Positions 1 through 48,415 of a stretch of DNA of 48,415 bases are shown piece by piece; the stretch's first letter is position 1, and each line of letters begins with the position of its first letter. The notes beneath the pieces are model-generated. The model was given only the letters and a program-made list of their open reading frames with translations. It was not told where the DNA came from and ran no database searches. This stretch comes from Lachnospiraceae bacterium. Lineage in GTDB: Bacteria > Bacillota > Clostridia > Lachnospirales > Lachnospiraceae. A program made the position numbers and the translations under genes. The DNA is taken from positions 1 to 48,415 of the forward strand of contig JAGBCB010000028.1 of assembly GCA_017938145.1 (NCBI GenBank). Reading direction: 5' to 3'.

Positions 1-54
1 AAGCTGGGATATACATCCATGCTTGACTATTACCTAATAGTTCGTGAAAACTAA
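1..54 (+). CDS. ltrA: C-terminal tail of a group II intron reverse transcriptase/maturase (partial)
   Basis: The first 54 bases read in frame 1 as K-L-G-Y-T-S-M-L-D-Y-Y-L-I-V-R-E-N followed by TAA. Group II intron proteins commonly end in a similar short G-Y-x-S-M/L-L-D-Y-Y segment. Intron domains V and VI follow directly, which is where the intron-encoded protein of such introns normally ends. Only 17 codons are present because the gene is cut by the window edge, so the identification rests mainly on its position in front of domain V. Confidence 0.6.
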   Translation, partial: KLGYTSMLDYYLIVREN

Positions 55-136
55 AGAACCGCCGTATACGAGAACCGTACGTACGGTGGTGTGAGAGGTC
101 GGGAAAATTTATTTCAAATTTTCCCTCCTACTCGAT
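55..136 (+). ncRNA. Group II intron 3' end, domains V and VI
   Basis: Domain V spans about 56-90. ACCGCCGTA pairs with TACGGTGGT, an inner TACG/CGTA stem caps it, and the characteristic 2-nt CG bulge sits on the 3' side. Domain VI spans about 93-133. GGGAAAATTT pairs with AAATTTTCCC, and the lower stem GAGAGG/CCTACTC contains an unpaired A near 130, the expected branch-point adenosine. The intron should end at about 136 in the dinucleotide AT, matching the AY rule for 3' ends. The 5' part lies outside the window. Confidence 0.8.
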
Positions 137-197
137 TAAAAACGCTAAGAATTTCAAGTTAATAAAGATTATTGTAAGTAATATGAAACATTTACAA

Positions 198-704
198 CTA
201 TTTTATTTCAAAAATATTAGGTATATGGGTTGCTCCGCCAATTATTCTATTTACGACATTAGAAATATAGTCATTAGCCTCATAAATTTTAAATAGATAA
301 ATTGGAAAATATTCTAATTTTTCTTCACGTTTGTCATTTGTGTAATGAGAATGAACAATGTAATTTCGAAATTTAATTAATGTTTTTAATTCTCCGGCAA
401 TTTTGGGGTCTAATAAGATGTTTTTAAGTTCAATAACAATCGTTGTTGCTGAAATATATTTATCAAAATCAAAGGAACTGTTTCCTTTATAGATATTATG
501 TTCAACAGCACAATACAATAAGTGCTTCAAATTGCTTTCTAAATATTGAAATTCCTCTATTATTGCTCCTATCAACTCTCTTTCTTCACTGTAAGGATTT
601 ATAAATTCTTTATAATCAAAATCTTGTTCTAATTCTTGAATATACTGTTTCGCAAAATCTATATACTCATTGTCGGTATAATGCCATAGATATTCGTTCG
701 TCAT
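198..704 (-). CDS. HEPN-motif protein, orphan (possible ribonuclease)
   Basis: A 168-residue soluble, largely helical protein. Near the C-terminus, residues 113-118 read R-N-Y-I-V-H, the R-x4-H motif of HEPN domains, where Arg and His form the RNase centre in many toxins and defence effectors. The upstream part is rich in E, Y and L and gives no other recognisable domain. The start is supported by GAGGTGAG just upstream of ATG. No nucleotidyltransferase (MNT) or other antitoxin gene lies beside it in the window, which is unusual for a HEPN toxin. It is transcribed against the ICE genes and sits between the group II intron and the adhesin operon. It could also be a non-enzymatic HEPN protein. 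Confidence 0.55.
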   Translation of the reverse strand: MTNEYLWHYTDNEYIDFAKQYIQELEQDFDYKEFINPYSEERELIGAIIEEFQYLESNLKHLLYCAVEHNIYKGNSSFDFDKYISATTIVIELKNILLDPKIAGELKTLIKFRNYIVHSHYTNDKREEKLEYFPIYLFKIYEANDYISNVVNRIIGGATHIPNIFEIK

Positions 705-796
705 AACTCACCTCAAAAATTTAAAAACTTTTAAATAATTACATTTCTTTTGGAAATTCGTGTTTTAACCTATATTCCACATTCTTTTGTATATCA

Positions 797-824
797 ATTT
801 TATCACGATGGCGAGATTTTGCAA
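797..824 (-). promoter_or_regulatory. Putative promoter of the HEPN gene
   Basis: Read on the minus strand, TTGCAA (819-824) is followed after 16 nt by TAAAAT (797-802), about 90 bp upstream of the HEPN start codon. The hexamers are reasonable matches to the housekeeping sigma-factor consensus, but this is position-and-consensus evidence only. Confidence 0.4.
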
Positions 825-884
825 ATGTAGAAGTTATATAAAAAGAAGAAAAATAAAGGACTAAGCAATAAATTTCTATTCTTT

Positions 885-896
885 CCCCTCTATATA
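885..896 (+). promoter_or_regulatory. Shared ICE promoter/leader motif, copy A (adhesin operon)
   Basis: CCCCTCTATATA lies 61 bp ahead of the BspA-like adhesin start codon. The same word occurs at 8462 and 15354, each time at the head of an ICE operon. A GCAATAAA word lies about 12 bp upstream here and 13 bp upstream of the 15354 copy. The TATATA part could be a -10 element. No good -35 is present at the usual spacing, so an activator may be needed. Confidence 0.5.
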
Positions 897-956
897 TTTT
901 TTGAAGACAAAGGAAAGCATTGTTTTCTACAAAACTTAATGAAAGGAATGGTGAAC

Positions 957-3900
957 ATGAGTTTAAAAGCGAAGTTCAAAATGAATGTGTTTGCACTGTT
1001 GGCAGTGCTGACCATGCTTGCAACGAATCACATGCTGGTGTATGCAGGCGAAGAAAATGAGCCGGTAGGAGAGATCCAGACCGCAACAGGAAGTGCATTG
1101 ATGTTAATGACAACATCAGACACCGACATTGCTTCCGGCACAAGTTATGGAATGGATTGGGTAATTGATGCGGAAGGAACGCTGACGATTACCGGAGTTT
1201 GTGATGAAGTAGGAAGTACCAGACCGGAATATGGCTGGCAGGACTACTTGGAGGAAATCAAAAAGGTACATTTGGATGCAGCGGTGGGAACTGCATTTTA
1301 CAGGGCATTTGCCGATGCAGTGAATTTGACAGAAGTTACTTATGGTCCAAACTTTGATTCCTCCGGTTTATGGGTATACGAATCCGCCACGTTGGTTGAT
1401 GTGTTCGGTAATACCGGGTTGGAAACCATTGATTTTAGTATGTGGGACTTCTCTAAATTTGAAGACCTTGGCAATTTGTTTGGTTATGCCTCGTATCCGA
1501 ATACAAAACATGTTAGTTTCGCAGGCTGTGATTTTTCAAATGTTACAGATATGAGTGCCATGTTTTATGAAATGGATACCTTTGAAAGTGTAGATTTACG
1601 AGGCTGTACCTTGGGTAATCTGCAGACAGTACAGAACATGTTTAGTGCCTGTACCAGCCTGAGAGAAGTATATCTGGATGATTTAGTAGGTTCTAATGTT
1701 ACTAAGATAGTAGGAATGTTCCGTGATTGCTCTTCATTGGAATATATCTCTATGAATGGATGGGATACTTCCGGAGCAACATCAATGGATTATATGTTTA
1801 ATAACTGTACTTCCTTGGTAAGCTTGGATTTATCATCGTGGAATACCGATAAGGTAACTTCTATGAATTTGATGTTTACCGGATGTTCCGGTTTAGAAGA
1901 TTTAAATGTTTCCGGGTGGAACACCACAGGCATCACACAGTTAGGGCAGAAAACCAATTATGCTTCCTCATCTTATGGTATGTTCGAAGGATGTTCCTCT
2001 TTAAAATATCTGGATTTGTCCAGTTGGGATGTATCAAATGTAACTTCTCTGTATCGAATGGTCGCAGGTTGTACTTCCTTAGAACAAATTGATATGTCCG
2101 GATGGAACACAGCAAGTCTTAAAAATATGTATGAAGTGTTTGCAGGCTGTGCTTCTTTAAAAGAAGTGGATATTTCTCACTTTGATACAAGTAAGGTAAC
2201 TACAATGGTAAGTTTATTTTCCAGTTGTACTAGTCTTGAAGATGTAACGTTTGGAGCAATTGATACATCCGCTGTTACGGATATGAGTTATCTGTTTTCC
2301 GGCTGTACTTCACTGGAAACCGTAGATTTATCAGGTTTTAATACCTCTAATGTGGAGGATATGTACGGAATGTTTACCGGATGTACCGGAATGAGATATT
2401 TGGATATTTCTAATTTCGATATGGGAAAAGTAGCAGCAAATGACAGAAATGCCATGTTCTATAACTGCACGAGTATGGATGTATTGCTTCTCCCATCCGG
2501 AGATGCCAATTATCCGGCACAGAAGTATTACAGATTTTCTTTTAATGAGTGTTTTCCGAACCGTATTTATATGCCGGCTTTAAGTAAAAGCCAGTTCCAT
2601 TATGCTTCGGATGGCACGGATGTCAGATATGGACTGTACGAGGATGACACCATGACAGTGGATTCGGACGGATACGCAGAAGGACTGTACAGTAAAATCC
2701 ATCGGGTGTATGTAACCGGAAATTATTTTGATGAATACGGAAATCTGATTCATAGTATTGAGCCCAAAGTGGTATTACAGCAGGTGTTGTGTGAAACGAA
2801 TGATACTTACAACAGAGATATTGCAATCAGCAATATTGACCTTTCCGCATATGATTTCAACTATGAAACCGACGATTACAACTGGACTTTTAATGGAGAA
2901 TTAACAGTACTTCCGGCAGGAGCAGATTATGCCACATACAACAATGAGGCAGACAATGCAACAGAGAATATCCACCGGGTAAGTGACGAGTACAGCTATG
3001 TATATGCACTGAAATTTGCCCGGACAAGCAAGGAACCGGAATTTACCGGAATTGCAAAGGGTGAATGCGAAGGTCTTGAATGGTGGATTGATGAAGCAGG
3101 AGTGTTACATATCATTGGAACCGGAAGTACAGACAATGACGCTTCCTATACAACCTGGGGCTGGTACCCATATAGAGAGCAGATTGTAGGAGTGGAAGCA
3201 GACTGCATCATGCCAACGGACAGTGAAGGATTCTTTTATTCTCTGTCGAATGCGGAATACTTCAATTTTGGTCCGAATTTCGGTACTGCTAAAACACAAA
3301 GTATTTATCAGATGTTTAAGAATTGCTCTGCTGTGACGGAACTTGATGTGAGCGGATGGGACACAGCTTCCATGAATACCATGGCAGAAGCGTTTTCAGG
3401 ATGTTCTTCACTGGAAAATATTATCGGTGTGGAAGAATGGGATGTTTCCGGAGTAACAACCATGGCCGGTATGTTCCAGAACTGTGGAGTGACGGTACTT
3501 AATTTGTCCGGTTGGACTACCACAAGTGTAAATAACATTTCCTATATGTTTTCCGGTTCTTCTTTGGAAACTTTAGATGTAAGCGGATGGGACACTTCCA
3601 TGGTAACTACCATGAAGAGTATGTTCTATGACTGTACAGGATTGGCAATGATTACAGGAATGGATGGTTGGGATATGTCGGAAGTGGGTAGCTTCAACCA
3701 TACCTTTTATAACTGCCCAGTACTGACTACAGTAGGTGATATTTCCGGTTGGAATACAGGAAAGGCAACTATCATGGACAATATGTTTTCCGGTTGTGAA
3801 GCCTTGGTATTTCCAGATTTGTCAGTCTGGGATGTATCGGCAGTAACAAGCATGAGATATATGTTTGAGGATTGCCGTAAACTTACGGGATTTGATATGA

Positions 3901-5432
3901 CTAGTTGGAATCCGGTAGAACTAAAGGATGTCACGGGAATGTTCAAAGGCTGTATTGGAATGCAGGAATTTACAATGGCAGGTGTGGAGGTCCCTGCTTT
4001 GACAACCATGTTTGGAATGTTTGAAGGCTGTAGCAGTTTGACTACCATCAACATGGCAGAGATGGAGATTTTGGAAGTAACAACTATGAACAGTATGTTC
4101 CTTGACTGCGAAAACTTACAGAGTATCAACATGATTGGTGTTACAACTCCAAAGGTAGTATCTACGGATTCTACGTTTGATGGCTGCAAAGCATTAAGCA
4201 CTGTTGCAGTAGAAGATGGCACCTTTGGTAATGTGACAGATGCAGAGTATATGTTCCGGGATTGTCAGAATTATACCTTTGCAGAAGCAGGTCAGATGGA
4301 TTTCTCCAATGTGGTAAACGCCAGAAATATGTTTCAGTGTTGCTATAAGCTGACAGAGGAAGCAATCGAAAGCATGAATTTCAGCAGTGTCACAGATGCT
4401 TACTATATGTTCGCAGAATGTACCAGACTTAACAGTACCTTAACACTGGTACTTCCGAGTGTAACGAATGCAGGTTACTTATTCTATGGTTGTGAGAATC
4501 TGGATGCACTGGATGTTAGTAGCTTTGGAACTTTCGTGGATTTATCACAGATGCTTGGTGGCTGTAACAGACTTTCCAGAGTATGCTTTTCCGAGGAAGG
4601 AACTGTACATTCCGGAGCGTGGAATATCACAGATTCGGATGTGTACTTTGCAGAGTATGAAGATGATACTATGACACCTATCAGTCTGAATACCGATGGA
4701 ATGGCACTGTCTGGCTGGTATGCAAGACTTCATGAGAAGTATGTGTTTGGTAATTACTGCGATGTAGATGGAAATGTAGTTTACTATGTTCCTTCGGTCA
4801 GCTTCTACCAGCAGGCATTAAGTAAAGATAGTTCCTTAAACAGAGAGATTCCATTGAATATGGAATTGTTTGGTGAAGAGTTTGCGGAATCAGATTACAG
4901 CTTTTCTAATGAGATTTATAGCTGGGAATTTACCGGAAAAGTAACTTTAAAACCGGAGGGAACCGACTATGAAACTTACGATAACAGCGGTGATTCCGTA
5001 GTAACTTCGATTCAGAGAGTGGCAGTGGATTCCACGGAAGATTATCTGTATGCTATGAAATTTGACAGAACAACACTTCAAATTACACCAGAGTATGTGG
5101 TAATTCTTCCGGCAACAGTAGAGCTTGTCATTGATGAAGCAGACAACAGCCGTATGATAGCGGAGTTTTCCTATAGTGTGAATTATCAGTTGGAGGATGG
5201 TGCAGTTATTATCATTCGTGTGCCGGAATCTTTTGCTATGACAAATGAAGCCGGGGAAAGTCTGATGGTGTATTCCGATAAGCAGAGTTCCGAGTGGACA
5301 ACGGCTACCGAGGGTGTAGTTACGGAAACAGACGGGGCCTATACAGGAAGTGATTGCATAGTCTTTTCCGCAACGACGAAAGCAGGAGAGTGGACAGGCA
5401 ATCTTACAGTAGAGATTGAGGTAGTGGAGTAG
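957..5432 (+). CDS. BspA-family (DUF285) leucine-rich-repeat surface protein with duplicated modules
   Basis: This 1491-residue secreted protein has an N-terminal signal peptide (hydrophobic core around residues 10-25, probable cleavage after Y-A before G-E-E-N). It then carries many copies of the roughly 22-25 residue DUF285 unit (pattern M-x-x-M-F-x-x-C-x-x-L-x-x-L-D-L-S-x-W-x-T). The architecture is duplicated. Each half starts with W-x-I-D-x-x-G-x-L-x-I-x-G (near residues 60 and 705), continues through DUF285 repeats, and ends in a beta region beginning Y-E-D-D-T-M-T. The last ~110 residues resemble the small secreted proteins at 6021 and 6614 and end in A-G-E-W-T-G-N-L. There is no LPXTG signal or C-terminal membrane segment. 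The ATG at 957 is chosen because GAAAGGA lies 9 nt upstream, while the in-frame ATG at 939 has no ribosome site. Role is inferred as adhesion or ICE surface display. Confidence 0.85.
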   Translation: MSLKAKFKMNVFALLAVLTMLATNHMLVYAGEENEPVGEIQTATGSALMLMTTSDTDIASGTSYGMDWVIDAEGTLTITGVCDEVGSTRPEYGWQDYLEEIKKVHLDAAVGTAFYRAFADAVNLTEVTYGPNFDSSGLWVYESATLVDVFGNTGLETIDFSMWDFSKFEDLGNLFGYASYPNTKHVSFAGCDFSNVTDMSAMFYEMDTFESVDLRGCTLGNLQTVQNMFSACTSLREVYLDDLVGSNVTKIVGMFRDCSSLEYISMNGWDTSGATSMDYMFNNCTSLVSLDLSSWNTDKVTSMNLMFTGCSGLEDLNVSGWNTTGITQLGQKTNYASSSYGMFEGCSSLKYLDLSSWDVSNVTSLYRMVAGCTSLEQIDMSGWNTASLKNMYEVFAGCASLKEVDISHFDTSKVTTMVSLFSSCTSLEDVTFGAIDTSAVTDMSYLFSGCTSLETVDLSGFNTSNVEDMYGMFTGCTGMRYLDISNFDMGKVAANDRNAMFYNCTSMDVLLLPSGDANYPAQKYYRFSFNECFPNRIYMPALSKSQFHYASDGTDVRYGLYEDDTMTVDSDGYAEGLYSKIHRVYVTGNYFDEYGNLIHSIEPKVVLQQVLCETNDTYNRDIAISNIDLSAYDFNYETDDYNWTFNGELTVLPAGADYATYNNEADNATENIHRVSDEYSYVYALKFARTSKEPEFTGIAKGECEGLEWWIDEAGVLHIIGTGSTDNDASYTTWGWYPYREQIVGVEADCIMPTDSEGFFYSLSNAEYFNFGPNFGTAKTQSIYQMFKNCSAVTELDVSGWDTASMNTMAEAFSGCSSLENIIGVEEWDVSGVTTMAGMFQNCGVTVLNLSGWTTTSVNNISYMFSGSSLETLDVSGWDTSMVTTMKSMFYDCTGLAMITGMDGWDMSEVGSFNHTFYNCPVLTTVGDISGWNTGKATIMDNMFSGCEALVFPDLSVWDVSAVTSMRYMFEDCRKLTGFDMTSWNPVELKDVTGMFKGCIGMQEFTMAGVEVPALTTMFGMFEGCSSLTTINMAEMEILEVTTMNSMFLDCENLQSINMIGVTTPKVVSTDSTFDGCKALSTVAVEDGTFGNVTDAEYMFRDCQNYTFAEAGQMDFSNVVNARNMFQCCYKLTEEAIESMNFSSVTDAYYMFAECTRLNSTLTLVLPSVTNAGYLFYGCENLDALDVSSFGTFVDLSQMLGGCNRLSRVCFSEEGTVHSGAWNITDSDVYFAEYEDDTMTPISLNTDGMALSGWYARLHEKYVFGNYCDVDGNVVYYVPSVSFYQQALSKDSSLNREIPLNMELFGEEFAESDYSFSNEIYSWEFTGKVTLKPEGTDYETYDNSGDSVVTSIQRVAVDSTEDYLYAMKFDRTTLQITPEYVVILPATVELVIDEADNSRMIAEFSYSVNYQLEDGAVIIIRVPESFAMTNEAGESLMVYSDKQSSEWTTATEGVVTETDGAYTGSDCIVFSATTKAGEWTGNLTVEIEVVE

Positions 5433-5481
5433 TTATGCTGTTCCACCGGAAACAGAAAATCAAGAGAGGACGGTAAAAAGT

Positions 5482-5979
5482 ATGAAGTGGAAGAATTATG
5501 TACTGGTAATGATGCTTGCAGCAGTCACCGTATTATGTGCGGCATGTATCGGTAAGCCTGCTGAGCAGGAGGAGAAGGAAGCAAATTCCGGTAATGTTTT
5601 GGTACTGGATAATCGGGCACAGAATAAGGATGAGGTTGTTCAGACACAGAAAAATCCGTTGGATGGCAGAAACGTATTTTTTGCAGGATATGCAGATGCA
5701 ACACTGAATCTGACAACAACAGTAGCATTAGAGAATCTTCCGGATAATGAAGATTTCCTTATGAAGTACACAGTGGTCAATACAGAGGATGGAACGGTTG
5801 TGTTTGAAACCAACTTAATCCAGTCCGGACAGTGTGTGGCATGGATGCCGGGCGAAACACTGGAACCGGGTATTTATAATCTGCAGATTTTACAGTCTCC
5901 GTATTATCTTGTGGACGGAGAGAATTTCATCCCGCTTACAGCAGGCACAACGGATGTCTGCTTTGAGATAACAGAGTAA
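5482..5979 (+). CDS. Small exported protein, possible lipoprotein
   Basis: A 165-residue protein with an N-terminal hydrophobic stretch (residues 6-20) ending in L-C-A-A-C. This is a relaxed lipobox, so lipid anchoring at Cys21-22 is possible but not certain. The mature part starts with a charged E/K linker and then a beta-rich region with no family I recognise. It lies 49 bp after the adhesin gene and 41 bp before two secreted paralogues, all in one direction, so it probably belongs to the same surface assembly. The ribosome site is GAGAGGACGG upstream of ATG. Function unknown. Confidence 0.6.
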   Translation: MKWKNYVLVMMLAAVTVLCAACIGKPAEQEEKEANSGNVLVLDNRAQNKDEVVQTQKNPLDGRNVFFAGYADATLNLTTTVALENLPDNEDFLMKYTVVNTEDGTVVFETNLIQSGQCVAWMPGETLEPGIYNLQILQSPYYLVDGENFIPLTAGTTDVCFEITE

Positions 5980-6020
5980 CCATAAAACAATAATTATGTA
6001 AGAAAGATGAGGACAAAGGT

Positions 6021-6596
6021 ATGAGAAAGAATTTATTTAAGGCAGTTTTAAGTTTAGCATTAGCAGCAAGCGTATTATTCGGAAACACAGGCGTAGCATA
6101 CGCAGATAATCAGGAAGTACAGGGTAGTAATGATGATTCCAGAGCAGTGGAAATCACCTGCAATATTACCAGTGTATACAGTGTAAGCCTTCCGGCAAGT
6201 GTTGCCCTGGCATATGACACCTTGGAGAATGTGTATGTGGGAGATGCATTACAGGCCAATGCAGAAGGTTACTGGGGAACCATCATCTTTGGTTGTGCAG
6301 GAAAGATTAGTTCTTCCGAGTCTGTATTCATCGAACCGGTATTTCCTTGTACCATGACCGGAGCCTCAGGTGCAACTGTTGAATTAAAGAAGGTACTGCC
6401 AAATGATAAGACAGAAGCAAAGACTGTATGGAACGCATCTGAAATCGGCACTGCAGAGTTTGATGGTGTCTCTCTTAGCAACTGTACATATGCCTACAAT
6501 GACGGCTTACGTATTGGTTTTTTGATGGATGATGTAAGTGCTTATGAGGCATACAGCGGAACATTAACTTTTAATTTTGGTATCAGAGCCAACTAG
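6021..6596 (+). CDS. Secreted beta-domain protein, paralogue 1
   Basis: A 191-residue protein with a clear signal peptide (M-R-K-N start, hydrophobic core, cleavage after A-Y-A). The mature domain begins after a short polar linker with I-T-S-V-Y-S-V-S-L-P-A and ends with S-G-T-L-T-F-N-F-G-I-R-A-N. The next gene has the same start and end signatures, and the adhesin C-terminus carries a related one, so the three probably share one beta-sandwich domain. No sorting signal or membrane anchor follows. It may be a non-covalently held surface subunit partnering the adhesin. I recognise the general type from Lachnospiraceae surface clusters but cannot name a family. Confidence 0.6.
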   Translation: MRKNLFKAVLSLALAASVLFGNTGVAYADNQEVQGSNDDSRAVEITCNITSVYSVSLPASVALAYDTLENVYVGDALQANAEGYWGTIIFGCAGKISSSESVFIEPVFPCTMTGASGATVELKKVLPNDKTEAKTVWNASEIGTAEFDGVSLSNCTYAYNDGLRIGFLMDDVSAYEAYSGTLTFNFGIRAN

Positions 6597-6613
6597 GGAA
6601 GGATGGGATTACT

Positions 6614-7153
6614 ATGAAAAATTTACTGATAAAGTTTTTTGCATTGGCACTTATTGCTACTATGGTTACAGGCACTACACCGGCACTGGCAGCCACACTG
6701 GAAGTACAGGGGCGTGGTAATCAGACAAAGACAGTTCCGGTAACAGCAAGTATCAGTTCTGTATATTCCGTATCTTTACCGGCGCAGATTGCACTTACTT
6801 ATGGTTACGAGTCGGATGATGAAGGAAATATGGTTGAGGGTTATTGGTACAACCTGCAGTATGGTGTGGCAGGAAAGCTTACCAGTGCAGAAAGTGTCTA
6901 TGTGGAAGCAGTATTTCCTTGTACACTTACGGATGCAGGTGAGAGTATCGAAATTACTATGCTTAGTAAGACAGACTGTAAGGAAGAGTGGGCTCATGAT
7001 GAAGTAGGAAGCTGCTCTTATGATGGCACCGATTTAAGCAACTGCAGTTATTCCTACTGTTGCTCCGATGGTCATGTGATTGGCGTAAGTGCAGAGGAAG
7101 TCAGCAGTGGTATGTTTACGGGTAACTTAACATTCCATTTCGGTATCAGATAA
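6614..7153 (+). CDS. Secreted beta-domain protein, paralogue 2
   Basis: A 179-residue paralogue of the preceding gene, 17 bp downstream. It has a signal peptide (cleavage near A-L-A-A), the I-S-S-V-Y-S-V-S-L-P-A signature after it, a shared central Y-x-x-x-x-G-x-A-G-K-(I/L)-x-S-(S/A)-E-S-V segment, and ends G-N-L-T-F-H-F-G-I-R. It contains more cysteines than its sister (D-C-K, S-C-S-Y, N-C-S-Y, Y-C-C-S), so disulfides in the exported form are possible. The pair reads as a tandem duplication that has diverged. Function is inferred only as a surface subunit. Confidence 0.6.
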   Translation: MKNLLIKFFALALIATMVTGTTPALAATLEVQGRGNQTKTVPVTASISSVYSVSLPAQIALTYGYESDDEGNMVEGYWYNLQYGVAGKLTSAESVYVEAVFPCTLTDAGESIEITMLSKTDCKEEWAHDEVGSCSYDGTDLSNCSYSYCCSDGHVIGVSAEEVSSGMFTGNLTFHFGIR

Positions 7154-7161
7154 TCAGGGAT

Positions 7162-7187
7162 GGGACCGCAAGGCTTTGTGCGGTCCC
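7162..7187 (+). other. Intergenic hairpin without U-tract
   Basis: GGGACCGCA and TGCGGTCCC form a perfect 9-bp stem around an 8-nt loop in the 57-bp gap between two surface genes. The following bases (GATTTCCC) lack a long U-run, so it may act as a partial terminator or an RNA-processing/stability signal. Confidence 0.55.
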
Positions 7188-7210
7188 GATTTCCCGGAAA
7201 GGGGGAAACG

Positions 7211-8392
7211 ATGAAAAAGAAGTGGTCTATCCTGTTCCTTTTCCTAATGATGTTGCTCCCACAGAGCGTAGCGTATGCTTCACAGTCACAGGGCGTGGAG
7301 ATTACTGTGGATGTTGAGAAAACGCAGGAAGTACACTACCGGGTGAATGTGACAATATCAGGAAGAGGAAATGTATATGTATCAGCTTTGGAAGCGGTAG
7401 CAGGAGAAATAGTAAAGTTATATCCGGAACCGATGTCCGGGTACAGAGTTTCACACATTGCAGGGTATTCGTCAAATACTTCCTTTGTGATGCCGGAGCA
7501 TGATGTGGATATTACGGTATATTTTGTAAGGATAAGAGTTCCTTCCTATGAACCTACACCTACCAATACTCCGGTACCGACAGCGACAGCAACGCCAAGT
7601 CCTACACCGACGGTAACTCCAGCAGCAACACCAAGCCCTACACCGACGGTAACGCCGAGTCCGATGCCTACAGTGACACTATCACCAACACCGGAACCGA
7701 CGGTAACACCTACACCTATTGTTGCACCGACTATAGTGCCGACAATAACACCGGTTCCTACGGTGGAACCAACAATAACGGATATTCCTATAGTGACACC
7801 GGAAACAAATACACCTACACCGGTTCTGACAGTAGAGCCAACGGTAGCACCGACAATAACTCTGGAGCCAACATATGCACCTGCTCCGACGGTTGGCATA
7901 AGTCCAACCGAGAAGCCGCCGGAGATTACGACACCAACGCCTGTACCGCAGGATAATAAAGAAAGTCGAAGTGGAGCAGTCATTCCAATTGTGCTTAGTG
8001 TTACTGCAACCGGAGCTGCAGGTGCATGGTATCTGGCATTTCTGTTTTTAAGGCGGAAGAGAAAATTCCATGGTATTTACCAGATGGAAATCATATCAGA
8101 TGCCAGTCTGGATTCCATAGGAGAATCGTGGTATGTACCGAAGCTTACAGATAAGTTGCGTGCAGGAATACTTACGGTAGAAGAGTATATTTCCGAACTG
8201 GAAGGATGTCAGATGGTAACAAGGTTCCCGGCTGATACAAAGATGATTGTGGCGTTGGGAAGTGAAGTGTTTACATTTAAGGCTTCGGAACAGAAGCTGT
8301 TTGAACTGTTGAGAACATGGGAAGCTTCCATGAGCGTTACATTTACTTCTGTAAAGAGTGGTATGAACTTAACGTTGATTTATCGTGAGTAA
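7211..8392 (+). CDS. Pro/Thr-rich stalk surface protein with C-terminal membrane anchor and cytosolic domain
   Basis: A 393-residue protein. Residues 1-25 are a signal peptide (cleavage near Y-A-S-Q). Residues about 45-105 match the bacterial repeat style G-x-G-x-V ... G-Y ... F-V-M-P-x-H-D-V-D-I-T-V-Y-F. Residues about 112-245 are a low-complexity P-T-x-T/V-T-P stalk. Residues about 255-277 form a membrane segment followed by R-R-K-R-K. The final ~110 residues should therefore be cytosolic, which is more than a simple anchor needs. The start is the ATG at 7211 after GGGGGAAACG, because the upstream in-frame start at 7160 would overlap the 7162 hairpin. It follows the secreted paralogues and may tether them to the cell. 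The cytosolic part has no recognised family. Confidence 0.65.
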   Translation: MKKKWSILFLFLMMLLPQSVAYASQSQGVEITVDVEKTQEVHYRVNVTISGRGNVYVSALEAVAGEIVKLYPEPMSGYRVSHIAGYSSNTSFVMPEHDVDITVYFVRIRVPSYEPTPTNTPVPTATATPSPTPTVTPAATPSPTPTVTPSPMPTVTLSPTPEPTVTPTPIVAPTIVPTITPVPTVEPTITDIPIVTPETNTPTPVLTVEPTVAPTITLEPTYAPAPTVGISPTEKPPEITTPTPVPQDNKESRSGAVIPIVLSVTATGAAGAWYLAFLFLRRKRKFHGIYQMEIISDASLDSIGESWYVPKLTDKLRAGILTVEEYISELEGCQMVTRFPADTKMIVALGSEVFTFKASEQKLFELLRTWEASMSVTFTSVKSGMNLTLIYRE

Positions 8393-8398
8393 TTACAT

Positions 8399-8421
8399 GG
8401 GGTGTCCGGCAAGGATGCCCC
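8399..8421 (+). terminator. Weak terminator-like hairpin after the stalk protein
   Basis: GGGGTGTCC pairs with GGATGCCCC (two G-U pairs) around GGCAA, just after the stop codon at 8392, followed by TTTG. The U-run is short, so termination is likely to be partial. Confidence 0.45.
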
Positions 8422-8461
8422 TTTGTAAGTTTGGCAAAAAGGTAAACAATACGGAGAAAAT

Positions 8462-8503
8462 CCCCTCTATATGGTTATTGTAAAGAAGTTTAGAAAGAGA
8501 GGG
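8462..8503 (+). promoter_or_regulatory. Shared ICE promoter/leader motif, copy B
   Basis: CCCCTCTATAT (8462-8472) recurs here 41 bp ahead of the 322-codon gene. The Shine-Dalgarno AGAGGG (8498-8503) is complementary to CCCTCT of the motif. If transcription started upstream, the motif could pair with and mask the ribosome site. If TATATG is the -10 element, the motif is DNA-level only. Confidence 0.5.
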
Positions 8504-8512
8504 TAAAGAACT

Positions 8513-9481
8513 ATGAATATTTACAAGGAATATGTGGAATGGTTTGAAGCATTGGATTTCTTTATGGAATATATGTCTAAGTTTCCTGAACCATTTAATA
8601 ATCCGGCATTTGCAAGTGCAGTAGTATTGATAGCAGTGGCGTTTCTTCTTGTATCGGTAATGGAGCATCTGCGAAACTGGCGTATTGGCAAGCGGATCAA
8701 GAGAAAGAACCGTGAACTGGAGCTGAAGCGTCTGGAAATGCAGATGAAAGAGGAAGAACATAGGAAACGTGTTTCAGAAATGGAAGAATACATGCGTTTT
8801 ATGATGATGGCTCAGATGCAGAACATGAATTCCTTGCTTGGAATGAGTTTTGAACAGTGGCGCTATCACAGGCATGGTTATATAATTCCGGAACCTGAAT
8901 TTTACCAGGAGGACGTACCAGAACAGGAAGATATCTGCATAACTGAAGTTAAGAGTTCGGTAGAGGAGCCCGAAGAGCAGACGATACCTAAAGAAAATGA
9001 AAATCCAGTAGAGGTAACAGAAGAACCAGAGTATGGGGACGATGAAGAATTACCGGAGCTTCCGGTCAGTCTGGAAGAAATACAGGATGATTCTGAAATG
9101 GAGGAGGAAGATGTTATTCCTGTTATTTTACAGCATAACGAACCTCCAAAGGAATCAGAAGATACAGAAGGGTTAACCAAGGAACAGCAGTCGGATTTCG
9201 CAAAACTGATTGCAATGATGCAGGCACAGGAAAAGCAGAAAGAGGAAATTGGTGCCTATAACCGTCAGAGAACGGCGATTACGAAAAACAACATGGAAGT
9301 GCTGGATCGAGGTTTGCAGGCTGCGTCAAAGTCAGAGGATAAGAAAAAGCACGGTGGAAAGAATGCAGATTCATTGGATAAAAGAAAACAGGCAGCTTTG
9401 GAAGCTTTAGAGGCAGACAAACAGAAGGAAGCAGGCAAAGCGTCCGGCGAAAAGCGTAAGCTTTTTAGCGGACGCAAATAA
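8513..9481 (+). CDS. Membrane-anchored coiled-coil protein of the transfer region
   Basis: A 322-residue protein: a short aromatic N-terminus, one membrane segment at about residues 33-51, then a strongly charged K/R/E helix (about 55-90) likely to be a coiled coil on the cytosolic side. A very acidic E/P/D-rich linker spans about 125-220, and the C-terminus is basic and Lys/Ala-rich. No enzyme motif is visible. It is the first gene behind promoter motif B and leads into the HD-GYP and ArdC-like genes. Its architecture suits a scaffold or tether in the conjugation apparatus, but that is inference; I do not recognise the family. Confidence 0.6.
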   Translation: MNIYKEYVEWFEALDFFMEYMSKFPEPFNNPAFASAVVLIAVAFLLVSVMEHLRNWRIGKRIKRKNRELELKRLEMQMKEEEHRKRVSEMEEYMRFMMMAQMQNMNSLLGMSFEQWRYHRHGYIIPEPEFYQEDVPEQEDICITEVKSSVEEPEEQTIPKENENPVEVTEEPEYGDDEELPELPVSLEEIQDDSEMEEEDVIPVILQHNEPPKESEDTEGLTKEQQSDFAKLIAMMQAQEKQKEEIGAYNRQRTAITKNNMEVLDRGLQAASKSEDKKKHGGKNADSLDKRKQAALEALEADKQKEAGKASGEKRKLFSGRK

Positions 9482-9504
9482 AAGAACTTGGGGTTGTGAA
9501 GACT

Positions 9505-9547
9505 GCTGCAGAGGGAACCTGAAAGAATTTCAGGTTTCTTCTGCAGC
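9505..9547 (+). other. Long intergenic hairpin
   Basis: GCTGCAGAGGGAACCTGAAA pairs with TTTCAGGTTTCTTCTGCAGC (20 positions, two G-U) around GAA. It sits between the coiled-coil gene and the HD-GYP gene and has no U-tract. It may protect or punctuate the transcript, or set the ratio of upstream to downstream expression. Confidence 0.65.
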
Positions 9548-9578
9548 CGCCCGCGGCCACGGATGGGAGGGAATAACA

Positions 9579-10103
9579 GTGAACAGTCATAGTTTTAGAG
9601 TGTGTTTATTATCCATGTTGACCGGAATTGCACTTAGAATGCCGGAAAGTGATATATGGGTTTTGGCAGAGGCTGCTTGGCTGCATGATGTCGGGAAGTG
9701 TGCGGTTGCACCAGAGATTTTGGATAAGCCAGCAGGGTTGGAAGAGGAAGAAGTAGCAGAAATGCAGCGACATGTGGAATATGGCTATCAAATGTTGATG
9801 CGGATGGACAATATTTCTCCGATGGTAAGAGAAGCAGTGTACGAGCATCATGAAAACATGGATGGATCTGGTTATCCTAGAGGGTTAGCGGGGGAAGATA
9901 TTTCTTTATATGCCAGGATTATTCATATCGCAGATGTGTATGATGCATTGACTTCCAGAAGATGCTATAAGGATGCCATGTGCTCCGCAGAAGCAGTAGC
10001 ATACCTGCAGAGTGAAGCAGATAAAATGTTTGATGGTGCAATTTTGCAGATTTTCATTGAAAAGGTAGTAGGAAGTTTTGTGGAGAACACTAACGAGAAA
10101 TGA
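9579..10103 (+). CDS. Minimal HD-GYP domain phosphodiesterase
   Basis: A 174-residue stand-alone HD-GYP domain with no sensor or receiver part. Visible motifs in order are the N-terminal H-S-F-R-V helix, L-H-D-V-G-K (residues about 35-40), the K-P-x-x-L-x-x-x-E loop with R-H-V-E-Y-G, E-H-H-E-N-M-D-G-S-G-Y-P (about 87-98), and R-I-I-H-I-A-D-V-Y-D-A-L-T-S. All metal ligands expected of an active cyclic-di-GMP phosphodiesterase appear present. The start is GTG at 9579 with GGGAGG upstream; no in-frame ATG precedes the domain. It is cotranscribed with transfer-region genes, so the ICE may tune c-di-GMP in its host, for instance surface attachment. Activity is inferred from motifs. Confidence 0.85.
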   Translation: MNSHSFRVCLLSMLTGIALRMPESDIWVLAEAAWLHDVGKCAVAPEILDKPAGLEEEEVAEMQRHVEYGYQMLMRMDNISPMVREAVYEHHENMDGSGYPRGLAGEDISLYARIIHIADVYDALTSRRCYKDAMCSAEAVAYLQSEADKMFDGAILQIFIEKVVGSFVENTNEK

Positions 10104-10110
10104 GGTTCTT

Positions 10111-11100
10111 ATGAAGCAGAAGTGTGAGAGTATTATAATAGAGCAGTTACAGGAAATCAGAAGTGAGCATGGTATGAAGGAATATCTTACCATGCTTGCC
10201 CGGTTTCCTCAAATGGGATATGAAAATGTGTTATTGCTGATGCATTTATTTCCGGAGGCAACGATGGTTTGTGGAAAGGGTGCATGGAAAAAGTATCAGG
10301 CAGATGTTAAAGCAGGGGAACGTGCGATTCCTCTGCTTTGCCCTTTAGGTGCTGTCGGGGATATGACGAAGGTATCTTATGGAGTGGTCGGTGTGTTTGA
10401 TATTTCACAGGTACAAAATAGGGAAACGATTCACATAGAGCCTGTTACTAAAGCATGTTCAGTGGAACACATATGGAAGGAAAACTATTCGTATGTTGTC
10501 TTGGAAGATATCAATGGGGAATATATCCGTAGCAGGTTATTAAAAAGTACAGTGAATGAAGATGAGCATACAATATATCTTCGAAAAGGATTGTCAGAAG
10601 AATCAAGGGAAGCAGAACTTCTTAAACTGTATGTAAAGATGAGGGTTAAAAAAGCGGAAGTAACGGTATTCGAAGAAGAACTTTGTGATTACCTGCAGAT
10701 TGTCATGAAGCGGTACTTTTGTTGTATTTCGGAACAGGATGGGAAAGTGCGATATAGTGAATTGTTTGTAAGTCCGGAAGATGAATTTCGTGGCTTTTTA
10801 CGGAGCTTGTCTATTCATATTATAGGGATGATTTCAGAGTTAACCGGACAGAACTTTCTTAGTTTTATTGAAACGGCATTATGCAATATCTTCTTTGAAC
10901 CGGAGGAGTTGGCGGAGACAGTGATGCATGTTATGGACGCTGCAGAACGGACAGATACAGAAGAAATGCAGCAAGAGTTACTTGCGTTCAGTAACAGGGT
11001 GTCAGCAATGACACAGGAAGAATACCAGATGATTCGGGGATTAAGGAATAAACAGCAGCTGTTTTCGTTTCCGATGCCAAATTATAGGGGTACCAGATAG
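10111..11100 (+). CDS. ArdC-like N-terminal domain protein
   Basis: A 329-residue protein. The N-terminal ~75 residues fit the ArdC/DUF1738 single-strand DNA-binding fold pattern of mobile elements: a helical start, F-P-x-M-G-Y-E-N-V-L-L-L in place of the usual S-x-x-N-x-L-L-I, then W-K-K-Y-Q-A-D-V-K-A-G-E-R-A-I-P-L-L-C-P-L. The rest is unassigned and has no visible metalloprotease HExxH motif. ArdC-type proteins protect incoming plasmid DNA or help the transferred strand. The start is ATG 10111 after GAGG, 7 nt past the HD-GYP stop. The cargo cassette begins directly after its stop, so this gene marks the left edge of the insertion point. Confidence 0.5.
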   Translation: MKQKCESIIIEQLQEIRSEHGMKEYLTMLARFPQMGYENVLLLMHLFPEATMVCGKGAWKKYQADVKAGERAIPLLCPLGAVGDMTKVSYGVVGVFDISQVQNRETIHIEPVTKACSVEHIWKENYSYVVLEDINGEYIRSRLLKSTVNEDEHTIYLRKGLSEESREAELLKLYVKMRVKKAEVTVFEEELCDYLQIVMKRYFCCISEQDGKVRYSELFVSPEDEFRGFLRSLSIHIIGMISELTGQNFLSFIETALCNIFFEPEELAETVMHVMDAAERTDTEEMQQELLAFSNRVSAMTQEEYQMIRGLRNKQQLFSFPMPNYRGTR

Positions 11101-11130
11101 GGCAGATAGTGAAAAAATAGAGTGAAATAT

Positions 11131-11261
11131 GTCACATGTAACAATTTGATTGCAAAATATATAAAAATATGTTATTAATAACAATATAGTAAGCGTTGAT
11201 TGAAAATATGTCACGAATAACAATTTGATGCATATTTTCAAGAAAATATGTTATACTTAAC
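11131..11261 (+). promoter_or_regulatory. Tandemly duplicated promoter with four phased operators
   Basis: Four copies of the near-palindrome GTYAYnnnTAAC (or close variants) start at 11131, 11171, 11210 and 11250, that is 40, 39 and 40 bp apart. Copies 1 and 3 are followed by AATTTGAT(T)GCA, and copies 2 and 4 are preceded by AAAATAT, so the array is a 79-bp promoter unit repeated twice. Each unit has a -35 (TTGATT 11146-11151; TTGATG 11225-11230), a 16-nt spacer and a -10 (TATGTT 11168-11173; 11247-11252). Operators 2 and 4 overlap the -10 boxes, and operators 1 and 3 sit just upstream of the -35 boxes. The XRE regulator starting at 11281 is the likely repressor. Confidence 0.75.
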
Positions 11262-11280
11262 ATAAAAGGAGGCTGTTGTT

Positions 11281-11610
11281 ATGAATAACGAAGGTATGAA
11301 CTCTATATTTGAACAAATAAATAATTTAAAAAAGCCCGATTCTGACTCAAAGGAAAAAACTATAGATACTTCAAAAGATACTTTACGAGAAGTGCTGAAT
11401 GGAGTATCAGAGGAAATTCAAAGAGTGTTGGATGCGAATAATTTTACGCAGGAAGATTTGTGCCGGATTACTAGCATGTCTCAATCTAATATCAGTAAAA
11501 TCCAAAACGGAAAAGTTGTACCTAGAATAGAAACCTTACACAAGATTGCAACGGCTACGCACACAAGATTAGTAATAAGTTTTGAGAGCATGGAAGGAGA
11601 TGATCAATAA
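11281..11610 (+). CDS. XRE-family helix-turn-helix regulator of the defence operon
   Basis: A 109-residue protein with a polar N-terminus and an XRE-type HTH at about residues 49-93. The pattern is F-T-Q-E-D-L-C-R-I-T-S-M-S-Q-S-N-I-S-K-I-Q-N-G-K, then L-H-K-I-A-T-A. It is followed by an L-V-I-S-F strand typical of antitoxin-type XRE proteins. AAAGGAGG precedes the start. Its stop overlaps the ATPase start by one base (TAATG), so it is translationally coupled to the effector genes. The four-operator array directly upstream suggests autorepression. It could be a plain repressor or an antitoxin-like partner of the ATPase-nuclease pair. Confidence 0.85.
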   Translation: MNNEGMNSIFEQINNLKKPDSDSKEKTIDTSKDTLREVLNGVSEEIQRVLDANNFTQEDLCRITSMSQSNISKIQNGKVVPRIETLHKIATATHTRLVISFESMEGDDQ

Positions 11611-12722
11611 TGGCATTTATTAAATCAATCGAAATAAATCAATTTAGAGGAATTCAGAGATTAGCGATTTCTGATTTTTCTAATATTAATCTTATAGTAG
11701 GCGATAATAATAGTGGTAAAACGACATTCTTAGAAGCAATACAGTTGTTGTTCGCTAAATCTCAACTGAGCTCCATTAAGAATGTAATTAATCAAAGGAC
11801 TTTGCTCAATCCAGGTAATAACTTTTATACTTCTTTCATCAAAATGTTTAATATGGAACAGGATAAAGAGAATTTGGAGTTTGACATTTATGCGAACACT
11901 TATACTGGACCGCTTGAGTTCGAACTGAGAGGACAGGAAAAAATAATTGCCGGTGAGGATGCTCTTCAGGTATCAAAAAAATCAGTTCGTAACAGAACAC
12001 CGTATAGAACGGCTGGTTTTACTCCTGAAACAGTAAGAGAATTTGTAGGAACTATTATCACTCAAAACGAAAAGAAAACGATGGAAAAAGAGATACGTTT
12101 TACTTCGTTGGATAATGTATTTTCGGGTGTGGTCTCAAAAAAGGAAGTTCATTATATTCCATCTTTTGGACACTTGCGCTATGACTTGTTACAAAACATT
12201 GTAGAAAATCAGGAATATAAGAAGCTTGCAATTGATATTTTAAGGCAATTTGATGAGTCCATTAAGGATATTTGTTATATAAAAGCAGATGATGAATCAT
12301 ATTTTGAAGCCATTATTACGGAGCGTGGTGTGGTTATGCCATTTTCTGTTTATGGAGATGGTATAAAGAAAATACTATATATTCTTAATAAGATGTTTGA
12401 TGCTACAGATTCCATATTGTTGATTGATGAAATAGAAACGGGACTGCACAAAAAATACTATGAAACATTGTTCCCGGTAGTATTTGCTTTGGCAAACAAA
12501 TTGAATGTTCAATTATTCATTGCAACCCATAGTATTGAAGCGATTGATGCAATATTGAAATACGGGAATTATGAAAATAGTAATAGAAATACTGACCCAA
12601 TAAAGGTCATTACATTGAAGAAAGTGAATGAAAATACCGGAAGTAATATAGTTGCCCGAAATGTTACCGGCAAATATGTATACGAAAACAGAAAAGTATT
12701 TGAATTTGAGGTGCGCCTATGA
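11610..12722 (+). CDS. OLD/AAA_21-type ATPase of a putative defence system
   Basis: A 370-residue SMC/ABC-like ATPase. It begins with I-x-x-F-R-G-I-x-x-L, has Walker A G-D-N-N-S-G-K-T (31-38), Walker B L-L-I-D-E-I-E-T-G-L (D273, E274) and the switch motif A-T-H-S near residue 306. This is the ATPase half of OLD-family nucleases and of AriA-type sensors. Unlike classical OLD or GajA, no TOPRIM domain follows in the same chain; it is encoded by the next gene, overlapping by ATGA. The separate ATPase and TOPRIM genes resemble PARIS (AriA/AriB), but assignment to a named system needs a profile search. The coding sequence is AT-rich compared with the ICE backbone. Confidence 0.85.
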   Translation: MAFIKSIEINQFRGIQRLAISDFSNINLIVGDNNSGKTTFLEAIQLLFAKSQLSSIKNVINQRTLLNPGNNFYTSFIKMFNMEQDKENLEFDIYANTYTGPLEFELRGQEKIIAGEDALQVSKKSVRNRTPYRTAGFTPETVREFVGTIITQNEKKTMEKEIRFTSLDNVFSGVVSKKEVHYIPSFGHLRYDLLQNIVENQEYKKLAIDILRQFDESIKDICYIKADDESYFEAIITERGVVMPFSVYGDGIKKILYILNKMFDATDSILLIDEIETGLHKKYYETLFPVVFALANKLNVQLFIATHSIEAIDAILKYGNYENSNRNTDPIKVITLKKVNENTGSNIVARNVTGKYVYENRKVFEFEVRL

Positions 12723-13459
12723 TGACTGAGTTAGTACTTGTTGAAGGCGTATCAGATGTACAGCTGATAAGCTATTATCTACAAAATGTACATGATTGGA
12801 AGCATGAAAGAAATAATGTACTTGGGATTACTGAACTTGATGAACATGAGCACATAGAGAGTCTTTCTAAAAATGGAAATCAACTTATTTTATGTGGGGT
12901 AGGCGGCAATGGAAAATTCGCGCACTTTGTTGAACAGCATCGTGTAAATGATATGTTGATTGAGAAAGATATATCATCCCTAATTGTTGTTACAGACAGG
13001 GATGAAGCCTCGGATGCAAATGTCAGAAGAGTAATCAATAATTCACTTGAAAAAATATCCGTTGAGGTGGGGCGGTGGAAGAATAATGAGGTTGAGGATT
13101 CATTCGGGCAGGTGAAGAATATCTATACATACCTTTTAATTATTCCGCCAAATGAAAGAGGTGCATTGGAGAGAGTAATTATTGATGCATTGAAGGATAT
13201 TCCGGAAGAAACGGAGTTGATTCAAGAAGTGATTCAGTTTATTGATTCCTTAAAAGGAGGATTGGTTCCTGATTTGAATCAAGTTAATAAAGCGAACAAA
13301 GCAACGGTAGGAACTTTTTTCAGTGTCCGCAATCCTAAAAATGCGATGAGGTCTTTTGGTATTTTTATTTCGAATATTGACTGGTCAAAATCTGCATCAT
13401 TACAGCAGGTATTTTTACCATTCACGTATTTGGGAGAAGTAAAACCAATAGAAAAATAA
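12719..13459 (+). CDS. Stand-alone TOPRIM / DUF3226-like nuclease-type protein
   Basis: A 246-residue protein with the TOPRIM signature: V-E-G-V-S-D (Glu9), a glycine-rich G-V-G-G-N-G-K-F near 60-67, and V-V-T-D-R-D-E (Asp93, Asp95). The later P-P-N-E-R-G-A-L-E-R motif matches the Pro...G-x-L-E feature of DUF3226 proteins. The Glu and two Asp would coordinate metal for nucleic-acid cleavage. The gene overlaps the ATPase by 4 bp, so the two products are probably made in a fixed ratio and act as a complex. In PARIS-type systems the AriB TOPRIM effector is released when a phage trigger is sensed; whether that holds here is inference. Confidence 0.75.
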   Translation: MMTELVLVEGVSDVQLISYYLQNVHDWKHERNNVLGITELDEHEHIESLSKNGNQLILCGVGGNGKFAHFVEQHRVNDMLIEKDISSLIVVTDRDEASDANVRRVINNSLEKISVEVGRWKNNEVEDSFGQVKNIYTYLLIIPPNERGALERVIIDALKDIPEETELIQEVIQFIDSLKGGLVPDLNQVNKANKATVGTFFSVRNPKNAMRSFGIFISNIDWSKSASLQQVFLPFTYLGEVKPIEK

Positions 13460-13525
13460 AGAAATCTTTCATTATAAATATATGGGATTACAAGAATAGG
13501 TTTCGGAAATGGGAGGAAATGTACA

Positions 13526-14893
13526 ATGTCTTGTATTTATTGTGGAACTAAAATAGATTTAGCCGACTCAGACATTATTCCAGATGCACTTACTAATGCG
13601 AAAATTATCAATCCTCATGTCTGTAGAGTGGCTCATAATAATAGATTTAGTGACATGTTCGAAAACGAAATTATTAATGACATGGCATTAATTACCAATG
13701 AACTAGATATTAAGTCAAGTAAAGGAAAGAAATATGCAGTATATGATGCAAAGGTGGTTGTTGGAGGTACGGAATATAAGACAAAACTATCTTCCGATAC
13801 CGAGCTTTTCAAGGGCAGTAAATTTATGGTTACAGAAGATGGAAAAACTAAGCTTGGACCGCTTGAACAAGTAATGAAGATTAAAAATGCTACTGAAGAA
13901 AATGTTCAGGTAGTTGATGTTAATCATATAGAGATAGAAAAAAGAGTTATTATAAAAACGGAAACATATTTTTCATTGGCAATGTATAGGTTGATGACAA
14001 AAATTGCATTTGAATGGTATTGCCTTCATAACGGAATTGAAGATAAAAATGATAAATTTGAGGATATAATTAATTTTATTGTTAAAGGAGAGGGTAACAA
14101 TCCCGTGACAATAGTGGGGAATGAAACGGTATACGGTTTGTTTGATCAGTATACCAATTTTGCAAATCACACGTTGTTATGTTATATAGCATCCGATAAT
14201 TCTGTTAATATACTTATTAGTTTATTTGGCATAGCTATTTATAATGTGCGCATTTTGAATGAAGTGATAGAAGAGTGTAGCTGCAATGCTCTTTTTCAAA
14301 CGTTAACAATTGATGCAAAAAGAGAGCAGTTCTATTTTAAGAATAAAGAAGAGTTAAATGATAATTTAATAAACTCTTTTTATAATATGGATTTTGGGAA
14401 TGGTATGACAGTGCTGATGCCAAAAGACATGACAGATATGTCCTTACAATATCAAATGCTATACCTACAAAATTATGATTTGTTTGCAACAAATTTGATG
14501 TGTGTGGATAAACCAGATTCGGTAATTGTTCATATGATAATAAAACATATCGAAAAGCTTCTACAAGAATCTGCGCTTACTATAAGAGGCCTAAAGAGGT
14601 TTGTGAATGAGCATAAAGAGTATTTAGAGCGGGAAAATGCATTGAATCCTAATGGTACAAATAAGCAGAGTATTTTTATGTTTTTTATTCTTTATACTAT
14701 AGGAAATTCAAATGGGAAAATTAGTAGTATGAAAGAACTGATTTCATATTTAAAGCAAAGGTTTTCAGGGACAGAAATATCAATAAGCGACGATATGAGT
14801 AAAAATCTATATACTGAAATATTTAAGGACAAAGATTACTTTGAGAAGATAAAAATGGGAGCTTTGGTAGTAGATAAATGGGAATTTGAATAA
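13526..14893 (+). CDS. Zinc-ribbon/HNH-like protein, third gene of the defence operon
   Basis: A 455-residue protein. The N-terminus reads C-I-Y-C-G (3-7), S-D-I-I-P-D-A-L-T-N (15-24), V-C-R-x-x-H-N-N (32-39), F-S-D-M-F-E. This is the layout of HNH_5-type domains (CxxC ... H-I-I-P-x-A-L ... C-x-x-H-N), except that the first catalytic His is Asp16, so nuclease activity is doubtful and zinc binding more likely. The remaining ~400 residues are mixed helix/strand with no family I recognise. It follows the TOPRIM gene by 66 bp with its own GGGAGG site. Its AT-rich composition matches the two genes before it. It could be a substrate-recognition or sensor component, or an unrelated passenger. Confidence 0.6.
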   Translation: MSCIYCGTKIDLADSDIIPDALTNAKIINPHVCRVAHNNRFSDMFENEIINDMALITNELDIKSSKGKKYAVYDAKVVVGGTEYKTKLSSDTELFKGSKFMVTEDGKTKLGPLEQVMKIKNATEENVQVVDVNHIEIEKRVIIKTETYFSLAMYRLMTKIAFEWYCLHNGIEDKNDKFEDIINFIVKGEGNNPVTIVGNETVYGLFDQYTNFANHTLLCYIASDNSVNILISLFGIAIYNVRILNEVIEECSCNALFQTLTIDAKREQFYFKNKEELNDNLINSFYNMDFGNGMTVLMPKDMTDMSLQYQMLYLQNYDLFATNLMCVDKPDSVIVHMIIKHIEKLLQESALTIRGLKRFVNEHKEYLERENALNPNGTNKQSIFMFFILYTIGNSNGKISSMKELISYLKQRFSGTEISISDDMSKNLYTEIFKDKDYFEKIKMGALVVDKWEFE

Positions 14894-15020
14894 AAATTTA
14901 GTACCATATCTTAGTAAGGTAAGGTCTGATGCTTTTTCGATAAGAAATCATTTTTGTTATTGAGAGCCTAAAATAGCCATCCGCAGCAGCCTGCTTCAGT
15001 AAAGCCAGCATATAAATTGG
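14894..15020. other. Gene-free spacer after the defence operon
   Basis: This is the first part of the 506-bp stretch 14894-15399 without a credible gene. I see no coding pattern, no clear terminator directly after the stop at 14893 and no strong promoter. GGTAAGGTC and short AT-rich runs are the only visible words. The rest of the stretch holds the structured element, a terminator and promoter motif C, listed separately. Confidence 0.5.
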
Positions 15021-15156
15021 GCAAGCGCAACGTTCCGGATAAAACCTACACATAGGAACCTGCGGGAAAACAGGGAGCGCTTAGACCGTGTGCGGAGTTC
15101 TGGCGGAGCACTGGGGTCTGCTCCCGGCTTCTTTTTCCGCAGGTTCCGTTGCTTGC
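15021..15156 (+). ncRNA. Putative structured RNA with four nested stems
   Basis: Nested pairing covers 136 nt. P1 is GCAAgcGCAAC (15021-15031) with GTTGCTTGC (15148-15156). P2 is GGAACCTGCGG (15055-15065) with CCGCAGGTTCC (15137-15147), a perfect 11 bp stacked directly on P1 at the 3' side. P3 is GGGAGC (15073-15078) with GCTCCC (15120-15125). P4 is AGACC (15083-15087) with GGTCT (15115-15119). It is clearly more GC-rich than its AT-rich flanks. A rho-independent terminator follows at 15252. It does not match a riboswitch, ribozyme or tmRNA that I can recall. It could instead be a DNA-level structure such as a transfer origin or a mobile-element end. Confidence 0.6.
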
Positions 15157-15251
15157 GAACATATTTCCCAAAAAGAAAAAAATGAAAGCCCGAATCAGAG
15201 TAGTGGGTGGATGTAAGAAATATTTTCAAAAAACGTATATTAATGCGAAGA

Positions 15252-15291
15252 AGAGAATTGCCAATGCAAAGAAGGTGGTTCTCTTTTTTTT
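15252..15291 (+). terminator. Rho-independent terminator
   Basis: AGAGAATTGCC pairs with GGTGGTTCTCT (11 positions, three G-U) around an 11-nt loop, followed by eight T. It lies about 95 nt past the structured element and before promoter motif C, so it would end the defence-operon transcript or a separate RNA and insulate the transfer operon. Confidence 0.8.
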
Positions 15292-15353
15292 GTTGCTCAA
15301 AATATGGAGGGTAACGATTCCTTTGAAAAAGAGCAATAAATATAGGAAGTATT

Positions 15354-15391
15354 CCCCTCTATATATCTTATGTAAAACAAAGAAAGAGAGG
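15354..15391 (+). promoter_or_regulatory. Shared ICE promoter/leader motif, copy C (transfer operon)
   Basis: CCCCTCTATATAT (15354-15366) precedes the transfer operon by 34 bp. It is preceded by GCAATAAA (15333-15340), as in copy A. CCTCT can pair with the AGAGG of the ribosome site (15387-15391), as in copy B. Confidence 0.5.
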
Positions 15392-15399
15392 TATTTTCT

Positions 15400-15930
15400 A
15401 TGGAATTTAAAGGAATTGCAAGTAATGAAGTGCAAACCGAAAAGGATGTTTTAGTGGCTTCTTGCGGGATTAACGAAGAAAATCCGGAGGAACCAAAGGC
15501 ACAGATTCTGGTGGAAACTAAAAAGCTGGACTTATCCAGTGGTGAGGAAGAAGTCATTGAACGTATTGATTTGTACGGACCGATTGTGAACTGCTTCCGA
15601 AACCTTCAGCATATGATGTTGGATATTCAGTTTGACAGTGCTTCCGATCCGGATTTCATCCGGGTAGTCAGAGTATTAAAAGAATTTTGTGTGCCAGAGA
15701 ACAGTCTGGATGAAGAAAGTGATAGTCTTTCGATTGTTGTAGTTACCATCATGCCGGTTTCCTTAGAGGGAGAGTACTTTGCTGCAGGTGTTAATGGAAG
15801 CTGGGTAGTAATGCCATCACAGGCGAACCGTCTACCGGATACCATTCGTTTTATCTTCAATAACATCGATTTCCATACGTACCGGATTAACGAAAGCGAG
15901 TTGGAGTTACCGGATGAAACGGAAGAGTAA
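15400..15930 (+). CDS. Conserved-looking hypothetical protein of the transfer operon
   Basis: A 176-residue acidic, soluble protein with no signal peptide, membrane segment or recognised motif. It has alternating hydrophobic strands (I-V-V-V-T-I-M-P, W-V-V-M-P), suggesting a compact alpha/beta domain with a disordered acidic tail. AGAGAGG precedes the ATG by 8 nt. It is the first gene behind promoter motif C and sits 17 bp before the VirB4-like ATPase, so it is probably a small accessory component of the mating apparatus. Function unknown. Confidence 0.6.
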   Translation: MEFKGIASNEVQTEKDVLVASCGINEENPEEPKAQILVETKKLDLSSGEEEVIERIDLYGPIVNCFRNLQHMMLDIQFDSASDPDFIRVVRVLKEFCVPENSLDEESDSLSIVVVTIMPVSLEGEYFAAGVNGSWVVMPSQANRLPDTIRFIFNNIDFHTYRINESELELPDETEE

Positions 15931-15947
15931 AAAAGGGGGAATGGCAA

Positions 15948-18182
15948 ATGAGCAACGGAAAGCAGGTGACTGTAAATAAGGTGGCAAATAAGATTCCTAT
16001 TCTGTCATTTGGTAGAAATGGTGTGTTTGAAACTGCAAAGAACTTCTACACTGAAATGTATGCAGTGGAGCTTGTGAAGATTCAGGATGCAGAGATTTTT
16101 AAGCACAGAATCAACAAGTTATATCTGGAAATGCCGGGGGATGTGGTATTTCAGATGGTGGTTCATAACACGCTGATTCCAAAGGAAGAGTATTTACGAA
16201 CGGTACTGGTACCGCAGGGTGTTTATTCTCAGGCGGAGGTTTATAACCGGACATTGTTGGATGCCATGGATATCGGTTGTAATAACGTAAAGAAATTTGT
16301 GTATTTCGTGGTCGGGCATAAGGATTTTTCCATGGAACAGGCATCAAGGTTTTTCGAAGAATGCAGAGAAAGTATTGAAAAGGCTTTTGGCACCATCCGT
16401 ATTAGAAGACTTTCTACAATGGAACGTTTGGAAATGCTATATCACGTATTTAATCCAAAGAAAAATGCATTTGCCAATGAAATTGATTTAAAAAACGATG
16501 GACATCCGGATTTGGACCACCTGAAATACATGCACATGACGGAAAAGGATTTGATTGCTCCGGGTGCTTGGAATACAAGTCAGAGCCTGATAGATTACAT
16601 AATCTTGGAAGCGGGTCAGGAAGACCAATGCTTTTCCAGAAGCCTGTTTTTGAATTGTATTCCGAGGGAAGTAAGCATTAACGTGGTCTCGGATTTAACC
16701 AGTGTAGCCAGTAACATGCTTTTCTCTGTTTTCTATCATCCGGTAGATGTATCGGTTGGATTTGAGGAAAGCTCCGAGCAGGTCAAGAAAAACACAGTTG
16801 TTACGAGAAAACAGAAAAGGGAAACGATACAGGATAAGAAAAATCATACCATGATTACCTTTACGGAGCGTAAGGAAATCAATGAAGATGTATATTTTAA
16901 TGAAGCTGCTTTGAATACGACAAAAGAGCTTGTGGCATCCGGCAGTACCATGATGGAAGCTTCCATTTTAATAACGTTGTTTGCTGACAGTCTAGAAGAA
17001 CTGGACAGGAACACAGAAATGCTTCGGATTTCTGCAGCAAAGTTTGCTTGCAGTGTGAAAACACTGGATATGCTTCAGAAGGAAGCCTTTTGCTCTACGC
17101 TTCCGTTCTGCAGGCAGAGTGTTAATGTGAGCAGATTCCTTTCTGCGGAACGATTGGCACAGATTTCTCCGATTACGGCAACTGCTACCGGAAAGGCCGG
17201 TGGAGCATTTTATGGGTTAAATGCTATCAATGACAACTTGATTTGTATGAATCGGAAGCAGGGCGTGAATTTATCCGGTGTGATTACCGGTGCAGAGCAC
17301 TCCGGAAAAACATATCAGATGAAAAGAGAGATTATGAATGCCGTGCTTACAACGGATGATTATATCAATCTTGTAACTCTTGGAGAAGAATACGACGAGT
17401 TCATCCGTTCTCTGAATGGTGAGTTTGGAAAACTTCCATATTGTAATCCGTTTTGTATGACGGATGGCTATGGGCTTACTTCGGAGGATAAGGCTGCAAA
17501 GGAACTGTCCCTTACCGCTTTTGGAGGAAGCAGGGAAGAAGCAAGGGCATTACTTACGGAACAGATTGATTTTTCGGATATAGTTGCCGTGGAAACAGTG
17601 CTTGGGAAATATCCTGGCTTACAAAGGGCGTATCAAAATTTAAGTGATGATTTGGTGGGAAATACCAGTGGCAAGAGATTGACTGTGTACCATGCCAAAA
17701 ACCAGGAGGACTATCTGGCTGTCATGGAATATCTCTGGAACAAGAGTATTGATGATAAGAAGAACAACAAGACGAACTGGATTTTTCTCGACAGGGTGGA
17801 TATGTTCTTGGAAGAAAAGAATGGCGAAGAACAGGACTTGATTCTTCCATATTTATTAAAGTATCTGAAAGCCAGCAGTGATATCCGAAATGTGGTTACG
17901 GTATTGGTACAGGATGCGGTTGGGCTGATGGCGGCTAATGTTTCCAGTGCGATTGCGGTGGAAGAACTGGTGAGCAGTTGTGGGTATGTGAAATTGTTGA
18001 ATCAGGGACCGATTGAGAGAAAGCGGTTTACAGATGTGTTAAACATTCCAAATGCACTGCTTCCTTATATTACTTATGTGGAACCGGGACAGGGGTTAAT
18101 TATTACTCCGGTCAGTAATGTAGCCTTTAATGACAACTTCTTGGAGAAGGGAAATGAGTTTACAAAGTTGTTTCTGATATAA
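15948..18182 (+). CDS. VirB4/TraE-like conjugation ATPase
   Basis: A 744-residue soluble protein. The C-terminal half has Walker A G-A-E-H-S-G-K-T (448-455) and Walker B N-W-I-F-L-D-R-V-D (Asp615), as in VirB4 proteins of Firmicute ICEs. The N-terminal ~400 residues carry the variable VirB4 N-domain, including a C-F-S-R-S-L-F-L segment and a long helical linker. VirB4 ATPases power assembly of and transport through the type IV secretion channel at the inner face of the membrane. The length is typical. GGGGGAAT lies before the start. It is followed by a large membrane protein, the usual neighbour in Gram-positive ICEs. Confidence 0.85.
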   Translation: MSNGKQVTVNKVANKIPILSFGRNGVFETAKNFYTEMYAVELVKIQDAEIFKHRINKLYLEMPGDVVFQMVVHNTLIPKEEYLRTVLVPQGVYSQAEVYNRTLLDAMDIGCNNVKKFVYFVVGHKDFSMEQASRFFEECRESIEKAFGTIRIRRLSTMERLEMLYHVFNPKKNAFANEIDLKNDGHPDLDHLKYMHMTEKDLIAPGAWNTSQSLIDYIILEAGQEDQCFSRSLFLNCIPREVSINVVSDLTSVASNMLFSVFYHPVDVSVGFEESSEQVKKNTVVTRKQKRETIQDKKNHTMITFTERKEINEDVYFNEAALNTTKELVASGSTMMEASILITLFADSLEELDRNTEMLRISAAKFACSVKTLDMLQKEAFCSTLPFCRQSVNVSRFLSAERLAQISPITATATGKAGGAFYGLNAINDNLICMNRKQGVNLSGVITGAEHSGKTYQMKREIMNAVLTTDDYINLVTLGEEYDEFIRSLNGEFGKLPYCNPFCMTDGYGLTSEDKAAKELSLTAFGGSREEARALLTEQIDFSDIVAVETVLGKYPGLQRAYQNLSDDLVGNTSGKRLTVYHAKNQEDYLAVMEYLWNKSIDDKKNNKTNWIFLDRVDMFLEEKNGEEQDLILPYLLKYLKASSDIRNVVTVLVQDAVGLMAANVSSAIAVEELVSSCGYVKLLNQGPIERKRFTDVLNIPNALLPYITYVEPGQGLIITPVSNVAFNDNFLEKGNEFTKLFLI

Positions 18183-18188
18183 ACTATT

Positions 18189-18215
18189 CAGTCCTTCAAA
18201 GTACTTGGAGGACTG
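18189..18215 (+). other. Intergenic hairpin before the large transfer membrane protein
   Basis: CAGTCCTTCAA and TTGGAGGACTG form an 11-bp stem (one G-U) around AGTAC, between the VirB4 stop and the next Shine-Dalgarno. No U-tract follows, so it is more likely a processing or translation-control element than a terminator. Confidence 0.55.
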
Positions 18216-18239
18216 GAATTCTCGGAAAGGAGGTTGTCT

Positions 18240-21200
18240 ATGGATAAGGATGCATATATGTTGAAGCCGCAAGTAAACAGCGGTCAGTGCTTGGAGCATA
18301 CAAGAGGTACTTTGGAAAAAGCGTCCTTGTCAAGGAGCTTGGGTGGAACCATTGTCGGAAACGGTGCCTGGGTACATTGTGATGTACTTCCGAAGGGGAA
18401 AGAGAAGTATGAGTTTAACAGCTACATGGCACCGGATGTAAAACAGACAAAGAGTAAACCTGCAGAGGATAAGGAACGGTTGGAAGTGATGAGTGCCGGA
18501 GCAAAGGTGACAGCAGAAAATATGTATGCTTCCTCTATAGATATGAAATCTGTTCGGCAGGTTCCCAAAGCAGAAGTAAAGTGCAGAATCATTGCTCCGG
18601 AGTTTAAAGTGGTGGATGCTCCTAAATCAGTGAAACGGATTAGGATGGCTGGTGTGAAGAAGCCGGGAGAAATACGCACGGTAAAGAAGAATGTAGAAAC
18701 GACGGAGAAAAAGAATGTGACATCCTCTGATATGGCTGTAGCAAAGCGCAGGTTTGTCAGAGAGAATGGCCGGTTCTGGAAGGATATTTGTGAAACAGGT
18801 CAGGCGATAGAATATGCTGCCCGTGATGCGGTGGATGCAGATGGGGAAGCTGCTACAGAAACAGTAAGGGAATTTAGATATAATACAACAGACCTTATGG
18901 AGTACCTGAGTGCTTCCGGTGCCAGAAGTGTGTATGAAATGACACTCACAAAGGCAACTAATGTGGAAGAAGCGACAGCGCAGGCGGAAATGCTGATAAA
19001 AGATGGGAAGCTGACACTTTCTGATTTGGCAGGAAAGGGCGGAAGCATAAAAGACAAGCTGAAAATTGCAGGGATAAAGTCTTCTACGGTGAAGCATATT
19101 GTTAGGAATCAAGAACTGGTAAAAAGCGTTTTGGAAACAAAGCAGATATTCCTTGATTTTTCTACGGCTACCGGGCGATTTGATGAAACAATGGTCAATT
19201 TCATCAACAGTAAGGATATTTTTCAGCATGAATTGTTTTCTGGGGAGTTTAAACAGGCAGCAGGTATTTATTTTCAGGCATCTGGGAATGAATTACTTCG
19301 GAGTATCAATCCGGCCAATATGACTGCAAAGGAGATTGGCAAGCTGCTTAAGAATCCTGAGAAGTATGACATATCGGTACAGGATATGAGTGTACTGAAA
19401 GTTCTACATCAAAATGCATTATCCGGTAAAGCAAAAGATATAACCAGATATGCCTATGGTGTACGTGGTCGGTTAAAAGATGGATGGCGTTTCTTTGGTA
19501 ATGTGGCAAGGAAAATGAATGAGGAGCCGGTGGCTCTTGGGGTAAGAAAGATTTATTCGGTTTATAACGGCACAAGAGCTGCTTATCACATGTTTGACTT
19601 TACAGAGAGGATGTCGTTCAAGACAATCCGTTTTGCGGGCAAGGTAGTATTTCTTAATCCGGTATCAAGATATGTCGGACAGAAAGTGAGACAGGGAACA
19701 AAGGTACTCAAAGATACGGTTTCAACTGCAGTAAAGGCTACGGATACTGTGAAAAAAGCCACAAAAACTGCAAACAAAATCAAAGGTGCAGTGAACAAAA
19801 ATGAGAAGGTCGTAAAGGTCAAACGGATAGCGGAGCAGATAAAGAACAAAACAGCATCCGTAAAAGTGCAGGCGACCAGACTGAATAATAAGCGCCGGGC
19901 GGTTTCCCGCAGAATGAAGTCTGCAAAGAACAAAGCTAAGCGTGTGGCAAAGGCTCCTGTAACTATTCTTACAAAACCATTTTCTATCTTTGTCATTGGC
20001 ACTTTTCGGTTAAAAGAGTTCCTTATGAACAAATTACTGCTTCCGTTTGCCGGAGGACTCTTGATATTTGTAATGATATATTTCCTATTGATAATAGTTT
20101 CCGGACTTTGCCTTAGTATGCTACAGAAATCCAAGGAAGTAATCTTTCTGGAAAGGGAAGAATTGCAGGAACTGGTGGACTATGTAGATGACTTAGGGGA
20201 AGCAGTGTACGAAGAATCCTATGAGATAGCAACAGGAACACCTATTTCGGATGAAGTTTACAACAATGTTTCCTTATATTATTACGGAAGTCCAAAGTCA
20301 GCAAATGATCCGACCAGTGGCTATTATCATCACGGTGGAGTATCCGTGGATGAGGAGTTGTTGAATGGATGGCATATTTACTATCTGGATAGTAACGGTT
20401 CTGTTATAGGGGAGATGGCTTCCAATACGAAGGACATTATCAGTCTGGCTACGGTCATGATGTCAAATAATTCGGATGATTACGATGAGTACAAGCACCT
20501 GATAGATGATATGTGGGGTGGCATGGTTCCGGTGATTACGGCTAAAGAAAGTGAAATCTATCATACGGAGTATTCCACGGATACATACCCTTTTGATGGT
20601 AGCAGTTATTATTGCAATAAAGCTTCTTTCTATACAGGCTATAATTCTGCATCCGGAGATGGTGTATGTTTCTATGAAAATCCGGTCAGCCAGAAGACAA
20701 CAACGCCAACCGTATACGGTTATCATGTATCAGGAAAGGGTTGTGATTATACAGAATGGTATGAGTTGGAGTTAGATTGTAGCAGAACGGAAGACGACCA
20801 TATCCATACAGAAGAGAATGGCTGCTATGAAAAAGAGTGGTACCGGAATTACTATTGTCCAGGGCATGATGCTTTGCATTGCTCTTATGGATATCGTGAT
20901 ATCAACATTTACATTACGTTGCTAACCAAGGAAGATTACTTTTCGGGAACTACCAGTGAGAGCAGCACGATTATGACATATAAGGTTCCGACAAATTTTG
21001 AAGCTACGGAGTTTGAAGAGAAAACAGCTGTGGTAAATTACAGGGCGCATTTGGATGGTTATCGAAAACGTATGAAAGATTTCTTTGCGAATGGTGCATG
21101 GGATTATACAAATCACTTGATTAATGCGTCTGTTGATGAAGATACTGGTGAATTATCCTGTGATATTCCAAGAGTAAATGCGAATGGAAGCGTGAGTCAG

Positions 21201-21305
21201 GGATCCGAGGAACGATGTACCGGGAATATTGAATGGTGCAACTCAATATATCATGGCGATTGGTCTGATGTACTAGCAGGAGAAGAAAGGGGGACAAGCC
21301 AATGA
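18240..21305 (+). CDS. Large transfer membrane protein, apparently lacking a C-terminal cell-wall hydrolase
   Basis: A 1021-residue protein. About 600 cytosolic residues end in a very basic Lys/Arg helix region (about 500-590). One strong membrane segment spans about residues 601-625. The remaining ~390 residues are predicted outside, with many cysteines, tyrosines and acidic residues. In related Gram-positive ICEs the gene after virB4 usually encodes a membrane protein ending in an NlpC/P60 or CHAP wall hydrolase. Here no catalytic Cys-His pattern of that kind is visible and the chain ends soon after an N-I-E-W-C segment, so the hydrolase part may be missing. ATG at 18240 is chosen because AAAGGAGG lies 6 nt upstream. 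Its stop overlaps the xis start (ATGA). Confidence 0.65.
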   Translation: MDKDAYMLKPQVNSGQCLEHTRGTLEKASLSRSLGGTIVGNGAWVHCDVLPKGKEKYEFNSYMAPDVKQTKSKPAEDKERLEVMSAGAKVTAENMYASSIDMKSVRQVPKAEVKCRIIAPEFKVVDAPKSVKRIRMAGVKKPGEIRTVKKNVETTEKKNVTSSDMAVAKRRFVRENGRFWKDICETGQAIEYAARDAVDADGEAATETVREFRYNTTDLMEYLSASGARSVYEMTLTKATNVEEATAQAEMLIKDGKLTLSDLAGKGGSIKDKLKIAGIKSSTVKHIVRNQELVKSVLETKQIFLDFSTATGRFDETMVNFINSKDIFQHELFSGEFKQAAGIYFQASGNELLRSINPANMTAKEIGKLLKNPEKYDISVQDMSVLKVLHQNALSGKAKDITRYAYGVRGRLKDGWRFFGNVARKMNEEPVALGVRKIYSVYNGTRAAYHMFDFTERMSFKTIRFAGKVVFLNPVSRYVGQKVRQGTKVLKDTVSTAVKATDTVKKATKTANKIKGAVNKNEKVVKVKRIAEQIKNKTASVKVQATRLNNKRRAVSRRMKSAKNKAKRVAKAPVTILTKPFSIFVIGTFRLKEFLMNKLLLPFAGGLLIFVMIYFLLIIVSGLCLSMLQKSKEVIFLEREELQELVDYVDDLGEAVYEESYEIATGTPISDEVYNNVSLYYYGSPKSANDPTSGYYHHGGVSVDEELLNGWHIYYLDSNGSVIGEMASNTKDIISLATVMMSNNSDDYDEYKHLIDDMWGGMVPVITAKESEIYHTEYSTDTYPFDGSSYYCNKASFYTGYNSASGDGVCFYENPVSQKTTTPTVYGYHVSGKGCDYTEWYELELDCSRTEDDHIHTEENGCYEKEWYRNYYCPGHDALHCSYGYRDINIYITLLTKEDYFSGTTSESSTIMTYKVPTNFEATEFEEKTAVVNYRAHLDGYRKRMKDFFANGAWDYTNHLINASVDEDTGELSCDIPRVNANGSVSQGSEERCTGNIEWCNSIYHGDWSDVLAGEERGTSQ

Positions 21306-21499
21306 AGGAAAAAGTACCGATTTATCAAAAACAGAATCTGACGTTAGAAGAAGCGGCGGAATATTCGAATATAGGCATCAATAGATTAACCATGTTAATC
21401 AAGCAGCCTCATTGTAATTTTGTTCTCCGGGTAGGTAACAAAAGGCTGATAAAAAGGGAATTATTCGATAAATTTATCGAGTCTGTTGACATGATTTAA
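21302..21499 (+). CDS. xis: Excisionase (Xis, Tn916 type)
   Basis: A 65-residue basic protein with a winged-helix excisionase pattern: L-T-L-E-E-A-A-E-Y-S-N-I-G-I-N-R-L at 13-29, then L-R-V-G-N-K-R-L-I-K-R-E-L-F-D-K-F-I. This is the DNA-binding plan of Tn916-type Xis and MerR-like excisionases. Such proteins bend the element end and steer integrase toward excision. The start overlaps the preceding stop by 4 bp, so xis is made only when the transfer operon is translated. It lies 77 bp before int, the usual order at the right end of Tn916-like elements. Confidence 0.85.
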   Translation: MKEKVPIYQKQNLTLEEAAEYSNIGINRLTMLIKQPHCNFVLRVGNKRLIKRELFDKFIESVDMI

Positions 21500-21528
21500 T
21501 TGAAAAAAGAGGGCTATTATGGTATAAT
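21500..21528 (+). promoter_or_regulatory. Promoter of int, placed across a terminator arm
   Basis: TTGAAA (21500-21505), a 17-nt spacer and TATAAT (21523-21528) form a near-consensus promoter. The spacer contains the 5' arm of the hairpin described at 21510-21562, so the start site (about 21535) falls in the hairpin loop. Confidence 0.75.
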
Positions 21529-21562
21529 ATTAATGCATATAATATTCATAATAGCCCTTTTT
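21510..21562 (+). terminator. Terminator between xis and int
   Basis: AGGGCTATTATG (21510-21521) pairs perfectly with CATAATAGCCCT (21547-21558), followed by a T-run and preceded by an A-run, so it can work in both directions. Transcripts arriving from xis would carry both arms. Transcripts from the int promoter would lack the 5' arm. Confidence 0.75.
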
Positions 21563-21576
21563 ATGGAGGGTTACAT

Positions 21577-22833
21577 ATGACTATTAAGAAAGATAAAAAG
21601 AATAGAAACTTGATGCAGAATGAAGACCAAAGAGCAGATGGGAGGTATAGATACCGGTATACAGATAAATATGGTAAAAGACGAGATATATACGCATGGA
21701 AATTAGTTCCTACGGATAAGACACCAGCTGGTAAGAAAGAAGATTTAAGCTTAAGAGAAAAGATTCGGGAAATCGAAAGAGACACTATGGATGGTATTGA
21801 TACCTATACATCCCATTCTTCGGTGAATGAATTGATTGAAGCATACTTAAAACTGAAAATCCAGTTGGCAGTAACGACAAAGGAAAATTATCATCATATG
21901 TGGGAGAAAAACATCAAAGACAGTTTTATCGGAAAAGCGCGAGTGTGTGATGTAAAGAAATCTGATATCCAGAGATTTTATGCATATTTGAAAGAGGAAA
22001 GAAACTTTACAACGAATACCATTCAGTTGTATCAGAATTTACTTTTCCCTGCATTTCAGATGGCCGTTGATGATAGTGTAATCCGATTAAATCCGTGTAG
22101 AAATTGCATGAAGGATTACGCAAGGGGGTCAATGTCTTCTACGAAACTTCCGTTATCCAGAGTTGAGCAGGAGAAGCTTTTAAAGTTTGTAAAAGAGGAT
22201 TATATTTATAAGCCATCTTATCCATTGATTGCATTTCTTCTTGGAACCGGATGCAGAATTAGTGAAGCTCTTGGAATGACATGGGATGATATAAACTTTG
22301 AGGAACGGTATGTGAGTGTCAATCATCAGGTGATTTACAAGAAAAAGGATGGTGCAGTGGTTTATTTTGCGGCTCCAACAAAAACGAAAAAGGAGCGAAA
22401 GGTACCGATTCAGAAGGACTTGCTTGAAATCTTGAGGAAGCTTAGGGATGATACTTATTTCATTAGCAAAGCATCAGGGTTTGAAGTAGATGGATATAGC
22501 AATTTCGTATTCATCAACAATGCAGGAAAGCTGAAAACCCAGCATACGATTGTACGTACTTTTCATGGAATCCGGGATGCATATAATAAAGAAGAAACGG
22601 CTAAGGCTTATGAAGAATCAAGAGAGCCGGTACTTCTTCCGGATTTTACCCCACACACTTTACGACATACTTTCTGTACCCGCATGGCAGAGAATGGGGT
22701 AGATGTGAAAGTGTTACAGGAAATTATGGGACATGCTAATATATCAGTTACTATGCAAGTGTACAATCATGCTGATTTTGCCAGAACTCAAAAGGCTGTG
22801 GAAAGTTTACCAGACGTATTAACAGCAATATAA
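21577..22833 (+). CDS. int: Tyrosine recombinase / ICE integrase (Tn916 type)
   Basis: A 418-residue site-specific recombinase. The first ~70 residues resemble the Tn916 Int arm-binding domain (R-Y-R-Y-R-Y-T-D-x-x-G-K-R). A core-binding SAM-like domain follows at about 80-180, then the catalytic domain with Arg227 (G-C-R-I-S-E-A-L), a Lys-rich beta hairpin (T-K-T-K-K-E-R-K-V-P-I), H360-x-x-R363 (H-T-L-R-H-T-F), the G-H-A-N histidine and the nucleophile Tyr396 (M-Q-V-Y-N-H). All catalytic residues are present and the length is typical, so it is probably active. GGAGGGTTACAT precedes the start. It integrates and excises the ICE with Xis. Confidence 0.93.
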   Translation: MTIKKDKKNRNLMQNEDQRADGRYRYRYTDKYGKRRDIYAWKLVPTDKTPAGKKEDLSLREKIREIERDTMDGIDTYTSHSSVNELIEAYLKLKIQLAVTTKENYHHMWEKNIKDSFIGKARVCDVKKSDIQRFYAYLKEERNFTTNTIQLYQNLLFPAFQMAVDDSVIRLNPCRNCMKDYARGSMSSTKLPLSRVEQEKLLKFVKEDYIYKPSYPLIAFLLGTGCRISEALGMTWDDINFEERYVSVNHQVIYKKKDGAVVYFAAPTKTKKERKVPIQKDLLEILRKLRDDTYFISKASGFEVDGYSNFVFINNAGKLKTQHTIVRTFHGIRDAYNKEETAKAYEESREPVLLPDFTPHTLRHTFCTRMAENGVDVKVLQEIMGHANISVTMQVYNHADFARTQKAVESLPDVLTAI

Positions 22834-22837
22834 TCTG

Positions 22838-22881
22838 TTATACCCCAATTGGGGGGGTTACCACATTTTATACCCCAATTG
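22838..22881 (+). repeat. Two direct repeats, candidate integrase arm sites
   Basis: TTATACCCCAATTG occurs at 22838-22851 and 22868-22881, 30 bp apart start to start, immediately after the int stop. Tn916-type integrases bind directly repeated arm sites near the element end, so these fit by position. The first copy is also part of the palindrome CCCCAATTGGGG. Confidence 0.6.
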
Positions 22882-23035
22882 ATTTAATGCTTATAACGAG
22901 ATATAAAGAAATATATATATTTACAAAATAACTCAATGGTGATTTGAAGACTTTTAAGTACTTATAAAGCGATACATGGCTTGGGTGTCTAGTACAACAA
23001 GAAGGAAGTTATTGCAGCTGAGTAATGAGCAAACT
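22882..23035. other. Element-chromosome junction region (attR expected)
   Basis: No gene is visible. The stretch is AT-rich and contains a near-palindrome centred on TAAGTACTTA (about 22949-22967) that could be a recombination core. The junction itself cannot be located without the left end or an empty site. Confidence 0.4.
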
Positions 23036-23066
23036 AAAAGGACTTCAGAAATGAAGTCCTTTTTTG
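23036..23066. terminator. Bidirectional terminator at the 3' end of yprB
   Basis: AAAAGGACTTCA and TGAAGTCCTTTT form a 12-bp stem around GAAA. An A-run on the left and T-run on the right let it terminate the minus-strand yprB transcript and any plus-strand transcript leaving the ICE. Confidence 0.85.
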
Positions 23067-24173
23067 TTACTTACTTTTATGCAGAAAATGTGCAAAGCAC
23101 GCAGTGATAAATTCTTTGTTTACAGCCAACTCGTTGGTATATTCCACATATCCCGGTAAAACCTTATACTCTTTGTAAAACAGCGGTAACTCCGCCAATT
23201 CTTCTTTCTGCTCCGGCTTGATAAACGGTAGCGTCAAGAACATCCCGCTCTTTTTCTGATAGGCGGTAGCAGGTTTACACTTTTCTTTGGCATCTTTATC
23301 TACCCATTCTGCCACGCTTACATGGACAGCAGTGTCCTCATACTTCAAATAATAGTAATTCTTGTAATCTTTAAAAAAGTACTTTAATTCCCCTTCATAA
23401 AAAGGTAAAAGCAGGTCCGTTTCTTTTTCTGTTACCGTGAGGATACAGTCATTTTGCATCAGGGAAATCGGAAAGGGCAGTAACGGAAAATCAAAGGTGT
23501 ATAGCAGACCTTGCTCTAACTTGATAACGGAAGGCTGTAAGTTCCCTGCAAAAAAATCGGGAAGTCTGGTTTTGTTATACAAGTAAAACAGTCCGATTAA
23601 GTCGTCATGGTTGTGAAGCAGCATGACATAACGCAGGGCGTCTGCTTCTTCGGAGTTTCCGGTCAGGGTGGCAAGACGGTATTTGCCGGCATAGGCTGCG
23701 TAAACGTCCGTTAATTCGCCGCCGGAGAAGGAGTCTTCTCTGGTAAACCCGGCACATTGCTCCAATGTTTTCTGTTTGAAATCAGGAAAGGCAGTGTGTT
23801 TTTTAAACGGTAACAAAAGTTTATATATATCCAAGGTACCTTCGCCATCAATTACGTAAGACAGGCAGTGGCGCTTGAACTTTTTGTTTAAATACGGTAT
23901 ATCAAAGCCGGTGCCGTTGTAGTGCACCAGGCGGGGATAATTCTTTACAAAATCCCGGAAGGAGGCGAGAACTTCTTTTTCTTCAGAATACTCGTCACAG
24001 AACCATTGAAGCAGGGTTGGTACACCATCTTCCAGGCAAACGGCACCAATCAGGTAAAGGTAGCTGGTGTCTGCGGAAAGACCGGTGGTTTCAATATCGA
24101 ACAGCAGGGTATCAGAAGGCAAAGAAAGACCCTGAAATTTTTCGGTATTCAGTTTTGTGCGGATTAATTTCAT
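23067..24173 (-). CDS. yprB: YprB-type ribonuclease H-like exonuclease
   Basis: A 368-residue protein with DEDD exonuclease motifs: F-D-I-E-T-T-G (Asp26, Glu28), H-Y-N-G-T-G-F-D in the middle and H-N-H-D-D-L near residue 205. This matches the YprB/RNase_H_2 family of Firmicutes, which are 3'-5' exonuclease-like proteins of uncertain substrate. The C-terminal third is an unassigned beta-rich region. ATG 24173 is chosen because the residues encoded further upstream overlap the divergent promoters and show no family similarity. It is divergent from the ruvAB group and ends at the ICE junction, but the ICE does not interrupt it. Confidence 0.8.
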   Translation of the reverse strand: MKLIRTKLNTEKFQGLSLPSDTLLFDIETTGLSADTSYLYLIGAVCLEDGVPTLLQWFCDEYSEEKEVLASFRDFVKNYPRLVHYNGTGFDIPYLNKKFKRHCLSYVIDGEGTLDIYKLLLPFKKHTAFPDFKQKTLEQCAGFTREDSFSGGELTDVYAAYAGKYRLATLTGNSEEADALRYVMLLHNHDDLIGLFYLYNKTRLPDFFAGNLQPSVIKLEQGLLYTFDFPLLPFPISLMQNDCILTVTEKETDLLLPFYEGELKYFFKDYKNYYYLKYEDTAVHVSVAEWVDKDAKEKCKPATAYQKKSGMFLTLPFIKPEQKEELAELPLFYKEYKVLPGYVEYTNELAVNKEFITACFAHFLHKSK

Positions 24174-24252
24174 GGAGTACTTTCCTTTCCGGAGTATTTG
24201 CCTATTGGTAGTGAAACACCATAAATTGTCACATTTTGTATCAATCAACAGT

Positions 24253-24281
24253 ATTTTATCATAAATCTTGCATTCTCTCAA
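24253..24281 (-). promoter_or_regulatory. Promoter of yprB
   Basis: On the minus strand TTGAGA (24276-24281), a 17-nt spacer and TAAAAT (24253-24258) lie about 80 bp upstream of the ATG. Confidence 0.55.
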
Positions 24282-24309
24282 GAAAAAACACTTCCTATTT
24301 GAACCAATG

Positions 24310-24319
24310 TTTGGTATAA
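24310..24319 (+). promoter_or_regulatory. Extended -10 promoter of the zinc-ribbon/ruvAB group
   Basis: TATAAT at 24314-24319 is preceded by TGG, an extended -10, 38 bp before the ATG at 24357. The -35 region is weak. Confidence 0.55.
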
Positions 24320-24356
24320 TAGAGTCAATAAAATGGCGATAGAATGGGGTGGGGTC

Positions 24357-24602
24357 ATGCACTGGAGCAAATGTAAATTTTGCGGCACCGTATATCCAAC
24401 AAAAAAGGTAGAAGTGGTTTGCAAAAATTGCAAGCCTATCGATGAAGCCTTGTTTTCTAAAATCGAGGCTTATCTGCAGCAGTTTCCCCATAGCAACGCC
24501 ATGCAGATTGCAGAAGGCTGCCAGATTTCCGTTTTGGAGGTTTTGCAGTATATAGATGAAGGAAGGCTGCAGCTTTCCAAAGGAGAGTTTAAACGGTTAT
24601 GA
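24357..24602 (+). CDS. Small zinc-ribbon, MerR-like protein
   Basis: An 81-residue protein with an N-terminal C-K-F-C-G ... C-K-N-C zinc ribbon (about residues 5-26) followed by a helical part ([23 protein letters not shown]). The latter resembles the helix-turn-helix of flagellar-operon-type proteins (YvyF/TIGR03826-like), a comparison made on pattern only. ATG 24357 follows GGGGTGGGG directly. It overlaps ruvA by 4 bp (ATGA), so it is coupled to the recombination genes. Function unknown; DNA binding is plausible. Confidence 0.6.
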
Positions 24603-25231
24603 TTGCATTTATAGAAGGAACTTTAGTAAAAAAGACGGTGTCCACCGTGGTGGTGGCAACAGCCTCCGGCCTCGGTTACGAGCTGTTTGTACCGGTTACG
24701 GACTTAGAGCAGATGCCTGCCAACGGCAGTAAGGTGATGTTACATACCTATCTGCAGGTAAAAGAAGACGGCGTGGCTTTGTTTGGCTTTTTAGAGGAAG
24801 AAGCACTTCAAATTTTTAAATTGTTAATTACGGTCAACGGTATTGGGCCTAAGGGAGCCATCGGTATTTTGTCCGGTATTTCTTTAGATGACTTACGGTT
24901 TGCAGTGCTGGCAGAAGACAGCAAAACCATTTCTAAGATTCCGGGTATCGGACCTAAAACAGCGGCTAAGCTGGTTCTGGAATTAAAAGACAAGTTTAAA
25001 TTGGAAGATGCCATCGAAGCAAAGCTTATTCATGGAGAACAGACCGCAGGCAAAGGCAAAGCTGATAACGGCGATGCGGCAAAAGCGGCAGCAATGCGGG
25101 ACGAGGCTGCCCAGGCGCTGGTTGCCCTCGGATATTCCATGACAGGGGCTGTAAAGGTATTAAAAGAAGCGGAAATTACAGAATCTACAACTGTAGAAGA
25201 TTTGCTGAAATTTGGTTTAAAAAATTTATAA
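24599..25231 (+). CDS. ruvA: Holliday junction branch migration protein RuvA
   Basis: A 210-residue protein with the N-terminal OB fold ([11 protein letters not shown]), two helix-hairpin-helix motifs ([12 protein letters not shown] and I-P-G-I-G-P-K-T-A) and the C-terminal three-helix domain ([10 protein letters not shown]) that contacts RuvB. RuvA tetramers bind four-way junctions and load the RuvB motor. Length is slightly above the usual ~200, with an A/K-rich linker at about 140-165. RuvB follows 69 bp downstream. RuvC is not in the window; many Firmicutes use RecU instead. Confidence 0.97.
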
Positions 25232-25300
25232 TAGCAAAACAGATGGGACTAAAGTCCTAAAATATCATTTAGTAAGTAAAAAAAGAACGGATGTAACAAA

Positions 25301-26308
25301 ATGGCAAAAAGATTGATTACCACAGAACTCATGGAAGAAGACAAAAGAATAGAAGGCAGTTTACGGCCTCAGCTGTTGTCCGAATACATCGGACAGGAAA
25401 AGGCAAAGGCTAACCTCAAAATATATATAGAGGCGGCAAAGGCTAGAGGAGAATCTTTGGACCATGTTCTGTTTTTTGGTCCGCCTGGACTTGGTAAAAC
25501 CACTTTGGCCGGTGTTATTGCCAACGAAATGGGTGTAAATTTAAAAATTACTGCCGGTCCGGCCATTGAAAAGCCGGGAGACATGGCGGCAATTTTAAAT
25601 AATCTTCAGGAAGGCGATGTCCTTTTTATCGATGAAATCCATCGTCTCAACCGGCAGGTAGAAGAATTGTTATATCCGGCCATGGAAGACTTTGCCATTG
25701 ATATTATCATCGGCAAGGGGGCGGCGGCAAAGTCCATCCGCTTAGAACTTCCAAAGTTTACCCTGGTTGGTGCAACTACCAGAGCCGGTATGTTAACGGC
25801 GCCGCTTCGCGACCGTTTCGGTGTAGTAAACCGGTTGGAATTTTATACAACAGAAGAGTTAACAGAAATTATTATCCGCTCAGCAGGGGTTCTTGGTGTG
25901 GAAATTGACCCGGATGGTGCAATCGAACTGGCAAAGCGTTCCAGAGGAACACCTCGTCTGGCAAACCGTCTGTTAAAGCGTGTCAGGGACTTTGCCCAGA
26001 TTCAATACGATAACCGCATTACCAAAGAGGTGGCGGATACGGCTTTAAATTTCTTAGAAGTAGACAAGCTTGGGCTTGACCAGAGTGACCGGGCAATTAT
26101 TAAAACCATGATAGAAAGATTCCATGGCGGTCCGGTAGGCATTGAGGCGGTGGCAACCACCATTGGAGAAGATCCGGGAACGGTAGAAGAAGTAAATGAG
26201 CCGTTTTTGGTGCAGCAGGGATTGATTTTACGTACCCCAAGAGGAAGAGTAGTATCGGAACTGGCTTACCGGCATTTTGGATTGCCGGTGCCGGGAAGTG
26301 AAGCATAG
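25301..26308 (+). CDS. ruvB: Holliday junction helicase RuvB
   Basis: A 335-residue AAA+ ATPase with the RuvB start ([11 protein letters not shown]), Walker [10 protein letters not shown], Walker [10 protein letters not shown], sensor 1 (L-V-G-A-T-T-R-A-G), arginine finger region (P-L-R-D-R-F-G) and the C-terminal winged helix ending near R-T-P-R-G-R. Hexamers drive branch migration on RuvA-bound junctions. Full length. The ribosome site is weak (ACGGATG), suggesting dependence on transcription from the ruvA side. A short hairpin (GGACTaaAGTCC) lies between ruvA and ruvB. Confidence 0.98.
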
Positions 26309-26326
26309 GAGAGGTGGAACTTACAT

Positions 26327-26740
26327 ATGAAAAAGCGGAATGATGTAAAGGTGGTTATTGGCGGTAAACAGTATAATATGGGCGGCTACGAAAGCGAAGA
26401 ATACTTACAGAGCATTGCCTCCTATATCAATTCTAAAACCGATGAATTAAAGCAGAACGGCGGTTTTCCGAAGCTGGATTCCGATATTGTGAATATTCTT
26501 TTACAAATCAATATTGCGGACGATTATTTCAAGGTTAAGAAAAGTCAGGAAGAAATCGAACGGGAATATTCCGAAAAGCAAAAAGAAAATGTAGATTTAA
26601 AAAGAGAAATTATCGGTCTGCAGGCAAAACTGGAAACCTATGAGCAGGAAAGCCGTGCCATGAAAGACGAAAACTTAGAGTTGCAGAAGCGCTTAATCCG
26701 CATGGAAGCAGAAATTGAAGAATTAAAGCGCAGATACTAA
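26327..26740 (+). CDS. zapA: Cell division protein ZapA
   Basis: A 137-residue protein with the ZapA start (V-V-I-G-G-K-Q-Y-N-M-G-G-Y-E-S-E-E-Y-L), the I-A-S-Y-I-N-S-K segment, and a long C-terminal coiled coil (about residues 65-137). ZapA crosslinks FtsZ filaments at the division septum. The coiled coil is longer than in Bacillus ZapA (about 85 residues), as is common in Clostridia. It lies 18 bp after ruvB with AGAGGTGG ahead of it. Confidence 0.88.
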   Translation: MKKRNDVKVVIGGKQYNMGGYESEEYLQSIASYINSKTDELKQNGGFPKLDSDIVNILLQINIADDYFKVKKSQEEIEREYSEKQKENVDLKREIIGLQAKLETYEQESRAMKDENLELQKRLIRMEAEIEELKRRY

Positions 26741-26746
26741 TTATTA

Positions 26747-26761
26747 TGCCGTTTTACGGCA
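26747..26761 (+). other. Short hairpin between zapA and the U32 gene
   Basis: TGCCGT and ACGGCA form a 6-bp stem around TTT, followed by AAAAC. Too weak and lacking a T-run to be a confident terminator. Confidence 0.3.
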
Positions 26762-26778
26762 AAACAGGAGCATAGAAA

Positions 26779-29244
26779 ATGAATTTATCTCAGAGAAAGC
26801 CGGAGATTTTAGCTCCGGCAGGCTCTGTAGAGAGTTTACGGGGGGCGATTGCGGCCGGAGCGGATGCCGTTTACATCGGAGGAAGCAAGTTTGGTGCCAG
26901 AGCCTATGCCGATAATCCGGAAGCAGATACTTTGCTTTCTGCCATTGATTATGTGCACTCCAAAGACCGCAGAATATATCTTACGGTTAATACTCTCTTA
27001 AAAGAGCAGGAACTTACAAAAGAACTGATTTCTTTTTTGGAAAAGTACTATAGAGCAGGCGTAGATGCCGTAATTGTGCAGGATGTGGGTGTCCTGCATT
27101 TTCTTGCTACGCATTTTCCGGACCTTCCGGTGCATTTGAGCACCCAGATGACGTTGGTATCGGCAGACGGAGTCAAGCAGCTTGCCGGTTATCCGGTTAC
27201 CCGTTTGGTGCCGGCAAGAGAACTCTCTCTTGAGGAAATCAGTGCCATCCGCAAAGACACAAATCTGGAAATCGAGTGCTTTGTCCATGGTGCACTTTGC
27301 TATTGCTATTCCGGACAGTGTTTGCTCAGCAGTATGATTGGCGGAAGAAGCGGCAACCGGGGACGTTGCGCCCAGCCGTGCCGCATGGCCTATGATGTGT
27401 TGGAAGACGGCAGAAAGGTGCAAAATGGTCTATATGCCCTCAGTCCAAAGGATTTGTGTACCTTGGATAGAATTCCTGATTTGGTAAAGGCAGGAATTGA
27501 TTCCTTCAAAATTGAAGGCAGAATGAAGCGTCCGGAATATACCGCCGGGGTTACGGCGGCGTACCGTCTGATGACAGACCTGTATTTTGAATATGGGGAA
27601 GAAGGCTTTCATCAGTATTTAAAGAAGCATCCGGATGTGCTTAAAGAGCAGACAGACCGGGTGGCAGACTTATATAACCGTGGCGGTTTTACCAAGGGAT
27701 ATTACGTACAGTACCACGGAAAAGAAATGATGGCCATGGAGCGCCCAAATCATACGGGAATTTTAGTCGGTGAGGTTGTTTCCGGTCAGGGTATCCGTGC
27801 AAAAATCAGGCTGGATAAGCAAATTAATCCGCAGGATGTTTTAGAAATCCGGGATCCTTCCGGAGAAGCCTATGAATTTACGGTTGGAAAGGCCGGTCTG
27901 GAGGAAAAGCAGGACTGGTATGAAACCAACGTAAAAAAAGGCTTTCCTATTACTTCAGGCCAGCCGGTATATCGTACCAAAAATGAGAGTTTGTTAAATG
28001 AGTTAAAAGAAAATTTTGTGGAACATAAGGTTCAGATCCCGGTAAAGGCGGAATTTACCGCTGTTCCCGGGTTGCCGGCCACTCTTACGGTAAGCTGCCT
28101 TGCACATCAAAGAAGCGGCTTGGTTCCGGGAAAAGACGTAGAAAATACAAGAGAAGTTTCTGTAACAGTAACCGGTGAAGAAGTAATGGTTGCCCAGAAT
28201 CAGCCGGTAACGGAAGAAAAGATAAGAGCACAGCTGTTAAAAACCGGCGAAAGCGAGTTTTTCTTTGAAAAACTGGATATTATAACCAATGAGCAGACCT
28301 TTCTTCCGATGGGTAAAATCAAGGAGCTTCGCAGGAATGCCTTTGAAAGGCTATTGGAAGATGTGTTAAACGGATATCGCAGAGACAAAGAACTGTCGGT
28401 TGCCAGTAAAGAATTCAAGGAGCCTGCAGTTGCAGAAAACCAGGAAATTATTGTACTGGTATCTAACAGGGAGCAACTGGAAGCAGCCCTGGCGGAGTCA
28501 CGTATTACTACGGTTTATTTGGATATTCCGGGCGGAGCATCCGAAAGTGTTTTGGAGGCATGTGAAGAGGTAAAACAGGCCGGCAAGAAGGTATTTTTGG
28601 TACTTCCTCATATTTTCCGTAAAAAGGAACGGGAGAAGTATCAGGCGATTACTGATAAAATCAAACCGGAGATGTTGGATGGTTTCCTTGTAAAGTCTTT
28701 GGAGGAACTGACATTTCTCAAGGAGAACGGTCTGGACAAGAAATACGAAGTCCGGTTAAATTACAACCTGTATGTATTCCAACCGTGGGCGAAGAATTTT
28801 TACCGGGAAAAAGGATATTCCCGTTATACGGTTCCTGTAGAGTTAAACAAAGAGGAAATAAAGAGTCTTGGTGTAAATGACTGTGATTTTATCATTTACG
28901 GAAGACTTCCTTTAATGGTGTCGGTGCAGTGCGTCAGAGATAATGTAATGAAGTGCTCCGGCGGTAAAAAAACAGACGGAATTGTTTTAAAAGACCGTAT
29001 GGGCGTAGCGTTTCCGGTACGGCAGAATTGCGAGTCCTGTTACAATATCATTTATAACAGCGCATGTTTTTCTCTGCTTGGTACTGATGTACAAACGCAG
29101 TTTACTCCGGCGGGATGGCGTCTGGATTTTACTCTGGAGTCAAAGGAGGAGATGCAGGAGGTGCTTCGGGCATTTTTTGACGGAGATTTGATTTCTTTAA
29201 AAGGACCGTTTACGAAAGGTCATTTTAAACGTGGTATAGAGTAA
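26779..29244 (+). CDS. U32 family peptidase-like protein (RlhA/TrhP type, with DUF3656)
   Basis: An 821-residue protein. The N-terminal TIM-barrel part starts P-E-I-L-A-P-A-G-S. It contains the U32 signature E-C-F-V-H-G-A-L-C-Y-C-Y-S-G-Q-C-L-L-S-S (near residues 170-190) followed by G-N-R-G-R-C-A-Q-P-C, the cysteine cluster needed by tRNA/rRNA hydroxylating members. The middle carries the DUF3656 insert, and a further cysteine pair lies near C-E-S-C-Y. Proteins of this class are better supported as RNA hydroxylation enzymes (rlhA, trhP) than as peptidases. Substrate here is undetermined. AGGAG precedes the start. Confidence 0.88.
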   Translation: MNLSQRKPEILAPAGSVESLRGAIAAGADAVYIGGSKFGARAYADNPEADTLLSAIDYVHSKDRRIYLTVNTLLKEQELTKELISFLEKYYRAGVDAVIVQDVGVLHFLATHFPDLPVHLSTQMTLVSADGVKQLAGYPVTRLVPARELSLEEISAIRKDTNLEIECFVHGALCYCYSGQCLLSSMIGGRSGNRGRCAQPCRMAYDVLEDGRKVQNGLYALSPKDLCTLDRIPDLVKAGIDSFKIEGRMKRPEYTAGVTAAYRLMTDLYFEYGEEGFHQYLKKHPDVLKEQTDRVADLYNRGGFTKGYYVQYHGKEMMAMERPNHTGILVGEVVSGQGIRAKIRLDKQINPQDVLEIRDPSGEAYEFTVGKAGLEEKQDWYETNVKKGFPITSGQPVYRTKNESLLNELKENFVEHKVQIPVKAEFTAVPGLPATLTVSCLAHQRSGLVPGKDVENTREVSVTVTGEEVMVAQNQPVTEEKIRAQLLKTGESEFFFEKLDIITNEQTFLPMGKIKELRRNAFERLLEDVLNGYRRDKELSVASKEFKEPAVAENQEIIVLVSNREQLEAALAESRITTVYLDIPGGASESVLEACEEVKQAGKKVFLVLPHIFRKKEREKYQAITDKIKPEMLDGFLVKSLEELTFLKENGLDKKYEVRLNYNLYVFQPWAKNFYREKGYSRYTVPVELNKEEIKSLGVNDCDFIIYGRLPLMVSVQCVRDNVMKCSGGKKTDGIVLKDRMGVAFPVRQNCESCYNIIYNSACFSLLGTDVQTQFTPAGWRLDFTLESKEEMQEVLRAFFDGDLISLKGPFTKGHFKRGIE

Positions 29245-29260
29245 GTTAAGAGGTTTTTGG

Positions 29261-31969
29261 ATGACAACATGGATAATAGCTACATCTAATTTCATATTTG
29301 TTATTTTGCTTGCAATTTATGTAATAGCGGCTTACAGTGCAATGTGGACCCGCCGATGGGAGGCGGGTTTCGCACGTTGTATGGGACTTTGCCGGTTTTT
29401 GTTGCATGGTGTCGGATTCTTGGTGTTATATCTGACAACGGAAGAGTTCCGGCTTATTCCGCTTTATTTATTTCAGCTGGCATTCTTTCTCTTTGCAGAC
29501 ATTATACAAAAACGGGTGTATGCTCGCGGAATCCCTATGCTGTACCAGAATATGATGCTGCTTTTGGCGGTAGGTTTTGTGGTTCTGACAAGATTGTCTT
29601 ATGAGAATGCCGTAAAACAGTTTGTTATGGCTGTGGTGGCATATCAGGTGTGTTCTTTTATTCCATGGCTGCTACGGCGCTTTCCGAGGCTTATGAGGCT
29701 TGGCTGGCTGTATACCCTGGCAGGGCTTGGTATGCTTGCAGTGGTTCTTGCCATCGGAAGTGAAGTATTCGGAGCAAAAAACTGGCTGACGATTAAAAAC
29801 ATTACCTTTCAGCCATCGGAATTTGTAAAGCTGACCTTTATTTTGTCTATGGCAGCATTACTAATCAGGGAGACCAACAGTAAATACAAAAATCTGATGG
29901 CGGTCAGTATCGTAGCTGCACTGCATGTAGGTTTACTGGCGCTTTCCAACGATTTCGGAGGCGCACTGATTTTCTTTACCGTGTATCTTTTAATGCTGTT
30001 TGTAGTCAGCGCAGACGTGCTGTTTCCTACAGCGGCGCTTCTTTCCGGAAGCTTAGCGGCATTGCTTGCCTACCGGTATTCCGGTCATATCAGGGAACGT
30101 GTCATGGCATGGCAGGACCCGTTTTCCTGCATAGAAGATGAAGGATATCAGGTGGCCCAGTCTCTGTTTGCCATAGGAAGCGGAGAGTGGTTTGGCACGG
30201 GACTAAACTTCGGAATGCCGAAAACTGTCCCGATTGTAAAAAGTGATTTCATTTTTTCTGCAGTTTCAGAAGAGTTTGGTGCGGTTTTTGCAGCATTGCT
30301 GTTGTGTGTCTATATAAATTGTATTATCTGGATGATGGCACTGGCATTGGAAAGAAAGCAACCGTTTTTCTTTGCGGTAACTACCGGTGCGGTGGCTTTG
30401 TTCGGCGTACAGTTATTTTTAAATGTGGGCGGTGTAATTAAGCTGATTCCGTCCACCGGGGTTACTCTAAGCTTTATCAGTTACGGAGGCAGCTCCCTGT
30501 TCAGCTCTGTATTCTTGTTCCAAGGAATTCAGGCCATGCGGGGAGAGGATGAAGAGAAGAAAAACAAAGAAGAATTGAACTATACAGGACAACAGGTACG
30601 CATGGTAGTAGTTTGTGCGGCTATTTTACTGCTGCTGTGTGTTATGACGTCATGGTTTTTATCCGTTACGGTAAAGGAAGCAGAGGAAAACTATATTAAT
30701 GAGTATAACCGCCGGATTTCTGTTACGGAAAAAACTATGCAAAAGGGGCAGATTCTGACGGCAGACGGTTCGATTCTTGCCAGAAGTATTGTGGGCGAGG
30801 ATGGAGTAGTTTACCGGATTTACCCTCACGGAGAAGCAGCGGTATTTGTTACAGGGCAGATGAGTTTGGGCCGTGCCGGAATAGAAAAGCAGTACTGGAA
30901 AGAAATGTATTCCGTAGATATTCCGTTGTGGCATAAATGGAGAAGAAAGGCTTCCGGAGAAGTTTTAGAGGGAAATAGTCTGGTGACCACCATTGATTTA
31001 GAATTGCAGGAGACTGCTTTCGATGCACTGGAGGGATATTCCGGTGCCATTGGTGTCATGGAAGTCGGTACCGGCCGGATGTTAGCATTTACTTCCGCAC
31101 CATCCTATGATCCAAACGAAATTTCAGTACAGTGGGAAGCTTTACAGGAGCGCACGGATGCTCCGCTTCTGAACCGGCTGAATTTTGGGTTGTATCCTCC
31201 GGGTTCTACCTTTAAGCTGGTAACTACACTGGCGTATCTGCGTCAGCATGAAAAGGCAGATTTTTCTTATACCTGTGAGGGCAGTGCCCGATTTAATAAT
31301 ACTACGGTCCACTGCAATAACGAAAAGGCACATGGAAGCCAGACACTGAAAGAAGCTTTTGCAAATTCCTGTAATACTGCATATGCGTATATGGGAGAAC
31401 AAATTTCCGATGAAGATTTCATGGCAGTTGCTGAGGAGCTGGGCCTTGGAAATGTGTGGGCGGGCGATATTTCTTATACGGAAAGCCTCTTTACTATTGG
31501 TGAAGAAACAGAGGACGCTGTCCGGGTGCAGGCAAGCTTTGGTCAGGGAGAAACCCTGGTGACACCGCTTCAAATGCTTATGATTGGTTCAGGAATAGCC
31601 AATAAAGGAATATTAAAAATGCCGTATTTGGTAGAACAGATAGTAAATAGCGAAGGTGATGTGGTAGAACAATATACTTCCGTGGGAGAGCAGGTGCTGA
31701 TGAGTGAAGATACGGCGGCGCTCCTTACGGAATATATGGTGGCAGCATCGGAAGAGAAGATGCCGGAATTTGCAGAAAGAGGTATTACTGTGGCCGGAAA
31801 AACCGGTTCGGCAGAAACTGCAGAGGGTACCCATTCCTGGTATGTTTGCTTTGCACCGGCGGATCATCCGGAAATAGCAATCGTTGTTTTGTTGGAGCAT
31901 GCGGGCACCGGAAGTCGGTATGCGGTACCGGCGGCAAAGAAGCTTTTGGAAGTGTATTTTGCGGACTAA
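29261..31969 (+). CDS. SEDS-PBP fusion: FtsW/RodA-type glycosyltransferase joined to a class B penicillin-binding protein
   Basis: A 902-residue membrane protein. Residues 1-430 form a SEDS polymerase of about ten membrane helices, with the conserved N-I-T-F-Q-P-S-E-F-V-K, the E-E-F-G-A segment and S-Y-G-G-S-S near residue 405. A further membrane segment (about 448-472) leads to a periplasmic class B PBP with S649-T-F-K652, S703-C-N705 and K847-T-G849, all intact. In most bacteria these are two genes whose products pair to polymerise and crosslink peptidoglycan; here one chain does both. There is no frameshift: reading is continuous. AAGAGG precedes the start 16 bp after the U32 stop. The role (elongation, division or sporulation) is not shown. 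Confidence 0.92.
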   Translation: MTTWIIATSNFIFVILLAIYVIAAYSAMWTRRWEAGFARCMGLCRFLLHGVGFLVLYLTTEEFRLIPLYLFQLAFFLFADIIQKRVYARGIPMLYQNMMLLLAVGFVVLTRLSYENAVKQFVMAVVAYQVCSFIPWLLRRFPRLMRLGWLYTLAGLGMLAVVLAIGSEVFGAKNWLTIKNITFQPSEFVKLTFILSMAALLIRETNSKYKNLMAVSIVAALHVGLLALSNDFGGALIFFTVYLLMLFVVSADVLFPTAALLSGSLAALLAYRYSGHIRERVMAWQDPFSCIEDEGYQVAQSLFAIGSGEWFGTGLNFGMPKTVPIVKSDFIFSAVSEEFGAVFAALLLCVYINCIIWMMALALERKQPFFFAVTTGAVALFGVQLFLNVGGVIKLIPSTGVTLSFISYGGSSLFSSVFLFQGIQAMRGEDEEKKNKEELNYTGQQVRMVVVCAAILLLLCVMTSWFLSVTVKEAEENYINEYNRRISVTEKTMQKGQILTADGSILARSIVGEDGVVYRIYPHGEAAVFVTGQMSLGRAGIEKQYWKEMYSVDIPLWHKWRRKASGEVLEGNSLVTTIDLELQETAFDALEGYSGAIGVMEVGTGRMLAFTSAPSYDPNEISVQWEALQERTDAPLLNRLNFGLYPPGSTFKLVTTLAYLRQHEKADFSYTCEGSARFNNTTVHCNNEKAHGSQTLKEAFANSCNTAYAYMGEQISDEDFMAVAEELGLGNVWAGDISYTESLFTIGEETEDAVRVQASFGQGETLVTPLQMLMIGSGIANKGILKMPYLVEQIVNSEGDVVEQYTSVGEQVLMSEDTAALLTEYMVAASEEKMPEFAERGITVAGKTGSAETAEGTHSWYVCFAPADHPEIAIVVLLEHAGTGSRYAVPAAKKLLEVYFAD

Positions 31970-32013
31970 AATATAAAAACTCTCTAAATTTGTAACGAAA
32001 CTTCGTTAGTGGG

Positions 32014-32042
32014 TTGAAATATGCGGCTAAATGTTGTATACT
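32014..32042 (+). promoter_or_regulatory. Promoter of the NUDIX gene
   Basis: TTGAAA (32014-32019), a 17-nt spacer and TATACT (32037-32042) lie 45 bp before the start codon. Confidence 0.65.
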
Positions 32043-32087
32043 ATAGGACAGTTGTAGAAAAACACACCACATAACGGAGGAATTGCG

Positions 32088-32540
32088 ATGGTAGAGGCAA
32101 CGAGCTGTGGCGGTGTAGTTATTTTTAGAGGAAAGATTTTATTACTGTATAAGAATTACAAAAACAAGTACGAAGGCTGGGTACTTCCTAAGGGCACGGT
32201 AGAAGAGGGCGAAGAATACAAAGAAACCGCTATCCGTGAAGTAAAAGAAGAAACCGGAGCCGATGCGTCGATCATTAAGTATGTGGGCAAGAGCCAGTAT
32301 ACTTTCAATACGCCGCAAAATACAGTATTAAAGGACGTTCATTGGTATTTAATGATGTCTGACAGCTATTATAGCAAGCCGCAACGGGAAGAGTACTTTA
32401 CGGATTCCGGGTATTACAAATTCCACGAGGCGTATCATTTGCTGAAGTTTGCAAACGAGAAGCAGATTCTGGAAAAAGCGTATAACGAATATCTGGACCT
32501 CAAAAAGAGCAATCTTTGGGGAAATAAGAAGTATTTCTAA
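32088..32540 (+). CDS. NUDIX hydrolase
   Basis: A 150-residue protein with a complete Nudix box: G-T-V-E-E-G-E-E-Y-K-E-T-A-I-R-E-V-K-E-E (residues about 36-55), then T-G-A. It opens with the strand S-C-G-G-V-V-I-F-R and follows the short bis(5'-nucleosyl)-tetraphosphatase/ADP-ribose type plan. It hydrolyses a nucleoside diphosphate linked to another moiety; the substrate cannot be read from the sequence. A strong ribosome site (GGAGG), its own promoter and its own terminator make it a single-gene unit. Confidence 0.88.
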   Translation: MVEATSCGGVVIFRGKILLLYKNYKNKYEGWVLPKGTVEEGEEYKETAIREVKEETGADASIIKYVGKSQYTFNTPQNTVLKDVHWYLMMSDSYYSKPQREEYFTDSGYYKFHEAYHLLKFANEKQILEKAYNEYLDLKKSNLWGNKKYF

Positions 32541-32551
32541 GAAAAAAGTAA

Positions 32552-32587
32552 GGAGTGCGTTCAAAAGAACGTGCTCCTTGTTTTTTT
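32552..32587 (+). terminator. Terminator of the NUDIX gene
   Basis: GGAGTGCGTTC pairs with GAACGTGCTCC (two G-U) around AAAA, followed by TTG and seven T. Confidence 0.85.
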
Positions 32588-32597
32588 GTATTAGTGG

Positions 32598-32634
32598 AAA
32601 AAAGAAAGCGCAATAGACGAATCCATCGCGCTTT
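32598..32634 (-). terminator. Terminator of tRNA-Leu
   Basis: On the minus strand AAAGCGC and GCGCTTT form a stem, followed by CTTTTTT, directly downstream of the tRNA. Confidence 0.7.
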
Positions 32635-32636
32635 AG

Positions 32637-32719
32637 TGCTGGTGGCGGGACTTGAACCCGCACATAGTTGCCTATGGCAGATTTTGAGTCTGCTGCGTCT
32701 GCCATTCCGCCACACCAGC
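32637..32719 (-). tRNA. tRNA-Leu (anticodon CAA)
   Basis: On the minus strand the acceptor GCTGGTG pairs with CACCAGC and the discriminator base is A. The D-arm follows as TGGCGGAATGGCAGACG. The anticodon stem GCAGA/TCTGC encloses loop CTCAAAA, giving anticodon CAA (reads UUG). A long variable arm, typical of class II tRNA-Leu, follows, then the T-arm with GTTCAAGTC. The 3' CCA is not encoded. Confidence 0.95.
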
Positions 32720-32779
32720 AACATTAGAATATTACCATATTTTTAGTCATTTGGCAAGATGTGAAATGAAAATATTTTT

Positions 32780-32808
32780 TTGACAAAATCCGCAGTTAGT
32801 GGTACAGT
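32780..32808 (+). promoter_or_regulatory. Promoter of the comFB-like gene
   Basis: TTGACA (32780-32785), a 17-nt spacer and TACAGT (32803-32808) form a near-consensus promoter 33 bp before the start codon. Confidence 0.7.
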
Positions 32809-32841
32809 ATATATGTCAATAATTTTTTTAGGAGGACAGCA

Positions 32842-33126
32842 ATGCAGATTATTCTCAGAAATATTATGGAAGACTATGTTATTGTTATTTTAGACCGCAT
32901 TCTGGATAATCTGGACTGCTGTAAGTGTGAAAAATGCCGTTTGGATATTGCATCCTACGCATTAAACCGTCTGCCGTCCAAATATGTGGCAACTACTCAG
33001 GGTGAATTAATGACAAAGCTTTGTGAGTTTGATAACGGATTTGAAACTCAAGTAATGGCATCACTGACATTAGCTGCCAATGTAATTAAAAAGAATCCAA
33101 AGCATGATGTAACAGATGAAAGATAA
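32842..33126 (+). CDS. comFB: Late competence protein ComFB-like
   Basis: A 94-residue protein with the ComFB pattern: a helical N-terminus ending E-D-Y-V, then C-C-K-C-E-K-C-R-L-D-I-A-S-Y-A-L-N-R-L-P-S-K-Y-V, with the cysteines likely to hold zinc. ComFB proteins have been reported as cyclic dinucleotide binders in some bacteria; here the link is only by family. It is a single-gene unit with AGGAGG, its own promoter and a terminator. Family-typical length, so the gene looks complete. Confidence 0.85.
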   Translation: MQIILRNIMEDYVIVILDRILDNLDCCKCEKCRLDIASYALNRLPSKYVATTQGELMTKLCEFDNGFETQVMASLTLAANVIKKNPKHDVTDER

Positions 33127-33132
33127 AGCAAA

Positions 33133-33164
33133 CCCCACCGGAAATCCGATGGGGTTATTTTTTT
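33133..33164 (+). terminator. Terminator between comFB and argH
   Basis: CCCCACCGG pairs with CCGATGGGG (one internal A/C mismatch) around AAAT, followed by TTATTTTTTT. It ends comFB and abuts the argH stop codon on the other strand. Confidence 0.85.
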
Positions 33165-34536
33165 ACTGATTTAAATAGTTTTTGTAAACATTTAATACTT
33201 CCTGCATAGCGGTAAGTCCCGGAGCACCGATCGTGTTTCTGCGTTCTACACAGGTCTGCATGCGGATAGCTTCGTAAATGTCTTCTTCAAATACAGGAGA
33301 AATCTTTTTGTATTCTTCTAAGGACAGTTCGTCAAGAGAAATATCCTTTTCGATACAAAGCAGTACCAGCTGGCCGATGATACCGTGGGCATCACGGAAT
33401 GGAACGCCGTGGTTAACCAGGTAGTCTGCAGCATCGGTGGCATTGGTAAAACCGTTCTTTGCGCTGGCTTCCATAACTTCATTATTGAACTTCATGGTAG
33501 CAATCATGCCGGTAAATAAAGCAAGACATCCCTTAACGGTGTCGATGGCATCAAAGGTCATTTCTTTATCTTCCTGCATATCCTTGTTGTAAGCAAGAGG
33601 AATGCCCTTCATTGTAGTAAGAAGAGAAGTGAGTGCGCCATAAACACGGCCGGTTTTACCGCGGACAAGCTCTGCAATATCCGGATTTTTTTTCTGCGGC
33701 ATAATGGAGCTTCCGGTGGAGTAACTGTCATCAATATCAACGAAACGGTACTCGTTGGAGTTCCAGATAATGATTTCTTCACAGAAACGGCTAAGGTGCA
33801 TCATGCAAATGGACAGGGCACTTAAAGTTTCCAGTAAGTAGTCTCGGTCGGATACGGAGTCCATACTGTTTCTGGTTGGTCCGTCAAAAGAAAGTAAGAA
33901 TGCGGTGTAGGCACGGTCCAACGGATAGGTGGTTCCTGCCAGGGCACCGGCACCGAGAGGACAGTAGTTCATACGCTTGCGGATATCCTTTAAACGGTCA
34001 CGGTCGCGAAGAAACATTTCAAAGTAGGCTCCGAAGTGGTGAGCCAGTGTTACCGGCTGGGCCTTCTGTAAATGGGTAAAGCCCGGCATGTAGGTGGTAA
34101 GATTGGCCTCCATAATGTTGTAAATTGTTTTTAATAAGTCATAGAGCAGTTTATCCAGTTCGTCGATTTCATCGCGGGTATAAAGACGCATATCAAGGGC
34201 AACCTGGTCGTTACGGCTACGGCCGGTATGGAGCTTTTTGCCAACGGTACCGATGCGGTCGATTAATACTGCTTCTACGAAGCTGTGGATATCTTCCTGG
34301 GCTTCATCAAATTCTAAAACACCGGATGTGATATCTGCTTCAATGCCCTTTAAACCGGCAATGATGGTGTCTCTTTCGTCGTCTGTTAAAATTCCCTGCT
34401 TGGCAAGCATGGTTACATGGGCAATGCTGCCATTAATGTCCTGCTTGTAAAATTTCTGGTCAAAGGAGAGGGATGCGTTAAAATTATGTACCAACTGGTT
34501 GGTTTCTTTGGTAAAGCGTCCGCCCCAAAGCTTCAT
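33163..34536 (-). CDS. argH: Argininosuccinate lyase
   Basis: A 457-residue enzyme of the fumarase/aspartase superfamily that splits argininosuccinate into arginine and fumarate, the last step of arginine synthesis. Visible features are K-L-W-G-G-R-F at the start, H-T-G-R-S-R-N-D-Q-V-A near residue 105, T-H-L-Q-K-A-Q-P near 155, and the superfamily signature G-S-S-I-M-P-Q-K-K-N-P-D near 275. Length is normal. ATG 34536 is chosen for the GGAGG 9 nt upstream and the conserved W-G-G-R-F start. argG is not adjacent. It follows a small hypothetical gene by 17 bp on the same strand. Confidence 0.96.
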   Translation of the reverse strand: MKLWGGRFTKETNQLVHNFNASLSFDQKFYKQDINGSIAHVTMLAKQGILTDDERDTIIAGLKGIEADITSGVLEFDEAQEDIHSFVEAVLIDRIGTVGKKLHTGRSRNDQVALDMRLYTRDEIDELDKLLYDLLKTIYNIMEANLTTYMPGFTHLQKAQPVTLAHHFGAYFEMFLRDRDRLKDIRKRMNYCPLGAGALAGTTYPLDRAYTAFLLSFDGPTRNSMDSVSDRDYLLETLSALSICMMHLSRFCEEIIIWNSNEYRFVDIDDSYSTGSSIMPQKKNPDIAELVRGKTGRVYGALTSLLTTMKGIPLAYNKDMQEDKEMTFDAIDTVKGCLALFTGMIATMKFNNEVMEASAKNGFTNATDAADYLVNHGVPFRDAHGIIGQLVLLCIEKDISLDELSLEEYKKISPVFEEDIYEAIRMQTCVERRNTIGAPGLTAMQEVLNVYKNYLNQ

Positions 34537-34553
34537 GGTTTTGTACCTCCGTA

Positions 34554-34751
34554 TTATTCTCCGGAAATGATGGTTTTTTCTTCGTCTACTTTGTATTCGT
34601 AGTATTTCACAACATTTCCGCTGTTCATTGCAATGTTTGGATGACAAAGGTCGCGGTCGCAGCGATACGGCACGGTATCATAGGTAGAAAAATACTCGCC
34701 AAAGGTAGAATCAAACGGTAATACCGGGGTATAAGTCTTTTCATCAGCCAT
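34554..34751 (-). CDS. Small hypothetical protein before argH
   Basis: A 65-residue tyrosine-rich protein (D-S-T-F-G-E-Y-F-S-T-Y-D-T-V-P-Y-R-C-D-R-D-L-C) with no membrane segment or signal. ATG 34751 is chosen for AAAGGAAG 9 nt upstream; an earlier in-frame ATG at 34775 has none. It lies between the P-type ATPase (39 bp away) and argH on the same strand. No recognised family. Confidence 0.55.
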   Translation of the reverse strand: MADEKTYTPVLPFDSTFGEYFSTYDTVPYRCDRDLCHPNIAMNSGNVVKYYEYKVDEEKTIISGE

Positions 34752-34790
34752 AAAGGTGCACTTCCTTTCTGTCAATATAACAGTACTATT

Positions 34791-37358
34791 TTAATCCTCT
34801 TTACTGTTTTTTGCAACATGCTTTTGCAATTCCATAAAAATAACCGGAGCAACAGAGCAGGAAATTACCACAAGCCATTGTGGAAGCGTCAAGGTGCTTA
34901 CCTCAAATATGCCTTGCAACCACGGATGTGTGATTACCAGAAGCTGAAGCGCAGAACAAATCAGGAAAGAAAAGTTCATTACCTTGTTGCTGAGAAAGCC
35001 AACCTGAAACAGGGAATGGCGGCTTCTCATATTATAAGCGTGGAACAACTGGGAGAAACTTAAAACTGCAAATGCCATGGTGCTACCGTTGCCCAGATGC
35101 TTCATACCGATAACATAAGCAAATAAGGTTAAGGAGCCAATTAGTATTCCTTCTACCGCAATGCTGAACAGGAGACCTCCGGTAAAAAGGCCTTCCTTTG
35201 GAGAAACCGGCGGACGTTTCATGACATCCTGTTCCGGCGGTTCCATGCCCAGGGCAATGGCAGGCAGGGAGTCGGTAATCAGGTTTACCCACAGCAGCTG
35301 TACTGCGGCTAACGGTGAAGGCATCCGGAATAAAATCGCCATAAAAATAGTAATGATTTCACCGATGTTACAGGATAATAAAAACTGGATGGATTTGCGG
35401 ATGTTTTCGTAGATACCACGGCCTTCCCGGACGGCGGAAACAATAGTGGTAAAGTTATCGTCCATCAGAATCATGTCAGAAGCATTTTTAGCAACATCCG
35501 TACCGGAAAGTCCCATGGCACAGCCGATATCCGCAGTTTTTAAAGCAGGAGCATCATTGGTGCCGTCACCGGTCATGGCAACGATTTCACCGCGGCTTTG
35601 CAGTGCTTTTACAATGCGGACCTTATGCTCCGGAGAAACTCTGGCAAAGACGGTATAACCGGAGATGTTTTTCTGCAATTCTGCATCGGATAATGCGTCC
35701 ATTTCCGCACCGGTCATGGCATGGTTTCCCGGACGTAAAATTCCGAGCTTTTCTGCAATGGCGCAGGCGGTGTTTTTGTGGTCGCCGGTAATCATAACCG
35801 GTGTAATTCCTGCTTCCAGACATTGTGCTACCGCCCGGATTGCTTCCGGACGCGGTGGGTCCATCAGGCCAAATAAACCGCAGAGCGTTAAATTGTTTTC
35901 GATGGAATCAGAGAGAAGGGCAGCCTCTGCAGGGATTATTTTATAAGCCAGTGCAAGCACCCGGAGAGCTTCCTTTGTCATAGTGTCATGGGCAAGCCGT
36001 GAGGAAGAAGACTTTCCGGAGGAAATAGTACATTTTTTTAATAAGACATCATATCCACCTTTCGTAATAACGAGAAAATGCTCCTTATCCGGCATTTGAT
36101 GAACGGTGGTCATACATTTTCGGGTAGAATCAAAGGGGATTTCATAAATGCGGGGATATTCTTTCTGTAAAGTACCCGGAAGACCGGACTGCAGGGCAAA
36201 TTCGACCAGTGCCTTTTCGGTTGCTTCGCCTTCTACATGCCCGTTGTCAATCACAACATTACTGCAAAGAAATGCCATTTGTGCCATGGTTGGCAGGGAT
36301 TCCGGTGAAGAAAACAGGGAGGTTTTGGTTACTGTCATATGATTCTGCGTCAAGGTTCCTGTTTTGTCGGAACAAATGTAGGTGGCAGATCCAAGGGTTT
36401 CTACCGCAGGCAGTTTGCGGATAATGGCATTTTGTTTTACCATACGCTGTACCCCAAGGGAGAGCATAATGGTTACAACAGAAGGAAGGGATTCCGGAAT
36501 CGATGCCACGGCAAGACTTACGGAAGTCATAAACATGGTAATCATCGGGATTCCCTGGAACAGACCGATAAAAAACAACACAACACAAATGCCAAGAACA
36601 AGCAAAGCAAGTATTTTTCCTGCTTCTGCCAGACGTTTTTGTAACGGAGTATCGGTTGGCTCAGAGGAAAGAATCAGGGATGCAATTTTACCCACTTCTG
36701 TGTTCATTCCCGTGGCGGTAACAACAGCACAGCCATGGCCTGCAGATATAATGGAAGAGGAATAGACCATGTTAGTCCGGTCTCCTAGCGGAGTATCCTC
36801 CGGAAAGGTTATATTTGCCTGTTTATCTACAGTTAAGGACTCTCCGGTAAGAGAGGATTCGTCTGCTTTGAGACCGGTACACGTAAGAAGCCTTGCATCG
36901 GCAGGAACCATGTTGCCGGCTTCCAAAAAGATGATATCACCGGGTACAAGTTCGGAAGACGGAATGTTTTGACGTTTCCCGTCTCTTTGCACATTAGCAT
37001 GTGGTGCAGACAGTTTTTTTAACGCTTCCAGGGAATGTTCGGCTTTTGTTTCCTGAATAACGCCAAGAAGGGCATTTAATGTAACAACAAAAAGAATAAT
37101 AATCGGGTCGGCATAGTCCGCATGTCCTTCGATTAAAGAGAGCAGGAAGGATATTGCGGCGGCACAAAGAAGAACTATAATCATAAAGTCTTCGAATTGG
37201 GCGAAAAATTTGTGGAGAAGACTTTCTTTTTTGTGCTCAGCCAGCTGATTTGGCCCATAAGAATACCGTCTTTTTTCGGCTTCTTTTTTTGATAATCCGG
37301 CGGCGGAAGTATCTAATTTCTTTAGTACAGTGTCCGTGGAAAGGGAAAATGGTGTCAT
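34791..37358 (-). CDS. Calcium-type cation-transporting P-type ATPase
   Basis: An 855-residue P2-type ATPase. It has the cation ATPase N-domain (residues 1-60), the actuator motif L-T-G-E-S, M4 motif S-I-P-E-S-L-P, phosphorylation site D331-K-T-G-T-L-T, a K-G-A/G-Y-D nucleotide-binding segment, the hinge T-G-D-G-T-N-D-A-P-A-L, and M6 N-L-I-T-D-S-L-P-A-I-A-L-G. This is the layout of bacterial Ca2+ pumps (LMCA1/SERCA-like). M4 has Ser where most Ca2+ pumps read P-E-G-L-P. It likely exports Ca2+; Mn2+ or Na+ cannot be excluded. GGAGG lies 13 nt upstream, a long spacing. Confidence 0.9.
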   Translation of the reverse strand: MTPFSLSTDTVLKKLDTSAAGLSKKEAEKRRYSYGPNQLAEHKKESLLHKFFAQFEDFMIIVLLCAAAISFLLSLIEGHADYADPIIILFVVTLNALLGVIQETKAEHSLEALKKLSAPHANVQRDGKRQNIPSSELVPGDIIFLEAGNMVPADARLLTCTGLKADESSLTGESLTVDKQANITFPEDTPLGDRTNMVYSSSIISAGHGCAVVTATGMNTEVGKIASLILSSEPTDTPLQKRLAEAGKILALLVLGICVVLFFIGLFQGIPMITMFMTSVSLAVASIPESLPSVVTIMLSLGVQRMVKQNAIIRKLPAVETLGSATYICSDKTGTLTQNHMTVTKTSLFSSPESLPTMAQMAFLCSNVVIDNGHVEGEATEKALVEFALQSGLPGTLQKEYPRIYEIPFDSTRKCMTTVHQMPDKEHFLVITKGGYDVLLKKCTISSGKSSSSRLAHDTMTKEALRVLALAYKIIPAEAALLSDSIENNLTLCGLFGLMDPPRPEAIRAVAQCLEAGITPVMITGDHKNTACAIAEKLGILRPGNHAMTGAEMDALSDAELQKNISGYTVFARVSPEHKVRIVKALQSRGEIVAMTGDGTNDAPALKTADIGCAMGLSGTDVAKNASDMILMDDNFTTIVSAVREGRGIYENIRKSIQFLLSCNIGEIITIFMAILFRMPSPLAAVQLLWVNLITDSLPAIALGMEPPEQDVMKRPPVSPKEGLFTGGLLFSIAVEGILIGSLTLFAYVIGMKHLGNGSTMAFAVLSFSQLFHAYNMRSRHSLFQVGFLSNKVMNFSFLICSALQLLVITHPWLQGIFEVSTLTLPQWLVVISCSVAPVIFMELQKHVAKNSKED

Positions 37359-37430
37359 TTTATGTGTTTTTCCTCCTTGTTTTTTGACAGATAAAAAAGT
37401 CGCATAAATAAAGGGTTTGAAAGACTTTTT

Positions 37431-37459
37431 GTATTATTTTATGCTCTTTTTTTTGTAAA
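37431..37459 (-). promoter_or_regulatory. Putative promoter of the P-type ATPase
   Basis: On the minus strand TTTACA (37454-37459), a 17-nt spacer and TAATAC (37431-37436) lie about 75 bp upstream of the ATG in the 324-bp divergent region 37359-37682. Confidence 0.4.
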
Positions 37460-37512
37460 AATGTCACAAAAAAGGGGGAAATTCTTTGTACATGTTTCAG
37501 TGCAGAAAAATC

Positions 37513-37541
37513 TTTACAAAATGAAAAATAGGGACTATCAT
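37513..37541 (+). promoter_or_regulatory. Putative promoter of the Tad-like operon
   Basis: TTTACA (37513-37518), a 17-nt spacer and TATCAT (37536-37541) lie about 140 bp before the first Tad-like gene. The leader is therefore long. Confidence 0.5.
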
Positions 37542-37551
37542 AATAGTAAAT

Positions 37552-37589
37552 AAAGAAAACGTAATTTTAAATCCCCGTTCGTTTTCTTT
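37552..37589 (+). other. Leader hairpin of the Tad-like operon
   Basis: AAAGAAAACG and CGTTTTCTTT form a perfect 10-bp stem around an 18-nt loop, starting about at the predicted transcription start. The U-rich 3' arm makes it resemble an attenuator, but the U-tract proper is missing. Confidence 0.45.
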
Positions 37590-37682
37590 ATCATCCGTTA
37601 CAATTCAGTAGTAAATTCCCCAAAAAACTAAAACAAAATAATTAACTGTTCTTGTCAAATATTGAGAATAAGGAGTGTTTGC

Positions 37683-38450
37683 ATGAAAGTGGCTGTTTGG
37701 AACGGTATCAGTGAAGCTGATAGCGTAGCCGGTTATGTTGCTGCTTTAGGTATGATGATTGCTCTGGAGAAAAATTGTAATATTATACTTAGCAGTAATT
37801 ACATTAGTAATCGTATGGCACATGACTGTTTTTCCAGAAGAATGTTGGAAGATGGAATTGCCCATATACCATATTGCTATTTATATGGATCTCCGGAGTA
37901 TTATAGTGCTCTATGGAGAATGAAAAGGAAACGTCAGGACAATATTCTGGAAATTCCGATGAAAGGAATAACCATTATTTTTCCGCCAGATATGGACGAA
38001 AAAAGTATGTTTTATTATAAAAGTTCTTCAAAAAACTTTTATTTCTTAGATATGGCTAAAGGCAGTATTGCGGAATCAAAAAATGTGTTGGATGAAGCAG
38101 AACTAGTAATTGTCTTCTTATCGCAGGATAAAACTGAAATTCAAAATTTCTTTGAACGATTTTCATCGTTACTTTCCAAAGCTTTTTTTGTTATTGTGGA
38201 CTATCAACGGGATTCTCTATATACGAGCAGGAAAATAAGTGCAGAATATGGAATAAAACTTAATAATATTGGAATTATTTACCATAACAGAGAGTTTGAA
38301 AAAGCATGTGAAGAGGGTAATCTGGGACAATTTATTTTTCAGAATTTGCATCGGACTATGGAAGAACAAAATAATCGTTTTATTGCAAGTTTAAAGAAGC
38401 TGGCGAGGAAAATACAAATGTGGGGATTGAGTAATGATGTAGAGGAGTAG
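37683..38450 (+). CDS. ParA/MinD-fold protein without P-loop, first gene of the Tad-like operon
   Basis: A 255-residue protein. The N-terminus M-K-V-A-V-W-N-G-I-S-E-A-D-S-V-A-G-Y-V-A has the strand-loop-helix of CpaE/MinD ATPases (usual form W-S-G-x-x-G-x-S-T-T-S-N-x-A). The lysine and P-loop glycines are missing, so ATP binding is unlikely. Later strands (L-V-I-V-F-L, F-F-V-I-V-D-Y) keep the fold's pattern. In Tad systems CpaE-type proteins localise the pilus machine; this copy may be structural only. ATG 37683 follows AAGGAG, whereas the in-frame TTG at 37662 would place that site inside the gene. It ends 4 bp before the CpaB-like gene. Confidence 0.55.
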   Translation: MKVAVWNGISEADSVAGYVAALGMMIALEKNCNIILSSNYISNRMAHDCFSRRMLEDGIAHIPYCYLYGSPEYYSALWRMKRKRQDNILEIPMKGITIIFPPDMDEKSMFYYKSSSKNFYFLDMAKGSIAESKNVLDEAELVIVFLSQDKTEIQNFFERFSSLLSKAFFVIVDYQRDSLYTSRKISAEYGIKLNNIGIIYHNREFEKACEEGNLGQFIFQNLHRTMEEQNNRFIASLKKLARKIQMWGLSNDVEE

Positions 38451-38454
38451 GAGG

Positions 38455-39192
38455 ATGAGAAGAAGTTTAAACAGATACAGTTTCAGAAGAAGTGTGGTTA
38501 TTTTGTTATGTATTTTAGTTGTTTTTTATATTATGGCTACTGTGTACGGATATTATAGTTGGCAGGCGTGTAGTCAGGAGAGGGAAAAACTGGATGAGCG
38601 GTTGTCATTATATGAAAAAAAAGTATACGTGGCTGCAAAAAAGCTTTCCAAAGGAACGATTCTTTCAGAAGATTTACTGGATTGGCAAATCCGGTATTCC
38701 GATTACGCACAGGACAAGTTTATATCCGAGGATGATTTCGGAAAGTCGCTTTCTTTGGATATTGAAGAAGGTACATGCTTAATGGATTTTATGGTTTGCA
38801 GTACGGAGAGTAATACCAGAATGTTTTATTTAGAGGAAGTGGATGTCCCTAAACATGTGCAGGAAGGGGACCGGGTAGATATTAGAATCCGGTACGGAAA
38901 TGCAGAGGAATACATTGTCTTATCGGATAAAATTGTTGTTAATCTGCAGGAAGAACACGGTATGGTGTTGTGCCTGACAGAAGAAGAATTTTTACTTATT
39001 TCTTCGGCAATTATTGATACTGAATTATTCCGGCCGGCAAAACTGTATGTGGTAGAGTATCCGGAATATGAATCTGTGGAAAACAGTCCGGCAACTTATA
39101 TTGCGAACCAGGATGTTTTATTACTATTAGGACGAGAAAAAACAGAAGGAGAAAGCAGGGCAGCTTTGGAACAGCGGTTACTGCAGAATTAA
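38455..39192 (+). CDS. CpaB/RcpC-like SAF-domain protein
   Basis: A 245-residue protein with a basic N-terminus, one membrane segment (about residues 13-33) and a short coiled region. The SAF fold is recognisable by Y-V-A-A-K-K-L-S-K-G-T-I-L-S-E-D-L-L-D (about 55-75) and then the V-D-V-P-K-H-V-Q-E-G-D-R-V-D-I-R-I segment, as in CpaB/RcpC. RcpC proteins sit outside the membrane at the pilus secretin or, in Gram-positives, at the wall-facing side of the machine. It is shorter than many CpaB proteins. It strongly supports the Tad-like reading of this cluster. Confidence 0.75.
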   Translation: MRRSLNRYSFRRSVVILLCILVVFYIMATVYGYYSWQACSQEREKLDERLSLYEKKVYVAAKKLSKGTILSEDLLDWQIRYSDYAQDKFISEDDFGKSLSLDIEEGTCLMDFMVCSTESNTRMFYLEEVDVPKHVQEGDRVDIRIRYGNAEEYIVLSDKIVVNLQEEHGMVLCLTEEEFLLISSAIIDTELFRPAKLYVVEYPEYESVENSPATYIANQDVLLLLGREKTEGESRAALEQRLLQN

Positions 39193-39197
39193 TAAGG

Positions 39198-39962
39198 ATG
39201 GACAAGGGGCAATATTTTGAAGAGGATTTTATTGATTGGTTAAAATCACAAATAGAAAAAAGAGAATATATGTGTAGTCATCGTTATGAAAAGAACACAA
39301 TGAAAGAAGTATTATATGAGGTGTTGTTTCGGGAACAAAGAATTACGGTAGAGGAGATAGAAAAGTTTTTTATTCCTTTTGGGCAGTCCGGATACCTTTC
39401 TCCGAGACTGAAATTTGAAATTATGCTTTTTATTTTAGAAAAAGAATATGGAAAAAGCTATATGTTTATAGAGGGTAAAGAAGACTATTGTACGGTTACC
39501 GGTGAGGATGTGGAGGATGTCTATTTACAGTGGATAGAGGAGGGCAGATTATATTTGTCTGAAGACGAAAAGAAGGAGTTCTTTGTACAAAGACTAATGG
39601 ACCGACTGGGAGCAGGCGTACTGGAGGTGTTGCAAAGAATTGCTCCCGATGGAATTATGTTGGGAGAATTATGTCCGATTTTACATGAATGGGAACGGAT
39701 AGAAGAAAGAGTTGCTGTATGCTTTAACGGAATGATTATCAGACTTCCTTTCCTGGAAATAGAATCAAAGGAAGAATTGATCAGAATAATCAGATATGTT
39801 GTGTCTAAAGAAAATAAAGGGGAACTTACAATGATGGAACCTATGCTGGATTTTGTCAGGGAGGATGGAACATGTATGACAGCAATTCGACCTCCGGAGG
39901 GACGGGACTGGGGAATCCGGATTCTGTTTGGTGCATTAAGAAAGGATGGAATGAGGTGGTAA
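39198..39962 (+). CDS. CpaF N-domain-only paralogue
   Basis: A 254-residue soluble protein resembling the N-terminal part of the CpaF ATPase encoded at 41326. It has V-A-V-C-F-N-G-M-I-I-R-L-P-F, then E-L-T-M-M-E-P-M-L-D-F-V-R-E-D-G-T-C-M-T-A-I-R-P-P, aligning by eye to E-L-T-Q-N-H-P-M-L-V-V-D-T-V-D-G-R-R-I-S-V-S-R-P-P of that protein. It stops where the ATP-binding domain would begin, with no Walker A. It may cap or regulate the CpaF hexamer. The start codon has only AAGG close upstream, so translation is probably coupled. The stop overlaps the next gene start. Confidence 0.55.
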   Translation: MDKGQYFEEDFIDWLKSQIEKREYMCSHRYEKNTMKEVLYEVLFREQRITVEEIEKFFIPFGQSGYLSPRLKFEIMLFILEKEYGKSYMFIEGKEDYCTVTGEDVEDVYLQWIEEGRLYLSEDEKKEFFVQRLMDRLGAGVLEVLQRIAPDGIMLGELCPILHEWERIEERVAVCFNGMIIRLPFLEIESKEELIRIIRYVVSKENKGELTMMEPMLDFVREDGTCMTAIRPPEGRDWGIRILFGALRKDGMRW

Positions 39963-40576
39963 AGCAAATAGGGGTAATAGGCTATGAGTGTGAGGATATT
40001 ATAATATACCTGGCAGGAATTTTTACTGCTCTTGGGAAAAAAGCAGCTATTGTAGATCGTAGCGAACAGGAGCTGTTATGTGAAATTCTTGGAATTCCTG
40101 CAAGGGAAGAAAGGACAGTACGGGAAAGGGAATATTGCGGAATCTGGATATCGAATCAAGGAGGATGTATAAAAGAGTACGATGTAGTATTTTATTTGTT
40201 CGGTTATCGGTGGAATCATCCAAAAGTGCATGAGTGTGAAATGATACTTATGATAACAGACGGAGTTCCGGCACATGCTTCTTTGTTGAAAAGGGCTAAT
40301 ATAGCAGAATGCCATTGTTTTCTTTTAATACGGAATCTGGTGGCATTAAAACATACAACAGAATATTTGGCAGAATTGGCAGAAAGAAAAAATGCATATA
40401 TTGAACTGTTATATGATGAAAAAGATATTAGGCAGCGCTGCAGTCTGAATGAATATGGTGGATTTGAGATAAAAAGGTTATCTGCAGGAATGAAAAATGT
40501 GCTTTTGGAAATTATGTGCAATTTTACGAGTGAATATTCAAAACGAACAATTTCCGAAGCAATAAAGAAAATGTAG
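39956..40576 (+). CDS. Second ParA/MinD-fold protein without P-loop
   Basis: A 206-residue protein if the GTG at 39956 is used (it overlaps the previous stop by 7 bp). It opens K-Q-I-G-V-I-G-Y-E, then L-A-G-I-F-T-A-L-G-K-K-A-A-I-V-D-R-S-E, the strand-helix-strand of a ParA/MinD protein with the P-loop replaced, so nucleotide binding is unlikely. A longer start at 39872 is possible but would overlap the previous gene by 91 bp with no ribosome site. Likely a partner of the intact MinD-like ATPase in the next gene. Confidence 0.5.
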   Translation: MVKQIGVIGYECEDIIIYLAGIFTALGKKAAIVDRSEQELLCEILGIPAREERTVREREYCGIWISNQGGCIKEYDVVFYLFGYRWNHPKVHECEMILMITDGVPAHASLLKRANIAECHCFLLIRNLVALKHTTEYLAELAERKNAYIELLYDEKDIRQRCSLNEYGGFEIKRLSAGMKNVLLEIMCNFTSEYSKRTISEAIKKM

Positions 40577-40589
40577 AAAGAGGATAAGA

Positions 40590-41390
40590 ATGGGAAAACT
40601 GGTTAGTTTTTGGTCACCGTATCCCGGACACGGGAAAGTGACATCATCTATATGCGGGATAATCGGTGGATTTACATTGCAGTATCCGGAACTTAGTCTG
40701 GCGGTCAGCCATGTGAGGAATGATCCTGTAACTTTATTGAGAAAGTTGGACAGTCATGCATTCCTATGGCAGGAAAAAAGTTTGCTGGATGGGTTTGGCA
40801 TTGCTGCCTTAAAAATGTATGAAAGGCAGAAGGTGCTTTCATTCGATAATATCAGACGTTGCGGGCTCCCTCTTTATGATAAATCCGTATATTTTTATCC
40901 GAATGTTACAAGAAACGGGTGGAATGATAGTTTGACATTTCAGGTTCTTACCAAACAGCTGCGAAAAGAATTTGAAATTGTGCTTTTAGATTTGGGAAGT
41001 GGCAATAAGGAAGATGCTCTGCAGTATATGCAGGAATCGGATTATGTGGTGGTTGTTCTTCCTCAAGATCCATATTATGCAGATTGCTTCCTGCAGAAGG
41101 AGGAATCGCATATGAACAATATAAATTACGGAATAATATTAGGAGGATGTTTTGGCAACTCCAGGTACAGAAGTGCCTATTACAAAAGAAAATACGGAAA
41201 GAAGGTGAGTGATAAATTTTTGGGGGAAATATTGTGGAATGCGGATTTTTTTGATGCTATGTCTGTCGGAAAAACCCGGGATTTTTTTCTAAGAAATAAT
41301 GTACCGGTAAAAAAAGAGGAAAACTATGAATTTATTATTCAAATCAAAAAAACAACAGAAAGAATCCAGGAAAAACTTCTCTTTTTGTGA
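40590..41390 (+). CDS. CpaE/MinD-like ATPase
   Basis: A 266-residue protein with a ParA/MinD-type start F-W-S-P-Y-P-G-H-G-K-V-T-S-S, keeping the P-loop G-x-G-K and T-S, then E-I-V-L-L-D-L-G-S-G as Walker B and S-D-Y-V-V-V-V-L-P-Q as the next strand. It is the only one of the three MinD-fold proteins here with an apparently usable ATP site. In Tad systems such ATPases place the machine at the membrane. AGAGG precedes the start by 8 nt. It overlaps the CpaF gene by 65 bp. Confidence 0.65.
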   Translation: MGKLVSFWSPYPGHGKVTSSICGIIGGFTLQYPELSLAVSHVRNDPVTLLRKLDSHAFLWQEKSLLDGFGIAALKMYERQKVLSFDNIRRCGLPLYDKSVYFYPNVTRNGWNDSLTFQVLTKQLRKEFEIVLLDLGSGNKEDALQYMQESDYVVVVLPQDPYYADCFLQKEESHMNNINYGIILGGCFGNSRYRSAYYKRKYGKKVSDKFLGEILWNADFFDAMSVGKTRDFFLRNNVPVKKEENYEFIIQIKKTTERIQEKLLFL

Positions 41391-42942
41391 TACGTCAAAG
41401 TGCATATTAGAGCGGTTATATGAATACACGGAGGCGCCATATGATGAAACAGATATGTCGGTGGAATTGCAAAAGATAAAAGAAGAACACCGGAAGATGG
41501 TTTCTTCCTGCATTAGGAACTGCTGCTCAGGAAATTTTGGTGCAAAAGAAACGGTCAAAGAGCTGGTATATGACATTTGTACGGAATTATTTCCGAAGAG
41601 AGAAGATTATCTGAAACTAATACCGTTTGATGTGCCGGTTAAGATGCAGGCCTGGCATCAATTGGAAGCATTGGTCTTTTATATGGATAAGCAGGTAAAT
41701 AATCAGGGATTCCGGTTACTTTGTGAAACTTTTGGGTGGAATAAAGCCGGAAGAGTAGTGTCTGAAACGGACATAGACAATGCTTATCGGAATCTCCATC
41801 CGATTTTTTCGGAACCGGAGGAAAGACAGATTCTGGTGCAGATATTGTTTGCCATGACTGTTGGATTGGGTAAAATTGATACACTAAATCAACAGACAGG
41901 ATTTATTGAAGAAATCCAAATCGGAATGACCGGAAAAAATAGTCGGAATGGGGTTCATATTATGGCAAAGGGGAGCCTGTTTCTTCTAAGTGCAATACAG
42001 TTCGAGTCGGAAGAAGAACAGAAAAGAGTACTTCGTAATCTGATTAAAGACGGAAAAGGAGGTGAATTAACTCAAAATCATCCCATGTTGGTTGTAGATA
42101 CTGTGGATGGAAGAAGAATATCCGTGTCAAGACCTCCGGCATCGGATATGTGGGCGGGGTTGATTAGAAAATTTGACACAATATATGATGTTTCTCTGGA
42201 CAATTTATACCGGAGTTATTCAGGGGACGAAAAGCTGCCGCTCCTTTTAAGGTTTCTGGTTCGGTCGGGTAGAAATATTGCAATTACCGGAGAAATGGCT
42301 TCCGGTAAAACGACGTTGTTTCGCGCTTGTCTGGCAGAGGCGAGAAAGGATTTAAATATCCGGGTAATAGAGTCAGAGAATTTTGAATTAAATGTCCGGG
42401 ATTTTATGCCTCATGCCAATTCACTGACAATGAGAGTAACAGAGCAAACACCTGCAGAAGATGTATTGGCGTTTGCCAGAAAGACTACAGGACAGATTTT
42501 TGCTGTTGGTGAAATTACTTCTGCAGCGGTAGCGTTAATGGCAATGGATTTATCGAAAATAGCTTCCCAGTTGTTTTTTTCTGCGCATTATGTTTCGACA
42601 GAGCATATGATTGCCGATTTTAAAAATGCAAAATTGTGTGAAGGCGGATACTCAGAAGAGACGATGGCAGAATGTGATGCCGCACGTGCGTTGGGGTTTG
42701 ATATTCATCTAAAAATAAAAGCAGGGCAGCGTTATGTGCAATATATTAATGAGGTGATACCTGTAACAGAAGGTTATGAAGCAAGAGAAACGTCATATGA
42801 AATCCGGCAGATTTATAGGTATGATGAAGAAGAAAGGAGAGGAAAAATTGTAAATTCTCCGGGAAAGGATTGCTATGAAAGAGCAAAGCAGTTATTGGAA
42901 CCAGAAGAGTATTTTGAATTTGTCCGTTTCTTTGAAAAATAA
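41326..42942 (+). CDS. CpaF/TadA-type secretion ATPase
   Basis: A 538-residue type II/IV secretion ATPase. Residues about 60-300 are the N-terminal domain. Walker A is G322-E-M-A-S-G-K-T329-T, the Asp-box region is V-I-E-S-E-N-F-E-L, Walker B reads I-F-A-V-G-E-I-T-S-A, and the His-box reads F-F-S-A-H-Y-V-S-T. The usual G-E-(I/V/M)-R-G and T-x-H motifs are altered, so the protein is divergent but probably an active motor that drives pilin assembly. AGAGGAAAACT precedes the start inside the previous gene. Confidence 0.85.
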   Translation: MNLLFKSKKQQKESRKNFSFCDTSKCILERLYEYTEAPYDETDMSVELQKIKEEHRKMVSSCIRNCCSGNFGAKETVKELVYDICTELFPKREDYLKLIPFDVPVKMQAWHQLEALVFYMDKQVNNQGFRLLCETFGWNKAGRVVSETDIDNAYRNLHPIFSEPEERQILVQILFAMTVGLGKIDTLNQQTGFIEEIQIGMTGKNSRNGVHIMAKGSLFLLSAIQFESEEEQKRVLRNLIKDGKGGELTQNHPMLVVDTVDGRRISVSRPPASDMWAGLIRKFDTIYDVSLDNLYRSYSGDEKLPLLLRFLVRSGRNIAITGEMASGKTTLFRACLAEARKDLNIRVIESENFELNVRDFMPHANSLTMRVTEQTPAEDVLAFARKTTGQIFAVGEITSAAVALMAMDLSKIASQLFFSAHYVSTEHMIADFKNAKLCEGGYSEETMAECDAARALGFDIHLKIKAGQRYVQYINEVIPVTEGYEARETSYEIRQIYRYDEEERRGKIVNSPGKDCYERAKQLLEPEEYFEFVRFFEK

Positions 42943-44761
42943 GTATTTGAAAATTTGTCCCTACGGAAAAAAGCAATTGGATTTTTTGGTAAGTAAAAGT
43001 ATAAAGGATACGGTTATTATATTAGTCCCCGTAGTCGGCTTCGTTTATGCTTGGAACGGAATGTTTCAAAATGGTTCTTGGATGTATTTATGTGAAAGTA
43101 TGGTTCTTGCAATATATCTGGTAGTTACTGAGGTGCCGAATTGCCGCTTGAAGGAAAAGGAAAATCAGATTTTTAATAATTTTGTGCTTTATTTTCCAAG
43201 AGTTAAGCATCATTACAGGGCATGTCATCATATATCTAATGCAATTGTGAATGCGGCTGAAGGAATGGGGCTTGAAATGGAACAGTTAGCGTTGGAACTT
43301 TACCGCTTGTTAATGGAAAATAATAAAAAAGCTAATATCAGGTCATATATTGAAAACCGTGAGATTAACCGCTATTGGAAGTTATTTTTAATTCAGGCAT
43401 ATGAAGCGTCCGAGAAAGGTGATGTTTGTTTTTCGGAAAACATAGAACATATCCGTATGGAATTGATGGAAGAAATTTACCGGAGAAAGTCCAGGGAATA
43501 CGCTTATACAGGGTATGTTTTTGTGACGGTTGCTCCCTTTTTTATGATGCCGGTTTTAAAAACGTGGGGATTGGAATTTACATCAGAATTAAGTACTTTT
43601 TATGCAGGAACCGGCAGATTCCTGGAAATGCTGATTTTTGTTATCACTATAATCATATATAATCTGATTGTTGAAGCAAAGGAAATGGTTTTTTTGTCCG
43701 GGAAAAAGCAGGAGACTATCTGGAATTCAGATGTTTTATACCGGACTAAACTGATAAGAAAAATAATTGGGGAATTTGAGTCAGCAAAAGGAAAGCTAAG
43801 CACAAAAATAAAGAAACTATTATTGCAATCGGGACAAGCAATAACATACGGACAAGTATGCTTCCAGATGATATGTTATGCAGTAACGGTTTTTCTGTTG
43901 ATGGCAGCTTTCTTGTCTTCAGGACATACGAGGGAACAAAGGGAAATACTGGTACATGTGGATAATATGCAGGAGATTGTTCCGGTAGTCAGTGATGAAA
44001 AAAGGAATATGTTAGAACAATATATTTTAGAAATTACAGAGGTATGTTGCAGAGAAAAAGATGTGAAAACAGAAACAGTAAAAAGCTTATTAAGACAAAG
44101 AATCCGGCTTGGCAATGAATTTACTGAGAATGCTGTAGTGAGAGAAATAATGAAGAAATTACACCGGTTCAGTCAAGCAAAAGGAACTATTCCTGAACTG
44201 CTGCTATGCTTTTTGTGTGGGTATATAGCAGGTATATTACCTTTATTAAGACTTTCTTTTATTGCAAGTATGATACGGAAAGAAGCAGAGTATGAAGTCA
44301 GACAGTTTCAATCACTGGTACTGATGGAGCGTAAAAATCCGGGGGTAACTGTAATGAGTTTACTGGAGGACATGGAGGCATTTTCCATATGTTATAAAGA
44401 TGTTTTCCGACATTGTATTAATTCCTATGGATTTGATGACCCAAAGGCTTTACTTCAGTTAAAACAGCAGGGCATGATTATTTGCTCCGGTTTTGAAGGA
44501 CTGGCAGATGCGTTTCTATGTGTGGATGAAGTCGGTATAGAAGAAGCATTTGCGGAAATAGAAAATGATCGTAAATTACTGGAGAGAATAACCCGATTGG
44601 ATATGAAAATGTCACTGGAGAAAAAGAAAGATTATATTGACCTGTTAGTAAGAATTCCGATGGCCTTGGCAATAGGGGCATATTTTATACTACCATTCTT
44701 TTTTTATTCTCTGCAAGGTGTATCGGAAGTGTTTGAATTACTGGAAGAAATGCAGATTTAA
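42875..44761 (+). CDS. Fused TadB/TadC-like inner membrane platform protein
   Basis: A 628-residue protein with about seven membrane segments (near residues 40-60, 66-85, 207-230, 247-266, 330-350, 445-470 and 590-615) separated by two cytosolic regions. This is the arrangement expected if TadB and TadC (T2SS-F type) were joined in one chain. Such proteins form the platform on which CpaF acts. The start at 42875 has GGAAAGGA 5 nt upstream and overlaps CpaF by 68 bp. The family assignment is from topology and neighbours rather than strong motifs. Confidence 0.65.
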   Translation: MKEQSSYWNQKSILNLSVSLKNKYLKICPYGKKQLDFLVSKSIKDTVIILVPVVGFVYAWNGMFQNGSWMYLCESMVLAIYLVVTEVPNCRLKEKENQIFNNFVLYFPRVKHHYRACHHISNAIVNAAEGMGLEMEQLALELYRLLMENNKKANIRSYIENREINRYWKLFLIQAYEASEKGDVCFSENIEHIRMELMEEIYRRKSREYAYTGYVFVTVAPFFMMPVLKTWGLEFTSELSTFYAGTGRFLEMLIFVITIIIYNLIVEAKEMVFLSGKKQETIWNSDVLYRTKLIRKIIGEFESAKGKLSTKIKKLLLQSGQAITYGQVCFQMICYAVTVFLLMAAFLSSGHTREQREILVHVDNMQEIVPVVSDEKRNMLEQYILEITEVCCREKDVKTETVKSLLRQRIRLGNEFTENAVVREIMKKLHRFSQAKGTIPELLLCFLCGYIAGILPLLRLSFIASMIRKEAEYEVRQFQSLVLMERKNPGVTVMSLLEDMEAFSICYKDVFRHCINSYGFDDPKALLQLKQQGMIICSGFEGLADAFLCVDEVGIEEAFAEIENDRKLLERITRLDMKMSLEKKKDYIDLLVRIPMALAIGAYFILPFFFYSLQGVSEVFELLEEMQI

Positions 44762-44773
44762 AGGAGATGATTT

Positions 44774-45199
44774 ATGAATATCAGTAAAGAGTTTCTTATG
44801 GAAGCTGTTGGATTATCGTTATTGGTTGCTCTGATTTTGATAGGAATGCAGATGTTTCATAAAACAATAAAGATAACTACGCTCTTGCAAAATAATCAGG
44901 AAGAAAGTATCACCCAATTGGAAGAATATGATCTTGTAAAATATGAGGATTTGCTTTTGGATGGAATGACAGTTCTGGGTTACATAAAAAAAGTGGTAGG
45001 AGAGCATCAGTTGCCGGTTATTGTGGAAGAAAAACAGAAAAAGTTTTCTGTAACTGAGCGGGCAGAATTTGGACTGCTAAGGGACGTGGAGTCGGAAAAG
45101 TATATATATCCATATGCCTTATATAAGTGTAAGGTGATTCGTGATGAAAATGATGTTATTACAGAAATTAACTTAGTGAGAGAACAGGAAGGAGATTAA
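44774..45199 (+). CDS. Pilin-like small membrane protein 1
   Basis: A 141-residue protein with a short N-terminus, one membrane helix (about residues 12-28, L-S-L-L-V-A-L-I-L-I-G-M) and a soluble C-terminal domain. The layout E-A-V-G followed by the membrane helix resembles K-N-A-V-G of the next gene, so the two are probably paralogues. This is the form of pilin or pseudopilin subunits of Tad-like machines, although no classic prepilin cleavage site (G before F/M-x-x-x-E) is seen. AAAGGAG precedes the ATG. Confidence 0.5.
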   Translation: MNISKEFLMEAVGLSLLVALILIGMQMFHKTIKITTLLQNNQEESITQLEEYDLVKYEDLLLDGMTVLGYIKKVVGEHQLPVIVEEKQKKFSVTERAEFGLLRDVESEKYIYPYALYKCKVIRDENDVITEINLVREQEGD

Positions 45200-45202
45200 G
45201 GA

Positions 45203-45658
45203 ATGAGTGCATCGAAAAGTTTTATAAAAAATGCAGTGGGAATATTGATTGTGGTTGCAATATGCTTTGTTGCTGTGACAATTTACAAAAAAGGAAATGC
45301 GAGCATAAACAGTTCTATCAGTGATTATGATGAAATAGTATCCCAGTTTGATAATGCAAAATTAAAAAATTATGATAATTCCACGGCATCCGGAAGTCAG
45401 ATTGTGGATTTATTAAAAAACTTAAAGGAAGAAGATGGTGTAACAATTATTGTATCTAATGGCTATACAGTGCAGAAAAGTGAGAGTGCCCAGGAATATA
45501 CCTATGAAGGTATCTATGAAAAAGGTGCGACGATTCTGCAGGATATTATAGATAAAACAAATAACAAAAGATACATTAATCCGAATGCTTCGTTTACCTC
45601 CACGGTAGTTTATGATGAAAACAGAGAAATATCCGCCATAGTTTTTGTTCAAAAATAA
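45203..45658 (+). CDS. Pilin-like small membrane protein 2
   Basis: A 151-residue protein: K-N-A-V-G-I-L-I-V-V-A-I-C-F-V-A-V membrane helix at about 9-27, then a Ser/Asn/Asp-rich soluble domain with S-G-S-Q-I-V-D-L-L near residue 66. It reads as the major candidate for an exported Flp/pilin-like subunit because of its small size, Ser/Thr content and good ribosome site (GGAAGGAG). No prepilin peptidase gene is in the window to mature it. Confidence 0.5.
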   Translation: MSASKSFIKNAVGILIVVAICFVAVTIYKKGNASINSSISDYDEIVSQFDNAKLKNYDNSTASGSQIVDLLKNLKEEDGVTIIVSNGYTVQKSESAQEYTYEGIYEKGATILQDIIDKTNNKRYINPNASFTSTVVYDENREISAIVFVQK

Positions 45659-45840
45659 TGAGAAAAATAAAAGATGTTTTACAGCTGGCGATGGTGGTTC
45701 TTTGGTTTGTGATTGCTGTTATGGTGTTATTGAAGTCATACAAGTTATTTGTAAGGGGATATCAAATGCTGGGTAACGAAATAAAGCATCCTTCAATTGA
45801 GACACTAAAAGAAGAGTGGAAAGGAGATGCGGCAGAATGA
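45658..45840 (+). CDS. Small single-span membrane protein
   Basis: A 60-residue protein with a basic start and one membrane helix (about residues 9-28). Its ATG overlaps the preceding stop (TAATG) and its stop overlaps the next start (ATGA), so it is tightly coupled on both sides. It may be a minor subunit or an assembly factor of the Tad-like machine. Unrecognised. Confidence 0.6.
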   Translation: MRKIKDVLQLAMVVLWFVIAVMVLLKSYKLFVRGYQMLGNEIKHPSIETLKEEWKGDAAE

Positions 45841-46280
45841 AAGTTGCCCAGAGGACAGTTTTGCTGATAGGAGTTTTTCTGATTATTATTTCTTGCATGC
45901 TGTTTGTAATGGTAGAGGCGGAGGACTATTATACTGAAAAGTGGGAAACTGTGCAGTTGGAACGTTTTATAAATAATTTATGCAGAAACGGAAAAATAAC
46001 AGAGAATGACTATATACTTTTTCATGATGCTTTGAGTGGTAACGGAAAAATAACAGAAATCAGAGTAGAGGAGTATCTAACGGAACAGGATCTTCAAAAG
46101 AACAATTATTATGTGCCGGTGGTTTGGGAGGAAATCAGGGATATTCTAATGAAAGATAACTATTATTGTTTTACATCCGGAAGTATTGTACAGGTTAGAG
46201 TTACATATGGAAAACCGTTTCGGGAACAGGTGATTTGCAGGGTTGGCCGCATAAAAGAAAGGGTTAATAATGGTACATAA
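45837..46280 (+). CDS. Membrane-anchored protein of the Tad-like cluster
   Basis: A 147-residue protein with an N-terminal membrane anchor (about residues 7-27) and an exported domain that contains L-C-R-N-G-K-I-T-E-N-D-Y-I-L-F-H-D-A-L. A similar S-G-K-V-T-K-D-D-Y-E-S-L-H-R-N-L segment is in the next gene, so the two share a domain, as TadE/TadF-like minor subunits often do. ATG 45837 overlaps the previous stop and has AAAGGAG upstream. Confidence 0.55.
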   Translation: MKVAQRTVLLIGVFLIIISCMLFVMVEAEDYYTEKWETVQLERFINNLCRNGKITENDYILFHDALSGNGKITEIRVEEYLTEQDLQKNNYYVPVVWEEIRDILMKDNYYCFTSGSIVQVRVTYGKPFREQVICRVGRIKERVNNGT

Positions 46281-47541
46281 ACTATTAGAAGACTTATTGG
46301 ATAATTTTTTGTTTGCGGTTGGTGTTTTTTGCGTTTTAATTTTTTTTATTATATACTGGGAGCGGTCTTTTCAAATCAGGTATGCAGAAGTTGTTATACA
46401 TGATTTTCTGTGGAAAGCGTCGGTTTCGGGCAAGGTGACAAAGGATGATTATGAAAGTCTGCACCGGAATTTATATTCCATTGATCCAAAATATGATTTG
46501 GAAATGCAATGGGTACAGTATTTGGAACATCCGGAGTATAAGCTTTTTTCCGAGAATGAATTAAAACAATATTTTCAAGAAAGAAATATAAAAAAGAATA
46601 TTTTATTGAAGGAGTATGATTCTCCAGTGCTTCAGGCAAAACCAGAGGAGCTAACCTTACAAAAGGAAACAAATGCTTCCTTGTTAGCGGCTGAAAAGAC
46701 GGAACTTCTTCCGCTTCCAATGGATGGTACTGAAACAGTGGTTACCGCCGTACGTCCGGAGCAGGAGGTCTATGAGGGAGAAAAATTGATTACCCTTTGT
46801 AAGGTATTATCGCAAAACGTGAATTATTATGTAGAGGCGAAAGATGTTATTGCGAAAAACTCCGGAGAGATTGATTTGGAAGTTGTGGTAGATGGAATTG
46901 TATATAAGGTACCGGTACAGGTTATTTGTCATCCACGGATAGTCGAATGTAAAAATGGTCATACGGTTACTAATGAAAAAATGATTATCGAAAGCCAAAA
47001 ACAAACCGGAATAATTCTTTGCCCGTATTGCAGATTACTTTCTGGGAGGATTTCTTGTGATATTTCAGAATTGTCCATAAAAGCAGGAGAAAAACTGACA
47101 AGAGACAACATAGGAATTCATGTGTACTATATGGATGAAAGCTATGCCTATATTACACCGGAGTCGGAGGGGTGGCAGGATAACTATGATGAAGAGTTTT
47201 GCGGAAGGCAGCTGGTGACAATCAGGTACCGGAATGCAGAAACCCGGCTTGTGATTTCATCTGAAAACAGTAATTGTATCCAGTGCGGGAATAAATGCAA
47301 CGATAGATGTGCAGAAGATTATGAAAATTATCCCTACTGCTTGAAATGTCTTAGCAGAAAATATATATTTACGGGACAGGTTCGGACGGAAGAACAGATA
47401 CTTTATGGGAATGAACTGTTATCCATATTAGATACTAACCGGGAATTGATTTTTTCACGAGGTGATTTCATTGTGTTAAAATATGGATTGGGAAGACGCA
47501 AAACAATAGTTCAAAGAAAAGTATCAATAGACGGAACATAA
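46270..47541 (+). CDS. Membrane-anchored protein with cysteine clusters
   Basis: A 423-residue protein with a membrane segment at about residues 12-32, the S-G-K-V-T-K-D-D-Y domain shared with the preceding gene (about 50-110), a linker, and a C-terminal part with C-P-Y-C ... C (near 257-269) and C-I-Q-C-G-N-K-C-N-D-R-C ... C-L-K-C (near 337-359). These pairs look like zinc-ribbon or disulfide clusters; on the exported side they would be unusual. It overlaps the previous gene by 11 bp. It might be the large tip or adhesin-like subunit. No family recognised. Confidence 0.5.
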   Translation: MVHKLLEDLLDNFLFAVGVFCVLIFFIIYWERSFQIRYAEVVIHDFLWKASVSGKVTKDDYESLHRNLYSIDPKYDLEMQWVQYLEHPEYKLFSENELKQYFQERNIKKNILLKEYDSPVLQAKPEELTLQKETNASLLAAEKTELLPLPMDGTETVVTAVRPEQEVYEGEKLITLCKVLSQNVNYYVEAKDVIAKNSGEIDLEVVVDGIVYKVPVQVICHPRIVECKNGHTVTNEKMIIESQKQTGIILCPYCRLLSGRISCDISELSIKAGEKLTRDNIGIHVYYMDESYAYITPESEGWQDNYDEEFCGRQLVTIRYRNAETRLVISSENSNCIQCGNKCNDRCAEDYENYPYCLKCLSRKYIFTGQVRTEEQILYGNELLSILDTNRELIFSRGDFIVLKYGLGRRKTIVQRKVSIDGT

Positions 47542-47553
47542 GGGAAGAAAAAA

Positions 47554-48252
47554 ATGAAACAGGGACATTTTTTTATGGTGTTTCTCTTTATTGCATGCAG
47601 TTGTTTTGTAGCTTTATATGTCGTACAAAAGAAATATGATACAATCACGAAAGAAAAACAGTGGATGGAGAGTATTTTGCTGCAAGCATTAGAGGACACG
47701 GGAAATAAATGTAAAATTGTAATAAAAGAAGATGAGGAAAGGAAGAAGCAAATGATGGAAGCTGCTTTTTCTGACGCATTTTCAAGTTTCATAGGTAGAG
47801 ATATTGTATTGGAGGAAAAGGATTTTTGGAGAATCTATATTCCGATGCTGATTCTGGTAGAAGAGGATGGGGCTTTCTTTTATCATTTGCAGGCAGATGC
47901 AAAACAATTGAGGCATATTTGGACGGATAAAATTTTTTTCAATTTTCCGGAGGAATGTAATGATACAAAGAAAAAAGCACTGATGGCAGATACTTTGGAG
48001 CAAAAAGCTTCAGAAATTATATCAGAGCATAATATAATTGCTTCGCAGTATGGCATGAATTATCGTTTTTATCTTCCTATGTTCTTTCAGGATTCACACC
48101 GTATTCCGGAATTTCCAATGTTGTTTGTAGTATTTCAGGGATGGCCTTTGGATACTTCCGGGACATCTTTTTACAATGCTTGTATTGATGCAGGTATATT
48201 TTTACGTCCTAATAAAAAATCGGAACCGGAACCGCTCAAGATAATTGAATGA
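47554..48252 (+). CDS. Membrane-anchored exported protein, last gene of the Tad-like cluster
   Basis: A 232-residue protein with an N-terminal membrane helix (about residues 5-24) and a short coiled region, then a mixed soluble domain with no recognised motif. AAGGGAAG precedes the ATG. It is the last gene before the IS3-family element, and no terminator separates the two except the inverted repeat inside the IS end. Possibly a minor pilin or assembly factor. Confidence 0.5.
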   Translation: MKQGHFFMVFLFIACSCFVALYVVQKKYDTITKEKQWMESILLQALEDTGNKCKIVIKEDEERKKQMMEAAFSDAFSSFIGRDIVLEEKDFWRIYIPMLILVEEDGAFFYHLQADAKQLRHIWTDKIFFNFPEECNDTKKKALMADTLEQKASEIISEHNIIASQYGMNYRFYLPMFFQDSHRIPEFPMLFVVFQGWPLDTSGTSFYNACIDAGIFLRPNKKSEPEPLKIIE

Positions 48253-48280
48253 CAAAAGAAAAGAGCCGATGAATATGATA

Positions 48281-48415
48281 TGATTCCCCTTAAGTAGACA
48301 AGGTAAATAACCAAATCTACTTAAGGGGGATTTTTTATGTATCGAAAATATACGCCAGAGGAAAAAATAAAAATTGTCAGGGGATATATAAAGGGCGAAT
48401 ACTCTTGGAGTGAAA
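48281..48415 (+). mobile_element. IS3-family insertion sequence, left part
   Basis: A left end starting TGATTCCCCTTAAGTAGA (48281-48298) is followed by an inverted copy, TCTACTTAAGGGGGAT (48316-48331), forming a long stem. A transposase gene starts at 48337. The element continues past the window. The start at 48281 is inferred from the TG terminus and cannot be confirmed without the right end or target duplication. Confidence 0.6.
48337..48415 (+). CDS. IS3-type transposase OrfA, N-terminal part (partial)
   Basis: The 26 codons visible read M-Y-R-K-Y-T-P-E-E-K-I-K-I-V-R-G-Y-I-K-G-E-Y-S-W-S-E. This is the start of an HTH_28/IS3 OrfA-type DNA-binding domain (Y-T-P-E-E-K-x-x-I-V). It is cut by the window edge. 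The ribosome site GGGGG lies inside the inverted repeat. Confidence 0.75.
   Translation, partial: MYRKYTPEEKIKIVRGYIKGEYSWSE

Follow-up and report, generated by a model that had tools for sequence, protein, structure and literature searches.

A predicted XRE-regulated variant of the candidate PDC-M38 ATPase-TOPRIM pair, with a conserved putative operator array, in a Lachnospiraceae integrative element

In a 48,415-nucleotide stretch of Lachnospiraceae DNA (the window), we examined an operon encoding an XRE-family regulator, an AAA/ABC-type ATPase, and a stand-alone TOPRIM protein, and we conclude that it is a variant, probably under XRE control, of a known candidate pair and not a categorically new system. 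A preliminary description had proposed a new anti-phage cassette, a novelty that did not survive comparison, as the second and third genes are already catalogued as the PADLOC candidate PDC-M38A/B. The new evidence is on control, namely the XRE gene and a conserved putative operator array. Split ATPase-TOPRIM pairs are a candidate defense class of which few members have been tested, and a probable repressor gene of its own, together with a specific operator array, should make expression, toxicity, and triggering separately testable in this subfamily. The genes concerned are as follows:

11281-11610, + strand: XRE-family regulator, 109 aa; HTH at residues 46-95 preceded by an N-terminal extension; Pfam HTH 8.7e-9; probable autorepressor
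11610-12722, + strand: AAA/ABC-type ATPase (PDC-M38A), 370 aa; Pfam AAA_15/AAA_21 2e-21; probable sensor/neutralizer
12719-13459, + strand: stand-alone TOPRIM nuclease (DUF3226 / PDC-M38B), 246 aa; Pfam DUF3226 1.1e-16; probable toxic effector
13526-14893, + strand: gene 4, 455 aa; CxxC ... SDII ... CxxxHN N-terminus, resembling HNH_5 at best; regarded as a passenger

All four ORFs are present as first described, and reading the sequence verified the overlaps claimed for a four-gene operon, with TAATG (11608-11612) shared by the XRE and ATPase genes and ATGA (12719-12722) shared by the ATPase and TOPRIM genes. Gene 4, however, is not overlapped, as there is a 66-bp gap between it and the TOPRIM stop codon. 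Pfam matches and motifs bore out the identities assigned to the first three proteins. The ATPase has an intact Walker A (GDNNSGKT from residue 31), Walker B (LLIDE at 270), and His switch (ATHS at 305), while the TOPRIM protein carries the conserved Glu and Asp-x-Asp of a TOPRIM nuclease on a TOPRIM fold, with Glu9, Asp93, and Asp95 invariant in an alignment of 24 sequences, the window included. The cassette is also AT-rich as reported, with a GC content of 0.31-0.36 in all four genes versus 0.41-0.43 in three neighboring backbone genes.

Among PADLOC profiles, the best match of the ATPase is PDC-M38A (E 3.7e-123, 409.9 bits) and that of the TOPRIM protein is PDC-M38B (E 2e-133, 441.6 bits), both over nearly the full length and from adjacent, overlapping genes. 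The ATPase also matches AbiLi (3.9e-42), AriA (5.2e-24), GajA (1.3e-18), and Old (4.2e-14). The TOPRIM protein is matched by seven PADLOC families at E <= 1, with neither AriB nor AbiLii among them, and its substrate is therefore not transferable from those systems. The label "PARIS-like" accordingly holds for architecture only, since no AriB match was found and AbiLi outscores AriA. In a structure model of the TOPRIM protein, the second-best fold match was the C-terminus of the Xanthomonas OLD protein; AriB was not among the fold matches listed, which is no evidence against kinship. Searches against sequences of solved structures gave best E values of 0.36 (single sequence) and 0.21 (profile), both at chance level, and no match was found in plasmids, phages, or two scans of viral contigs. 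From six loci, 10 neighboring proteins were picked by eye and serve as an illustration rather than a rate; six of these (from four loci) match PADLOC at 1e-5. Defense-family neighbors include JetB/JetC at L047 and HEC-01A/B at L058, while the L054 neighbor is a UvrD-type helicase with GajB-like profiles that may be an ordinary UvrD-type helicase and the match at L065 is weak. We found no defense or toxicity test of this ATPase-TOPRIM subfamily in the literature searched, nor any open-access paper that names PDC-M38, that concerns DUF3226, or that joins TOPRIM, AAA ATPase, XRE family operon, and phage defense.

Gene neighborhoods indicate that, within its subfamily, the XRE gene genuinely belongs to the system as a third part. 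A profile scan of genome contigs yielded 27 loci of the subfamily, and in 26/26 informative loci (ORF lists and tblastn) the ATPase gene is immediately preceded by an XRE gene; several of these loci are close kin (L046-L049; L059 and L064), such that independent cases are fewer than the counts. The 27th locus (L055) begins inside the TOPRIM gene and is uninformative for XRE, and the XRE genes of L040, L045, L050, and L051 are masked by longer antisense ORFs and were recovered by tblastn. The expected four-gene co-occurrence thus held for the XRE, ATPase, and TOPRIM genes, but not for gene 4. In a separate set of 15 genomes besides the window's own, XRE is found upstream in six (five shared with the 27 loci), and one (L034) contains no more than a fragment of TOPRIM, where a weak XRE-like match ~4 kb away was not counted. 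The other eight (L022 and L027-L033) contain more distant ATPase-TOPRIM pairs with no nearby match to three XRE queries, which an unrelated HTH gene would escape. Since XRE was not found beside these eight more distant pairs, it is probably a regulator gained by one lineage and is unlikely to be the neutralizer. Its N-terminal extension is conserved within clade A, and the PDC-M38 models are absent among the 14 PADLOC families matched by the XRE protein.

The XRE gene is preceded by four 14-bp dyads, spaced 39-40 bp apart, which we regard as putative operators:

11130..11143, no strand: putative operator O4 (distal), TGTCACATGTAACA; -151 from the XRE start codon; homologous loci show the motif enriched ahead of XRE
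11170..11183, no strand: putative operator O3, TGTTATTAATAACA, a perfect dyad; -111 from the XRE start codon
11209..11222, no strand: putative operator O2, TGTCACGAATAACA; -72 from the XRE start codon
11249..11262, no strand: putative operator O1 (proximal), TGTTATACTTAACA; -32 from the XRE start codon

The pattern TG[TC][TC]AN4T[AG][AG]CA occurs at 55 sites in the 200-bp XRE upstream regions of 19 loci (the window plus 18; 3.8 kb), a count that includes the near-copies L046-L049 and six loci (L045-L049 and L051) in which the XRE start used lies ~15 bp inside the gene. There are nine sites in the other 269 kb of those loci, four of which are in the window, and the enrichment upstream of XRE relative to the rest of the same sequences is therefore ~430-fold; as the pattern was derived from the window and its relatives, this figure is a contrast with the same sequences elsewhere and not an independent discovery. 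At least two sites were found in 18/19 loci, with a single site in L057, and neighboring sites are most often 40 bp apart (16 of 36 intervals). Across the window's own 3.24-Mb genome, the 16-bp pattern TATGTYAYNNNTRACA has five matches, four of which are the operator dyads of the window, while the same pattern read backwards as a control has four matches. With one mismatch allowed, TGTYAYNNRTRACA has 11 matches in the window versus 1.84 expected. We infer that TGTTATACT (11249-11257), which lies within O1, is an extended -10-like element, and TGNTATANT, likewise extended -10-like, is present in 15/19 clade-A loci as read by eye. A general promoter scan detected no sigma-70 excess (23 versus 21.7 expected) and listed nothing at O1. 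Since an extended -10-like sequence lies within the proximal dyad, the XRE protein most likely autorepresses the operon. The clade-A dyad was not found upstream of XRE in eight clade-B loci, five of which (L058, L060, L061, L063, and L065) have AT-rich dyads instead, seen without a chance control.

Gene 4 had been put forward as a fourth component, a proposal that the survey of loci contradicts. By tblastn within the retrieved flanks, it was found in 0/37 other TOPRIM-bearing loci (27 + 15 less the five shared), four of which have <600 bp of contig beyond TOPRIM, and its only matches were the window's own pieces and loci retrieved with gene 4 as the query. Its relatives lie elsewhere: besides the window's own genome, they were found in 3/390 genomes of the class (one cut short), in a further 1/396 genomes of the family, and in one virus-collection contig. 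Large serine recombinase genes, identified by reading the sequences, precede the relative in three of five cases, directly in L038 and L082 and with four small ORFs between in L066. No PDC-M38A match at 1e-30 was found in the four genomes that harbor relatives of gene 4, while the control search matched in 1/14 genomes; the short virus record also had no ATPase match, which tells little. We therefore judge gene 4 to be separate passenger cargo and no component of the system. A four-gene block can mislead in this way, as one of its four genes appears to come from a different mobile context. The protein had also been called a degenerate HNH protein. Its CxxC/HN signature and the Asp at the position of the first His are indeed present, but the family N-terminus reads CxxC ... 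SDII ... Cx2-3HN, and C3, C6, D16, C33, H37, and N38 are invariant in four full-length sequences, the window included. Because the Asp is invariant in 4/4 of these sequences, it is, on this alignment, a family trait and not decay. No match to gene 4 was found in Pfam, PADLOC (E <= 1), NCBIfam, or PHROGs at the thresholds used, and nothing credible emerged from sequences of solved structures (single and profile), plasmids, or the genome-contig scan. One relative (L036) weakly resembles HNH_5 (17.7 bits; cut-off 27.5), the phage search yielded a single short, partial match (42 aa at 64%), and a structure prediction from two sequences was unusable (pLDDT 32.5).

The preliminary description was right on a split ATPase/TOPRIM system that has its own regulator and is carried in an integrative element; a Tn916-type integrase gene was confirmed at 21577-22833. 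The "ICE" label rests on this integrase and the row of genes, and the conjugation genes are putative; large backbone ORFs had no Pfam match at 0.01, except for an HD domain and a weak InlB-like repeat. Another contig of the same genome contains a related row with homologues of the ORFs at 8513, 9579, 10078, 15400, 15948, and 18234 in the same order. In this related element, the flanking 345-aa and 176-aa genes abut (L069 9187-10224 and 8656-9186), and the cargo therefore lies inside one backbone gene row and not, as had been suggested, between two ICE backbone operons:

11101..15247, no strand: outer cargo limits between two backbone genes, which abut in the related element of the window's own genome

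A third contig contains a backbone relic that aligns with the window from 15248 (79% to 15398; 83% over 265 bp), which places the right cargo limit at or before 15247. The simplest reading is that AT-rich cargo was inserted, while loss of the cargo from the related element is also conceivable. The longest exact direct repeat between the cargo edge regions is 10 bp, which is not convincing as a target-site duplication. An imperfect 33-nt inverted repeat is located at 15055-15147, and three weak Rfam matches in 14880-15420 fall far below gathering scores and were taken as chance. A hotspot survey with the 340-aa backbone gene found it in the window's own genome only (1/397 genomes), in two copies.

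We consider it moderately probable that the XRE-ATPase-TOPRIM operon is a self-regulated, toxin-antitoxin-like abortive-infection module. It is best read as a repressed, AAA-neutralized TOPRIM nuclease that would be PARIS- or AbiL-like in logic and a candidate for defense. The XRE protein would keep operon expression low by binding the four conserved dyads that precede its gene, the closest one (O1) covering the probable extended -10. By analogy with PARIS, AbiL, and the AAA/TOPRIM_OLD pairs, the ATPase may hold the TOPRIM nuclease inactive and serve as the sensor. Infection would then release or activate the complex, and the TOPRIM protein, via its Glu and Asp-x-Asp metal site, would arrest growth by cleaving an essential nucleic acid, with RNA such as tRNA the most likely target. 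We see a slim chance that XRE is more than a repressor and that the operator array and N-terminal extension constitute the trigger, in which case a phage event displacing XRE would induce the operon, shift the ATPase:TOPRIM balance, and free the nuclease. If true, this would be a transcriptionally gated split-OLD system, none of which was found described for PARIS, AbiL, or Gabija in the literature searched.

It is unlikely, in our view, that the ATPase and TOPRIM proteins instead assemble, like GajA or class 1/2 OLD, into an XRE-repressed complex that nicks or degrades phage DNA, a mode of action with which the GajA and Old profile matches of the ATPase and the OLD-like fold match of the TOPRIM model are both consistent. 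Tight autoregulation is typical of toxin-antitoxin operons, and this operon is carried as cargo by an element encoding a Tn916-type integrase, both of which would suit an addiction module that retains the mobile element, with phage defense absent or secondary. However, homologues occur amid many different flanking genes (ORF lists) with no common element, and the operon is missing from the 18 kb read of the related element in the same genome, so that we regard simple addiction as rather improbable. The XRE protein might itself be the antitoxin that binds and neutralizes TOPRIM as in classical type II systems, given that it is a small HTH protein encoded by the first gene of a probably toxic operon and has an N-terminal extension conserved within clade A. 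We find this quite improbable, as the eight pairs without an XRE-query match would need another neutralizing partner, and AAA neutralization is reported, in the available text of PMC10440598, for other AAA/TOPRIM_OLD pairs. Very improbable indeed is a system of four components in which gene 4 would act as HNH effector or accessory: in this one window gene 4 is adjacent, on the same strand, and equally AT-rich, but its absence from the 37 other TOPRIM-bearing loci and the lack of a PDC-M38A match in the four genomes with its relatives argue against such a system.

Like PARIS, the operon has a separate ATPase and TOPRIM, and its ATPase matches AriA, albeit below PDC-M38A and AbiLi; unlike PARIS, its TOPRIM is a DUF3226 protein with no AriB match. 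AriB cuts tRNA, according to the available text of PMC12409363, and no open-access paper was found combining AriA, AriB, XRE, and regulator. AbiL, described as putatively bicistronic in the accessible part of PMC3985639, is likewise split and has an ATPase of the AbiLi type, which the present ATPase matches, though not as its best match, whereas the TOPRIM here lacks an AbiLii profile match. As given there, AbiLii of F. nucleatum is toxic while that of L. lactis is non-toxic in E. coli, and AbiLi of F. nucleatum failed to neutralize AbiLii; therefore, neither toxicity nor ATPase neutralization would be universal. OLD class 1/2 and Gabija have one fused ATPase-TOPRIM protein, in contrast to the two separate overlapping ORFs here. 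Gabija also has an adjacent UvrD-like GajB, whereas here PADLOC returned nothing for gene 4 at E <= 1, and Pfam, the one collection used for the flanking ORFs at 10078 and 15400, gave no match to either at 0.01. Membership in PARIS, AbiL, OLD, and Gabija was rejected, as no AriB or AbiLii profile matched at E <= 1, the proteins are unfused, and these searches found no adjacent GajB. The AAA (D29)-TOPRIM_OLD pairs of the NetFlax study (PMC10440598) are similar by description, being two-gene combinations of an AAA neutralizer and a TOPRIM toxin; in the available text, the AAA proteins neutralize their partner toxins in E. coli, no phage protection is reported, the one pair screened (A. guerrae) gave no hit, and, unlike here, no XRE or operator array is mentioned. 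RptR, as presented in the accessible part of PMC12255303, is similarly a dedicated repressor over defense genes, but it governs restriction-modification systems and no ATPase-TOPRIM operon. The PDC systems are unpublished candidates according to the available text of PMC11811056, and it is PDC-M38 that provides the best profile for both the ATPase and the TOPRIM protein, to which the XRE gene and the putative operator array are additions here, in this subfamily only.

The clade A dyad, a candidate operator in the group of XRE loci that includes the window, was absent upstream of the XRE genes of clade B (eight loci, L058-L065). AT-rich AATATATA-type dyads were found upstream of XRE in five of these eight loci (L058, L060, L061, L063, and L065), which is a raw count taken without a chance control. 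Taken together, the missing clade A dyad and the AT-rich dyads of clade B hint that the operator may switch together with the XRE regulator between the clades.

Inspection of the comparison loci also revealed altered copies of the ATPase and TOPRIM genes. The ATPase of L039 (5889-7004; the same locus as L023) has its catalytic Walker B Glu replaced by Gly (LLIDG) beside an intact TOPRIM, and this is either a natural variant or a sequencing error. As two ORFs stand in place of one TOPRIM gene at L056 (7001-7740), this copy appears to be inactivated.

Three relatives of gene 4, the probable passenger of the window (HNH_5-like at best), are preceded by large serine recombinase genes, between one and three per locus (L082 2692-9156, L066 2-6365, and L038 176-2458), an arrangement suggesting that they are cargo of serine-recombinase elements.

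Other features of the window and its own genome are as follows:

Window 57-136: the left edge carries a match to a group II intron (45.9 bits)
Window 15055-15147: imperfect inverted repeat (33 nt, 73%) in non-coding DNA to the right of gene 4
L078 7289-7549: on a third contig of this genome, a short remnant of the 176-aa gene of the element and of its leader

Rfam yielded no above-threshold family at the inverted repeat.

At L058 (8075-12119), a HEC-01A/B pair was identified by PADLOC near the XRE-PDC-M38 operon, separated from it by two genes without a PADLOC match. HEC-01A/B is another candidate system with an AAA ATPase.
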